From a virus, in the IMG/VR virus record IMGVR_UViG_3300042320_001198, positions 1 through 47,562 of that record: a stretch of 47,562 nt of DNA; one strand, 5' to 3'. A program made the position numbers and the translations under genes. The notes under the pieces are model-generated. The model was given only the letters and a program-made list of their open reading frames with translations, searched no databases and had not been told where the DNA came from. Positions 1 to 47,562 of this stretch are shown in pieces (positions within the stretch are counted from its first letter, which is position 1; every line of letters starts with the position of its first letter).

Positions 1-1
1 C

Positions 2-246
2 GGCGCGAACCTGACCGGCGCGAACCTGACCGGCGCGGACCTGGCCGGCGCGAACCTGGCCGGCGCGAACCTGACCGGCGCGAACCTGACCGGCGCGGAC
101 CTGGCCGGCGCGAACGTGACCGGCGCGGACCTGACCTACGCGAACCTGGCCGGCGCGAAACTGGCCGGCGCGGACCTGGCCGGCGCGAACGTGACCGGCG
201 CGGACCTGGCCGGCGCGAAACTGGCCGGCGCGAAACTGGCCGGCGC
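2..246 (+). repeat. 15-bp tandem repeat in pentapeptide gene
   Basis: About 16 copies of a 15-bp unit (GGCGCGAACCTGACC and variants with GAC or AAA at the third codon and GCC or GTG changes) run head to tail and continue off the left edge. The DNA identity is much higher than the protein fold requires, which suggests recent expansion by slippage or unequal recombination. Copy number may vary between isolates or be misassembled. Confidence 0.9.
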
Positions 247-547
247 AATTGGTCTGCCTATTGATAGCTATGCGCCAGCACGCCTGCTGGCTGTGGCGCA
301 CTACGCGCTCGCATCGGATGACGCGCTAGAGATGGCGAGGTGGCACACATGCAGTACTACCCACTGCATCAGCGGATGGGCAGAGTATTTAGGAGGGCCC
401 AGCGCTACATTATTGTATCAGAAAATGGGGCCTGGCGTTGCAGGGCTAATGCTGCTAGGAGTAGAGGCACATAGCTATTTTTATGCGTCTAACGAAAAAG
501 CTCGGGCTTTTTTGCAGTCGGTTGTTGACAACGCAGAGGCAGCCTGA
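2..547 (+). CDS. Pentapeptide-repeat protein, 5' end outside window
   Basis: The frame is open from the first complete codon at base 2, so the gene starts before the window. About 80 residues are A(N/D/K)(L/V)(T/A)G pentapeptides, which fold into a right-handed quadrilateral beta-helix; some relatives mimic DNA or act as protein-binding scaffolds. The last ~95 residues form a separate domain with a [13 protein letters not shown] motif (two Cys, two His), a kind of C-terminal module seen after pentapeptide repeats in other phage proteins. An ATG at base 116 lies inside the repeats and is unlikely to be the true start. The stop overlaps the ATG of the kinase gene (TGATG), so the two are probably translationally coupled. 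Role unknown. Recognition of the repeat is certain; the function is not. Confidence 0.85.
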
Positions 548-1215
548 TGACCACCACTCCAACCCCCCCCCGTGGCCGCTTCATCGTGCTGGAAGGCATC
601 GACGGCTCCGGCAAGACCACTCAGCTGCAGGCCCTGGCCGACTGGCTCCCCGCCAGCGGCCTGATGCCACCAGGTGCCGCGCTAATTACCACTCGTGCAC
701 CGGGCGGCACGGCTCTGGGGGCGTGCCTACGTGGGCTGCTGCTGCATCCCCCGGGCGATACCGAGCCATGCCGCACCGCCGAGCTGCTGCTCTACGTTGC
801 TGATACCGCCCAGCTGTGTTCCCAGGTCGTCGAGCCGGCCCTAGCGGCGGGGCACTGGGCGCTCTGCGATCGATTCACAGGTTCGACTGTGGCCTACCAG
901 GGCTATGGCCGTGGCCATGATCTAAAAGTGATCCAGCAGCTCAATCAGCTGGCGACCGGCGGCCTGAAGCCTGATCTCACCATCTGGTTAGGCCTGTCCC
1001 CGGCCGACGCACTGCAGCGCCGCAGCCATCGCTCTGCCGATCGCATTGAGCGGGCTGGAGAGGGCTTTTTAGGCCGAGTGGCGCTCGGATACCGCAGCCT
1101 GTACCTGGAATCCCTCAACTGGCGTTACGTCAGCGCTGATGCGCCATTAGCGCAGGTCACAAAATCTTGCCAGCTGAAGTTGCGGACAGGGTTCCGTGCA
1201 GATGCCACTCCGTAA
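547..1215 (+). CDS. tmk: Thymidylate kinase (dTMP kinase)
   Basis: Phosphorylates dTMP to dTDP with ATP in the cytoplasm. The 222-aa length is typical. The P-loop EGIDGSGKTTQ lies at residues 16-26, the DRFTGSTVAYQGYGRG dTMP-binding/DR segment near residues 107-122, and an arginine-rich lid (RSHRSADRIERAGEGF) near 158-173. The ATG overlaps the stop of the pentapeptide gene. The next gene starts inside its 3' end. A run of nine C follows the sixth codon and is a possible slippage point. With the phage ThyX at 10161 it gives a route from dUMP to dTDP. Confident family call. Confidence 0.93.
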   Translation: MTTTPTPPRGRFIVLEGIDGSGKTTQLQALADWLPASGLMPPGAALITTRAPGGTALGACLRGLLLHPPGDTEPCRTAELLLYVADTAQLCSQVVEPALAAGHWALCDRFTGSTVAYQGYGRGHDLKVIQQLNQLATGGLKPDLTIWLGLSPADALQRRSHRSADRIERAGEGFLGRVALGYRSLYLESLNWRYVSADAPLAQVTKSCQLKLRTGFRADATP

Positions 1216-1717
1216 ACCCCCAGGCGCCCGCCGTCGCCGCGCCGCTGCTTCCGATGACCAATTGCCTGACGCCACGGAAATGGTTCCTGCCCCGCCGCCA
1301 CCTCCTAGCCGGGAGACTCTGGCGGCGGCATTGGTTCGGGCTGCCGAGGGCGAAGCGCTGCTGGCTGATCGGCCTGTGGAAGAGTGCCTAGGCAGCTACC
1401 AGCGGATCGATACGGTTTCCGGTTGGCTGCTGGTGCTCAGGTGGTCGTTCGATGGCGAGCTCTACGCCTGCACCGGCGCCACGGCCCCGGATGGCGGGCG
1501 CTGGCGGTGGGGCTGTGACTGGTGGCCGGACTGGGAGGCGGGGCCCACAGGGCAGCCTCTCTTCCCACTGCACCACCTGATCACAGCTGAGCAGCGAGCG
1601 GCAATCGAGACGCGGCTGCGGGACTGCCTGTGCTGGCCAGAGCCTGAGCCGCCGCCGCCGATCGTCGAGGACCCGTCAGCGCTTCAGCAATGGGCGCTCG
1701 CCAATCGACCATCGTAA
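1202..1717 (+). CDS. Hypothetical acidic/proline-rich protein
   Basis: A 171-aa protein of unknown function whose start overlaps the end of tmk by 14 bases; a GTG six bases upstream (1196) is an alternative start. It has a basic N-terminus, a proline run (PAPPPPPSRE), a Trp-rich centre (GGRWRWGCDWWPDWEAG) and a helical C-terminal part with PEPEPPPPI. I recognise no catalytic motif. It is the last gene before the terminator at 1776, so it closes the left plus-strand unit. Coding support is the tight overlap and the codon pattern, not homology. Confidence 0.6.
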   Translation: MPLRKPPGARRRRAAASDDQLPDATEMVPAPPPPPSRETLAAALVRAAEGEALLADRPVEECLGSYQRIDTVSGWLLVLRWSFDGELYACTGATAPDGGRWRWGCDWWPDWEAGPTGQPLFPLHHLITAEQRAAIETRLRDCLCWPEPEPPPPIVEDPSALQQWALANRPS

Positions 1718-1775
1718 GGCAGAATTGATGGGCTCGGGCTGCTGAGCTTGAGGTGGATTCATTGAGCGGGATGCC

Positions 1776-1806
1776 AACCCCCTGGCTGGACACCGGGGGG
1801 TTTTTC
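1776..1806 (+). terminator. Rho-independent terminator
   Basis: A 10-bp stem (1776-1785 with 1793-1802; AACCCCCTGG pairing with CCGGGGGGTT, one G-T pair) with a 7-nt loop is followed by a short T run (TTTTTC). It sits about 60 bases after the stop of the last left-end plus-strand gene and ends that unit ahead of the convergent peptidase gene. Confidence 0.8.
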
Positions 1807-1904
1807 ATGTGGTGGCGCCTGGCCTTCGATACCGCGGCGGCCCCCACGGATGCCGCCGCAGACTCCCGCCTCACGGTTAGGGCCGACCTGACGCCGCGGT
1901 CACC

Positions 1905-2462
1905 CTAGCTGGCCCTGACCCACCAGCCGTCGCTGTCGGGGGTGTCGGCTGTCCAGCGAGCATTCATCAGGGCATAGCTGTACTGGCGGTATTCGCCGTT
2001 GGTGGTGATGTACCTGCCAGTGGCGTGGCTGATCTCCCCCCAGGGGTCATGCACCCAGAAAAAGCCACCACCCGGACGCGAGGCGTCGTCCTGATAGCCG
2101 ACCACGCAGATCCAGTGGCCGCCGCCGCTAGGGGCCGATGCGGGGCCGTGATGGAGGATCCCGCAGGGAGCGGGGATGCCGCGATCGAGCTGCGCTTTGA
2201 GGGCCGCCAGGCTGCCGCTGGTGAGGAACTGTGCCTTAACCCCGAACGCTGCCAGGGTGGCCAGCTGGACAGAGCTGCTGGTGGAATCGCCGCGCTGAAA
2301 CACCTCGCGGACGTACTGGTTGTCGCCGCTGATCGCGCCTGGCCGGCGGTGCATCAGCAGCATTGCGCATGAGCTGCTGAAACAGGTTCGATTGGCGTCG
2401 CGGTAGTTGTCGCGCTGGCTTTGATATGGAACCGGGAGCTTGACGCCCTGTGGGGCTGGCAT
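1905..2462 (-). CDS. C39-like cysteine peptidase, possible lysin
   Basis: The protein matches the Peptidase_C39_2 papain-like fold. It opens with VKLPVPYQSQRDN, then the candidate nucleophile region RTCFSSSCAM, the His motif GGHWICVVGYQ and the Asp-bearing FWVHDPWGE. Such domains are found in cyanophage and prophage proteins and may cleave peptide crosslinks in the cell wall, so a lysis or entry role is an inference. I chose the ATG at 2462 because the conserved domain begins seven residues later and the upstream stretch is full of hairpins. An in-frame ATG at 2582 would add 40 low-quality residues. Neither start has a good Shine-Dalgarno. Confidence 0.75.
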   Translation of the reverse strand: MPAPQGVKLPVPYQSQRDNYRDANRTCFSSSCAMLLMHRRPGAISGDNQYVREVFQRGDSTSSSVQLATLAAFGVKAQFLTSGSLAALKAQLDRGIPAPCGILHHGPASAPSGGGHWICVVGYQDDASRPGGGFFWVHDPWGEISHATGRYITTNGEYRQYSYALMNARWTADTPDSDGWWVRAS

Positions 2463-2519
2463 GGCGGCAGGTGGTTGACTGCTCCCATGCTGCTCCGGCT
2501 GGCGATGCTGAGCCAGCAG

Positions 2520-2631
2520 AAAGCCCCCACCGTGGAGGTGGAGGCTTTGCGTCCCCGGGTTGGCGGGGAATGTGGTGCTCATAGGAGCGGGCTAGCCGAA
2601 TCGCTATGGGCCATCCCCGCGTTGGCGGGGA
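2520..2631. repeat. Cluster of three hairpins between minus-strand genes
   Basis: Three inverted repeats stand in a row. 2520-2548 has AAAGCC and CCACC arms pairing with GGTGG and GGCTTT, like a phage bidirectional terminator. 2552-2569 and 2614-2631 are two copies of a CCCCG...TTGG...CGGGG hairpin that start 62 bases apart. The first probably ends transcription from the minus-strand gene at 2643-2987. The paired copies recall a degenerate type I-E CRISPR repeat but no third copy exists. Confidence 0.6.
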
Positions 2632-2642
2632 GTAGGGCGACA

Positions 2643-2987
2643 TTAGCAGGGAACCATGCCGGTGGGGCTGGGAGCGTGTTTGCGGGTTTCGCAGGTAGCG
2701 TCCATGATTTCAAATTCGCCTGAGCGCAGCTGCGACGGCTCTAGGGTCAGGATCTGGACTGTTGCTCTGCTGAACCCATCGGTCCATTGAATGATGGCCT
2801 CATAGTTGCCATCATCTCGGCGGGTGTACTCAAGTAACGCATCTTTTCTGAACCAGTCTTCGCCCGATTCTGCGCGTGCGGTAGCTAGGAAATCGTCTAC
2901 AAAGCCTGGATGTAAAACAGTTGGAAATTCGCCCCACCCTGGCTCTGCAGGGGTGACAAATACGGATTCTGGGACTTGGCTGTTCAT
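2643..2987 (-). CDS. Hypothetical protein, 114 aa
   Basis: A small soluble acidic protein with an aromatic-rich beta-type middle (YEAIIQWTDGFSRATVQIL). No signal peptide, membrane segment or catalytic motif is visible and I do not recognise the family. It lies in a run of small minus-strand genes between the C39 peptidase and the integrase. Base composition is more AT-rich than the flanking structural genes, which fits a recently acquired accessory gene. Confidence 0.6.
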   Translation of the reverse strand: MNSQVPESVFVTPAEPGWGEFPTVLHPGFVDDFLATARAESGEDWFRKDALLEYTRRDDGNYEAIIQWTDGFSRATVQILTLEPSQLRSGEFEIMDATCETRKHAPSPTGMVPC

Positions 2988-3047
2988 GGCTGGATTGGCG
3001 GAGGTGGATCAGTGGGGTTGCCGGGTGGGGCCCGGCGGGCCGTGGGG

Positions 3048-3377
3048 TTAAGCCGTTTTGGCAAGCAGCGGCAACGCGTTGCGGTTCATCCAAGCGGGCA
3101 CTTCGGCAACCAGCGTCAAGCCATCCCGTGCCATGCTGGCAATTAGTTGAGCCGCTTGCCATGGAGTAGCGCGGCGAACTGCCATCGAAATAGTGCCAGA
3201 AGTGCGCCCTGTTGCGTCAGCGTAAAGCACGCCATACGCCAGCTGTTTAATATCAAAATCCTTGGTTTGTTGCTCTAGGTTGCGCAGCTGCTTTTCAGCT
3301 CCGCCAACTTCGGAGCGCTTGACGCGGCCAGCGGCAGGAATAGTGGCCAGCACAGCAGTAGCAGTCGATGCAGTCAT
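3048..3377 (-). CDS. Hypothetical protein, 109 aa, under duplicated leader
   Basis: Unknown function. The sequence has a charged helical middle (AEKQLRNLEQQTKDFDIKQLAYGV) and a C-terminal half with TISMAVRRATPWQAAQLIASMARDG. The ATG at 3377 lies 17 bases after a leader hairpin whose leader is nearly identical to the one before the gene starting at 4588. That supports this start and suggests shared control of the two genes. Confidence 0.65.
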   Translation of the reverse strand: MTASTATAVLATIPAAGRVKRSEVGGAEKQLRNLEQQTKDFDIKQLAYGVLYADATGRTSGTISMAVRRATPWQAAQLIASMARDGLTLVAEVPAWMNRNALPLLAKTA

Positions 3378-3439
3378 TTTTTCCGAGGGGTTGTGGAAGG
3401 TCTCCCTCCCGATGAACTAACTGTAAACCATGCGTGACA
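3378..3439 (-). promoter_or_regulatory. Leader copy A with GAGA-loop hairpin
   Basis: Read on the minus strand, the block runs TGTCACGCATGG, TTTACAGT, a hairpin GGGAGG-GAGA-CCTTCC (3410-3395), ACAACCCC, a short A run and the ATG at 3377. Copy B at 4589-4647 has the same order and the same 17-nt hairpin-to-ATG gap. The stem contains GGAGG, a Shine-Dalgarno-like box that would be hidden when folded. TACAGT is a possible -10 element. It may be a joint promoter/operator and translational switch; this role is inferred. Confidence 0.6.
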
Positions 3440-3465
3440 GCACAAGGACAGCGCCTTGTGCCAGT

Positions 3466-3690
3466 TCACAGATTGTCACGTTGGCGCTGCCTGGATGCAG
3501 CGACCGCTTGAGCTGCCGCGGCCTTGCCGGCTGGGTCTACCGCTCGCCAGCAGCGCTGGCAGAGGGGCTGGTACTTGCCAGTGCAGTTGCCGCCGCAGCG
3601 GCCACAGGTCAGCACCACGGCCTCTGGCAGCTGCATGGCCAGGCGTGCCCGGCGTCGCCGCTGGCGGGCTGCTGCGGTGGGGTCAGGCAT
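3466..3690 (-). CDS. Small zinc-ribbon-like protein
   Basis: A 74-aa basic protein. The N-terminus is MPDPTAAARQRRRRARL. The centre has CGRC-x3-C-x7-C-x2-C (residues 29-47), which could bind zinc. The C-terminus is Ala/Gln/Arg-rich. It overlaps the end of the upstream gene by eight bases. Its first codons lie in a 24-bp perfect repeat also found at the start of that upstream gene. It may be a small nucleic-acid-binding or anti-host factor, but no family is recognised. Confidence 0.55.
   Translation of the reverse strand: MPDPTAAARQRRRRARLAMQLPEAVVLTCGRCGGNCTGKYQPLCQRCWRAVDPAGKAAAAQAVAASRQRQRDNL
3663..3686 (-). repeat. 24-bp direct repeat, copy 1
   Basis: Perfectly identical to 3931-3954. 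On the minus strand both copies begin just inside the start of a small gene and encode DPTAAAR after M(S/P). This shows a local duplication that placed the same 5' coding module on two different genes. Confidence 0.85.
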
Positions 3691-3958
3691 GGCGTCGCTG
3701 CCCTCTGGCTCGCCTGGCGCGGCGCTTGCGGCCGATGCTGGGGTCAGGCCAATAATCGCTAGGCCATCGTTGACTCAGTGATAGGTCGTTGATTGGTCTA
3801 AATAAAATAGTTGTGCCGTCTGGGCAAGCTGCCCGCAGTATGTCGGCAACTGTGGGAACGGGATTCATGGTAATTACGCATTCATTGGTGCTGCTTAACG
3901 CTGCAATCATGGCGCGTTGGTATGGCAGCGGGCGGGCTGCTGCGGTGGGGTCAGACAT
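3683..3958 (-). CDS. Small mosaic protein, 91 aa
   Basis: Unknown function. Residues 1-8 (MSDPTAAAR-type) match the next gene's N-terminus at DNA level. From residue 31, MNPVPTVADILRAA resembles the N-terminus of the preceding gene (MSPVPTVDDLLQA). The tail is basic (GRKRRARRARGQRRHA). The ATG at 3958 overlaps the upstream stop (ATGTCTGA) and has a GGAG 8-11 bases upstream, which decides the start. The two shared modules make it look like a fusion of its two neighbours. Confidence 0.55.
   Translation of the reverse strand: MSDPTAAARPLPYQRAMIAALSSTNECVITMNPVPTVADILRAACPDGTTILFRPINDLSLSQRWPSDYWPDPSIGRKRRARRARGQRRHA
3931..3954 (-). repeat. 24-bp direct repeat, copy 2
   Basis: Second perfect copy of the 3663-3686 repeat, 268 bases away, inside the 5' end of the gene that starts at 3958. 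Confidence 0.85.
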
Positions 3959-4163
3959 CAATGGAGCTCCAGAGGAGACTGCTAATCTCGGCTGCCACCA
4001 GCTCAGGCCAGTTTTCCATTGATGGGTCGTAGGCCGCTTCGAGGGCGAGAATCAGCTGGGCCCTGATGATCGTGATTACTCCGCCTTTAAAGTGCCAATG
4101 GTGGATTCCGTTGCCGGTGTGTGTGGCCTGTAGTAGATCGTCGACCGTGGGAACGGGGCTCAT
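3951..4163 (-). CDS. Hypothetical protein, 70 aa
   Basis: Starts MSPVPTVDDLLQATHTG, a module repeated inside the following gene. A beta-like segment HHWHFKGGVITIIRAQLIL and an acidic C-terminus follow. No family recognised. The stop overlaps the next start, so these three minus-strand genes (4163, 3958, 3690) form a tight overlapping set. Confidence 0.5.
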   Translation of the reverse strand: MSPVPTVDDLLQATHTGNGIHHWHFKGGVITIIRAQLILALEAAYDPSMENWPELVAAEISSLLWSSIDV

Positions 4164-4222
4164 TGAATTGCAAGCAGGATTTACAGGTTGCCGGGATAGG
4201 CTCCCGGCTGGCCGTGGATTAC

Positions 4223-4588
4223 CTAAGCTACCTGCGCATACATTGCCAGCAATTGTTTCTTGGATATTTTCCGCTTAGTCCCCACCAACTGCATCAGCTG
4301 CCGAGTAGAGAGCTGAGCAATTTCTACCGGGGCCTGCACTTGCGCCATGGGCTGCGGCTGCTGTGGCGCTGGCTCAACTGCCGTGGGCTCCTCGACCGTT
4401 GCCGTGGGCTTTAGCCCCAGGGCAGCCACGTGAGCGGCGCTGAGCTGGGCATTGGTGCGATGGACCCAGAGGCCTAGGCAATAGCCCAGGGTGTAGGTGA
4501 ATGCGACGGTTTTAACAATTGCCTGGCCAACTTCATGCCAGTTGATTTGATCAATGAAATTGATTGTTGAATTGATGAACTTTTTCAT
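4223..4588 (-). CDS. Small membrane protein with C-terminal KISKKQL motif
   Basis: A 121-aa protein starting MKKFINSTINFIDQ. Residues ~22-40 (AIVKTVAFTYTLGYCLGLWV) form one membrane segment, then a Pro/Gln/Ala linker and a C-terminal segment IAQLSTRQLMQLVGTKRKISKKQLLAMYAQVA. That ending resembles the small SAP-like or Rho-N-like helical modules on many cyanobacterial and cyanophage proteins. I chose the ATG at 4588 because it follows leader copy B with the same 17-base hairpin gap as the gene at 3377; a longer reading to 4693 would run through the leader. Function unknown. Confidence 0.6.
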   Translation of the reverse strand: MKKFINSTINFIDQINWHEVGQAIVKTVAFTYTLGYCLGLWVHRTNAQLSAAHVAALGLKPTATVEEPTAVEPAPQQPQPMAQVQAPVEIAQLSTRQLMQLVGTKRKISKKQLLAMYAQVA

Positions 4589-4647
4589 TTTTTCGTGGGG
4601 GTTGTGGAGGTCTCCCTCCTTGAGATCACAGTAATCCATGCGTGACA
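4589..4647 (-). promoter_or_regulatory. Leader copy B with GAGA-loop hairpin
   Basis: Second copy of the leader at 3378-3439. On the minus strand: TGTCACGCATGG, ATTACTGT, AAGGAGG-GAGA-CCTCC hairpin (4619-4606), ACAACCCCC, A run, ATG at 4588. A TTGCGG 18 bases before TACTGT could be a -35. In copy A the stem has an extra base pair and a G-T pair, so the pairing is kept although bases differ. Confidence 0.6.
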
Positions 4648-4699
4648 TGATCCGCAAGGGGGTTGTGTGACACTTTAGGGATTGGCACATCACGTATCA

Positions 4700-4737
4700 C
4701 CTGGCGTACACCACGGCGAGGGTCGGTGTACGCCAGG
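4700..4737. promoter_or_regulatory. 13-bp perfect inverted repeat, candidate attP or operator
   Basis: CCTGGCGTACACC (4700-4712) and GGTGTACGCCAGG (4725-4737) are perfect complements around a 12-nt non-palindromic centre. The repeat ends 14 bases before the recombinase ATG. Serine integrases bind attP sites with partial dyad symmetry close to their own gene, so attP is plausible. An operator of the divergent promoters (leader B and integrase) fits equally. Confidence 0.6.
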
Positions 4738-4751
4738 GCATACTGGGCCCT

Positions 4752-6035
4752 ATGGACCTCCTCTCTGTCGCCTACGGCCGAGTCAGCACCGCCAGCGGCG
4801 AACAGCTGGCTGCCCTCGACGTGCAACTGGCCTGGCTCCAGGCGCAGGGGCCCGACGTGATCCTCTCTGACGTGGAATCCGGCCGAGTAGTGGCCAGGCC
4901 CAACTATCAGCAGCTGCGGGCGATGGTTGCCGCCGGCAGGGTGCGACTGGTGTTGGCAACGGCCCTCAGCCGGCTAGGCCGGGACGCAGCAGAGAGCGAT
5001 GCGTTCATCCGCCTCTGCGATGACCACGGCGCCCAGGTCCTGACACGGGACGATGGCCAGCTCACCATGGCCACGCCAGAGGATCTGCTGTTGACCCGGT
5101 TGAAGGGCTCGATCAGCCAGGGCGAATCGATGAGAATCAGCCAGCGGGTGAGGGGCGGCCTGGCCCAGGGCCGGGCATTGGGTAAACCCATGCGGGCCGC
5201 CTGTTGGGGGTATCAATTACGAGCCGATCGCACAGCATTCGAGCCGCACCCAATCGAGTTTGGGAAGGCGGCGCAGTTCATCGGCCACCTGCAGGCCAGC
5301 AGCTGGCGCATGTCGACCACCCTGCGCCAGCATCGGGACCTGTGCCCCTTCAGCAGCTGCCGCGCGGTGAGGGCCTGGCTGCTCAATCCCACCCTGCGTG
5401 GCGGGGTTGGCTATCACCAGCGGCCCAACCACGGGTTTGCCCAGGTCACCTGGGGACGCCATGAGGCGCTGCTGACTCATGCGCAGTACGCCGAGTTCGA
5501 GCGGCAGGTGGAAGCCAATAAATTGCTGTGGGGACACAACGCCACGGTTATCCACAGGCCGCTGACGGGGCTTGTGGAATGCAGTGAATGCGGCAACCGG
5601 TTGAAGTACATCGGCGCTCGAACCGTTCCCTCGTTGCAATGCAGAGGCACCCTGTGCAGTCAGATATACAAAGGCACTCGCGAAGATATAATCGTCCGCT
5701 ACGCGATCGCTGCCGTGGCCGCATCAGCAGCTGAGCGATTGGCCGCGGCAGTGGGTGAGGCTGAGCCGCCAGAGGCTGGCGAGCTACGGCGATCAATTGC
5801 AGCGCTGGAGTCCCTGGGGGATCCTGAGCTGACGCCCGTGATCGAGGCCAAGCGCTTGCGGCTGGAGGGGCTGCCCAGGGTCGAGCCCGTGGATCCGGGG
5901 CTCGTTCAGCGCATCAGCGACCTGAGGTGGTTCGACTCGTTGACCCGCGATGAGCTGAGGGAGGTGCTGCGGGCGACGGTGCAGCGGATTGTCGTGACCA
6001 CGCAGGCGCCGTCAGCCATTCGCCTGCGGCTGTAG
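4752..6035 (+). CDS. Large serine recombinase (phage integrase, XisF-like)
   Basis: A site-specific recombinase of 427 aa. The resolvase domain at residues 5-140 carries the catalytic Ser12 in YGRVSTASGEQ and the arginine cluster LATALSRLGRD (68-78). A recombinase domain follows to ~270. A zinc ribbon uses Cys277, 280, 297 and 302 (CSEC...C...C), and a C-terminal helical tail ends VQRIVVTT. The moderate length and style resemble cyanobacterial XisF-type recombinases that excise elements from developmental genes. It is the only integrase seen, so it should integrate and excise this phage. One HIP1-type GCGATCGC octamer lies in the gene at 5704. Confidence 0.9.
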   Translation: MDLLSVAYGRVSTASGEQLAALDVQLAWLQAQGPDVILSDVESGRVVARPNYQQLRAMVAAGRVRLVLATALSRLGRDAAESDAFIRLCDDHGAQVLTRDDGQLTMATPEDLLLTRLKGSISQGESMRISQRVRGGLAQGRALGKPMRAACWGYQLRADRTAFEPHPIEFGKAAQFIGHLQASSWRMSTTLRQHRDLCPFSSCRAVRAWLLNPTLRGGVGYHQRPNHGFAQVTWGRHEALLTHAQYAEFERQVEANKLLWGHNATVIHRPLTGLVECSECGNRLKYIGARTVPSLQCRGTLCSQIYKGTREDIIVRYAIAAVAASAAERLAAAVGEAEPPEAGELRRSIAALESLGDPELTPVIEAKRLRLEGLPRVEPVDPGLVQRISDLRWFDSLTRDELREVLRATVQRIVVTTQAPSAIRLRL

Positions 6036-6036
6036 C

Positions 6037-6052
6037 CGCCCGGTAGCGGGCG
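6037..6052 (+). terminator. Possible weak terminator after integrase
   Basis: A 6-bp GC stem CGCCCG-GTAG-CGGGCG starts two bases after the integrase stop. No T run follows, so termination would be weak or factor-dependent. The rest of 6053-6240 shows nothing I can call. Confidence 0.3.
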
Positions 6053-6240
6053 TCGTTGGCGGCAACGATCTCGGCCAGGGTCCGGCTGTTCATGGTCGGC
6101 ATCCTGAGCCCTGCGTGGTCGCCGCGTCAACCGCGCCGGAATGCGGAGCCAGAGTCGCTGCGCATTGGCGCGGATCCGCTGAACCCAGTTGTGGACTGCT
6201 ATTTCGAGGTGTAGGTTTTGTGGGTCGCTCGGGGTCTGTA

Positions 6241-6969
6241 ATGCTATTCCGGCATATTCGTGAGAATCAGGAGCAGTCGGCCCGAGCGTTCGGGGCCATG
6301 TTGCGGCGCTGGCGTGAGCGCAACGGCTGGACTCAATACACGGCGGCACGGTGGGCTGACGAATCCGGCCACCCAGGCATCTCCCACAGCGGCCTCAGCG
6401 AGCTGGAGAACGGTTTGACGAGGCACCCGAGGCTGGCGGTTTTCCTGGCGTTGGCTGAGCAGAACATGCGCGTCGCTGCCGGCGACTACTCGGGAGTCAG
6501 AACCCGAGCGCTGCGCGATCAGCTCCACGACAGCCAGGCGATCACTCACCCAGACGGGACACCCTGGGGCCCCACCGAGTTCTGGGAATGCCACGCCGGC
6601 CTCAGGCAGGCGCCTGAGTGGCTGGCCTCAGCCCCGGTCAACCCGGCACCACTGCTCAGCGCGGATCAGGCTGCAGAGCTGTGCAGCAGCTGGGCTGATC
6701 GCGCTCGGGTTCTGGTGCGCGAAGCCGGCGGTGGCCCCGCCGATCTGATGAAAATTGCTGGGGCCGCTCCAGTTCGGCATCGGCAGCAGTGGGGACTAGT
6801 GGCGCTGGGGCTCGCCAGTTACTCACCCAATGAGCTGCGCGAGCTGTGGAACCCCAACGCCAGCGAGTGGCAGCCTAGCCAGTGGCTGGAGGCCTGGGGC
6901 AGATCGCTGGCTGAGCCAGGCCCCAATGCGGGGGGGGGGCAGGTCGGAACCCTGAGCATGCGGCTCTGA
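6241..6969 (+). CDS. XRE-family HTH regulator (candidate repressor)
   Basis: A 242-aa protein with an N-terminal helix-turn-helix at residues ~17-75 (FGAMLRRWRERNGWTQYTAARWADE...ISHSGLSELENG), the Cro/C1 layout. The rest is a Trp-rich domain (WGPTEFWECHAGLRQAPEWL...YSPNELRELWNPNASEWQPSQWLEAWGRSL) of unknown fold. I chose the ATG at 6241; an upstream GTG at 6115 would add 42 unlikely residues. Its position after the integrase and before the plus-strand early genes fits a lysogeny or early-gene regulator. A run of ten G (6930-6939) near the 3' end could change the last residues by slippage. Confidence 0.75.
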   Translation: MLFRHIRENQEQSARAFGAMLRRWRERNGWTQYTAARWADESGHPGISHSGLSELENGLTRHPRLAVFLALAEQNMRVAAGDYSGVRTRALRDQLHDSQAITHPDGTPWGPTEFWECHAGLRQAPEWLASAPVNPAPLLSADQAAELCSSWADRARVLVREAGGGPADLMKIAGAAPVRHRQQWGLVALGLASYSPNELRELWNPNASEWQPSQWLEAWGRSLAEPGPNAGGGQVGTLSMRL

Positions 6970-6983
6970 GCTAGACCGTGAAA

Positions 6984-7028
6984 CGCGAGTCGGAATTCAT
7001 GGGCGGATCTGCTACGGTGGATCCGCCC
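6984..7028 (+). promoter_or_regulatory. Promoter/operator-like site before 7043 gene
   Basis: GCGAGTCGGA, then an inverted repeat GGGCGGATC (7001-7009) / GATCCGCCC (7020-7028) around TGCTACGGTG. The segment GGATCTGCTAC also occurs at 47445-47455 next to a second GCGAGTCGGA and a second inverted repeat. The gene at 7043 begins 15 bases downstream. Confidence 0.5.
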
Positions 7029-7042
7029 CGCAACCACTGCTG

Positions 7043-7822
7043 ATGGCATGTGAACGGCTAGTCCATCCGCCACCGCCCCTGAGCTCCGAACTGGCAGTCC
7101 GAGCATTTGAGGCCGAGATCGAATTTAACGAGGCGCTTTCTCGTTTTCAGGGCGACAACCTGCCGCTATTGGCAGGGACAGACGCGGCCTTGTTTTTGCA
7201 TGCCGCCAATCGCGCCGGGTTTTCCTGGATGATTCGCGCTGCCCACGGCGATTCCGTAGAGCTGGCGTTGCTGCATGACGGCGGCGCGGAGAGTGCGATC
7301 ACCACCACGGCAGCAGCCCTGTTGCCCACGCTGCTGGGGCTGCTGGGTGTGCTCCCTGCCGTCCACCAGGCGGCTCCTCAGCCTGTCGAGCCTGAGGCCG
7401 TTGCTGTTGCCGCCATCACCCCAGCCTCTGCCGGGTTCCAGGCCCTCGATGTGGGACGCGCAACGGCCGTCGCCGTCGTTGAGTCCCTGGTAAGCGTTGC
7501 CGCCAAATCCCAGGCAGACGTTGCCGCTCAATCCCTTGCCGTCGCCACCGACGGCGCCGTAGCAGCTGCTGACCCGGCATCCGAACCGGCGACGCCCCTG
7601 ACCGCCCCCGACGCCCCGCTCTCTGAGGAGCAAAAAACCGCAGCTGTCGCCATGGTCGGGGCCATGTCTGTGGCGCAGCGCAAGGCGTTCACCATCGCGT
7701 TTCGCAATGCCTTCAGCGTGCCTCGCGAGCAGGTTTCGCTGGTGCCGCTGATCACTCAGATTCAGCACCTGGAGTTCATTGACCGCGTCACAACCGAAGC
7801 CGCCGGCGGGGTGGCGGCATGA
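7043..7822 (+). CDS. Cyanobacterial prophage-type protein, 259 aa
   Basis: Two parts joined by an Ala/Val/Pro-rich linker. Residues 1-110 have a compact alpha/beta look (ELAVRAFEAEIEFNEALSRF...GFSWMIRAAHGDSVELALLHDGG). Residues ~190-255 carry LSEEQKTAAVAMVGAMSVAQRKAFTIAFRNAF...ITQIQHLEFIDRVTTEAAGG, a helical domain I associate with picocyanobacterial genomes and prophages. No enzymatic motif is seen. It is the first gene of the plus-strand block and is preceded by an inverted-repeat promoter-like site. Its stop overlaps the next start (ATGA). Confidence 0.7.
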   Translation: MACERLVHPPPPLSSELAVRAFEAEIEFNEALSRFQGDNLPLLAGTDAALFLHAANRAGFSWMIRAAHGDSVELALLHDGGAESAITTTAAALLPTLLGLLGVLPAVHQAAPQPVEPEAVAVAAITPASAGFQALDVGRATAVAVVESLVSVAAKSQADVAAQSLAVATDGAVAAADPASEPATPLTAPDAPLSEEQKTAAVAMVGAMSVAQRKAFTIAFRNAFSVPREQVSLVPLITQIQHLEFIDRVTTEAAGGVAA

Positions 7823-7986
7823 CGGCTGCAGCACCGTTCCGCTCGTACGCCGTCGACTGCAATGGCCAGGCGTTTCGGATCGTCGCCGGCCGGCGGGAGT
7901 GGCAGACCCAGCCCCCAGCAGAGCGGTTGCTGGAGATGCAGCTAGATGCCGCAGCCCTGGCCAACGCCCGCCGTCGCCATGGCTGA
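7819..7986 (+). CDS. Small hypothetical protein, 55 aa
   Basis: Begins at an ATGA overlap with the upstream stop and reads MTAAAPFRSYAVDCNGQAFR, followed by VAGRREWQTQPPAERLLEMQ and a basic end ANARRRHG. Its stop lies inside the next gene's start (ATGGCTGA). The double overlap is the main coding support. Function unknown. Confidence 0.6.
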   Translation: MTAAAPFRSYAVDCNGQAFRIVAGRREWQTQPPAERLLEMQLDAAALANARRRHG

Positions 7987-8197
7987 TTCACCTCAGCCTA
8001 TCGAGCCCGAGGCTAAGCCCCGGTACTACTCCGCCCAACTGCCGGGCCAAAGACTGCAGGTTTATGTCAGCAACGACACGATGCGAGCTCTTGGCCAGAA
8101 AGCCAAGCGGCTAGGCCTCAGCCGCTCTGGCGCCGCCCACCACCTGCTGAGGTTGGCTCTTGAGCTACCGCCCAAGCGGCTACCCCCGCAGTCCTGA
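7979..8197 (+). CDS. Ribbon-helix-helix-like small protein
   Basis: 72 aa. A strand-like segment RLQVYVSNDTMRALGQKAKRLGLSRSGAAHHLLRLALEL gives the strand-helix-helix pattern of Arc/CopG/MetJ-type DNA-binding proteins, including a turn LGLSRSGAA between the helices. The start overlaps the preceding stop. It may control the plus-strand early block or act as a partition/antitoxin-like factor; no toxin partner is seen. Confidence 0.6.
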   Translation: MADSPQPIEPEAKPRYYSAQLPGQRLQVYVSNDTMRALGQKAKRLGLSRSGAAHHLLRLALELPPKRLPPQS

Positions 8198-8229
8198 TTG
8201 GTTCATCTCAATCAATTCGCCTCACCACC

Positions 8230-8901
8230 ATGCCTATCGAAATCAACGAATCAGCTAACTACGTTAGCTATCCCATTATTAAGCATCAAGCTATCGGCGA
8301 ATACTGCCGCCTAGCAGTGATCCGCTGGGAGCAACGCGATCAGTTAAAGAAGGATCCAGCCACCGATCAAATGGCCAAGATCCCCAGCGGCAAGGTGGAT
8401 CGCAACGGCAATCCAAAATTCAAGCAAGAACTTGTCATCCACGCCGTTGCCGTCCAGGGCACCATGACGGCCGCCATTGGCGATGCATCGGGCATACCTG
8501 CCAAGGGCGATCGTGTCAGGGTGATCCTCAAAGGAAAGGCATTTGGGGATTGGATCGAGCAGCGCAAAGTGCATAGGGGTGGCAAGTTTCAGGTTGGCGA
8601 TTTTCTCGACCTGGAAACAACCCTTGCCCAGCAGTACGACCAGTATGGCGTAACCAAAGGCGCGGAGATCAAAAATCAGGCCGTTGCGGCGGCCGTGCCT
8701 AGGGGCGTCACCCTGGGCTTCTACGGCACGCTGACGCTATCCGCCGGCACCGATCCTGCGGTCATTGCAGCCGCAGAAACCGCGTATCACGCCGATGAAG
8801 AGGCCAAACAGCAGCGCAGCGCTGTGCAGCTGCCTCCTATGGATGGCGGCTTCAACGACGAATTCGGCATTCAGAGCCCTGCCGAGGTGCAAGAATGGTA
8901 G
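8230..8901 (+). CDS. Hypothetical 223-aa protein, possibly OB-fold
   Basis: The N-terminal two thirds alternate beta-type segments (EYCRLAVIRWEQ, ELVIHAVAVQGTMTAAIG, GDRVRVILKGKAFGDWIEQRK, GGKFQVGDFLDLETT). The C-terminal tail is acidic and ends FNDEFGIQSPAEVQEW. A basic beta-rich core with an acidic tail is the general plan of phage single-stranded-DNA-binding proteins, but I see no signature motif, so that role is only suggested. The stop overlaps the sigma-factor start by seven bases. Confidence 0.65.
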   Translation: MPIEINESANYVSYPIIKHQAIGEYCRLAVIRWEQRDQLKKDPATDQMAKIPSGKVDRNGNPKFKQELVIHAVAVQGTMTAAIGDASGIPAKGDRVRVILKGKAFGDWIEQRKVHRGGKFQVGDFLDLETTLAQQYDQYGVTKGAEIKNQAVAAAVPRGVTLGFYGTLTLSAGTDPAVIAAAETAYHADEEAKQQRSAVQLPPMDGGFNDEFGIQSPAEVQEW

Positions 8902-9755
8902 CCGCAGACTGCGCCACGTTCTGGCGCGACCAGGCGGGTCGAGTGCCGCTGCTCACCACCGATGAGGAACTGCACCTGGGCCGCCTAGTGCGGAAATGGC
9001 AGGACTGGCCTGGCGGCCCAGAGGCTGCCCCGCCCAATGTGCAGCGCAGCGGGCGCAAAGCCCGAGATCGAATGGTGTCCGCCAACCTACGGCTAGTTAT
9101 TTCGTATGTTGGCAAAAAAATCTACCACCTGGGGGAACACGTTACTCAAGCTGATTTCCCAGACATACTGCAGCAATGCGCTATTGGCTTGACCACTGGC
9201 GCCAACAAATATGATCCCGAGCGTGGATACAAGTTTTCGACCTACGCTTATTGGTGGGTGCGCCAGGCGGCTGCCCGCTGGCGCGATGACAACTCGCGAG
9301 CAATCAGGCTGCCGCAGAACAAGGCAATCCTGTCGGCCAGGGCTATGGCCATGCGTGAATTGCTCGCCAAGCAGCTAGGCCGCAGTCCATCGGCTGCGGA
9401 ACTGGCTGCGGCACTGGAGATCGACGTAAAGGTGATTGAGGTGCTGCTGGCTGTTGGGCCATGCCCTATCAGCCTGGACGCGCAATGCCGCAACGCCGAC
9501 TCTGAGATCACGCTGGTAGAGATGATCACCGCACCCACGCTCGAGCCGCGCGATCCGCTGATCGATGAACTGCCCAACTTGCTAGCGCGGCTAAACGAGC
9601 GCTCGCGCAGCTTGCTGGTTCTTTACTACGGCCTAGGCGAAGGCAAGGCGATGAGTTTCGCTCAAATTGGCAAAAAAATGAATCTGTCTCGAAGCAGGGT
9701 AAGTCAACTGATTGCAGTTGCAAATCAGGAGCTGCGGCGGGAGGTGGAGGCGTGA
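8895..9755 (+). CDS. Sigma-70 family RNA polymerase sigma factor
   Basis: A 286-aa sigma factor. Region 1.2 (GRVPLLTTDEELHLGRLVRKW, residues 15-35) is of cyanobacterial RpoD type. Region 2 covers NLRLVISYVGKKI (64-76) and the promoter-melting KFSTYAYWWVRQAAARWRDDNSRAIRLPQN (113-142). Region 3 is ~146-210. Region 4 covers LNERSRSLLVLYYGLGEGKAMSFAQIGKKMNLSRSRVSQLI (233-273). The usual TRERVRQIE of region 4.2 is SRSRVSQLI here, so -35 contacts probably differ. It should redirect host RNA polymerase to phage promoters. It overlaps the upstream gene by seven bases and was probably captured from a host group 2 sigma gene. Confidence 0.9.
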   Translation: MVAADCATFWRDQAGRVPLLTTDEELHLGRLVRKWQDWPGGPEAAPPNVQRSGRKARDRMVSANLRLVISYVGKKIYHLGEHVTQADFPDILQQCAIGLTTGANKYDPERGYKFSTYAYWWVRQAAARWRDDNSRAIRLPQNKAILSARAMAMRELLAKQLGRSPSAAELAAALEIDVKVIEVLLAVGPCPISLDAQCRNADSEITLVEMITAPTLEPRDPLIDELPNLLARLNERSRSLLVLYYGLGEGKAMSFAQIGKKMNLSRSRVSQLIAVANQELRREVEA

Positions 9756-9807
9756 ACATGGACCCTCGCTGCCCGAGCCCTTTAACGCAACACAATGGAG
9801 CCGCGCA

Positions 9808-10158
9808 ATGACCATGCGTGTCGACGACCGGCCTCTCCCTGGGCCTGTGCAGATTGCCGAATGCGGGGGGCCCTGCGATGCACAGGGCCCCGAGGCCTGC
9901 GATGCACAGGGCCCCGAGGCCTGCGACTGCGGGTTTAGGGACGCGGCATTGCTCGACCGCCTGCGCAGCGAACGCGACACGGCGGTGCAGGCCGGCCTGT
10001 TGCTGGCGGAGCGCCTACAGCGGGCCGAGGCCGGTCTAGCGGCCAGCAGGGCAGCCATTGCCGCGCTCCGAGCTGAGCGTTCAGGCCAACAGGAGGCAGT
10101 GGTCAGGGTGTTAGTCACCCTGGGAATCTGCGCCGCAATCTCAATTCTCTGGCACTAA
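9808..10158 (+). CDS. Coiled-coil protein with C-terminal membrane anchor
   Basis: 116 aa. The N-terminus is followed by a duplicated Cys-rich segment, (C)DAQGPEA twice, then a helix with coiled-coil character (RLRSERDTAVQAGLLLAERLQRAEAGLAASRAAIAALRAE) and a terminal membrane segment (VVRVLVTLGICAAISILWH). Tail anchoring plus coiled coil could suit a lysis accessory or spanin-like role, but I recognise no family. The ATG at 9808 is preferred; a second ATG follows two codons later. ThyX starts two bases after the stop. Confidence 0.55.
   Translation: MTMRVDDRPLPGPVQIAECGGPCDAQGPEACDAQGPEACDCGFRDAALLDRLRSERDTAVQAGLLLAERLQRAEAGLAASRAAIAALRAERSGQQEAVVRVLVTLGICAAISILWH
9874..9921 (+). repeat. 24-bp tandem duplication
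   Basis: Two identical 24-bp units (9874-9897, 9898-9921) and a partial third unit TGCGACTGC encode CDAQGPEA twice inside the coiled-coil gene. Perfect identity indicates a recent in-frame duplication. Confidence 0.9.
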
Positions 10159-10160
10159 TC

Positions 10161-10889
10161 ATGGACCTACTTTTTCGCGTTGATTTAATCGCCGCCACCC
10201 CCAACCCCCAGCAGGTCTGTTGGGCGGCGATGCACCAAGACTACAGCGAGGGCTACGTGGTGGACGACCGCGCCAACTGGCCCGAGGAAAGCCGCGCAGG
10301 CGAGATCTGCGTGAAGCGGTTATTGGCGGGCGAGCGCGGCCACTACGGCCCCCTGGAGCACGGCCAGATCGTGCTCAACGTGGGCTGGTTTCCCCATTCC
10401 GTTATGCAGCAGGCCCGCACTCATCGGGTCGGGGTTTCGTTCGATGTGCAGAGCCTACGCTATACGGGGGAGCGCATCTGCAAGGCTGCCACAGGCGAGG
10501 TGGACCTTGAAGATGTGTTTTACATTAGGTCGTCGGGGACTTACAGAGACCCAAACTCCGGCAAGGCTTATGAATACTCAGAAAAGATGCGTTACTTTGA
10601 TGTTAAGCGCTGTCACGAAGCCGCCATTCACTACCGCTACCGTGTCGGACTTGGCGAACCGCTTGAGCAGGCCAGGGGGTTAATTCCATTCGACGTGCGC
10701 CAGCACTTCGTAGTGAGCTTCAGCCTGCGGGCTTTCCTGCACTTCCTAGACCTGCGGGCGAAGCTCGACGCCCAAGACGAAATTCGCCAGCTCTGCGATT
10801 TGATGTGGCCTCACCTGCAGAGTTGGGCGCCAGAAATCGCCGCCTGGTATCACCAGCACCGCTGGGCTAAGGCGAAGCTGGCGCCATGA
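10161..10889 (+). CDS. thyX: Flavin-dependent thymidylate synthase ThyX
   Basis: Converts dUMP to dTMP using methylene-tetrahydrofolate, FAD and NADPH. The signature region is QARTHRVGVSFDVQSLRYTGE (residues 84-104). Between THR and SLRY it has eight residues where the common RHR-x7-S motif has seven, and Thr replaces its His-preceding Arg; I associate this longer form with cyanobacterial and cyanophage ThyX. The conserved C-terminal ARGLIPFDVRQHFVVSFSLRAFLHFLDLRAKLDAQDEIRQL is intact. Length (242 aa) is normal. The stop overlaps the next start (ATGA). Together with Tmk it supplies dTTP precursors. Confidence 0.93.
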   Translation: MDLLFRVDLIAATPNPQQVCWAAMHQDYSEGYVVDDRANWPEESRAGEICVKRLLAGERGHYGPLEHGQIVLNVGWFPHSVMQQARTHRVGVSFDVQSLRYTGERICKAATGEVDLEDVFYIRSSGTYRDPNSGKAYEYSEKMRYFDVKRCHEAAIHYRYRVGLGEPLEQARGLIPFDVRQHFVVSFSLRAFLHFLDLRAKLDAQDEIRQLCDLMWPHLQSWAPEIAAWYHQHRWAKAKLAP

Positions 10890-11539
10890 GGGAGCTTCGA
10901 ATTCGTTACCTGGCGCCCATGGTCCGCGCCGTGCGGGACGGCAACAAAACGCAAACCCGGAGGCTTGTGAAGGACCAATCAGATATGGAGTTTGGTGCAA
11001 ACGATTCAACTTATGGACCGTACTGGCGGTCCTACGCCACCGAAGCCCATGGCGAAGACGCAAAAGTTTGCTGCCCCTACGGCAACCCTGGCGACTGCCA
11101 ATGGGTGCAGGAGGCATGGCGTGTCAGCAGCGCACACGACGACTTGCCGCCGTCCCAGCTCCCCAAGAGTTTGACCGTTGAGTATCTGGCCGACGGCCCA
11201 GGAATGCTCGACGGCAAAACGCGCCACTCCATTCACATGCCCCGATGGGCTTCCCGCATCACGCTGGAGGTCACTGGCGTCAGGGTGCAGCGGCTGCAGG
11301 ACATCAGCGAGGCCGACGCGCGAGCAGAAGGCATTGCAGAGCTGCCGCGTCAGGCTGGCCAGCCAGGCGCCTGGTGGTCCGCTGATCCCACGCAACCGGC
11401 GCTGCACGGCCGCACTCCTGTCGATGCGTTTCGGCTGCTATGGGAATCCATCTATGGCCAAGGTTCGTGGTCCGACAACCCTGTAGTTTGGGCTGTCTTG
11501 TTTAAACTAATCCACTCGCAATCTCAACATGTCAACTGA
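10886..11539 (+). CDS. ASCH-domain-like phage protein
   Basis: 217 aa. The pattern LAPMVRAVRDGNKTQTRRLVK at the N-terminus, CCPYGNPGDCQWVQEAWRV in the middle, then HMPRWASRITLEVTGVRVQRLQDISEADARAEGI, is typical of widespread phage and prophage proteins annotated as ASCH-like or morphogenesis-associated. ASCH folds resemble PUA RNA-binding domains, so RNA or modified-base binding is possible. It overlaps ThyX by four bases and sits in the nucleotide-metabolism block. Confidence 0.75.
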   Translation: MRELRIRYLAPMVRAVRDGNKTQTRRLVKDQSDMEFGANDSTYGPYWRSYATEAHGEDAKVCCPYGNPGDCQWVQEAWRVSSAHDDLPPSQLPKSLTVEYLADGPGMLDGKTRHSIHMPRWASRITLEVTGVRVQRLQDISEADARAEGIAELPRQAGQPGAWWSADPTQPALHGRTPVDAFRLLWESIYGQGSWSDNPVVWAVLFKLIHSQSQHVN

Positions 11540-12050
11540 ATGCTCCCGGCTCGCCTGGTTCACACAGTTAGAACGCGACCTAAACTCTCCAGTCGTGGTG
11601 CCGGATGGTGCGGCAATCGACTGGGATCGGTGCCGAGATCTATTTCTGGTTTTGCTTCTCCAGCGTCTGGAGCAGCGTTCCAACAGCCCGCACCCTGCCA
11701 TCGTGCGCGGGCTGTTGGAGCGGCGCCTCGCGGGGGAGGATGTGTCAACTGAGCTATCCGCCGCCGCCTGGGCCGCCACCTGGGCCGCCGCGGGCTGGGG
11801 CGTCGCCTGGGCCGACACCGCCGCTGCCACCGCCGCCACCGCCACCGCCACCGCCACCGCCGCCACCGCCGCCGCCGACGCCGCCTGGGCCACCGCCGCC
11901 GCCGCCGCCGACGAACGCGCCGTTGCCGCCGAACGCGCCGACCAGTTGGCCGACCTGCAAGCAGCCGCCCGCGCCGCCACGGGGAGCCGATGCGGGGCCA
12001 TGGTGGAGGATTCCACGGGGGGCGGGAATGCCGCTATCCTAAACGAATGA
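11529..12050 (+). CDS. Ala/Thr/Trp-rich low-complexity protein
   Basis: 173 aa. A normal N-terminal part (SRLAWFTQLERDLNSPVVVPDGAAIDWDRCRDLFLVLLLQRLEQR...AIVRGLLERRLAGEDVSTE) is followed by ~70 residues of AAWAATWAAA, ATATATAATAAADAA and similar repeats, then an ERAVAAERADQLADLQAA helix. Proteins with such AAWAA runs ending in an ER-rich helix occur in many phages and bacteria; function is unknown. The start overlaps the previous gene by 11 bases and the 3' end overlaps the convergent tailspike gene by 12 bases. Confidence 0.6.
   Translation: MSTECSRLAWFTQLERDLNSPVVVPDGAAIDWDRCRDLFLVLLLQRLEQRSNSPHPAIVRGLLERRLAGEDVSTELSAAAWAATWAAAGWGVAWADTAAATAATATATATAATAAADAAWATAAAAADERAVAAERADQLADLQAAARAATGSRCGAMVEDSTGGGNAAILNE
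11756..11935 (+). repeat. GCC/ACC triplet-rich low-complexity tract
   Basis: About 180 bases built almost entirely of GCC, ACC and GCCGCC triplets with no clear long period. It encodes the Ala/Thr run in the plus frame and would read Pro- or Gly-rich in other frames. Slippage-prone. Confidence 0.8.
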
Positions 12051-14147
12051 AATAACTGGGAAGGTGCTAAAGCTTCTTGCCAAGCCACCTACTGTTGCTG
12101 TTGCAGTAACGCAGGGGTGGGTAACAGAGATGGCAATCTCAACCTTCAGGCCGCCGTTGGCTGAGCTACTGGTGGTAATGGTTTGCCCGCCTGTGTTCTG
12201 CATAACGATTGGCGCTTGGTCGGCATATCTGCCAACTACCACTTTGGTTGCAAGATTGAAACCAGCCACAGTAATTTCAGCAATGCAGGAACCATCGCTG
12301 CTATTAGAAACAAACTCAAATATAACACTTGTGACCGCCCCGCTTTTGTAACCAAAGGCAACCGTATAGGGGTTTACAACTGGAAAGACATATGCGTTAA
12401 TCGGCCAAGGACCACTAGAGGGTGAAATGTAGGCAGGCTGCTCAAAAAAGTCGTTGACTATTGATGCCGTGTCAAAATTAATGCCAAACAATTTGGGCGC
12501 TGTATTCAGGTCAGTACTAAATCTATTGCCAGTAGACTTGCGAACACCTTGCAAAAGACTGTGCAACTGGAATGTTGCCGATCCATGCTCCGTAGCAGCA
12601 ATAAAGACACGGTTGTTAGTAAACTCACACTTAGGTGCCGTTATGTATAACCTGTAAGTTCCAGCGGACGATGTAGGCGCACGAAGCTGAATATCACATC
12701 TGTCAACGATTAGCGTTGGGTTTGCTTGGGCGTGTAGGATAGCATAGGCGGTAGGCTGCCTGGAGATGATGTGGCATCCATGTAACTCAGTTTGATTGTC
12801 ATCATTTAAGGTGTAACCTGGGTACAAAGCTACATCGTCAAAGCTGCATGAGTAGAAGCGGGTAAGGCGCGTTGCGGTTACAACTTGTGGGGCGCTGTTA
12901 TTGGTGTTCTGAAACAGGCAGCCAAAAAACTGAACTGGATGCTGAACGGTGTCCCTGCTAGTTCCGACAAACTCAAACCCGTTGTTATCCTTAAAGCGAC
13001 AGCCGATGAATGAGATGTCTCCGGTCGAATCGTTACCAGCAGCGTTCAGCGGAACCGTTGGGTTGTCATGTGCAAAGTTGGGTTCAATGTCAACTCCCGC
13101 CATAGGGCTATGGCCACCGTAGGTCCCAGTGGTTCCCGTAAAACTAAAATCGCAGTTAGTGAAAGTAGCATGGCGAAGTTGAATGAGTGACATTCCCTGC
13201 CGACCGTTGTTGTTGAAGCGGCAGTTGCTGGCATAGACCTGGCGTGAAGCCTTGAACGCGGTGATCGGACCACTCATATCAACACGCAAACCATCCGTAC
13301 AGCAATGGTGGATAAACAAATCGCGCAGTGAAACCTGTGTGCAGCCATTCAAAACGACGCCATATGAAGCACCTTCGGCAGTTGCCTGTTTGACAATCGT
13401 GTTCGCGCCGCCATCGACTTCGAGACCTTCTACCGTGAGGTTTGTGCAATCGGTAAAAACAAAGCCGATGCTGTTTGAATAGGAGAAGGTGAAACCGGAC
13501 GAGCTGTAATCTGCTGTGCGCGTCCATCCACCTTTCATCACCAGCTTTGCGCCATAGCCACTAATGCAGACGTTGTTCAGGTTTTGCAGCGCAAAATCGA
13601 CGATGCCGTTCGCGCTTGGGCCGCCGTCGATCTTGTACTGGTCGATGAAGTAACTGCCTTTGGGAAAGAACAGCGTCCCACCGCCTGCTGTCTGAAGTCG
13701 GGCTACGGCTTTCTTGATGGCATTGTAATCGTCTGTGACGCCGTCCCCAACCGCTCCTAAATCCTTAACGGACACCACATCCTTGAGTTTGGAATCAACG
13801 GTTCTTGCCGTTGCACCAGTACCGCTTTGGGTAAACGACAGCTTGCTGGCTGCAATGCCAGCGGAAGCGTGCACATCATCGTCGACGATGATGCCGCCGC
13901 CCGACGGGATCAGGCCGAGGTTGGCGGTGTCCAGTTTGCCAATCGTGATCCAAGCATTGTTCGAGCTGTTGCGCTGCTTTAGCAGTGCTGGGCTGCTGCT
14001 GGTGTCCACCCAATACTGGTAGGCGAACGTCGTACTGGGGGCCGATGCGCCGCTGTTGCTGCTGACGATCGCCGCCAAGGCGTTGTTCAGGTCGGCTAGG
14101 ACTGCCAAGCCCGAGGCGTCTGAAATTGTGTAATCGTGTTGGGCCAT
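12039..14147 (-). CDS. Tailspike with pectate-lyase-like beta-helix
   Basis: 702 aa, the last gene of the tail operon. An N-terminal ~110 residues (YQYWVDTSSSPALLKQRNSSNNAWITIGKLD) likely attach to the tail tip. From ~125 the hallmark VSVKDLGAVGDGVTDDYNAIKKAVARLQTAGGGTLFFPKGSYFI opens a right-handed beta-helix (Pectate_lyase_3 type), followed by many short strand turns and a C-terminal beta domain. Such proteins bind and often cut surface polysaccharide and set host range. Its base composition is lower in GC than J and the tape measure, as usual for exchanged receptor-binding genes. Confidence 0.85.
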   Translation of the reverse strand: MAQHDYTISDASGLAVLADLNNALAAIVSSNSGASAPSTTFAYQYWVDTSSSPALLKQRNSSNNAWITIGKLDTANLGLIPSGGGIIVDDDVHASAGIAASKLSFTQSGTGATARTVDSKLKDVVSVKDLGAVGDGVTDDYNAIKKAVARLQTAGGGTLFFPKGSYFIDQYKIDGGPSANGIVDFALQNLNNVCISGYGAKLVMKGGWTRTADYSSSGFTFSYSNSIGFVFTDCTNLTVEGLEVDGGANTIVKQATAEGASYGVVLNGCTQVSLRDLFIHHCCTDGLRVDMSGPITAFKASRQVYASNCRFNNNGRQGMSLIQLRHATFTNCDFSFTGTTGTYGGHSPMAGVDIEPNFAHDNPTVPLNAAGNDSTGDISFIGCRFKDNNGFEFVGTSRDTVQHPVQFFGCLFQNTNNSAPQVVTATRLTRFYSCSFDDVALYPGYTLNDDNQTELHGCHIISRQPTAYAILHAQANPTLIVDRCDIQLRAPTSSAGTYRLYITAPKCEFTNNRVFIAATEHGSATFQLHSLLQGVRKSTGNRFSTDLNTAPKLFGINFDTASIVNDFFEQPAYISPSSGPWPINAYVFPVVNPYTVAFGYKSGAVTSVIFEFVSNSSDGSCIAEITVAGFNLATKVVVGRYADQAPIVMQNTGGQTITTSSSANGGLKVEIAISVTHPCVTATATVGGLARSFSTFPVISFV

Positions 14148-14153
14148 GGTTGC

Positions 14154-17100
14154 TTAGGGAATTTGACGGCCAAAGCCGATAGCGGTGTAACTAAATTGCC
14201 GCGCCACTGCGACGGCAGCGCTGTTTCTAAATGTAATGCTAAACCCGGCTCTGGTGATGCTTGCCGGGTCCAGAACCCAGTAATCCCCTGCCGCGAGGTT
14301 GTAGCCGGTAATCCCAATATTTGGCGGTTCATAAAACGCTTCGGCAAACGTCACTGTCAACGCCGCCGCAGTGGTCAGCAGCGTGCCTGATTGCTCGATT
14401 CGCTGTTGCAGCTCCATAACTGCCCCCAGCTCGTCAATGATGATGTTGCACGCCGGGTCGCTGCTGGTTGCGTAAGCCTTGAACTGGAAGGCCCGGCCCC
14501 TCACAATTCCATTAGCCAACCCGCTCCACTCGCTCCACTGGGGGGCGGTGTTCGGGTCATGCGGCGTTGAGCGCACCAGCAGCGCTGCATCCACATCTCC
14601 ACCGGATGGGCCCGACCATGACGACCAGCCGCCGACCAGGCCATGGCGAGCGCTAACCAGATTCAGCTGATTGAGCGGTCGAGTAACAAAGCGCCGTTGG
14701 ATGTTTACATCAAATACTCCGCCCATGTCATAGGTTGAGCCGAACTCATATTCTCCCCTGGCAGCAACCGGCTGAGTCAGGGAAGAGTCGCTTGAGCCGA
14801 TAGACGCCACTGCAGCAACGCTGGCATACGAACTGAACAGAACACCACTCCCCAGCACCAAAGCATCAAAAGCAGGGCTATATAGCATTTCAATAGCGTT
14901 GCCATTGAACGGCGGCGATTCCTGATCCTCGGCGTATGTTTTCACCAGCAGCCTGGCCTGAGGCTGCGGCAGGTCGGCAACTACATAGGCGGTTCCAGCG
15001 GATTGGCGTCCGCCATCATCTTCAAAGCGCAGCAGATAGCTACCCTCCAGCAACGGCACACGCGCTTGCACCTGGCCACCATTGGCCGTTGCAATGCCAA
15101 TGGCCTCGCCCCATGCCGGGGTGTCGAGCCTGGGGCTGTGGCGGATCAGGACCTGCCCGCTCAACTTCACATCCAGGTCGAGAGCCTGATCCCAGGATAG
15201 GAGAGCAGTATCCGAGTCGACCGGCACTAGCGAGACGCCTGTTACATCAGTAGGTGGCGCTGTTTTGCCGTACGCGATAAACCGGAGCGCAGACGATTTG
15301 CCAGCCAGTAATCCGCGCAATCCCACGACCGTGATCTCGTAGGTGCCGGTCGCTGAATCTAATATCTCGCATGCAGGCGCTAGCGTGGTCTGCCTTTGCC
15401 AGTTGCCACCATTCAACCGCCACTGCACACGATAGCCGCTGGCGTCGGCGACAGATGTCCAGCTAAGCTGAATTTTAGCTGCTGCTCTGCCCTGCAATTC
15501 GTAGATCACTTCTATGCCGGTCAGGTTTCCCGGAGCGGCGGGACGTATATTCAGGTCAGTAATATCGCGCGGTTCTAGCGCCCATCCGTATTCAATATTA
15601 TTGAATACGGATGGGTCGTGGGCCATGGCGCCGATCTCATAATCCACGCCATTTGTTTCGCTAACGCCCAGCACCCGCCAGAGCGATTCTCTGACGGCAG
15701 TGGTCTCGAATTGCCAGATGCCATTCGGCATCGGTGCAGACGAAAACCCCGGCGACACTGTGAACACATTGCCAGCAATGCCGGTGACCGGCCGGGTCTG
15801 GGCCGTGCTGTCGTTGAGCTGCACGGACAGGGTGGGGCTGTTGGTGGCCGTCAGGCCCGCGGCGCTGTCGACAGTGATGGAGGTGGTAGTGGCCGCAGCG
15901 ATCCGCCCCCCTCGGCGGCTGCCTGCGCGTACTGGATCGGCGATGCCGATCACCTGCCCTGGCCTGGCAATGGAGCCGATCGCCAGGCCTGTTGTCGCCC
16001 CCACCAGCTCCTTTTCTTCCCATTCAGTGTGCAGCAGCCATTTGCCCCAGCGGGCTGCCTGGCCCCTGCTGGTGCAGCCGACCGCCTCGGTCTCGGCTTT
16101 GACTACTCCATATTTAATAATGGCATCCCTGCGCTCTACAAGCTCGTAGTCGTAGTCTTGGATGTCATTATTAAAGAATTTTACCACTGCAATAGTAGGC
16201 CGCTTACGTAAGCGGCTGCCTGAGTATTTGAAGCCCTCCGGTGACACGTTGGATGTGTTCAGCCTGAACGACACGTCTGCCGGCCTGTCCTGAGCAATAG
16301 TCATTGCGCTTTCCGACAAGTAGGGCATCGCTCGCATAATCGAGCAAAAATCTTGAATTAGTTTATAGGCGTCGGCGGGCTGATCAATAACCATATTGAC
16401 AGCAAACCTAGGCTCCCAGCCACCAAAGCCATCAGGAATCAATTGAGCGCTATATTGGCTAGCGGCAAAAAAAGCCCACCTATCTAGCTGGCTGGCGTCT
16501 ATGTGATCGCCAAAGCCATAGGGCTGCGTCAGTAGATCCCAGAGGCACCAGGCTGGATCTGTCGTCCACTGCGCCGCGCCAAAAGTTCCGTCCCATACGC
16601 CGCTATAGATCAAGCGCCCGTTGCTCGGATCAACTGCTGCGTTGCTGGGAATTTTTACCTCTAGGCCGTAAACGTCAAAGCTGCAAGTTGGAATACTATT
16701 GAACTGCTCAGCGCTTAGCCTGATTCCAGCGTGCGCAAAACCTGGATACGCTAGCTTAGCGTAGGTAATAGGGCTGTAGGTACTCCATACAAGTTGATTA
16801 AATAGATTGTTGCTGTTGCTGTCTGGGGTGACGCGCGACACCCGAATATCCACGGGGAACGCGCCAGTAATGGCGACCTGCACTTGCCGCTGATAGCCTT
16901 GCCTGGTGCGACCGCTGATCACATCGTCTACCACAGTAGTATAACCACCGCCGTTATACTGAATAGCAACGCGATAGTTTATGCTTGTCGTTAGGATGTC
17001 GTTTTTGTCTGTGTATTCTTCCAGTCGCGGCACGGTAATGGTTAGCCGCACGGCGTTAGCGGTAGCGTCCGTGACCGTTCTGGTAATCGGCGTAGATTGA

Positions 17101-17435
17101 GCGACCGCTACGCCAACCGAGAAGGGCCCAGCCGCTACAGCATCAAAGCCGGGGATGTAGCCTTGGTCTTGCGCACCGTCGCGAAATGTGACAGCAACGT
17201 TTTCAAAATTAAAGCTACCGTCTGGATTTTGCAGCGGTGTTTTGTTGAAGTAAATAGACTGAAGGCCATTGACTAGCCCCTTGATTTTGCCGGCGCCTAA
17301 TATGTGAAGCGTCTTTGCATAGCTGTCAGAGAACAGGCTTTCAGTATCTTGGCGGGGTACGTACTGTTGTGGCTGAGCTGTTGCACCGCCGCCCTTGCCA
17401 CCGCCGCCGCCGCCGCTACCGCCGCTAATGATCAT
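14154..17435 (-). CDS. Tail tip / host-specificity protein (lambda J-like)
   Basis: 1093 aa. The Gly-rich N-terminus (ISGGSGGGGGGKGGG) and the following DTESLFSDSYAKTLHILGAGKIKGLVNGLQSIYFNKTPLQNPDGSFNFENV are typical of the gpJ family. The central DPAWCLWDLLTQPYGFGDHID segment matches the tail-tip core. Fibronectin-type-III-like repeats follow (for example PTDVTGVSLVPVDSDTALLSWDQ). It forms the central tip and contacts the host. It starts four bases inside the I gene and precedes the tailspike, as in lambda order. Confidence 0.92.
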   Translation of the reverse strand: MIISGGSGGGGGGKGGGATAQPQQYVPRQDTESLFSDSYAKTLHILGAGKIKGLVNGLQSIYFNKTPLQNPDGSFNFENVAVTFRDGAQDQGYIPGFDAVAAGPFSVGVAVAQSTPITRTVTDATANAVRLTITVPRLEEYTDKNDILTTSINYRVAIQYNGGGYTTVVDDVISGRTRQGYQRQVQVAITGAFPVDIRVSRVTPDSNSNNLFNQLVWSTYSPITYAKLAYPGFAHAGIRLSAEQFNSIPTCSFDVYGLEVKIPSNAAVDPSNGRLIYSGVWDGTFGAAQWTTDPAWCLWDLLTQPYGFGDHIDASQLDRWAFFAASQYSAQLIPDGFGGWEPRFAVNMVIDQPADAYKLIQDFCSIMRAMPYLSESAMTIAQDRPADVSFRLNTSNVSPEGFKYSGSRLRKRPTIAVVKFFNNDIQDYDYELVERRDAIIKYGVVKAETEAVGCTSRGQAARWGKWLLHTEWEEKELVGATTGLAIGSIARPGQVIGIADPVRAGSRRGGRIAAATTTSITVDSAAGLTATNSPTLSVQLNDSTAQTRPVTGIAGNVFTVSPGFSSAPMPNGIWQFETTAVRESLWRVLGVSETNGVDYEIGAMAHDPSVFNNIEYGWALEPRDITDLNIRPAAPGNLTGIEVIYELQGRAAAKIQLSWTSVADASGYRVQWRLNGGNWQRQTTLAPACEILDSATGTYEITVVGLRGLLAGKSSALRFIAYGKTAPPTDVTGVSLVPVDSDTALLSWDQALDLDVKLSGQVLIRHSPRLDTPAWGEAIGIATANGGQVQARVPLLEGSYLLRFEDDGGRQSAGTAYVVADLPQPQARLLVKTYAEDQESPPFNGNAIEMLYSPAFDALVLGSGVLFSSYASVAAVASIGSSDSSLTQPVAARGEYEFGSTYDMGGVFDVNIQRRFVTRPLNQLNLVSARHGLVGGWSSWSGPSGGDVDAALLVRSTPHDPNTAPQWSEWSGLANGIVRGRAFQFKAYATSSDPACNIIIDELGAVMELQQRIEQSGTLLTTAAALTVTFAEAFYEPPNIGITGYNLAAGDYWVLDPASITRAGFSITFRNSAAVAVARQFSYTAIGFGRQIP

Positions 17436-18034
17436 CCCAGAACCTGCACTACGTCAATTTCTTGGCTTACTATGTTAGAGCCAACTACGCGGCGCCCGTA
17501 TATCAGCGCTGCCGATAATCCGAGGCGAGTATTATTCTGGATCCCCGAGAAGCTGTAGGTTTTGCGGGGGTCCTTCGCTTCGTCTGTCTGCCCCTGGTTG
17601 CCACCTGCATCAAATCTGGGCACCGGCGTCAGCAGCTGGGCAACGCCGCCTAGGGCCAGGCTTGCGCCAAGTCCCGTTGTATAAGCAAAGAGCCCGATGT
17701 TTTTAGCAAATGCAGCGCCCAAAAAGCCAGCTCCGCTTGCAAACGACAGCGCAATCAACGCCACTCCCGCAATAATTCTCCCCACGGCCCCAGCCCCGCC
17801 GATCACCGGTACGATGCTGATCTCCTGAGCCCCTGCGGGTTCCTGTAGCTCATCCTCGCCAATCGCCCTGGGGCCCACCTTCACCCGGTAGCGCTGGTCG
17901 TTCATGTGCCCCTCTATCTGGGGGAAATTGGCATGTAAAAACCTCATCGCCTCCGCAGCGCTAGCCACCTCCGCCCGGAACACCCGGCGGCCCAGGAACT
18001 TTGCCAGCTTGCCGTAGACGCGAATCGTTCTCAT
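17432..18034 (-). CDS. Tail assembly protein (lambda I-like)
   Basis: 200 aa. The N-terminal ubiquitin-like part is MRTIRVYGKLAKFLGRRVFRAEV...AMRFLHANFPQIEGHM; it continues to EISIVPVIGGAG and a long hydrophobic region (GRIIAGVALIALSFASGAGFLGAAFA...GLGASLALGGVAQLLTPVPRF), the usual gpI plan. Needed for tail-tip assembly. It overlaps both the K and J genes by four bases, so the K-I-J set is translationally coupled. Confidence 0.9.
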   Translation of the reverse strand: MRTIRVYGKLAKFLGRRVFRAEVASAAEAMRFLHANFPQIEGHMNDQRYRVKVGPRAIGEDELQEPAGAQEISIVPVIGGAGAVGRIIAGVALIALSFASGAGFLGAAFAKNIGLFAYTTGLGASLALGGVAQLLTPVPRFDAGGNQGQTDEAKDPRKTYSFSGIQNNTRLGLSAALIYGRRVVGSNIVSQEIDVVQVLG

Positions 18035-18762
18035 GGCCTCAGTCTACCGATCCAGCCGGTGGCTTTCTGCAGATAGTCGCCGTAGAGATCCCGACTCGAC
18101 AGCCGCCCCCGCAGGTGATGGAGCACCTGCTGCTCGCCCAGGTAGATGCCGATGTGGTTGAGCTGCGTGTTGCGGATGGCCATGAATATCGCATCGCCTT
18201 CCTGCAGGTCGGCGAACTCAACCCGCTCGAAGCCGGCGGCAGCCCAGTTCTGAGCGAACAGCGGCGCCGCCTCGAACTCGGCAGGCGTAGTTGGTCGATC
18301 GAAATCAGGCAGCTCGATGCCGCGCTCCTGTCGATACCAGTCGCGAGCCAGAGTCCAGCAGTCGTGAACGCCCCAGATCCACAGGCGCCCGATCAGCGGC
18401 GCCCTAAACCCACAGGGCTCGCACTGGGCCCACTCCGCAGTCTTGGGATTGACGATCAGCCAAGGCAGGCCAGATTTCTCGCACGCGGCGCGGTCGTCGT
18501 CGTGGGGCCCAGGTGGCGTGCACGGGTGCGAATGGAACACGGCCACTACCTCGCCAGCATCCTCAGCTGCCTGGTAATCGTCCGGGTCGAGGATGAACAT
18601 CAGACCCGGGTCGTCGCCGTCAGCGCCCTCGGCGGCATTTCGGCAGGGCCGGTAGCGTTGCCTGCCCTTCACGATCACCACCAGCCCGCAGGCCTCGCGG
18701 GGGTCATCCTGCTGGGCGTGGGCCAAAGCTGCGGATTTGATTGCGTCGTCGATGTAGATCAT
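18031..18762 (-). CDS. Tail assembly peptidase (lambda K-like, JAMM + NlpC/P60)
   Basis: 243 aa with two domains. A JAMM/MPN domain has Glu23 (REACGLVV), the HSHP motif at 77-80 and downstream Asp residues (HDDDR, 87-91). An NlpC/P60 domain has Cys135 in GVHDCWTLARDWY, His203 in LNHIGIYLGE and HHLRGRLSSRD near 215-224. In lambda gpK the two activities assist tail-tip maturation and cell-wall passage. All catalytic residues appear present. Overlaps L and I by four bases. Confidence 0.92.
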   Translation of the reverse strand: MIYIDDAIKSAALAHAQQDDPREACGLVVIVKGRQRYRPCRNAAEGADGDDPGLMFILDPDDYQAAEDAGEVVAVFHSHPCTPPGPHDDDRAACEKSGLPWLIVNPKTAEWAQCEPCGFRAPLIGRLWIWGVHDCWTLARDWYRQERGIELPDFDRPTTPAEFEAAPLFAQNWAAAGFERVEFADLQEGDAIFMAIRNTQLNHIGIYLGEQQVLHHLRGRLSSRDLYGDYLQKATGWIGRLRP

Positions 18763-19451
18763 GCGTAGCTAGTGCCAGCGCCAGGGAATCCGCCAAACGG
18801 TAGCTGGTTGTTGGCGCCCCAGTTGTTCTTACAATCCGATAGGCGCTTCCCGCAGTTAGGTGCAAACTGGCATTGAGTCGTGCTGGTCCACTGGCATAGC
18901 GTAACCATCTGGAACCGTGGTGCACGCACCGTGGAAAGGTCAAATGTGGCGCACAGCTCAAACTCAACTACCTCCCTGGTCTCCGCCTTTTTTTGATCTA
19001 CCCAGTACACCTGTCTGGGATACTCGTAGGTGGGATCTGGTGTGCCCCAGGGGTTGACATTGCCTGGGAAGTTCACTGCATCGAGATGCCTGGCGTGGAC
19101 CCGCAGGCGGCTGACCTGCGCCCCCTCTAGCCCGTTGGGCAGGCTGAGCAGTAGGCCGCTGATCAGGCCACCCGCAAACGGGTTATTGATGGTCAGCGGA
19201 ATATTGGCGACCCGTAGCGTGGGGCGCGGCAGTGATCCGGTGCCGGTCAGGGCAAACCCCTCAGCCTCTATAGGCAGCGCTTCGTAGGTGTTGCCGGCCC
19301 ACACTACGTCGCCGGTCTGTTTCGCGTTGATGCCGGCATGAAATCGATAGACCTGATTGACGCCGTGAATAGCCGCAAACAGCTGCAGCTCAAATAGCTC
19401 AATCAGAGCGGATGGGGCCGGGAGTTGCGCCTCGGCAAAGGGGATTGGCAT
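18759..19451 (-). CDS. Minor tail protein (lambda L-like)
   Basis: 230 aa. The C-terminal part keeps the four-cysteine pattern of gpL (Cys186, Cys194, Cys200, Cys207 within CQWTSTTQC...NCGKRLSDCKN), which in lambda holds an iron-sulfur cluster. The N-terminal half has the expected SALIELFELQL and YEALPIEAEGFALTGTGSLPRPTLRVAN segments. Tail-tip component. One base overlaps with M and four with K. Confidence 0.9.
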   Translation of the reverse strand: MPIPFAEAQLPAPSALIELFELQLFAAIHGVNQVYRFHAGINAKQTGDVVWAGNTYEALPIEAEGFALTGTGSLPRPTLRVANIPLTINNPFAGGLISGLLLSLPNGLEGAQVSRLRVHARHLDAVNFPGNVNPWGTPDPTYEYPRQVYWVDQKKAETREVVEFELCATFDLSTVRAPRFQMVTLCQWTSTTQCQFAPNCGKRLSDCKNNWGANNQLPFGGFPGAGTSYA

Positions 19452-19786
19452 TATAATTCAAACACCTGGATAAAGGTGGCCGTGATTTGATTGTTATTAA
19501 AATTGCTGTAGGTTACTTTCCATTCTGGGCATATGAATTTGCCAGCGCTGCCCCATGGCGGTGTCCAGCCAAATGACTCAGCGCCGCCCCTGGCGTCTAG
19601 AAATGCTTCAATCTGATCGCGCTCGGTGTTGCTGCGATTTTTGAATTGCAATGGATAAATTTTAGGGTTTGCATTAAGCCCCATTTTGATCCGCTGGCTA
19701 TAGCCATCTCCAAATTTGTGTTCGTAGACAGCTGGCTTGCTTTCCTTGGGAAGATCAAAATCTGGTGTCCAGGTGAAGGTAGCCAT
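19451..19786 (-). CDS. Minor tail protein (lambda M-like)
   Basis: 111 aa. FTWTPDFDLPKESKPAVYEHKFGDGYSQRIKMGLNANPKIYPLQFKNRS is the hallmark of the phage minor tail M family, and the end (WKVTYSNFNNNQITATFIQVFEL) also fits. It lies between the tape measure and L and shares one base with each. Part of the tail tip. Confidence 0.92.
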   Translation of the reverse strand: MATFTWTPDFDLPKESKPAVYEHKFGDGYSQRIKMGLNANPKIYPLQFKNRSNTERDQIEAFLDARGGAESFGWTPPWGSAGKFICPEWKVTYSNFNNNQITATFIQVFEL

Positions 19787-22700
19787 TAGCGGTTCAGGAG
19801 GCCTCCTCGCTCCATGTGCCGCTGCAATTGCCGATCGACCATGGGCCCCACCATCGGCACCAACATGCGAGCCAGATCGTTACCCAGGGTTTTAGCGTCG
19901 CCGGAGCCGTCGCTGTTGCTGGTCACGTTGCCGTTGGGGTGGACGTGAACCGCAATATTCACCTGGGTCGACCTGGTGGCGCCGCTATCGCCCTGCGCGT
20001 GGTCCACCACAGTCTCCTGCGGGTGGAGCATGGCCATGAAGCCGCCGCGGCCATCTAGTCCGCCAGATCTGGCGCCATTGCCGGTGAAGCCGCCGCCGGC
20101 AAACCTAGGCAAATTGGTCATCCCTGCCGGCGGCAGCGCCCAATTGCCCACGCTGCCAATGCCAGGGCTAAACGCTGGCGCCTGGGGAAAGCCCGTGCTC
20201 AGTCCATAGTTCCCTGTGAATGATTGCGACATTGTCGGCATTGCAGCCGACGGTGACAGGAACCCCAGCACCTGCATAATGCTTTTTAGAACAAACTGCC
20301 GCACAATCATGCGGCTGGTATCTTCTAATACGCTGGCTGCAAACGCACGAAAATTGCCGCTGCCAGTTGTGGCCAGGCTTACTAGGCTATTCTCCAACCC
20401 GCCCATGCTGTTGACGGTTAGAGACGCAATTGCATCGCGCACATTGCCAATCGATTCGCCATATTGCTTCATCCCCTGCGATAAGCCAGCGCCAGCGGAA
20501 TCGCGAGATTGATATTCCCTGATCGCATCGCCCATGGCGAACACATTTTCCAGACGCTGTCGATCGAGGTCGAGCTGCTCTGCGGTGATCCGTTTGAGAT
20601 CCTCGCGATAGGTAAGCTCCGCCCGGCCGGACTCGGCAGCCTGAGCCGCGTTATACGCCGCCTGGGCGTCTGGGTTGCCGTTGACACCCTTGAGTAGCTC
20701 GGCATAGCGCCGCGCCCGCTCTGCCCGCTCCGCCTCGAACTCAGCCAGGGCCTTCGCGGCGGGGCCCGTGGCCTCGGCAATCCTCAGCAGCCCCTGGTTA
20801 GTGGCCAGCAGCTCGCGGGCGCTGGCCAGCTGATCGGCTCGGGTTTTCTGCAGCGCCGCGGCTTCCTCGGCGCCCTGCACCTGATTAGCGCCGGCTTGGG
20901 CCAGGTCGTAGCCCACATTCTCCATGCTGCCGCCGAAAAACATGCGCAACACCTGCTGACGGTGCGGGCCCATGCGGGCCACTCCGCTGGTGGGGGTGAC
21001 GCCATTGCCGTCCGTGCGGGTCAGGCTGGCCGTGGGGTTGCCCCCCAGCACCGTGCGGTAGAGCGTCAGCAGGTCGGCGCCCTGGGTGGACATTCCTCGG
21101 CCCTTGAATCGATCCTGGAAAAACTTCACCACAGGCCCCTGAACCTGTTCCTCGAACGATTGGCCAGCATGGGCGCCGTATTTCTTGCGTTCTGGGCCGC
21201 CCATTTGAATCAGGCCTAGATAGTTATTGTCAGAGCCGCCCCACTTGCCTGGGTTAAATGTGCCGCCAGTCTCAAACGAAATAATCGTTGCCAAATCAAG
21301 CGGCGATACGCCTAGCTTGCCGGCGGCGCTGATCAGGGCGCGGGCTTTGCTGCTGGGCTGGAAGCTGGTGCTGGTGCCTGGGCCGCCGCCGCCGCCGACG
21401 CCGCCTGGGCCGCCGCCTGGGCCGCTGCCTGCGCCGCTGCCTGCGCCGCTGCCAACAGTCTTCTCCACCAGCGCACGCATGGCGGGGTCGTCAGGCTTGG
21501 TCCCCGCGTACATGCGATTGCCGCGAATGCCGCCGCCCTGCTGTTGGCGCGTGACAAAGTCAGCCCAGTTGGGATCAACCTGGCCCCCCTTGACGCTAGG
21601 CATGGTCGGCTTAAGCAATGCGCCAGTATTAGGGTCGAACTGCCCCGCAACACCTGCAACGCTATAAGGGCTAAGGTATGTAAACCCTTTAGTGATTATT
21701 GGCGAGCCGGGCTTATATGGTACGCCTTTGGGTTCAGCTGGCTTGTCAAGCATGCTGCCTACGTCCGTAAGCCTGCGCCATTGCTGATCGGCCTGTATTA
21801 TCTTGGTCATTAGCTCAAGCGTCTTGACCAGCGCCGGCAGGTAAGCTCTACCTGCATTAGCTGAAAAATCTTTCCATGCATTACTAAATTGCTTAACAGG
21901 ATCAACGGCTTGCTTTGCTGCCTTAGCTGCCTGCCCCGTCAATGTGTCCATATTTTGCAGCGACTTGTTATATCCCTTAAGCCCGTCATTAGTCAATGAT
22001 ACAACGGCCTTAAATCCGTCAATGTCCGAGAAAAGCACGCCAAGAGCTGACGCGCTACCTTTGGTTTTTACCATTACGTCCTGCAGGAAGCCGCCTAATC
22101 CCTTGGCCTGCAAGCCAGCAACGCTAAACTCTATGCCTAGCGCCGCCGCAAGCTTTTTCGCTTCTTCGGTTGGTTTGATGATGCTTTTGATTGTTTGGTT
22201 CAGGCCACTCATTGTGGTCTCAACCGGTGCGCCCTTGGCTGTCAGCGCCGAGATGGCGGCATTCATCTCCTCAACCGACAGGCCCGCCACCGCAAATGAT
22301 GGCGCCAGCCGACCAATAGATTGCGCGTACTGATCAACTACAATTTTGCCATCATTCTGAGTTTGCACCATTTGATCAACAACCTTTGCAGCTTTATCAG
22401 CGGAAAGGTTGAATGAGTTCATAATGGACGTTGCGCCATCCGCAACGGTTTTAATATCTGAAAAACCGCCAGTGGCGCCTAGTGTCGATGCCTTAAGAAT
22501 TTTGATAACGTCGTCGGTTTTGCTAAAGCCAGAGCTAAGGATTTCATAGGCTGCGGCGCCTGCTTCTGCGCTATTCGATAGATTCCCCTGCGCTACAGTT
22601 AGCTCCCTGATTTTTGCCATCAGGGCGTCTGAGTCTGCGGTTAGCGTCCGCACCCGCCGCAGGCTGGCGTATTCGTCCAGCGCCGATCTCGTGCTGCTGG

Positions 22701-25623
22701 CAACTGCGGCCCCAGCTGCTGCCACTCCCGCGCCCGCCACGATGCCGGCAGGACCGCCAGAGAACGCCAGCCCCCCAGCCAGGGCCCCAATGGCGCCCTG
22801 CGCACCACCGCCACTGGCCAGGGTGCCCAGGGCGCTGCCGATTGCCTCGCGGCCAATTCCTTGCCGCTGCATATCCTGCTGTTTTCGCTGGGTTGCGGTC
22901 AGCTTGGCCAGCTTCTCATCGAGCTGCTGCACCTGCGCCGTCGCCCTGGCATAGGCCGGTGCTGCTGGATTCACCGCGACCCGGAGCGCTTCCCAGGCGC
23001 TGCGTTGCCGCTGCAGGCTGCTGACGCTGCCGTTGCTTGCCGCCGTCACCCGATCGATGGTGATGAACAGCTCGGCAAGGGCGCCCCGTGTGCGCTGGCT
23101 GGCTTGCGCGGTGGCATTGCTGGCCACGCCGAATTGAGGGCCGGCGTAGTCGCTGGCGCCACCGAACGCGGCACGGCGAGAGCGATCGACGCCCATGATC
23201 AATGGCCGCTCGCCGCCGCCAGCGGCAATGGCTGCCCTGGCACCGCCGCCAAAGCCGCGGCTATCAATTGCGCCTTGGAAGGCGGTCTGCCCTGCTGCTG
23301 GGAGGGCCAGCGTGCGAGCTGGGGCCCCAGCAAATGCCGGTGTGTATCGTGCCCGCGCCAGCAGGCCGGCCTCCAGTGCAGCCGCTGCGGCCTGCTGGGA
23401 TGCAGCGATCTGATCGAGCTGCCGATCCAAGGCCTTCAGCTGGTCGGCCGCTCGCGCAAAAACTGGCGCTGCTGGGTTGACCGCGTTTTGCAGCGCAGCC
23501 CATGCCGTTCGCTGTTGGTTGATGCTGCCGATGCTGCCATTGCTGGCAGCTGTAACCCGGTCGATCTGCAGGTACAGCTCAGCCAGGGCGCCACGGGTGC
23601 GCTGGGCGGCATCCTGTTGTTGCCGCAACACCGCATCAGATCGGCTGGCCATCACCTGGCCGATGTCGTCGCGGGTGCCGGCGGTTTCGAAGCTGCCGCC
23701 TCGCAGTCGCCGCATGCCGTCACCGACGCCAAAGCCCGCGGCATCGACGCGACCTTGGAAGCTGGTCTGCCCGGCTGCCGGGAGGGCCAGCGTGCGCGAT
23801 GGCGGGAACGCTGCAGCAGCCCGAGCCGCAAGCGCCGCCTGCCGCTCTGCCTCGGCAGTCGCTTTTACCGCAGCCGTGAGCTGTTGCTGAGCCTCCAGCC
23901 GATCGCGGACGCCCTGCACCAGCGCCTTCTGCTCACCCTTGATCCGGTTGATCTCCCGCTCAGCCGACACCACGGCATTGGCTGCTCGACGGGCCTCCGC
24001 CGAATCGCTGGGCACCTCGCCCAACCGCTGCAGGTTGCGATCCCTCAGCTCTTGCTGGGCCTCCAATCGAGCGTTGGGCACCTTGTCGTAGATGCGCACC
24101 AGATCGCTCAAAACCTTCTGGGCGCCGTCGCTGATGCCACGGAATGAGGCCTCTAGATCGGCCTGCGCTGCATCGGCCTGGCGACTCAGAACCTGATAGA
24201 CCCCAGCAATTGCCAGCGATGCCACGCCGGCCGCAGCCGACGCTTCAGGCCCGATAGCGCTGATGGCGTTGCCAATGGCCTCGAATGGCCCAGATAGCGC
24301 CGTCAGTTTGGCTTGGGCAGCGGTGAGAGATGCCGACCACTGGCCCACGCTGTTGGCCGCTGCTGCCGCCGGTTCTGATAGCAGGCCGCCCAGGGGTTTC
24401 AACACCCCAGGCATTGCTGCGGCCTTGGCCGCAATCGCATCGAGGCTGTTGGCCAAGCCCTGTGCGCCGCCGGCCATGCCGCCCAGGCCCGATGCCATCC
24501 CCATGCCGGCGGCACCGGCAACACCAGATGCTGCCAGCCCTTCACCGGTGAGCACCACCCGGCCCATCATTGAGCGGGCTAGGTCCTGGCGCATCGCCAC
24601 AATGTTTTGCACGGCGCCGACCGTGCCCCGCGCCACGTTGCCAGGGGTGACCTGGAGGCCCTTGCTCAGATCGAGGCTGGCGGCCTTCTGGCGCAGTGCG
24701 TCGATCTCGCGGCCAACCCGTCGGTAGGCGTCGCCGGCCTCACCTAGCGTCGCCTGCAGCAGGGTGACCTGACGCGACTGCTGAGCGACGGATTCACCTG
24801 CGGCCTTTGAAAATAATTTCCAGCCGCGAATCCCAGGCTCCCAGGCCAGCCCGATCTGTACCGCGCGATCTTTGAGTTTGTCTAGTTCTGCCGTGTGCTG
24901 GCGAATATCGCCACCACCTCGCCGCATCAATTCTATAAATTCCCGCTGCTCCTGAATTTGCTGACCCAGTGAGTCAGCGTGCGCCTGCCCAGCTGCAGCA
25001 GCGCGTTTCAGGTTGTTGGCATTATTGCTAGATTCAATATCTGCGGCTTTGGTAATCGCCGTAAGCCGCTGAATATCGCTGCTCAGTGCATTAAAGGTGC
25101 TGCCGTTAATCTCCGCTTGGCTGCGTAGATTCTTTAGCGCAGTGAGCTGCAGATTTATGGAGCGCTCAGATTGAGTATTGGCGGCACCATATTGCAAAAC
25201 GCTTTCGCGTAATTTTGCTAGTTGCGCTTCGGCCGGCTGCAGGAAATCTTGCAGCTTGCGAATGCTAGCGGCGCCTTTCACCGCCGATCCGCTCAGCCCA
25301 TCAAAGGCGCCGGTGCTCTGGCCCTTGATCCGCTGAAAATCAGCACCCAGGGCCTTGGCCTCGCCGCCCATCCGCCGCATCTCAGCAGCGCCGGCCTGGG
25401 CACCGGTGCGCAAGGCCTGGAGCGCTACCGCCTGACTCCTGGCTGCTGCGCCGGCTCGCGCCGATTCATTGGCGGCCCGGCTGGCTTCCTGCGCCGCCTG
25501 CTGTAGGCCGGTGCTGGCATTTTTGGCCGAGCTTTCGACCCCCTGCAACCCTTCGCCCAGCGTCTTGATCTCATTGACGCCAGCAACCTGGGCCGAGATC
25601 CTCAGGATTGCGTCTTGACTCAC
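19786..25623 (-). CDS. Tail tape measure protein with lysozyme-like domain
   Basis: 1945 aa, setting tail length. Residues 1-330 are coiled-coil. Around 560-960 a ~160-residue module is duplicated (ARTLALPAAGQT-FQG at ~609 and ~769, with TRGALAEL-IDRVTAASNGS following each). A TP901-type core spans ~990-1275 (ADKAAKVVDQMVQTQNDGKIVVDQYAQSIGRLAPSF). A Gly/Pro-rich linker is followed at ~1427-1575 by a transglycosylase/lysozyme-like domain with a candidate catalytic Glu in IISFETGGTFNPG. The lambda-H C-terminal domain lies at ~1690-1810 (ENSLVSLATTGSGNFRAFAASVLEDTSRMIVRQF). The wall-cutting domain would help DNA entry. Confidence 0.93.
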   Translation of the reverse strand: MSQDAILRISAQVAGVNEIKTLGEGLQGVESSAKNASTGLQQAAQEASRAANESARAGAAARSQAVALQALRTGAQAGAAEMRRMGGEAKALGADFQRIKGQSTGAFDGLSGSAVKGAASIRKLQDFLQPAEAQLAKLRESVLQYGAANTQSERSINLQLTALKNLRSQAEINGSTFNALSSDIQRLTAITKAADIESSNNANNLKRAAAAGQAHADSLGQQIQEQREFIELMRRGGGDIRQHTAELDKLKDRAVQIGLAWEPGIRGWKLFSKAAGESVAQQSRQVTLLQATLGEAGDAYRRVGREIDALRQKAASLDLSKGLQVTPGNVARGTVGAVQNIVAMRQDLARSMMGRVVLTGEGLAASGVAGAAGMGMASGLGGMAGGAQGLANSLDAIAAKAAAMPGVLKPLGGLLSEPAAAAANSVGQWSASLTAAQAKLTALSGPFEAIGNAISAIGPEASAAAGVASLAIAGVYQVLSRQADAAQADLEASFRGISDGAQKVLSDLVRIYDKVPNARLEAQQELRDRNLQRLGEVPSDSAEARRAANAVVSAEREINRIKGEQKALVQGVRDRLEAQQQLTAAVKATAEAERQAALAARAAAAFPPSRTLALPAAGQTSFQGRVDAAGFGVGDGMRRLRGGSFETAGTRDDIGQVMASRSDAVLRQQQDAAQRTRGALAELYLQIDRVTAASNGSIGSINQQRTAWAALQNAVNPAAPVFARAADQLKALDRQLDQIAASQQAAAAALEAGLLARARYTPAFAGAPARTLALPAAGQTAFQGAIDSRGFGGGARAAIAAGGGERPLIMGVDRSRRAAFGGASDYAGPQFGVASNATAQASQRTRGALAELFITIDRVTAASNGSVSSLQRQRSAWEALRVAVNPAAPAYARATAQVQQLDEKLAKLTATQRKQQDMQRQGIGREAIGSALGTLASGGGAQGAIGALAGGLAFSGGPAGIVAGAGVAAAGAAVASSTRSALDEYASLRRVRTLTADSDALMAKIRELTVAQGNLSNSAEAGAAAYEILSSGFSKTDDVIKILKASTLGATGGFSDIKTVADGATSIMNSFNLSADKAAKVVDQMVQTQNDGKIVVDQYAQSIGRLAPSFAVAGLSVEEMNAAISALTAKGAPVETTMSGLNQTIKSIIKPTEEAKKLAAALGIEFSVAGLQAKGLGGFLQDVMVKTKGSASALGVLFSDIDGFKAVVSLTNDGLKGYNKSLQNMDTLTGQAAKAAKQAVDPVKQFSNAWKDFSANAGRAYLPALVKTLELMTKIIQADQQWRRLTDVGSMLDKPAEPKGVPYKPGSPIITKGFTYLSPYSVAGVAGQFDPNTGALLKPTMPSVKGGQVDPNWADFVTRQQQGGGIRGNRMYAGTKPDDPAMRALVEKTVGSGAGSGAGSGPGGGPGGVGGGGGPGTSTSFQPSSKARALISAAGKLGVSPLDLATIISFETGGTFNPGKWGGSDNNYLGLIQMGGPERKKYGAHAGQSFEEQVQGPVVKFFQDRFKGRGMSTQGADLLTLYRTVLGGNPTASLTRTDGNGVTPTSGVARMGPHRQQVLRMFFGGSMENVGYDLAQAGANQVQGAEEAAALQKTRADQLASARELLATNQGLLRIAEATGPAAKALAEFEAERAERARRYAELLKGVNGNPDAQAAYNAAQAAESGRAELTYREDLKRITAEQLDLDRQRLENVFAMGDAIREYQSRDSAGAGLSQGMKQYGESIGNVRDAIASLTVNSMGGLENSLVSLATTGSGNFRAFAASVLEDTSRMIVRQFVLKSIMQVLGFLSPSAAMPTMSQSFTGNYGLSTGFPQAPAFSPGIGSVGNWALPPAGMTNLPRFAGGGFTGNGARSGGLDGRGGFMAMLHPQETVVDHAQGDSGATRSTQVNIAVHVHPNGNVTSNSDGSGDAKTLGNDLARMLVPMVGPMVDRQLQRHMERGGLLNR

Positions 25624-25625
25624 GA

Positions 25626-25868
25626 CTAGGCCTCCTGTGCGCGAAGAGCAGTGAGCGCGGCATGCTCCATCACCCGCAACCGCTCCACCATGGCCCGGTG
25701 GTCAGGCACCTCGTAGAGCTCAAACAGCTTGCCTGGGCCCAGATAGGTATTGAGGTCGAGGCATTCTCGACCGTTCATACTGAATTGCCACTGCCCTCGA
25801 CAGAACATCATCACGGCCTCCCAGTTGGCGGGGAGCACCGGATAATCAATGGCTGCAGGCTCGGGCAT
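25626..25868 (-). CDS. Tail chaperone T frame (DUF1799-like), made as GT fusion
   Basis: 80 aa from its own ATG, with LPANWEAVMMFCRGQWQFSMNGRECLDLNTYLG resembling DUF1799, the lambda T-like tail chaperone region. The same frame is open upstream to the slippery site at 25979-25973. A -1 shift from G would therefore give a 246-aa GT fusion: 131 residues of G, then 35 linking residues starting LLGAAEYW, then this domain. Translation from the internal ATG is possible but not needed. GT contacts the tape measure during tail assembly. Confidence 0.8.
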   Translation of the reverse strand: MPEPAAIDYPVLPANWEAVMMFCRGQWQFSMNGRECLDLNTYLGPGKLFELYEVPDHRAMVERLRVMEHAALTALRAQEA

Positions 25869-25879
25869 GGCGGGGAGTG

Positions 25880-26365
25880 CTACACCGAAGGCTGCGGCGG
25901 CGGCGATGGCGTCGGGAGAGTAAGGGGCTTTTCGCTTACCGCCGGTTGCCCAGTATTCAGCGGCGCCGAGTAGTTTTTTTCTTCGCCTTCAGTGTCGAGG
26001 CTTTCGATCCATCTGTCGATAATGGCCCGCAAAGCGCCTTTAATGCTGAGCACTCTGTTCCGAGCAACTTCATCAAATAGCACGGAATTGCCCCCAGGCT
26101 CAACGATGTCATCCCAGCCGCCCAGGATGATGTCAACTATCTGCCGATCGGTTCGGGGCTCCCTGGTTTTTTCGTCTTCTGTTAGCTCATCTTGCTGCCC
26201 AGCGGCCCGCCAGAAATCAACGAATACATCCCTGATTTGCTGTACGTCCAATCTATGAAACCGCGCCGTAAATTTGATCTCTACTGGCGTGCTGGGGCTG
26301 TCGCCCGCCACTTTCCAGCTCACCTCGCGCGGGTAGGTGGGAGACAGGTCAAGAACAAAGGTCAT
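25880..26365 (-). CDS. Tail assembly chaperone G
   Basis: 161 aa, directly after the tail tube gene. The body (VEIKFTARFHRLDVQQIRDVFVDFWRAAGQQDELTEDEKTREPRTDRQIVDIILGGWDDI) fits siphophage tail assembly chaperones, and the zero-frame end is a short Pro-rich tail (LPTPSPPPQPSV). A programmed -1 frameshift at codons AAA-AAC (residues 130-131) produces the longer GT form. Both forms are expected in a fixed ratio and neither is in the finished virion. Confidence 0.85.
   Translation of the reverse strand: MTFVLDLSPTYPREVSWKVAGDSPSTPVEIKFTARFHRLDVQQIRDVFVDFWRAAGQQDELTEDEKTREPRTDRQIVDIILGGWDDIVEPGGNSVLFDEVARNRVLSIKGALRAIIDRWIESLDTEGEEKNYSAPLNTGQPAVSEKPLTLPTPSPPPQPSV
25973..25979 (-). other. Programmed -1 frameshift slippery site A-AAA-AAC
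   Basis: On the minus strand the heptamer is phased as X-XXY-YYZ in the G frame (codons GAA AAA AAC). After a -1 slip the frame reads 35 stop-free codons straight into the T domain. About eight bases downstream, CGCCG and CGGCG can form a stem with a ~16-nt loop that may stimulate slipping. Confidence 0.85.
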
Positions 26366-26413
26366 GGTGGTGGTGAGTGGGGATCGGGCTAGAGAGTCTG
26401 AGCCAGCAGACGC

Positions 26414-27367
26414 TTAGGTAAATGCAAACGTGTGGCCATCGTTGCCTGTAGTGCTGGGAAGCAAAATGCCCGGCACCGTCATCATTACCACCCCGTTGTC
26501 GCTGCTATAAGAAGGAATCAGCGTCTTGGCCCTGGCAGCTGCAAATGCCACGCGGTTGCCGTTGGTAATGCCTTGGGTGACACCGAGGGCCCCAGTGGTA
26601 TTAGTAAGCGCAGCTGCAAATGGGTCGAATACCGATTGCAGCGGGGCCTCGTAGACGGCTTCGAACATCGTGGTCTGCATACCGGTGATCAACACCTCTT
26701 TGGCGCCACCTGGCCGGGAGTTATAAATCGTGTCATTTGTCAACGTCACCCGGAAGCTTTGCAAATACGGAGCGGTATAACCCGCAATGTTTATGTTCAG
26801 CGTATTGCCCAGGGTGACCGGTAGCGCAAGCGGCGCTGTAGTGGAGAATGTATAAGTAGGCAGCGCCGTTGTAACGGGGCCTGCGTAGATTCCAATGCCC
26901 TGGAAGGTAAAGTAGCCCTTATCGTTATTAACCAGCTCAAATGTCACTGAAGAGCCGCGCCAACCGGTGACGGCGTGGCGGGAGCCGTTGTACCAGATGT
27001 GGCAAGTGACGCTAGTAGCGGCGGCGCCAATTGTACTAATCTCGGAATAAGTATTAGACGTGGTGGCTACAGTAGTCAGCGCGTGGCGGGTGGCCTGTAG
27101 CAGTGGGCCATAGCGCGGCGCAGTACCGGCGGCGCCGCTGCCGTTGACCTCCACCTTGAAATTGACCGCGTAATGCTCGCCGACAACCATTTGCCGCTGG
27201 CCGCCCATAAACGGCCGCACCAGGCTCTCGGTGATAACTTCCCCGCGCATCTCGGGGATTACCGGTTCAACGCAAAGAATAGCGTCATTGGCTGTAGGAA
27301 CAGCATCGACGCCATAGGCGGTCTCCAGCTTGACCAGCGCTAGGTTTTCAACTGCAAAATTGGCCAT
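26414..27367 (-). CDS. Major tail tube protein (lambda V-like position)
   Basis: 317 aa. The start MANFAVENLALVKLETAYGVDAVPTANDAILCVEPVIPEMRGEVITESLVRPFMGGQRQMVVGEHYAVNFKVEVNGSG is a common opening of siphophage tail tube proteins. The remainder is beta-rich with Gly/Thr strands. It stacks as hexamers around the tape measure. Its position between U-like and the chaperones confirms the role. Confidence 0.9.
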   Translation of the reverse strand: MANFAVENLALVKLETAYGVDAVPTANDAILCVEPVIPEMRGEVITESLVRPFMGGQRQMVVGEHYAVNFKVEVNGSGAAGTAPRYGPLLQATRHALTTVATTSNTYSEISTIGAAATSVTCHIWYNGSRHAVTGWRGSSVTFELVNNDKGYFTFQGIGIYAGPVTTALPTYTFSTTAPLALPVTLGNTLNINIAGYTAPYLQSFRVTLTNDTIYNSRPGGAKEVLITGMQTTMFEAVYEAPLQSVFDPFAAALTNTTGALGVTQGITNGNRVAFAAARAKTLIPSYSSDNGVVMMTVPGILLPSTTGNDGHTFAFT

Positions 27368-27369
27368 GA

Positions 27370-27537
27370 TTATTTACCGAGGGCTGGGGTGGAGGGCTTG
27401 GTAGGCTTGGTAGGCTCGGGAGCCTCCGCGGGCAACGCAGGCTCTGTGATGAGCGTGCGCTTCCCGGTCGCAGGGTCGAGTTCGTAGCTGCCGCCGTGGC
27501 CAGCAGCAAACATTTCATCTGCAGTCAGGCTAGCCAC
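27370..27537 (-). CDS. Small hypothetical virion-region protein, 55 aa
   Basis: GTG start at 27537, reading MASLTADEMFAAGHGGSYEL, then DPATGKRTLITEPALPAEAPEPTKPTKPSTPALGK. The stop is two bases from the tail tube ATG. GGAG lies close upstream of the GTG. A short folded head with a Pro/Lys-rich tail is often seen in tiny genes of phage morphogenesis blocks. Function unknown. Confidence 0.6.
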   Translation of the reverse strand: MASLTADEMFAAGHGGSYELDPATGKRTLITEPALPAEAPEPTKPTKPSTPALGK

Positions 27538-27547
27538 TCCGATCCCC

Positions 27548-27976
27548 CTAGATAGTTGCGGTCGGGTCGTCGCGCCGGTGGCGGAAACGAACCTCGAACC
27601 TCAGCCTAGCGATTCCGATCTCTCCCACGGCACGATCCCACTCTGTCCCGTCGGGCACGATGTCCCAGGCCAAGCTTCCCAGGGTGCGGGGGCTGGCCAT
27701 CAGCCGCTGACTGATTTCAACGCGGATCGGATCGGCCAATGTGCTGAGCGGCCGGCCTGAGACGCAGATGTCGATGAAGGCCTTCAGCCGGCAGTCCACC
27801 ACGGGCACCGTTCCAGCGCTGCTGATCTCAGCGTCGCAGCTCAGGATCAGGCACGGGCATTCGTCGCGGCTGGGCGGCTCCTCGCGCTCGCGCCAGATCC
27901 TCGTGCCTACCTGCGGCACGCCCTGCAGCAGGGCCTCGACGGCCACCATGATGCGCTCACTGATGCTGCTGGTCAT
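27548..27976 (-). CDS. Tail terminator/completion protein (lambda U-like)
   Basis: 142 aa. The plan SISERIMVAVEALLQGVPQVGTRIWREREEPPSRDECPCLILSC...GIARLRFEVRFRHRRDDPTATI matches tail-completion proteins that end in a strand plus R(T/H)xxxDPT. It would cap the tail tube and join the head. Position just upstream of the tail tube gene agrees with U. Confidence 0.75.
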   Translation of the reverse strand: MTSSISERIMVAVEALLQGVPQVGTRIWREREEPPSRDECPCLILSCDAEISSAGTVPVVDCRLKAFIDICVSGRPLSTLADPIRVEISQRLMASPRTLGSLAWDIVPDGTEWDRAVGEIGIARLRFEVRFRHRRDDPTATI

Positions 27977-28022
27977 GGCCGGCGGCTATAGGGGTCAGGG
28001 TCGAGAGTCCGAGCGCCAGGGG

Positions 28023-28175
28023 TCAGCGCATGCGGCTGTAGGGGAACGCACGACGCGCGGCGCTCAGCACCAGCTGTAACACGCTGTTGCTCCGCAGCCT
28101 GCTCATGCCAATCAGCTCGCTGGTGACAAACAGCGCCAGGCCTGCATACTGCGCATAGTCGCTGGAGATGGTCAT
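28023..28175 (-). CDS. Small hydrophobic protein, 50 aa
   Basis: Reads MTISSDYAQYAGLALFVTSE, then LIGMSRLRSNSVLQLVLSAARRAFPYSRMR. AGAGG lies about eight bases before the ATG. One short hydrophobic stretch and a basic amphipathic end suggest membrane association. I believe similar tiny proteins occur in cyanophage structural blocks, but cannot name a function. A longer reading in another frame (27973-28209) is Arg/Pro-biased and looks like a shadow. Confidence 0.6.
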   Translation of the reverse strand: MTISSDYAQYAGLALFVTSELIGMSRLRSNSVLQLVLSAARRAFPYSRMR

Positions 28176-28221
28176 GGAGTGCCTCTGTCTGGCTACAGGC
28201 TACTGCCAACAGCCGGCCAGC

Positions 28222-28437
28222 TCACAGGCCGCCATCCCTCAGTCGTTCGTCGTGGCGGTCGGCGACCTGCTCCAGTCGGTTGATCTGGCTCTGCTGGTTT
28301 TTTATCACCTCCAGGATCTTGCTCTCGAACGAGCCGAGGCCCCTGGCGATTTTGAACAGCGCCGTGGCGCCAGCGGAGCCCACCCCCAGCAGAGACAGGC
28401 CCAGTGCCGCAAGCGCAATCATGGCATCAACTCCCAT
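28222..28437 (-). CDS. Small membrane protein with coiled coil, holin-like plan
   Basis: 71 aa. Residues 5-30 (AMIALAALGLSLLGVGSAGATALFKIA) form one membrane segment, followed by a charged helix SFESKILEVIKNQQSQINRLEQVADRHDERLRDGG with heptad character. A single N-terminal membrane helix plus cytoplasmic coiled coil resembles XhlA-type or class III holin-associated proteins, but the location inside the head-tail genes leaves this open. Confidence 0.6.
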   Translation of the reverse strand: MGVDAMIALAALGLSLLGVGSAGATALFKIARGLGSFESKILEVIKNQQSQINRLEQVADRHDERLRDGGL

Positions 28438-28441
28438 GGCC

Positions 28442-28816
28442 TCAGGCTAGCGAGTCTGAGGCTGACTCACCATCGCCGGGTTCCGGATTCAGCTCGGGCA
28501 GTCGAACAATGGTGGCCGTGCCGTCAAGGTGCAATGTGACATCCCAGGGGGCCATCAGCTGCAATCGGTCGGCAGTGCAGCCTGGAGAATATTTTTCCAG
28601 CAACTCGCACAAGTCAGCGGACAGCGCAAACATTCCAGCCGCTGTAATCCCTAACTCCGCGACCGTTGCCGGTGGATCTGCGCATTGCCAAATTTTGTCC
28701 ATACCCATTTGCCATGCGTTCAGCATGGAAGTAAGCGTGCTGAGTGCTATAGTCTGCACTTCTAGCGCGGCTCGTTTTGCCTGGGCATTGCTGCTGAGGG
28801 CTTGAATCGTATTCAT
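28442..28816 (-). CDS. Hypothetical protein, 124 aa
   Basis: A helical N-terminal half (MNTIQALSSNAQAKRAALEVQTIALSTLTSMLNAWQMGMDKIWQ) and a beta C-terminal half (WDVTLHLDGTATIVRLPELNPEPGDGE). Unknown family. It overlaps the upstream 662-aa structural gene by four bases, so it is probably co-expressed and may help that protein fold or attach. Confidence 0.6.
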   Translation of the reverse strand: MNTIQALSSNAQAKRAALEVQTIALSTLTSMLNAWQMGMDKIWQCADPPATVAELGITAAGMFALSADLCELLEKYSPGCTADRLQLMAPWDVTLHLDGTATIVRLPELNPEPGDGESASDSLA

Positions 28817-30801
28817 GGGTTAAAACCTTTCAGAAGTACATAATTTAGGATTGTAGTGCCGCCAGATCCGGCGGTAACGACAATCCCCCGAATAGCCTGG
28901 GTGTGTACGTTGGCGACGGTAACGCTCATCGGCGTTGCCGCGTTTGCCGCAAGCGCATTGCCAATGTTGTACCACGCGGCTGTTGGCGATTGCCAATCGT
29001 CCTCCGTGCCCTGCATTTGAACTACCGGGGCAATGGTGCCGATAGCGTCAGCCCTGATTACCATTTGCAGGTTGCGGCAATCGCCAACAATCAGAGCTGG
29101 CGTCACGGACGAGGCTGTAGTTAGCGATATGGTGCGGTCATAGCGCTGGCGAATAACACCAGGCGCTGCATTAAAGACAAGGCGAACAATTGAGCGCGTG
29201 AGCTGCGTTCCAGTGTTTAGGGTTTGAACGTAGCGCCACCTGTTGCCACCAAGAATCAGCACTGGAGACCTGTACTGGCCATTTGCTGTAATGCGCGGCA
29301 AATCATAAATAACATACCAGGTTGCGCCAGAGTCGCCGGATTGCTCAATCCTAAAATCGGCCCAGGCGTTTGCCCCTGATATGCTGCTTATTGAAATCTC
29401 AACTGCAAAACCAAGCCCCGAACCCGGCGAGATGTTGGCTGAAGTTACGCTGGCGGATATTGTCGCTGAACCAACGTCAGTGGTGGGGGATGTTGTCGCC
29501 AGGGAAAAAACTGAGCCGGACACCGGCACGATTGCTTGGACGCTAGGCGTAAATGATGTTTCACTCCATCGCTGTAGACTAACGTGAACCGTGCCCCCAG
29601 TTGTTGCGGTAGCCAATCGCAATCTAAACCACAACGCGTAAACGCTTGTGTTATAATTACCTACGGCAAACGTCGTAGGAACAGCGCCAGATGTGGCATT
29701 TATTAATTGGGCAGTAAATACGCCAACGCTGAAAGAGCTATCTGGCGCCCACTCTGCCACAACCAGGCCACCTGTGCCTATTGAAAAACACTGCATCGAC
29801 AGCATGCGCGTATTGGCGCAGTCGATTGGGCCGATCAGAGTTGTGTTGACGCTCAGCGGGCCAGGAGTTGCCTGCTGGTAGACCGAATTGATAGGCGCGG
29901 CCGGCGACGCAACAACAGGCAACGCCGTGCCGCCGCTGGCGCCCTGCACCGACAACACATCCCCGCTGGGGGTTCCGGGAACGCCAATAGCTGGCTGTCT
30001 AGCGGCTGTGGCCGCGCCGGTCGGCAGGCTGGGCTCCACCAACAGCCGACCACTGCTCAGCTCGGCCGGGAGCCGATTCAACAGCGCCTGGTAGAGCACC
30101 TGCACTAATCCTGCGAGGCCGCTGGCGCCAGTTGGCAGGGTGGGGGCATCTGTGCCGGTGACGCCCAGCCTGCCGTCAATGCTGCCCAGCGCAGCATTAG
30201 ATGCCGCCTGGTTGGTGGCTGTGGATGCATCAGTCGCCAACGACGGTTCAACCTGCAGCCGCGTGCCGGATAGGGTCAGAATTGGCAGCCTCTCAGTCAG
30301 CTGCACGTTGGTCAGAGGGCCAGAGACCGGCTGAGTTGTCTGCCAAAAAGTCCCTGAAACCGGCTGAGTTGCTGGCCAAAACGTTCCGCTGACTGGCACT
30401 GGCTGAGCCCTCAGCTCAACGTCAGTCAGCGGTCCAGATACGGGCCACCGTCCACCGTCCAGCGGCGGCAATTTGTCGCCGATGCCACCCAGCAAGACAT
30501 TCCCGGCTGCCTGCAGTGCGCTGGTAGCGCCTATTTCGCTGTCATCAATAACAATTTGCAGCGCATCGCCGCTGTTCATTGCTGTGGTGACGATCTCAAG
30601 CGTTAAAACGCCTGTGGTCGCGTTATATGCGCCGCCACGCCCCGACTGTACGGGCAGATAAAGATAAATCTCATTAGAAGTATTGACAATGCTGACAATC
30701 TGTGCCTGATGCGTTGGCCTCGTAGATCCCGCTGCAAACGTCACCGTTCCAGCCGTTGGGCTAAACGTAAACAACGATGGGTCGAGCGGTGGCTTGCGCA
30801 T
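28813..30801 (-). CDS. Virion structural protein, possible head fibre
   Basis: 662 aa. The beta-rich N-terminus (FTFSPTAGTVTFAAGSTRPTHQAQIVSIVNTSNEIYLYLP) precedes imperfect repeats VPVSGTFWPATQ / PVSGTFWQTTQ / PVSGPLTNVQL and Pro/Gly/Thr-rich segments, then a large beta-sandwich-like C-terminus. Such repeats are common in phage decoration and fibre proteins. It lies between FII-like and U-like genes, a place where lambda has no fibre, so a neck or head fibre is a reasonable guess. It shares one base with the FII-like stop. Confidence 0.65.
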   Translation of the reverse strand: MRKPPLDPSLFTFSPTAGTVTFAAGSTRPTHQAQIVSIVNTSNEIYLYLPVQSGRGGAYNATTGVLTLEIVTTAMNSGDALQIVIDDSEIGATSALQAAGNVLLGGIGDKLPPLDGGRWPVSGPLTDVELRAQPVPVSGTFWPATQPVSGTFWQTTQPVSGPLTNVQLTERLPILTLSGTRLQVEPSLATDASTATNQAASNAALGSIDGRLGVTGTDAPTLPTGASGLAGLVQVLYQALLNRLPAELSSGRLLVEPSLPTGAATAARQPAIGVPGTPSGDVLSVQGASGGTALPVVASPAAPINSVYQQATPGPLSVNTTLIGPIDCANTRMLSMQCFSIGTGGLVVAEWAPDSSFSVGVFTAQLINATSGAVPTTFAVGNYNTSVYALWFRLRLATATTGGTVHVSLQRWSETSFTPSVQAIVPVSGSVFSLATTSPTTDVGSATISASVTSANISPGSGLGFAVEISISSISGANAWADFRIEQSGDSGATWYVIYDLPRITANGQYRSPVLILGGNRWRYVQTLNTGTQLTRSIVRLVFNAAPGVIRQRYDRTISLTTASSVTPALIVGDCRNLQMVIRADAIGTIAPVVQMQGTEDDWQSPTAAWYNIGNALAANAATPMSVTVANVHTQAIRGIVVTAGSGGTTILNYVLLKGFNP

Positions 30802-31145
30802 TACTGGAACACGGATAGGTAGTAAGAAAAACCCACGTCTTCATTGGCGGGAGGTGGGGTTTCGTCAGTGGGCATCAGGGGCACGATGCACATCGCCCCG
30901 TCATCAATTGGACGAGGCTTGTACTCCACCTTGAAAGTGACGCCATCCACCGTAATAATTTGGCCATAAACAAGATTGCCAAATGTGGCAGTTGGTGCCA
31001 ACAGCGGATATTCAACGTAGGCAAGATCGCCGCCCAGAGCAAATTCACCGGACTGGTCCAGGATGCCGAGGCCCGTCACTGTTCCCGCCACAACCGGCTT
31101 GCCGAAGTCAGCGAAAAACAAATCTAGGGCCTCGGTAAATGGCAT
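30801..31145 (-). CDS. Head-tail joining protein (lambda FII-like)
   Basis: 114 aa. The core LVYGQIITVDGVTFKVEYKPRPIDDGAMCIVPLM follows the gpFII pattern of a G-D/Q-x-ITV..F-V motif followed by PxDDG and a closing strand. The N-terminus (MPFTEALDLFFADFGKPV) is also typical. It would form the interface between head completion protein and tail. It overlaps the neighbouring genes by one base each. Confidence 0.7.
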   Translation of the reverse strand: MPFTEALDLFFADFGKPVVAGTVTGLGILDQSGEFALGGDLAYVEYPLLAPTATFGNLVYGQIITVDGVTFKVEYKPRPIDDGAMCIVPLMPTDETPPPANEDVGFSYYLSVFQ

Positions 31146-31333
31146 CAGTCGGGGGTTTTCTCGGGCTGCCTGGCTTTGGCGGCAGGGAGCACTGCCTCAA
31201 TGGCGCCCAGGGCCAGCAGCGGCGCGGCGGCATCGCTGCTCAGGGGGATTTCTGCCCCCTCCGGGTAACGGGCCCCATCGTGGTCAATGGGGCCCGTTAA
31301 GACCGTGTAGATGCTGGTGTCTTGTTTGGTCAT
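31145..31333 (-). CDS. Small head protein (FI-like position)
   Basis: 62 aa. It reads YTVLTGPIDHDGARYPEGAEIPLSSDAAAPLLALGAIEAVLP, a short beta/alpha pattern common to small proteins encoded right after the phage capsid gene (DUF7210 type). Likely a head-completion or assembly accessory factor; the exact role is uncertain. The next start overlaps its stop by one base. Confidence 0.65.
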   Translation of the reverse strand: MTKQDTSIYTVLTGPIDHDGARYPEGAEIPLSSDAAAPLLALGAIEAVLPAAKARQPEKTPD

Positions 31334-31335
31334 GG

Positions 31336-32301
31336 TCAGGCAACAACGTTTGAGAAGAGGTAGCCAACGTCGCTGGCGGCAATGATTTCATTGACGCTTT
31401 CACCCACCCGCACCCGCTGAGAACCGCGCAGGCCGATTTTAGGCTCGGGGATGCTGCCGCTCACCCGGTTGCCAAATTCGGCGGTATAGCCAAAGGTTAT
31501 CACTTTGCCGTTGGTGGTGCTGCCAATAGGGTTTTGATGGAGCAAAGCCATGTGCTTGCCCCATACCCGCACCAGGCTGGCTGTCTGGCCGGGTTTGGCG
31601 CTATTGATCCAGGCCTCGCCCACCAGGATACGATCAAGCTCCAGTAGCTCGGCCACGGCCTGCAGGGTGGCAGGTGCTCCAGCGCCATTACTGGTCAATG
31701 TGTTGCCGGTGCTGGAGGGGGCCAGCGCTGCAGTAATTTTGGGGTGAACCTTAAGGCGGCTCCATGCCTGTCGGCCAATGACTCCAATATTGGGAGGCAT
31801 CAACATGCCATCTCTGGCGGTGTTGATTGCGGTGTACGGATCGGAGTTTGCGAAGTCGCTCCATTGCGATGTACCGCTTAACGTTGCACGGTTGGCGGCT
31901 GGGTAGTTAGATGCAGTAAAGTACAACGTAGCAACTCTTTGTTCCCTGTCCAACGCCACTAAATCCGTAAGTCCTTCGACTGCAGTCCCTAATGGGTCAA
32001 AGCCTGCCGGTGCCTTTTCGATGTCATCATTAGGCACCAGGTCGTCTAAGCCATAGTCTCTGACGAAGCCAGTTTGATCGCTGCCGCCAAATTGCACTTC
32101 GTTGGGCTGGGAGGTGCGGCCAACCATGGTCTCGGGCACCGTAAAGGCTTCGTCTCGATTTCGCAGAAGCCACTTAAATTCTGGACTGGCGACGCCAACG
32201 CGAGGCGATACTTCGTCAGCAATATATCTTTTGTTGCTGTACGCAAGTGAAATCCCCGTGCGCTCTTGATCAATAGGAAAGGGAAAATTTTGAAAGGCCA
32301 T
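31336..32301 (-). CDS. Major capsid protein
   Basis: 321 aa. Features include ISLAYSNKRYIADEVSPRVGVASPEFKWLLRNRDEAFTVPETMVGRTSQPNEVQF, IGRQAWSRLKVHPKI in the middle, and a C-terminal GSIPEPKIGLRGSQRVRVGESVNEIIAASDVGYLFSNVVA. These match capsid proteins of lambda-like siphophages with a separate S49 protease and a DUF2190 decoration protein, expected to have the HK97 fold. Forms the icosahedral shell. Confidence 0.9.
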   Translation of the reverse strand: MAFQNFPFPIDQERTGISLAYSNKRYIADEVSPRVGVASPEFKWLLRNRDEAFTVPETMVGRTSQPNEVQFGGSDQTGFVRDYGLDDLVPNDDIEKAPAGFDPLGTAVEGLTDLVALDREQRVATLYFTASNYPAANRATLSGTSQWSDFANSDPYTAINTARDGMLMPPNIGVIGRQAWSRLKVHPKITAALAPSSTGNTLTSNGAGAPATLQAVAELLELDRILVGEAWINSAKPGQTASLVRVWGKHMALLHQNPIGSTTNGKVITFGYTAEFGNRVSGSIPEPKIGLRGSQRVRVGESVNEIIAASDVGYLFSNVVA

Positions 32302-32339
32302 GGATTAGTCAGCGAAGGATTGTTTGATGCTTAAATAGT

Positions 32340-32720
32340 TCAGCCTTGGAAAGATCCAGGGATCAGCAGCACGGGCCCCTTGTCGCCCAGCACCCCAGAA
32401 GCCAACGCAATGCCACAGGTGCGAATGTTCGTGCCGGCTGCCGCTGTTGCAGTAACGGCTCGGCCTACCGAGTCCGAGGTGATCAATGCACCGCGCGTGA
32501 TCGTGCCTCCGAAGTCCACGGTGGCAATGCCAGCCAAAACGACGTCAAATCGCTCGCCTGATGCACAGCCAACTTCATCGCTTGCGCCCACAATGAAATC
32601 GGCAACAGCAGCCGCTGGAATCATGGTGCGATCGTCGGTGCCAAATTTGATCAAGCGATTGGCTGCAATTGCAGCGCCAGCTATAAATGCTTTTTTCAGT
32701 CCTGCGTTGCGCAAGGTCAT
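32340..32720 (-). CDS. Capsid decoration protein, DUF2190
   Basis: 126 aa. AGAAIAANRLIKFGTDDRTMIPAAAVADFIVGASDEVGCASGERFDVVLAGIATVDFGGTITRGALITSDSVGRAV is the DUF2190 pattern. Members sit on the capsid surface as structural cement, like lambda D in role. It lies between the protease and the capsid gene as expected. Confidence 0.88.
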   Translation of the reverse strand: MTLRNAGLKKAFIAGAAIAANRLIKFGTDDRTMIPAAAVADFIVGASDEVGCASGERFDVVLAGIATVDFGGTITRGALITSDSVGRAVTATAAAGTNIRTCGIALASGVLGDKGPVLLIPGSFQG

Positions 32721-32758
32721 GGGAATTGCCTCGTTAAGAATTTAGTCGGAGTGGTAAA

Positions 32759-33205
32759 TCAGACTTGAGCAAACTCTTGCTTGGCTTTGGCCACCGCAGC
32801 AGTTGCGGATAGCGTTCGGCCCTGGGCCTGGGCCTCGGCAATCAGCTCCCTAGCCCGATCTGCCAGCTGTACGCCATTCACCTCGGGCTTTGGAGCCTGA
32901 GCCTCTGCCTCCAGGCCTTCAGGCGCAGCAGCCTGCGGCACCGCATCAATGGCATCATCCAGCCGGGACTGGCGGTGGTTGGCCTGGCGCAGCCTGTCAG
33001 CGGCGATCACCCGCATGGCAGCCTCAGGCCCGGAAGTCTGGCCGTCAGCGGCCAGCTGCTCAATCAGCGCCTCATGGCCAGGCAATACCTGCTGGCGCAC
33101 GGCGGCGATGCGGTCGCGTTCGCCAGATGCGCCCTCGTCCCGCAGCACGGCTGCAGCCTGGGGATTCTTGGCCGCCCACTCGGCGGCAGCTTGGGTGGGG
33201 TCCAT
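32759..33205 (-). CDS. Possible nested scaffold (Nu3-like)
   Basis: In frame with the protease gene, the ATG at 33205 would give a 148-aa helical, charged protein ending RTLSATAAVAKAKQEFAQV. Lambda makes its scaffold Nu3 from an internal start in gene C, and this segment has the same place and composition. The upstream Shine-Dalgarno (TGAGACGAG) is weak, so the separate product is an inference. Confidence 0.4.
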   Translation of the reverse strand: MDPTQAAAEWAAKNPQAAAVLRDEGASGERDRIAAVRQQVLPGHEALIEQLAADGQTSGPEAAMRVIAADRLRQANHRQSRLDDAIDAVPQAAAPEGLEAEAQAPKPEVNGVQLADRARELIAEAQAQGRTLSATAAVAKAKQEFAQV

Positions 33206-34090
33206 AGATGCTCGTCTCAGGGGGGGTACGACAACCGACGACCTGGCGGCCGTGGCTGCCCGATCGTTTAATTCGGCAATTACAGTCTCCAGGCTAGCGA
33301 TTCCATCCGCCAGGCCTGCGTCTACAGCCTGCTGGCCAATGAACACCCGAGCATCGGCCATATCAGCACGCACTTGGTCGACGGAGGCACCACGCTGAGC
33401 CGCTACATCGCCCACGAACAGCGAGTAGAGATAGTCCACCTGGTCTTGCATCGTCTGCCGCCCCAGCTCGCTTAGCGGCTGGTGGGGGCTCATAGCGGCC
33501 TTGAACCGGCCGGCAAATATCTCGGTCGTTTTCACGCCTAGCGACGCCTCGCGCTGGCTTTGATCGGAGTGGGTGGCGATCACGCCGATACTGCCCACCG
33601 GGTGAACACTGGAGCCCAGGTAGACCCGCTCTGCTGCTGAGCCAATCCAGTAGGCGGCGGACGCCATCGCCCCGTCAACCCAGCTGGCTATGGGTTTCGC
33701 GGCACGGGCCGCCATCACTGCCCCTGCTGCCGCCGGTGTGCCGCCAACAGCGCCGCCGGGCGAATCCACCAGCAGCACAATGGAGCTCACCGCGGGGTCG
33801 GCTGCTGCGGCCTGCACATCACGAACAAACAGCTCGGCGCTGGTGCCGCCGCTCACCTGGGCCATCAAATTCATTCGCGGCGCGATCACGCCTCGCAGGG
33901 GGATCAGGGCCGCCCCGTCCTGCACCTGGTAGCCCTGGGGCTCGTTTTGCAGCTTGCGGCCAAGCCGGGCCTCCGCCGCCTCGATGTCAATCGATTCGCC
34001 CCGCAGGTGGTGTGCATAGATCGCCTGGATTTCCATCAGGCGATCGGCGTCAATCGCCCAGGGCTGGTAGAGAACGTCGAGGATGTTCAT
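32759..34090 (-). CDS. Head maturation protease, S49 family (lambda C-like) with scaffold
   Basis: 443 aa. The S49 fold opens with ALIPLRGVIAPRM and has LLVDSPGGAVGGTPAA (107-121), the nucleophile Ser144 in DGAMASAAYWIGSAAERVYL and the general base Lys197 in AGRFKAAM. Residues after ~295 form an Ala/Gln/Glu-rich helical scaffold. In lambda, C digests the scaffold Nu3 and matures the head. An internal ATG at 33205 begins MDPTQAAAEWAAK and may give a separate scaffold. Starts four bases from the portal stop. Confidence 0.9.
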   Translation of the reverse strand: MNILDVLYQPWAIDADRLMEIQAIYAHHLRGESIDIEAAEARLGRKLQNEPQGYQVQDGAALIPLRGVIAPRMNLMAQVSGGTSAELFVRDVQAAAADPAVSSIVLLVDSPGGAVGGTPAAAGAVMAARAAKPIASWVDGAMASAAYWIGSAAERVYLGSSVHPVGSIGVIATHSDQSQREASLGVKTTEIFAGRFKAAMSPHQPLSELGRQTMQDQVDYLYSLFVGDVAAQRGASVDQVRADMADARVFIGQQAVDAGLADGIASLETVIAELNDRAATAARSSVVVPPLRRASMDPTQAAAEWAAKNPQAAAVLRDEGASGERDRIAAVRQQVLPGHEALIEQLAADGQTSGPEAAMRVIAADRLRQANHRQSRLDDAIDAVPQAAAPEGLEAEAQAPKPEVNGVQLADRARELIAEAQAQGRTLSATAAVAKAKQEFAQV

Positions 34091-34093
34091 GGG

Positions 34094-35722
34094 TTAATCG
34101 AGCTCGGTAGGGTCTTCATTCTCGCCAGGATCGTCATCCTCTGGCTCTGGCACGCTGCCGGCAGGGAGCTGGGGAGGTGCCGCGCCTGGCTGCTGCAGCA
34201 GCACTGGCGCCTCTAGGCCGCCCTCAACGCGCTCGGCTGTCACTCGGACGCTGGTGCGGTGGTTGGCCTCCCAGTCGCTGCCGTCGTAAGCAAGCGATTC
34301 TTTTGGCAGCGTGGTGAGGCCAATCTTGATGCGTTTCTCAGCTGCGTTGGCCTCCTTGAGCGGATCCAGGGCCCCCGGGCCGTCGCCACTCCAGCTGAAG
34401 CCGAGCCAGGCGGCACGAATGAACGGGTCGGAGAAAAAGCCGGGGGCTTTCAAATGACCCATGGCCACGCCATCGGCAATGATCTCTTCGTAAACCGGCC
34501 CGCCAAACCTACTGGAGAGCCGAGCACGGCGCACCTGATAACCGCGCCAGGCATCCATCAGCGCGGCGCGAGACGCTGAGTAGCTGGCGTTGAACGATTT
34601 AAGTACCACCTCGCGCGGCAACCCAAGGCCTACAGCGATTTCGTTATTTACAGCTTGAAAGAACTGTTCAAACACCGGGTTAGGTCGCCCTGGTGATGGG
34701 CTAGAGATCGTTTCGCCGGGGAAAGTATTGATAACCTTGCCAGACTTAAGACCGCCGTCCCAAGACTTTGCATTCTCGATATAGGTTGCTTTTGATGCGT
34801 CATCAAATAATCCGTCAAATGCTTCTGCGTCCATTGTTGCAAACACGGCAAACACTGCCGCATTCACTGCCGCATCTACCTCTGCGTCGCTATAGCGATC
34901 AAGCTGCTTCAGCTTTGCGATCACTGGTGCCAGCCAGGGCACGCCACGGGTTTGGTTGGGGCGTTTTTTGTGGAACAGATGCAACACCTTGCGGCTGCCA
35001 TTGGCGGCATAGAAAGGCCGTTCAATCCACTGGGGCGGCTTGCCGCTGATTGTTCGGCCGGGATGGCGGTCTGCTATATGAATGCTGGTGGCAATGCCGT
35101 CTATTTTTGCAATCCCCTGGGTCAATGCATCGGTATCCATCGCATGGTTGGGATTCGATACACGATCGGCTTCAACGATCTGCACCGCAATACGATAGGG
35201 CCAGTTCTTGGCTTTTGACTTCACCAGCAGCGCAAAGGCATCGCCTGATTCCAGCTCAGCGCGAAGCGCCAGGTCCTGCAACTCGTAAAAATTCTGGCCT
35301 TGGTAATAGTCTGCAAATTGCGAGCCCGCCCAAGTATTAAAATACCGCTCAAATTCACCTTGGTATTTACTGGCTTCGTCGTCGCTGAGCCCTAGCAGCT
35401 CAGCATCGATCCTGCTCTGCACCGTCAAGCCAGTGCCGACCACATAGGTGGCCATGTTCTCGATCGCACCGCTAGCAATCGGCGCGTTGCGAGCCATGTC
35501 CCGCGACCTGCCGCGCATCTCCCGCAGGTCGTACGCAATGTCGCTATCTGCATCGCGGACGCCAGGGGTCCACCCGGCAAAGCGTTCGCTGTAGCTGCCG
35601 CCCACATAGCCGCCCATCCGCGCCATGGTGGCCCGCGACTTCTCGCGCTCGAGCGCCCACTTCGGGGAGATCCGATTGATCAGTCGCTCCAGGATCGGCG
35701 GCTTTGGCTTCTGGTGTTCCAT
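34094..35722 (-). CDS. Portal protein (lambda B-like)
   Basis: 542 aa, lambda-family portal. Landmarks are RDMARNAPIASGAIENMATYVVGTGLTVQSRID, QIVEADRVSNPNH, VLHLFHKKRPNQTRGVPWLAPVIAKLKQLDRYSDAEVDAAVNAAVFAVF, and GLPREVVLKSFNASYSASRAALMDAWRGYQ near the C-terminal third. It forms the dodecameric vertex for DNA entry and tail attachment. The end is Pro/Asp/Glu-rich. It shares one base with the W-like gene. Confidence 0.93.
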   Translation of the reverse strand: MEHQKPKPPILERLINRISPKWALEREKSRATMARMGGYVGGSYSERFAGWTPGVRDADSDIAYDLREMRGRSRDMARNAPIASGAIENMATYVVGTGLTVQSRIDAELLGLSDDEASKYQGEFERYFNTWAGSQFADYYQGQNFYELQDLALRAELESGDAFALLVKSKAKNWPYRIAVQIVEADRVSNPNHAMDTDALTQGIAKIDGIATSIHIADRHPGRTISGKPPQWIERPFYAANGSRKVLHLFHKKRPNQTRGVPWLAPVIAKLKQLDRYSDAEVDAAVNAAVFAVFATMDAEAFDGLFDDASKATYIENAKSWDGGLKSGKVINTFPGETISSPSPGRPNPVFEQFFQAVNNEIAVGLGLPREVVLKSFNASYSASRAALMDAWRGYQVRRARLSSRFGGPVYEEIIADGVAMGHLKAPGFFSDPFIRAAWLGFSWSGDGPGALDPLKEANAAEKRIKIGLTTLPKESLAYDGSDWEANHRTSVRVTAERVEGGLEAPVLLQQPGAAPPQLPAGSVPEPEDDDPGENEDPTELD

Positions 35723-35946
35723 CAGAACAGCGGCGAGGGAGTGATGGAGCGGCCACGCGATTGCCGGGCGCTCAGTTCCTGCACGCGCCGATTCCAGAGC
35801 GTGATGCCGGCCTGCACCGTCTCCAAATCGGCTCGCTTCATGCGCCGGGCGCCGATCGTGTACTCCTGCCCGTTCAGGATCGCCGTCTCGGCCGCTAGGT
35901 AGGCGTCGAGCTGCGTCTGTGCAGTTGCTAGCGAAATTCCTGCCAT
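35722..35946 (-). CDS. Head-tail joining protein (gpW-like position)
   Basis: 74 aa. LATAQTQLDAYLAAETAILNGQEYTIGARRMKRADLETVQAGITLWNRRVQEL has the helix-hairpin-helix layout of DUF6148/gpW-type proteins and lies between TerL and portal, the place of W in lambda. It would plug the portal and make the site for FII. Assignment rests on pattern and position. Confidence 0.75.
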   Translation of the reverse strand: MAGISLATAQTQLDAYLAAETAILNGQEYTIGARRMKRADLETVQAGITLWNRRVQELSARQSRGRSITPSPLF

Positions 35947-35969
35947 GGCATCAGACTAGCTAGCCCGAG

Positions 35970-37847
35970 TCACCGCTTCCAACCAGCAAGGGACAGGCCC
36001 CCGCCAACTGACTGGCCGGACTGTCCCTGCGCTTCCAGTTGATCCCACATCGTCGCCCGGTTGTAGCGGCGGGCAACCAGCTGCAGCGCCGCATAGGCCA
36101 TCCTGGTGCAGTCGCCGGCCTCATCGCGGGAGCCGTTGGGGAGTACCCAGCTGTAGGTGGTCTGGCCGTTGTGCCGTTTGGGCATGCGTTTCCACGGGAA
36201 CAGCTCCGCCAGGAACTGATCAGTCGAGGCCTCACCAAAATGCAAATAGCCGGGGCCTGGTTGTTCGTTGCGCAGCCGGCCCTGCAGGTGATTGATGCTG
36301 GCGTCGTAGCCGATGCCATAGAGCAGCACGCCCTTTTTCACGATGCTGTGGTTCTTGCGGTTGACATCCACGGCCACACCTTTCCCGAGCAGCGGCTTGC
36401 CCTTCTGAGGCGCCCCTTTCATCGGCACCCAGTTGGCAGTGCGGCCCCGGCACCAGTCGCGCACCTCATGAGTGGCATAGCCGCCGTCGTCAATGCCGCC
36501 CATCGCCAGCCGCATCTCCGCGCCATCGGCCCTGACCCACTTGGTTTTGGCGATCTGATCCAGCTGCGCCAGCGTCTCGGGCTGCTGCGGGTCGCCATCG
36601 ATCTCCCAGTGGCCCAGGTGCCAGCCCTCTTCACCACGGCCCCAGCCCCATACCGTCACCACCAACCGCTCGTCTGAGGTGCCGCCGCCGCCCTGCACGT
36701 CAACGCCAGCGGTGATCAGCAGCACGCCATCTGGCACCGTGCCAGCCGGGTAGCCGTTGCCGGCGGTTTCGTTGCGCCTGCGCTCGGCTAGGCCGTCGCC
36801 GGTCAATTTGCCGCTCAGCGTGTCCTCCCATGGCTCGCCTAACACCGTGTTGTGATAGGTCTGCATTGCATCAGGGTCGCCCTTGCGCATTGCCTCCAGG
36901 GCCTCGGCGTGCTCGCGCACCAGCACGGGCCAGCTCGCCGCTGGGGAATAGCTGTAGGCGGCCCAGATGTGGAAGCTCACCAGGCCCGGCTGCTGGCTAA
37001 CAGCCGTGGGGCGCCACTCGCCGCGCTCCACCATCCACCGTTTTTTGCTGTGGGGGATCGGCTCGGCGCAGTTTTCACACCCGTAGTGGCCGGCGTGCTC
37101 GCCCTCGCGAATCATCTGCTCCCAGCGCAACACCTGCATCACCTGGCAGAACGGACACGGCACGAAATAGCGCCGTTGGTCGCCCCTCAGGAACCATTCC
37201 TCGGTTTTGCCACCCTTAAAAATTGGAGTGCCGCCTAGGCCGATCTTGCGATCCCAGTAATAATCGGCCCTGTTGCGGCCTAACTTGATCGGATCGCCTT
37301 CATCGAGCTTGGGGTAGGCGTCCACCTCATCAAACAGCACAACCTTGCGGCTTTTGCGTCGGAAACTGCGACCGCTGGCAGCGTTCACAATGTCAACCAA
37401 GCCGCCGTTGCTCAGCTGCTTTAACAGAATCGTGTTGCTGACTGTATTGCGAGCTTTGCTTTCGGAGATTAGGCCACGCAGGCAGGGCGTATTTTGAAAC
37501 AAGTCCTTAATTTCTTCTTTGCTATAGCCCTCTGCGTCTTCTTTGACCGGCTGCACAATCATCACGGGGCATGGATCCTGATGGCTGAACAGCTGAATCA
37601 CCACGCCCAACATCTTTGTCCAGCCAATTCGAGCGCTCTTCATAATCGCCACCGTCTCCACAGCTGGGTCGGTGAAGGCGTCGAGGATCTCGCGCTGATA
37701 GGGGAGCGTGTTCCACCGCCCCTTCTCAGCAGCGTTGCCGGTCATCACCGCAAACTCGTCGGCGTACTCGCTCAGCCGCAACCGTGGCGGCGGCTTGAGG
37801 CCGGCCAGGATCTGCCTGGTGAGTTCGGCCGGATCGGCGGTGATCAT
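35970..37847 (-). CDS. Terminase large subunit (GpA family)
   Basis: 625 aa, the packaging ATPase and nuclease. The divergent Walker A is KSARIGWTKMLG (70-81) and Walker B is VVLFDEVDAYP (169-179), as in lambda GpA. A zinc-finger-like PCPFC...GCENC lies near 230-260. The nuclease part carries AGVDVQGG and GGIDDGGYATHEVRDW with the usual acidic residues. It overlaps the methylase gene by four bases. GpA-type terminases cut at cos sites, so cohesive-end packaging is likely. Confidence 0.94.
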   Translation of the reverse strand: MITADPAELTRQILAGLKPPPRLRLSEYADEFAVMTGNAAEKGRWNTLPYQREILDAFTDPAVETVAIMKSARIGWTKMLGVVIQLFSHQDPCPVMIVQPVKEDAEGYSKEEIKDLFQNTPCLRGLISESKARNTVSNTILLKQLSNGGLVDIVNAASGRSFRRKSRKVVLFDEVDAYPKLDEGDPIKLGRNRADYYWDRKIGLGGTPIFKGGKTEEWFLRGDQRRYFVPCPFCQVMQVLRWEQMIREGEHAGHYGCENCAEPIPHSKKRWMVERGEWRPTAVSQQPGLVSFHIWAAYSYSPAASWPVLVREHAEALEAMRKGDPDAMQTYHNTVLGEPWEDTLSGKLTGDGLAERRRNETAGNGYPAGTVPDGVLLITAGVDVQGGGGTSDERLVVTVWGWGRGEEGWHLGHWEIDGDPQQPETLAQLDQIAKTKWVRADGAEMRLAMGGIDDGGYATHEVRDWCRGRTANWVPMKGAPQKGKPLLGKGVAVDVNRKNHSIVKKGVLLYGIGYDASINHLQGRLRNEQPGPGYLHFGEASTDQFLAELFPWKRMPKRHNGQTTYSWVLPNGSRDEAGDCTRMAYAALQLVARRYNRATMWDQLEAQGQSGQSVGGGLSLAGWKR

Positions 37848-38965
37848 GCTGCGCAGCCTGAGCTGAACAGGTCAATTTGCTTACCACCGATGCAAGCCGG
37901 CGACAGCCACAGCCGCTCCCTGCGACCGTTCAGGCTGTTCGTGCTGTAGCCAGCCCCTCCGCCCGCCTTGCCCTCGGCGACGCTCCACCCGTAGGGCAGC
38001 AGAGCATCGTGCTCGGTGTCGTAGCCGCAGAGGATCACGCGCAGCTCACGCGGAGCGGTCAGGCACCAATCCCGCACGGCCAGGGCCACGCCCTCGGATG
38101 ATTCGGCATAGAGATCGCCGGAGGTGGCGTAGGGCGGGTCCAGGAAGATCGCCCGCGTGCCATCGCCGCCGGTGCCGCTGCGGATGACGGATGGCTTGAC
38201 CACCCGCTCCCATGATCCGCAGGTGATGCGCACGCGGCGGAGGCGATCAGCAAGCTGCCCCATGTAGGCCTCAAGCTGGCCCCGCCCCGCATCCCCGAGG
38301 TGCGGCAGCTCGCGGTTGACGCCCTGCCCCGCATTCCCGAGGTGCGGCAGCTCGCGGTTGACGCCCTGCCCCGCATCCCCGAGGTGCGGCAGCTCGCGGT
38401 TGACGCCCCGCCCCGCATTCCCGAGGTGCGGCAGCTCGCGGTTGACGCCCTGCCCCGCATCCCCGAGGTGCGGCAGCTTGCGGTTGACGCCCCGCCCCGC
38501 ATCCCCGAGGTGCGGCAGCTTGCGGAGATGGCCATCCACCACCCGCCATGGACCAGACCCAAACGGGTCGCCGATGCCGCAGGCCACCACATACAACCAC
38601 CACCCGGCCGCCTTGGCGTCGTGCGCCTCAGGATCGCCTTCCATCCACGCCACCAAGTCGGGTGTGCGGCGCTGCTGCAGCCAGGCCAGCCGGGCGTGAT
38701 AGTCAATTTCAGTTACTGGCCCCCATGCGTGCCGGGCCACCTCGGCTGGGCTGAGCTGAATGGCGCGCCAGGTGTTGACCAGCCAGCCATCGGCATCGTT
38801 CAGCGTTTCCACCCGGCGGCCCTTGAATGGCGGCCTGGCCAGCAGCACGGCGGCCGATCCGGCGAACGGCTCGACATAGCCGGACGGGTCGCCAAGGGCT
38901 TCCCAGATGCGCGGCGCGGCGCGGCGTTTGCCGCCGAAATAGGGGAAAGGCGCGGCCAGCGTCAT
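37844..38965 (-). CDS. DNA adenine methylase (D12 class) with internal repeats
   Basis: 373 aa. Motifs of Dam-like N6-adenine methyltransferases are PFPYFGGKRRAAP (6-18), VEPFAGSAAV (31-40), LNDADGWLVNTWRAI (55-69) and the catalytic DPPY (276-279). Between them, at residues 149-230, six copies of a 14-residue unit ((K/E)LPHLG(D/N)AG(R/Q)GVNR) are inserted in the region that normally helps target recognition. It may protect phage DNA from restriction or mark the cos region. It lies between TerS and TerL with four-base overlaps on both sides, an unusual place. Confidence 0.9.
   Translation of the reverse strand: MTLAAPFPYFGGKRRAAPRIWEALGDPSGYVEPFAGSAAVLLARPPFKGRRVETLNDADGWLVNTWRAIQLSPAEVARHAWGPVTEIDYHARLAWLQQRRTPDLVAWMEGDPEAHDAKAAGWWLYVVACGIGDPFGSGPWRVVDGHLRKLPHLGDAGRGVNRKLPHLGDAGQGVNRELPHLGNAGRGVNRELPHLGDAGQGVNRELPHLGNAGQGVNRELPHLGDAGRGQLEAYMGQLADRLRRVRITCGSWERVVKPSVIRSGTGGDGTRAIFLDPPYATSGDLYAESSEGVALAVRDWCLTAPRELRVILCGYDTEHDALLPYGWSVAEGKAGGGAGYSTNSLNGRRERLWLSPACIGGKQIDLFSSGCAA
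38276..38521 (-). repeat. 42-bp tandem repeat, six copies, in methylase
   Basis: Head-to-tail 42-bp units differ at only a few positions, giving D/N and R/Q alternations at fixed sites in the protein; the last unit is partial. The high DNA identity indicates recent expansion and likely copy-number variation. Confidence 0.92.
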
Positions 38966-39546
38966 GCCGTCAGGTCTCCAGCCGCCAGCTCTTCCAGTGC
39001 CTCGCGGATCAGCAGCGTCAGCAGCTCCACCTCTTCCAGCTCCAGATGCGGGATCCTTTGTTTCGCCGCGCTGGGCACCCCTAGCAATCGCGATCGGGTG
39101 ATATTCACAGCGCTGCCCCAGGCCTGTTCTGCATCCTCGCGGCGAAGCAGCTGGCCTTCCTGCGTCTTGCGTTGCAGCTCTAAGAGGTTGGCCTTCTCGT
39201 ATTCGCTGCGGGCGCGGCTGACCGTGTAATCGGGCAAATCTTCGGGCGCGTCGCTGGGCAGTTGCGCGGGGTGGCGCCGGGGTGGCGCCGGGGTGGCCTT
39301 ATCCGATGGCTCGCTGCGCTTGGCAGCCGGCTGCGACGCCGCGACTTGATCAGGCGCCACCCGCGCAAGGTACTCGCTGACCAACAGGTCGCTGTCTACC
39401 AGCAGCGGCTTTTCTCGGACAATGCATCGACTGCCCCGCAGTGCGCCTTTTTCGCAAAGCTTTTCAAGGTTTTGCCTGGTGCATTTACGCCGGGTTTGGC
39501 CCACGATCAGATCGGCGCCCGCTTTGCTGTTGATCGGAGTTGCCAT
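38962..39546 (-). CDS. Terminase small subunit (Nu1-like)
   Basis: 194 aa. The N-terminal segment SKAGADLIVGQTRRKCTRQNLEKLCEKGAL...CIVREKPLLVDSDLLVSEYLARV is a winged-helix-like DNA-binding part. A Pro-rich linker follows, then DYTVSRARSEYEKANLLELQRKTQEGQLLRREDAEQAWGSAVNITRSRLLGVPSAAKQRIPHL, the Nu1 terminase signature. I chose the ATG at 39546 since upstream residues are Ala/Cys-rich and unlike the family. It recognises cos DNA and recruits TerL. Confidence 0.85.
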   Translation of the reverse strand: MATPINSKAGADLIVGQTRRKCTRQNLEKLCEKGALRGSRCIVREKPLLVDSDLLVSEYLARVAPDQVAASQPAAKRSEPSDKATPAPPRRHPAQLPSDAPEDLPDYTVSRARSEYEKANLLELQRKTQEGQLLRREDAEQAWGSAVNITRSRLLGVPSAAKQRIPHLELEEVELLTLLIREALEELAAGDLTA

Positions 39547-39611
39547 TGCAACCACTCTAGCCAGGCAGCCGCAACCGGTTGCAAGGGTTGCGGCTGCCGA
39601 TGCTGAGGCAA

Positions 39612-40598
39612 TCAGGCCAGAGCCAGCGCAAGCTGCTGTGGCGGCGGCGGGCAAGTCGCGCAATGAATGCGCCGCATCCGCAGCTCATCAAAGAACGGCT
39701 GAGCTTGATACCACTCGCTCATCTCCCTAGCGCGTTTGCTGCTATTGCAAGATGCGCAAGCTGGCACGATATTGTAAATTGCGTGAGCGCCCCGGGCGGC
39801 TATAGGCTTTACGTGCTCGATCTCCATGTCACCGCCGGAACCACAATAAGCGCAACAATCGCCAAACTCGGCAAACCGCTTTCTAATTGCCGCTACAGAG
39901 ACTTTATCCACAGTTTGCAGCTTGCGCATTTGCGCTTTTCTGCGTTTTGACTTTTCTCGATTGTACAGCCTGGCAGCCGGGCAAATTTGATACTTGAGCC
40001 ACTGCTTATCTTTATAGTGTTTTCGGCAATACGCCGTTCTCTCTTTTGGATTTTCGCGCCAATAGTTTTGCTGCTGTATATACACTAGCTTGGCCACGCT
40101 CGGGGTGGACTCGGCTTTTTTGATGGCTGCCATTAACGGAGCTAGCTCCCTTATGACGCTTTGTGGCTTGGCTCCATCGGTGCGGATAGGTGCAGTGCCC
40201 CTGGCGGTCAGCCCTTGCTTGCGCAGCTCCTCCTTTCGTCTAATTTTATACTTGGCCCTATTCTTTTTCCTTTGCTGCGAAACTCGATCACACTCTAAGC
40301 ACCTGCGCTGATAGCGTAAAGATAGGTCTAACCCCTGCCACTTATGCCCTCTAGCGCAAAGAGTGCTTAGAGTAAAGTGTTCTTCAAAGCCCATGGCGGC
40401 ATTGTCGATAAACGGAATTAGCCAATGCCGCCGTCGCCCTGGCTTCCTTTCGCAACCCACGCATTCACCGTGCAGGGCTGGTTGAGAAAGGTTGATCCTG
40501 CGCAAGCTTTGCCCACTCCCTGGCCATTCGTGGCCAGGGAGTGGGCAAAGCTTGCGCAGCCAAAAGCAATTTTCGTCGAATGCGTAAATTAGTTCCAT
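39612..40598 (-). CDS. HNH endonuclease with duplicated zinc ribbons
   Basis: 328 aa. Two related N-terminal ribbon motifs (LCPLPGHEWPGSGQSLR...CVGC and LCARGHKWQGLDLSLRYQRRCLEC) are followed by a very basic linker and a C-terminal HNH core (CAYCGSGGDMEIEHVKPIAARGAHAIYNIVPACASCNSSKRAR). It may be a homing nuclease, or the terminase-linked HNH nuclease that many cos phages need for packaging; its place just upstream of TerS favours the latter. Codons 14-34 form a 29-bp perfect palindrome. GC is lower than the flanks. Confidence 0.85.
   Translation of the reverse strand: MELIYAFDENCFWLRKLCPLPGHEWPGSGQSLRRINLSQPALHGECVGCERKPGRRRHWLIPFIDNAAMGFEEHFTLSTLCARGHKWQGLDLSLRYQRRCLECDRVSQQRKKNRAKYKIRRKEELRKQGLTARGTAPIRTDGAKPQSVIRELAPLMAAIKKAESTPSVAKLVYIQQQNYWRENPKERTAYCRKHYKDKQWLKYQICPAARLYNREKSKRRKAQMRKLQTVDKVSVAAIRKRFAEFGDCCAYCGSGGDMEIEHVKPIAARGAHAIYNIVPACASCNSSKRAREMSEWYQAQPFFDELRMRRIHCATCPPPPQQLALALA
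40498..40559. repeat. 29-bp perfect palindrome with 4-nt loop
   Basis: Arms 40498-40526 and 40531-40559 are exact complements around TTCG (CGAA on the coding strand). The arm begins CTGCGCAAGCTTTGCCCACT. It lies wholly inside the HNH coding sequence, encoding LRKLCPLPGHEWPGSGQSLRR, and the encoded protein fits the ribbon motif, so it is real coding sequence that has also become a long RNA hairpin 39 bases after the ATG. Confidence 0.93.
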
Positions 40599-40825
40599 CG
40601 ACCTGTGTCCGCAGGTTGATCAGGGTCGGGAGTCTCACCTCGCCGGCCCATCCAATTATACGGAACCCTAAGACGCAACCTTATCGAGAGCCGTTCTCAA
40701 GAGAAAGCGCGGGCTGCGAGTGCACCCACGGCTTAGGGCCCTGGAAGGACCCGGAACGATTCTCATTCTCATCCTGCCCGCTCGACGCATGCCCTGCCTG
40801 CCCTGCGTGCGAATGATTCTCGATC
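40599..40825. other. Intergenic region upstream of HNH gene
   Basis: About 230 bases without a convincing gene. It contains a small palindrome TTCTCAAGAGAA (40687-40698) and a 21-bp imperfect repeat, 40758-40778 and 40815-40835 (18 of 21 identical), beginning GATTCTC. This could hold the promoter for the HNH-terminase operon or part of cos; neither can be shown from sequence alone. Confidence 0.4.
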
Positions 40826-41473
40826 TCATCTTGCCGTCGCCAGTGCCTCGGCCATGCGTCGGTTCATCAGGCCAGCCCAACTGGCGTTCACCGATTCGCG
40901 GGCGATGCGCTCGATGGGCCAGCGGCGGGGGATGTTGGGCAGGTTGTTGAAACGCAGGATTGAACGCACCTCTTTCTGTTTCCGGCCCCTGCGTTCGTAG
41001 ATGCCGGGGCCAAGCTTCCCTCGTCGATCCTTGATGGTGAAGTAGGCGGCGCCGCCTTTGAGCGCCTTGATGGCCTGAGCCTTGCTGATGTTGCCGGTAG
41101 CGTTGCTGATAGTGGCGTCGCGGCCAGGACGCCATGCGGGGGCAATGCCGAGGCGGCGCTCAGATGGACGCTGAGGGCGAATTCCGCCCTGAATAGACGG
41201 CAGCAAATAGCTGCGCTGGATAGGCCTAAGGTCTAGCTCTACGGTGAGATCGGTCTTGCTACTGTATCGCGAGACGTAATAACCTCGCTGCGTAAATCTT
41301 GTAGGGCGATCGAAATATTTACCCGTTGAATTATTAAGATCGGCGGCGGCTTGCTTGGCTACATCGTTGAGCGCTCGGCTGGCAGCAAATGGAATCTGGC
41401 CATGGACGTATGCGACCCAGGCCAGGGCCTGATCTATGCCGCTGCTGTCAACGCCCATGGTCGTGACTGCCAT
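40826..41473 (-). CDS. Minor tail protein Z-like
   Basis: 215 aa. HGQIPFAASRALNDVAKQAAADLNNSTGKYFDRPTRFTQRGYYVSRYSSKTDLTVELDLRPIQRSYLLPSIQGG and the basic C-terminus (GIYERRGRKQKEVRSILRFNNLPNIPRRWPIERIARES) match the plan of lambda Z and related head-tail connectors. In lambda Z sits between FII and U. Here it lies upstream of the HNH and terminase genes, so the operon has been rearranged or this is a separate family with the same look. Confidence 0.55.
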   Translation of the reverse strand: MAVTTMGVDSSGIDQALAWVAYVHGQIPFAASRALNDVAKQAAADLNNSTGKYFDRPTRFTQRGYYVSRYSSKTDLTVELDLRPIQRSYLLPSIQGGIRPQRPSERRLGIAPAWRPGRDATISNATGNISKAQAIKALKGGAAYFTIKDRRGKLGPGIYERRGRKQKEVRSILRFNNLPNIPRRWPIERIARESVNASWAGLMNRRMAEALATAR

Positions 41474-41511
41474 CCTGATCCCCTGCTGCTGGACTCAGTC
41501 TGCCGCAGCGC

Positions 41512-41943
41512 TTACTGCATGGTCCTGATTTCGATCTGACAGCCCTCTAGCTCGGTATCGGGGCGGCCGGGCGTGCAGTATTCCTTTGACGCCGACATGA
41601 ACGCCACCTGGCTGTCGTCGGCGAACAGCACGCCGCTTAGTCCGTCCAGGGTGGAGCGGCAGAGCTTGTCCAGGTCAGGCCTGGTGATGTGGCGAATGGG
41701 TGCCGAGGGTTTGAGCTGGCCCTTGGCGTTGCGGTGGCCCTTGGGCCTAGTGAAACGGAACGTCAGACGCAGGTAGATCGGGGCGCTGGTGATAGCCAGG
41801 CCCGTGGCTAGCGCTTCCTGCCTGACCGCCTCGCGCCACGGCCTGACCTTGGCGCTGCTCTCTACCATGCGGCCACCGCCAACGTGGCGCTTGCTGCCTT
41901 GTGGCGCTGGGGTAATGCCGCAGATGTTAAACATCATGGGCAT
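41512..41943 (-). CDS. rusA: RusA-like Holliday junction resolvase
   Basis: 143 aa, normal for RusA. It begins with GITPAPQGSKRHVGGGRMVESS and has FRFTRPKGHR, then the catalytic acidic set in RPDLDKLCRSTLDGLSGVLFADDSQV (Asp90, Asp92, Asp100, Asp109/110). RusA cuts four-way junctions; in phages it clears branches before packaging. Other start codons at residues 3 and 4 are possible. It overlaps the upstream gene by ten bases. Confidence 0.9.
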   Translation of the reverse strand: MPMMFNICGITPAPQGSKRHVGGGRMVESSAKVRPWREAVRQEALATGLAITSAPIYLRLTFRFTRPKGHRNAKGQLKPSAPIRHITRPDLDKLCRSTLDGLSGVLFADDSQVAFMSASKEYCTPGRPDTELEGCQIEIRTMQ

Positions 41944-42191
41944 GGGCTATATTCTTGCGCCAGGAACTGCGCCGCATCAGCTAACGTGAGCGGGCGCCCC
42001 GCCAGCTGCTCATGCGCCGTCAGCTCGGCTGCAAGCTGTAGCAAAACCTCCTGCGCAACGCGCTGCGGCCAGTCATTCCCGACCTCACCATTCTCCAGCA
42101 GCTCCAGGATCGCGGCGGTTAAGCGACCCTCTAGTGTGGCAAGGTCAACGGGCAGCGTGTTGCCGTCGTTCGCCCAGGGGTCAGCGATCAT
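41934..42191 (-). CDS. Hypothetical acidic protein, 85 aa
   Basis: Mostly helical (LATLEGRLTAAILELLENGEV...RVAQEVLLQLAAELTAHEQLAGRPLTLADAAQFLAQEY). It overlaps RusA by ten bases and the previous gene by four. No family is recognised. Given its neighbours, a recombination or replication accessory is possible. Confidence 0.6.
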   Translation of the reverse strand: MIADPWANDGNTLPVDLATLEGRLTAAILELLENGEVGNDWPQRVAQEVLLQLAAELTAHEQLAGRPLTLADAAQFLAQEYSPCP

Positions 42192-42526
42192 GACTGTGGC
42201 CCCCTGATTGTCCAGAACGGAGCGCCCGTGGTGGCGGTGGCGCTGCCGTCAGCTTCGGCCAGTTTCTTGGCGGCCTTGAGCTGCTGCTCTAGGGTTCTGA
42301 CCGGAGCGGGGTATGCCCAACTCCGTCGCCCTTCGCTATACGAAAACGCCCAGTCATTGTGGCTGAAGCCACCTGGGTCAATTTGGCCGGCTGCTACTCG
42401 CCGGTCTAATTCTTCAAGCAAGGCTTGAAGGTTGCCATCGATAGACTTTTGTTCAGCTTTAATGCTGACAATGGCATCTAGCAGCCCATTGCTAGATGCA
42501 AAGACGGGGTGAGATACGCCGCTCAT
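42188..42526 (-). CDS. Hypothetical protein, 112 aa
   Basis: It starts MSGVSHPVFASSNGLLDAIVSIKAEQKSIDGNLQALLEELDRRVAAGQ and has a Trp/Tyr-rich middle (HNDWAFSYSEGRRSWAYPAPVRTLEQQLKAAKKLAEADG). The ATG at 42526 overlaps the stop of the small membrane gene (ATGA), which decides the start over a longer reading to 42586. Function unknown. Confidence 0.6.
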   Translation of the reverse strand: MSGVSHPVFASSNGLLDAIVSIKAEQKSIDGNLQALLEELDRRVAAGQIDPGGFSHNDWAFSYSEGRRSWAYPAPVRTLEQQLKAAKKLAEADGSATATTGAPFWTIRGPQS

Positions 42527-42681
42527 TTGATTGCCACGTGAACCAGGGTGGCGAAGATCGCCGTAAAGAACATAAACAGCATCCACTCGCCAGCCTGGCT
42601 TTTGCTGCGGCGTGCCTGGGGCGGGATGGCTGCGCTGTGGTCGCGGCGCCAGGGAGGCACGGAGGATTGGTAAACGGTCAT
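42523..42681 (-). CDS. Small tail-anchored membrane protein, 52 aa
   Basis: It reads MTVYQSSVPPWRRDHSAAIP, then PQARRSKSQAGEWMLFMFFTAIFATLVHVAIK. The basic N-terminal half and single C-terminal membrane helix (WMLFMFFTAIFATLVHVAI) would put the N-terminus in the cytoplasm. The stop overlaps the next ATG. It might be a lysis or superinfection-related protein; this is a guess from topology only. Confidence 0.6.
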   Translation of the reverse strand: MTVYQSSVPPWRRDHSAAIPPQARRSKSQAGEWMLFMFFTAIFATLVHVAIK

Positions 42682-42814
42682 GGGGAGATGTGGGTTGGAG
42701 TCTAGATGCTGAGCCGCTGCAAGGATAGGGCAGATCAGCTCGGATAACTGAGGCGGTCGTTACGGTTCGTTACGTGGCCCTGGCTCGGGAGGGGGAGGCA
42801 GTGCCAGCTAAGGG

Positions 42815-43540
42815 TTAGGCCTGGGCCAGCGCAGCGGAGACCGCTGGGGGGATCACAGGCTCAATGGGCTGGTCGCCGTTGATGATGTAAGCCTGCTGCA
42901 GCACCTGGTAGCCCTCCTGTGTCAGGCACCAGCCGGGGCGCCACAGTTGCGCGGTCTTGGCGATCCAGCCCTGACCGCGCAGCCAGGTGACGTTATTGCG
43001 AACGGTCGATGGCATCCACATATCACCCAAAGCTGTGCACAGATCATTGGTGTGGCAAGACTCGCCGCGATGGTGGTAACGAAAGTCGATATAACGAATA
43101 ATCTCCCTCTTCAATGGTGATAGGTAATCCCAGTTGATCCAATGTGGCCCGACAGGTGGCAGGCTGCGGCGCCTGGGAGCGGCGACGTGGCGCAATGGCG
43201 CGGCGGGCTGCTGGAGCTGTTCGAGAAACCAGCCATCCATCCAAACGGCGAACTGCGGGGATAGCCAGCGGGCCAGATCCACGGCGAGGCGTGGGTGAAC
43301 CCAGGTGCCGCGGAGATGGTTGGGGCCGCTGGTGGTGGTGCGGACCAACTCGGTGGTGGGAAGGCCCAGGGAATCGCTCAGGGCTTGGATGTATTCGGTG
43401 GTGCGGTCAAGACGCTGGTAGTCGGCATAGAGCTTGCCGTTGGCCTGGCACATGGCCGTGGCATCGGCATAGCCGTCGCCATCGCGGCGGCTGATGGGTG
43501 CGTCGTTCCACGTGCGGACGACGAGGCCTGAGGCGTTCAT
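42815..43540 (-). CDS. KilA-N domain regulator with winged helix
   Basis: 241 aa. The KilA-N DNA-binding domain spans residues 5-110 (VVRTWNDAPISRRDGDGYADATAMCQANGKLYADYQRLDRTTEYIQAL...GTWVHPRLAVDLARWLSPQFAVWMDGWFLEQL). The C-terminal part (142-216) is a winged helix (MPSTVRNNVTWLRGQGWIAKTAQLWRPGWCLTQEGYQVL) closely like the C-terminus of the PrimPol-helicase encoded upstream. I chose the ATG at 43540, since residues before it are unlike the family and run through a palindrome. Likely a regulator of lytic development. Confidence 0.82.
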   Translation of the reverse strand: MNASGLVVRTWNDAPISRRDGDGYADATAMCQANGKLYADYQRLDRTTEYIQALSDSLGLPTTELVRTTTSGPNHLRGTWVHPRLAVDLARWLSPQFAVWMDGWFLEQLQQPAAPLRHVAAPRRRSLPPVGPHWINWDYLSPLKREIIRYIDFRYHHRGESCHTNDLCTALGDMWMPSTVRNNVTWLRGQGWIAKTAQLWRPGWCLTQEGYQVLQQAYIINGDQPIEPVIPPAVSAALAQA

Positions 43541-43586
43541 GGTTGTTTCTGCTGTAGGTCGCCGGGCATCGCTGCCTGACATCTGC

Positions 43587-43655
43587 AGCATAAGCACATC
43601 GGTCCCATGGCTGTCAACAGCAAGGGGTCTATGGGATTTCCCATAGACCCCTTGC
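43587..43655 (-). promoter_or_regulatory. Promoter with adjacent 17-bp palindrome
   Basis: On the minus strand a perfect consensus TTGACA (43617-43612) is followed 19 bases on by TATGCT (43592-43587; spacing is one longer than ideal, or 18 if TTATGC is used). Immediately upstream lies a palindrome with 17-bp perfect arms (43620-43636 and 43639-43655) and a 2-nt centre. No T run follows it, so an operator is more likely than a terminator. It would drive the KilA-N gene. Confidence 0.6.
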
Positions 43656-43755
43656 CTGGAATGAAACCGGGCCTCCGATACGGTTTCAGGCCGCCGCCTA
43701 CGCAACAGCGGCCACCGCGTCCAGCCTTACGGGTAGGACCGACCCGGCCATGGTC

Positions 43756-44493
43756 TCAGGCTAGGGCAATGCCAGGCTCAGGCCTGGGGTGATGCGGGTT
43801 CTGAGCCCGCCAGGTAGCCCAGGCCGTAGCCCAGGCCAGGCGGCATTCCGCGACGCTGTAGAGCGGGGAGAACGTCGTAGAGCCGGGCCTAGCCCAGATG
43901 GTCTGGCCGTAGTCGTACCAGTTGTTGTGCGTGCTCTCCAGGGCCTGGTAGCCGCCGAGCTGGGCAGCTGTGGAGTAGGTGGCGCCGTTCTCGCCCAACG
44001 ATTTCAGGTCCGCCAACACCCTGGCCGGACCAGTGGCCCATGCGGGCCGATCTGGCGAGGGGGGCAGGGACGGATCCAGGTAGGCCACATCGAACGTGCC
44101 GGCCACCTGGCGGCGAGTGCAGCAGGTGGGGCGCTCGCTGGCGATCACCTCGACCTGAGCCCAGCGTTCGTGGGTGATCAACGGCTGGATCCAGTCGGCG
44201 TAGGGGCCGGCGCAGATCTCTGCCATTTCGTAGATGTCGGCCCCATCGTTGCCGTGTCGGCCGAGCCGCAGAAACACCTCCAGCCCTAGGTGACAGCTGT
44301 TCCCGCGAGGCTCCCAGGTTGCGCGGGTGGCCTCGATCCTGGCCATGGCGAACTCGCTCTTCAGCACTGACAGGACGCCGGTGACGCTGACCGGGAACTC
44401 CAGATCGCCCAGCCAATACCGGTGTTCAGGGTCGCGGCGGTGAAGGCCGGGGATGGGGGGGAGCCAGGGGGTGGAGGTGGTCATCGGGGTCAA
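43756..44493 (-). CDS. PD-(D/E)XK nuclease-like protein
   Basis: 245 aa. The RecB/lambda-exonuclease type core is visible as VAGTFDVAYLD (Asp135), VLADLKSLG (Asp162-x-Lys164) and YSTAAQLGGYQAL (Gln178 and Tyr182). The N-terminal part (PPIPGLHRRDPEHRYWLGDLEFPVSVTGVLS) is common in phage members. Probable 5'-3' exonuclease or recombination nuclease. Internal ATGs at residues 4 could also be the start. Its 5' end is preceded by a run of ten G. Confidence 0.75.
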   Translation of the reverse strand: MTPMTTSTPWLPPIPGLHRRDPEHRYWLGDLEFPVSVTGVLSVLKSEFAMARIEATRATWEPRGNSCHLGLEVFLRLGRHGNDGADIYEMAEICAGPYADWIQPLITHERWAQVEVIASERPTCCTRRQVAGTFDVAYLDPSLPPSPDRPAWATGPARVLADLKSLGENGATYSTAAQLGGYQALESTHNNWYDYGQTIWARPGSTTFSPLYSVAECRLAWATAWATWRAQNPHHPRPEPGIALA

Positions 44494-44855
44494 GAGGCTG
44501 AGGGGGGGGGGTACTAAGTAGGGGCGGGAATCGGGAATTTTTCGGCCAAACGGCAGTAGTGGCGGGCGATCTCAGCTATCAGAGAGCGGGAAAATTTGTG
44601 GGAATTCGGAGGCCCATCGGGAAAACAGGCGGGAATGCCGGGAAGGCGTCGGTGAAGGCTCGATTCCAAGGGGCGAAAAATCCCGATCAATTCCCGCATT
44701 TTCCCGCTGTTTTCCTGATTTCCATTTCCCCAGATCCACTGCACCGCAAGGCATTACAAAGAATAATTCCTGATTCCTTCTCTCTTTAGGGGGAGAGAGA
44801 GGTGTGCTGGTTGCTGTGGCGGTTAGCGCCATGGGGTTGGCGGTTGCAGTGGCGG
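44494..44855. other. GGGAA-box region, candidate replication control site
   Basis: About 360 bases between two minus-strand genes without a convincing gene. Seven GGGAA boxes occur on the plus strand (first bases 44526, 44533, 44588, 44600, 44619, 44631, 44640), then three TTCCC (44691, 44701, 44726), so boxes face each other across 44645-44690. Composition is richer in A/T than the flanks. A 10-G run lies at 44502-44511. It could be an origin or operator array for the PrimPol-helicase. Confidence 0.45.
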
Positions 44856-44868
44856 TTAGCGCCATGGG
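44816..44868. repeat. 20-bp direct repeat at the PrimPol-helicase stop
   Basis: GTGGCGGTTAGCGCCATGGG occurs at 44816-44835 and 44849-44868. The second copy holds the stop codon and last residues of the PrimPol-helicase. The first lies just beyond, as if the 3' end had been duplicated by 33 bp. Confidence 0.8.
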
Positions 44869-47228
44869 TTGGGGGTGCCCTGGCTGATCAGGTTGAGGGC
44901 CCTTCTGCCGGCTGGCGTGAGCTTCCAGGCGGTCCCGGCCTTGCTGACCAGGCCCCGTTTGCGCAGCCAGGTGAGGTTGTTTCTGATGGTCGATTCGTTG
45001 CTGTTTAGTTCGGTGATGATCAGGTTCGTTGCGGTCGAGATCTTGCGCTCGGTGCGCACCTCAATGCAGTCGAGGATTGCGCCGCGGGCGTTGCCGGTGA
45101 CCTCGCCGCGCGTTACCTCAAAGCCGTCCTCGGAGAGGCGATAGCAAAACTCGCGAGACGGGGAGCCTCTGAGCTTGTGAACGCTCCATTCGTTGCCGGG
45201 CCCCCGGTCGGTGACCACACGGGTGAGCTGATGCACGGCGCTGGGGATCTGGTTGATGTTCTGGCTGCCTGCTGCGGCCTGCAGCCCCTTGCCAGCGGCC
45301 TTGCCGCCTGCTGGGTGGTGAAGCCATAGCAGCGAGCAATGGCGGCCTACCAGGGCCTGCATGAACCGCATCAGGGTGCCTACCGGGCCGATGCCGAAGT
45401 TGACGCCTGCCAGTTCGAGCACCGCCTTTAGGCTGTCGATCACCACTAGCGCGTAGTCGCCCTGTTCGAGTTCGTCGCGCAGCTCCAGGAGGCCCCGGGG
45501 TGAACAACTCCACGCGGGGGTGCCCTCGGAGCCCTCAGCTGTCCAGATGGTGAACCCGGCGATCACCTCGGGGTCAGTAGCGACTCCGAGATCCTCGAGG
45601 TACTCGCGCACCATTGCCCTGGCGCCTTCGCCGCCGTCGCTGCCAATCCAGAGAATTCTGCCGCTGCGATCAGGGGTGATCTGCTGATCAAGAAATGGCC
45701 GGCCCTTGATGATCGAGACGCCCATGGCGGCGGCGGCCATGGTCTTGCCGGTGCCGCCAGCGCCAAATAGCACATGATCGCGGCGCCACAGCAGGAACCC
45801 AGGTAGCAGATCCTCAGCAGGCGAATCGAGGGGATCGGCAATTGAGCGGCCACGGCGCGCGCCACTGTGCCCTACCTGCAGTGGGAGGCCCCAGCGGGCG
45901 GCCAGCGCGTACATCATGCGATCGTCGATGGCGTCGCCGCGCACGCCCAGGTTCCACAAGTCCGCGCGGGTCGCCTGCTGCTTTGCCCAGGGATCGGAGG
46001 GGTCTAGGTGCAGGTCGAGCAGGTGGTCTAGGAGCCGCTGAATCTGTTCATCTCGGGGCAGCTCTTCTGGCTGATCGCTGCTGGCGTTGGGCGTTGCGGC
46101 CGCGCCCTGCGGCTGTGGCGGGGTGGGCTGGCTGGGCTTGGGCTGGCCTGGGCCACTGCCGCGTGAGCTGCCGCTGCCAGGGGGGCGCCAGCCGTGCTGC
46201 CTGGCATGCCACCAGAACGTCTCGGCGGCGATCCGCTGGCCGCCAGACCTGGCCACCTGCGGGATGTCCCAGTTGCAGGCTTTGCTGGGGCTGTGGGCCT
46301 CCATCAAGCCGATAGCCACCTCCGGGGCGTGGCCAGCCTCTGCGCATGCCTGGATCAGGCCCCAGAGGATGTTCCGGTAGTTGCCGTAGGTTTCGTCACC
46401 ACCACCAACACGGCGGGGGATGTAGCTGAGAGCGTCGCGGATCTGCTCCAGCGGCCTAGGGGGGAATTCCTGCAGCCGTGGCGCGATCGGCGCGATGGGG
46501 ATCCCAGGGGCCAGTGCGGGCTGGGCCAATTCCAGCTCCAGAACCTGGCTCTGCTCACCTGCGGCAAGCGCGGCTTCGAACTCGGCGAGGGTGTAGCGGT
46601 TGCCGGTCTCATGGATGATCGTGGCCTGGCCCGTGGGTTGGCCGGACACCTTGTCGTGGTAGATGCCGCCTGGCAGACGCATCAGGCGGGAGGGGTTGGA
46701 GCACTGGGGATCAGATTTGCAATAGGCAATCAGGCGGGCGGTGATGGCGCGCCAGGTGGCCGGGTCGATGGCCGAATCGAGCGCCCAGTAGACGTGGACT
46801 GATTTCCCGCCGGTGAGCACCATCACAGTGGGTTCCGGTAGCCCCAGCGTTCGCCAGGCAATCAGCTGATCGGCGATTGAGATCTTGTCCCACTCGGCAA
46901 AGAAGGCTTTGCAGCCGATGATGTCCTCGTCGTGGACGCAGCCGGTGGGCAGGCCCTCGCGGTTGATGCCTGTAGCGATGAGAGCAGTGCCGGTGATGAA
47001 GTAAACGGACGCGCCATCGGCGCAGTCGGCGATCAGCTCCGCCAGGTCAAGGCCGTGCTGATCAGGTGCCCAACCCTTACGGCTTGGGTCCCGGCGGCGG
47101 CGGTTGGCGCCACGGTTGGGGGCAATGGAGCGCAGCCAGACCGTGGCCGGGTCAAGGCCCAGCAGCAGCAGGAACCGCAACGCGGCGTTGCCGTCTACTG
47201 CTGGTGGGGTGATGGGCTCAGCCATCAT
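44856..47228 (-). CDS. PrimPol-helicase fusion (AEP primase + RepA-like ATPase)
   Basis: 790 aa. The N-terminal primase-polymerase domain shows FFAEWDKIS (109-117), TGGKSVHVYWAL (139-150) and SDPQCSNPSRLMRLPGG (172-188), typical of archaeo-eukaryotic-type primases. A PriCT-like helical domain covers ~262-345. A Pro/Gln-rich linker follows. The RecA-like helicase has Walker A GAGGTGKT (489-496) and Walker B LVVIDSL (594-600), with LLWLHHPAGG at 633-642. The C-terminus (716-779) is a winged helix (ESTIRNNLTWLRKRGLVSKAG). It should prime and unwind phage DNA. Overlaps the next upstream gene by four bases. Confidence 0.88.
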   Translation of the reverse strand: MMAEPITPPAVDGNAALRFLLLLGLDPATVWLRSIAPNRGANRRRRDPSRKGWAPDQHGLDLAELIADCADGASVYFITGTALIATGINREGLPTGCVHDEDIIGCKAFFAEWDKISIADQLIAWRTLGLPEPTVMVLTGGKSVHVYWALDSAIDPATWRAITARLIAYCKSDPQCSNPSRLMRLPGGIYHDKVSGQPTGQATIIHETGNRYTLAEFEAALAAGEQSQVLELELAQPALAPGIPIAPIAPRLQEFPPRPLEQIRDALSYIPRRVGGGDETYGNYRNILWGLIQACAEAGHAPEVAIGLMEAHSPSKACNWDIPQVARSGGQRIAAETFWWHARQHGWRPPGSGSSRGSGPGQPKPSQPTPPQPQGAAATPNASSDQPEELPRDEQIQRLLDHLLDLHLDPSDPWAKQQATRADLWNLGVRGDAIDDRMMYALAARWGLPLQVGHSGARRGRSIADPLDSPAEDLLPGFLLWRRDHVLFGAGGTGKTMAAAAMGVSIIKGRPFLDQQITPDRSGRILWIGSDGGEGARAMVREYLEDLGVATDPEVIAGFTIWTAEGSEGTPAWSCSPRGLLELRDELEQGDYALVVIDSLKAVLELAGVNFGIGPVGTLMRFMQALVGRHCSLLWLHHPAGGKAAGKGLQAAAGSQNINQIPSAVHQLTRVVTDRGPGNEWSVHKLRGSPSREFCYRLSEDGFEVTRGEVTGNARGAILDCIEVRTERKISTATNLIITELNSNESTIRNNLTWLRKRGLVSKAGTAWKLTPAGRRALNLISQGTPNPWR

Positions 47229-47401
47229 TTCGCCTGCTGCTGCTCAGGGTCGAGAGTTTGAGTTGCGGGATCTGCCTGCATGGCCTGCTCCAGGGCCAGC
47301 TGCAGCAACGTGGTGATGGGGATTCCCCGGAGCAGTCGCTGACGCTCAAGCCACTCCCGCTGGGCGGTGGTGGGGCGGAATGTGACGGTGGGGCGGGCCA
47401 T
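47225..47401 (-). CDS. Ribbon-helix-helix-like small protein
   Basis: 58 aa, MARPTVTFRPTTAQREWLERQRLLRGIPITTLLQLALEQAMQADP. A strand and two helices with a turn at RGIPIT give an RHH-type DNA-binding look, as in small phage or plasmid copy-control proteins. The ATG at 47401 is chosen; a reading to 47518 runs through a probable promoter. It overlaps the PrimPol-helicase start, so it may control that gene. Confidence 0.6.
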   Translation of the reverse strand: MARPTVTFRPTTAQREWLERQRLLRGIPITTLLQLALEQAMQADPATQTLDPEQQQAK

Positions 47402-47562
47402 TGCTGGGTTCGGGGTTCCGAGCCAATGTACTCGGATGCGAGTCGGATCTGCTACTCTGAGCAGATCGGGGCAGTGCAGCGTTGCTTCAACCACCCCGTC
47501 TTCCCCGCCTCCAGCCAATCACCCCCCCCCAGCCCCCAGTGACCACCACCACCCCATCCATG
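47402..47562. promoter_or_regulatory. Divergent control region at right end
   Basis: It holds GCGAGTCGGA (47440-47447 region), the inverted repeat GATCTGCT (47446-47453) / AGCAGATC (47460-47467) around ACTCTG, and TGCTACTCT as a possible extended -10 for a plus-strand gene. A GTG at 47539 and ATG at 47560 could start that gene, cut by the window edge. The same GGATCTGCTAC segment precedes the gene at 7043. Confidence 0.45.

Follow-up and report, generated by a model that had tools for sequence, protein, structure and literature searches.

A lambda-type G/GT tail assembly chaperone gene with a probable –1 ribosomal frameshift into a DUF1799 domain in a metagenomic virus record

In the stretch of virus DNA analyzed here (47,562 nucleotides, referred to as the window), two overlapping open reading frames (ORFs) sit between the major tail gene and the tape-measure gene. 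The second, T, lies in the –1 frame relative to the first, G, without a start of its own, and a phased slippery heptamer is found near the end of G. How, then, is T translated? In phage lambda, the tail assembly chaperones G and GT and the mechanism behind them have been described (Levin 1993; Xu 2004, as cited in PMC5009743), and the slip itself is already well known from lambda and many other phages. An earlier note on this DNA had proposed that a –1 frameshift joins G and T. The record, a virus contig, carries a virion module of lambda type: the head-side genes encode a GpA terminase, a lambda-family portal, an S49 protease and a capsid protein E (slightly under the cut-off), the gene order runs from tail terminator to Phage_tube_2 tail tube, G/T and a tape measure with a lambda C-domain, and after the tape measure come minor tail, tail assembly and J-like proteins, i.e., lambda-like tail genes. 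The place of G/T between tail tube and tape measure is canonical.

The codons of G across the heptamer (25979-25973, minus strand) are GAA AAA AAC, which is the phase required for tandem –1 slippage and the phase that the earlier note had assigned to it. Past the heptamer the –1 frame reads LLGAAEYWATGGKR..., beginning LLGAAEYW, and it remains open for 115 codons up to a TAG stop (25628-25626, minus strand); the predicted length of the GT protein, 246 aa, was confirmed from this reading. Upstream of the heptamer the T frame is open for only a few codons, its first ATG (at 25868) is 35 codons past the slip, and for a +1 shift there is no long G frame in the register concerned. The anatomy and phase of the locus and its gene order, together with the family assignment and the conservation of site and frame described below, are direct observations. 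Coordinates are collected in Table 1.

Table 1. Position of the G/T locus, its signals and its neighboring genes in the window
Feature	Position	Strand	Remarks
Tail tube (major tail) protein gene, upstream of G	26414..27367	minus	PF18906 Phage_tube_2, E 6e-8
Gene G, tail assembly chaperone	25880..26365	minus	ORF, 161 aa, 0-frame product
Weak SD-like GAAGG, possible stimulator	25986..25990	minus	6 nt upstream of heptamer
Slippery heptamer A_AAA_AAC	25973..25979	minus	In phase with G
T extension, DUF1799, –1 frame	25626..25973	minus	115 codons + stop TAG; predicted GT fusion 246 aa
Possible downstream stem GCCGCUG/CGGCGGU	25938..25964; arms 25964-25958, 25944-25938	minus	Not above controls in the window
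First ATG of T frame	25866..25868	minus	Rejected as T start
Tape-measure gene, downstream of T	19786..25623	minus	1945 aa, GTG start, strong ribosome site; PF10145 + Tape_meas_lam_C

The T reading of the window matches DUF1799 (PF08809) with an E-value of 2e-6 and 28.3 bits vs a curated cut-off of 26, in agreement with the earlier description of an open –1 frame leading into a DUF1799-like domain, and the PF08809 match was present in 28/28 members of the T alignment. The window's own G is under the Pfam cut-off for Phage_TAC_4 (PF08748; 13.7 vs 21.1 bits) and reaches an E-value of 0.005 with PHROG 569, and its family assignment rests on relatives. Among 29 aligned G sequences, 25 matched Phage_TAC_4 (E 0.1 or better; best 7e-7), 28 matched PHROG 569 (best E 2e-22), and 18 aligned G sequences matched PHROG 313, ‘Tail assembly chaperone’. 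The matches to Phage_TAC_4 and PHROG 569 in relatives, and the position between tail tube and tape measure, agree with the identification of G and T as tail chaperones. The AlphaFold2 model of G has good confidence as far as about residue 126, and the part beyond, i.e., around and past the slip site, is disordered; the T model (pLDDT 65) was too poor for structure search. Foldseek gave no match under E 0.001 for the G model in the PDB, and VIA-align of G with the HK97 gp13-like chaperone 2ob9 gave a Z of 2.4 with an rmsd of 6.0 over 88 residues. Against viral models, G matched a 118-aa protein of Edwardsiella phage eiAU (E 7e-5). A frameshifted pair between the tail and tape-measure genes of eiAU has been reported, with one member of 118 aa (PMC3025963), and from its length alone the matched protein would be that member.

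To relate the heptamer to chance expectation, phased sites were counted in the minus-strand genes of the window. Sites of any X_XXY_YYZ kind occur at 0.0027 per codon, i.e., about 0.1 expected in the overlap, and phased strong heptamers of the A_AAA_AAC class number 3 in 9910 codons, i.e., about 0.01 expected. The other two strong heptamers are GGGAAAC at 15531 (minus strand) in a J-like gene and AAAAAAG at 18993 (minus strand) in an L-like gene, and their –1 frames close after just 16 and 7 codons, respectively. The window is a single metagenomic record, and the heptamer could in principle be there by chance, or one gene could have been split by a sequencing error; however, the same arrangement recurs in contigs L003-L011, which are independent, and in relatives whose T is 30-49% identical. 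A chance or sequencing-error origin is already contradicted by these comparative data, and we assign it a vanishingly small probability.

With the predicted GT protein as query, 66 loci were obtained, the T alignment added more, and nine isolate phages were found via the tail-tube protein; in phage records BLAST matched GT neither as DNA nor as protein, and a scan of genome contigs gave no confirmed relative. Removal of identical regions left 72 distinct loci (9 from isolate phages), in three of which the contig ends within G, so that 69 non-truncated loci were counted; these are not independent, and fall into 32 groups at 85% identity and 18 at a stricter cut. A correctly phased slippery heptamer stands at the junction in 69/69, and loci with the heptamer destroyed and both frames intact, which the earlier note had named as evidence against its reading, number 0/69. 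The heptamer is G_GGA_AAC in 42 loci, A_AAA_AAC in 26 and T_TTT_TTC in one (Microcystis phage yong1). The G stop follows the heptamer directly in 57/69 and one codon later in 5, and it lies 60 nt past the heptamer in yong1 and 90-93 nt past it in the window's clade, with its six loci. Many relatives have, from the –1-frame stop on the upstream side to the 0-frame G stop on the downstream side, an overlap of just 7-10 nt, which is little more than the heptamer and leaves nearly no other place for a shift. The same arrangement was seen in the nine isolate phages, one of which is annotated ‘potential –1 frameshift’ beside its DUF1799 gene.

These heptamers also bear on whether RNA polymerase, and not the ribosome, changes the frame. 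Transcriptional slippage could act on a run of seven A's such as is present in the window and in 14/26 of the A_AAA_AAC relatives. However, just six A's are found in 12/26 of those relatives, and the site is G_GGA_AAC, not a homopolymer, in 42/69; because of this, the mechanism common to the family is most likely ribosomal, and we regard transcriptional slippage as extremely unlikely.

In the T alignment, K and L at the heptamer never vary, nor do the A, W and G residues that come after them, and this T start, KL-x2-AA-x-YW-x2-GG, is coded in the –1 frame from the slip site, before the first ATG of the window. T might instead be translated alone, without a frameshift, from that ATG or from a non-AUG codon near the slip site: the ATG, 35 codons into the T frame, would give an 80-aa ORF, and several isolate phages are annotated with T from an internal start. 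Such initiation at the ATG would, however, drop the conserved start of T, which opens with the slip, 35 codons ahead of any ATG. The ribosome site of the ATG is also weak, with a best duplex of –3.0 kcal/mol vs –10.3 kcal/mol for the tape-measure gene, and in relatives the –1-frame codon at the heptamer end is CTA, CTC, CTG or CTT, with CAA in yong1, so that a Leu is conserved there and not a usual start. An internal start would further leave the retention of the heptamer in every relative unexplained, and we consider it very unlikely.

Taken as a whole, the sequence comparisons make us almost certain that this is a tail assembly chaperone gene of the lambda G/GT type with a –1 frameshift. The phage very probably makes two versions of its tail chaperone through a –1 slip at a run of A's; the site looks real, but it is ordinary. 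Most ribosomes would read G through to its stop, yielding the 161-aa G protein, and a minority, with two tRNAs on AAA AAC, would slip back one base so that the tRNAs pair anew with AAA AAA; translation in the –1 frame would then yield the 246-aa GT protein, which carries the DUF1799 T domain at its C-terminus. Following the lambda precedent, G would coat the tape-measure protein and the T part would recruit tail-tube subunits. We infer the slippage itself, its rate and these chaperone roles. Shifting of 6-7% was reported for two tail chaperone genes in another study (PMC3711429). Speaking against a shift in the window, A_AAA_AAC shifts less readily in E. coli than A_AAA_AAG does (PMC5009743).

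Shine-Dalgarno (SD)-like stimulators upstream of the slip site are known from dnaX. Both flanks of the heptamer were considered here. The earlier note had pointed to a possible stem, CGCCG/CGGCG, about eight bases downstream; the stem GCCGCUG/CGGCGGU does form in the minimum free energy structure of a 43-nt fragment, 8 nt past the heptamer, but it is not stronger than in dinucleotide shuffles (z –0.21), and the window region past the heptamer is not more stable than in synonymous-codon shuffles (z +0.37). In longer fragments other folds replace the stem. Of the points made in the earlier note, a stimulatory stem is the only one that is not supported in the window. Across 32 relatives, stability at 11-46 nt past the heptamer exceeds that of synonymous shuffles (mean z –1.25); the excess is only suggestive, because the same test reaches t –3.8 at unrelated positions in the same genes, and because the window and its clade member L008 show no excess structure at 11-46 nt. 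Upstream, pairing was scored to the 3' end of 16S rRNA, with an E. coli-type anti-SD assumed. At 3-6 nt upstream of the heptamer the family mean was about –5.0 kcal/mol vs –3.2 kcal/mol in synonymous shuffles, an enrichment with t –5.5 for the 32 groups and t –4.1 for the 18 distant ones, and none of the positions more than 12 nt upstream of the heptamer in G passed t –2.5. The upstream SD-like element is better supported family-wide than the downstream stem, and an SD-like sequence upstream of the heptamer (25980-25995, minus strand, and the corresponding place in relatives) is a possible general stimulator. In the window itself the element, GAAGG, is weak, with a best duplex of –4.3 kcal/mol on the same anti-SD assumption.

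The one unusual feature of the window's clade (L003-L011) is the loss of the stop adjacent to the heptamer, giving G an extra tail of 30-31 residues. This tail, residues 132-161 of G (25880-25972, minus strand), is found in the window's clade alone; it is proline-rich, predicted to be disordered, and overprinted on the T start. When the window is compared with L008, divergence is as fast in the overlap as in the remaining G (0.17 per site), a 34-nt identical block covers AAEYWATGGKR, and the G tail is more different than the T reading. This pattern of divergence would fit selection mainly on the T frame, and the G tail appears to be a by-product of the lost stop codon. A tentative and rather doubtful extension is that, in the DUF1799 branch, the upstream SD-like element and a directly adjacent G stop stimulate the slip, and that the window's clade, in losing this stop and overprinting a proline-rich G tail on the T start, possibly changed its G:GT ratio.

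How does the locus compare with known systems? Lambda uses the slippery heptamer G_GGA_AAG. The lambda G/GT gene shares with the window the same place in the tail operon, a –1 slip near the end of G, a T extension and the surrounding lambda-like tail genes, whereas the window differs in its A_AAA_AAC heptamer and in a T that is DUF1799. At the g-t junction of haloarchaeal tailed viruses, both G_GGA_AAC and A_AAA_AAC are used (PMC5009743). Genes 49/50 of Rhodobacter phage RcapMu (JN190960), a record that annotates a ‘potential –1 frameshift’, likewise have a DUF1799 T read from a phased heptamer, but there G_GGA_AAC is followed at once by TGA, leaving no G tail past the heptamer. Acinetobacter phage Loki resembles the window in a predicted –1 shift at AAAAAAC in chaperone genes gp12/gp13 after the major tail gene, and its heptamer is directly before the G stop (PMC5313236), the stop that the window's clade has lost. 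In D3112-like Pseudomonas phages, e.g., PaMx73, there is, as in the window, a long 0-frame run past the slip site, but at a different heptamer, T_TTT_TTC, 43 codons before the G stop (PMC4378225). Synechococcus phages S-CBS1, S-CBS3 and S-LBS1 have a tail tube homologous to that of the window (33-38% identity) and share its A_AAA_AAC heptamer and a DUF1799-like T in the –1 frame; unlike in the window, TGA comes directly after the heptamer, and the shift is unannotated in their records.

With these comparisons, the G/GT frameshift is firmly extended to a phage group that is large and mostly uncultured, has DUF1799 T domains, and uses A_AAA_AAC or G_GGA_AAC and not the AAG sites favoured in E. 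coli. The GT protein is absent from several isolate records because T was annotated there from a false internal start. In S-CBS1 (4227-4628), S-LBS1 (4176-4640) and S-CBS3 (4244-4630), i.e., loci L069, L070 and L071, the annotated T has an internal start, and in S-LBS1 it is a 47-aa ORF; in all three the conserved T begins at A_AAA_AAC just before the G stop, and GT is missing from the records.

Some further features of the window were observed outside the G/T locus. A Resolvase-domain protein of 427 aa (4752-6035, plus strand) is possibly a large serine integrase, and because of this the phage may be temperate. Neither an Rfam match nor a tRNA was found in the window. A thymidylate kinase gene is carried on the phage contig at 547-1215 (plus strand; PF02223, E 9e-35), and between the head and tail genes a 662-aa protein (28813-30801, minus strand) contains the short repeats PVSGTFW/TQPVSG.
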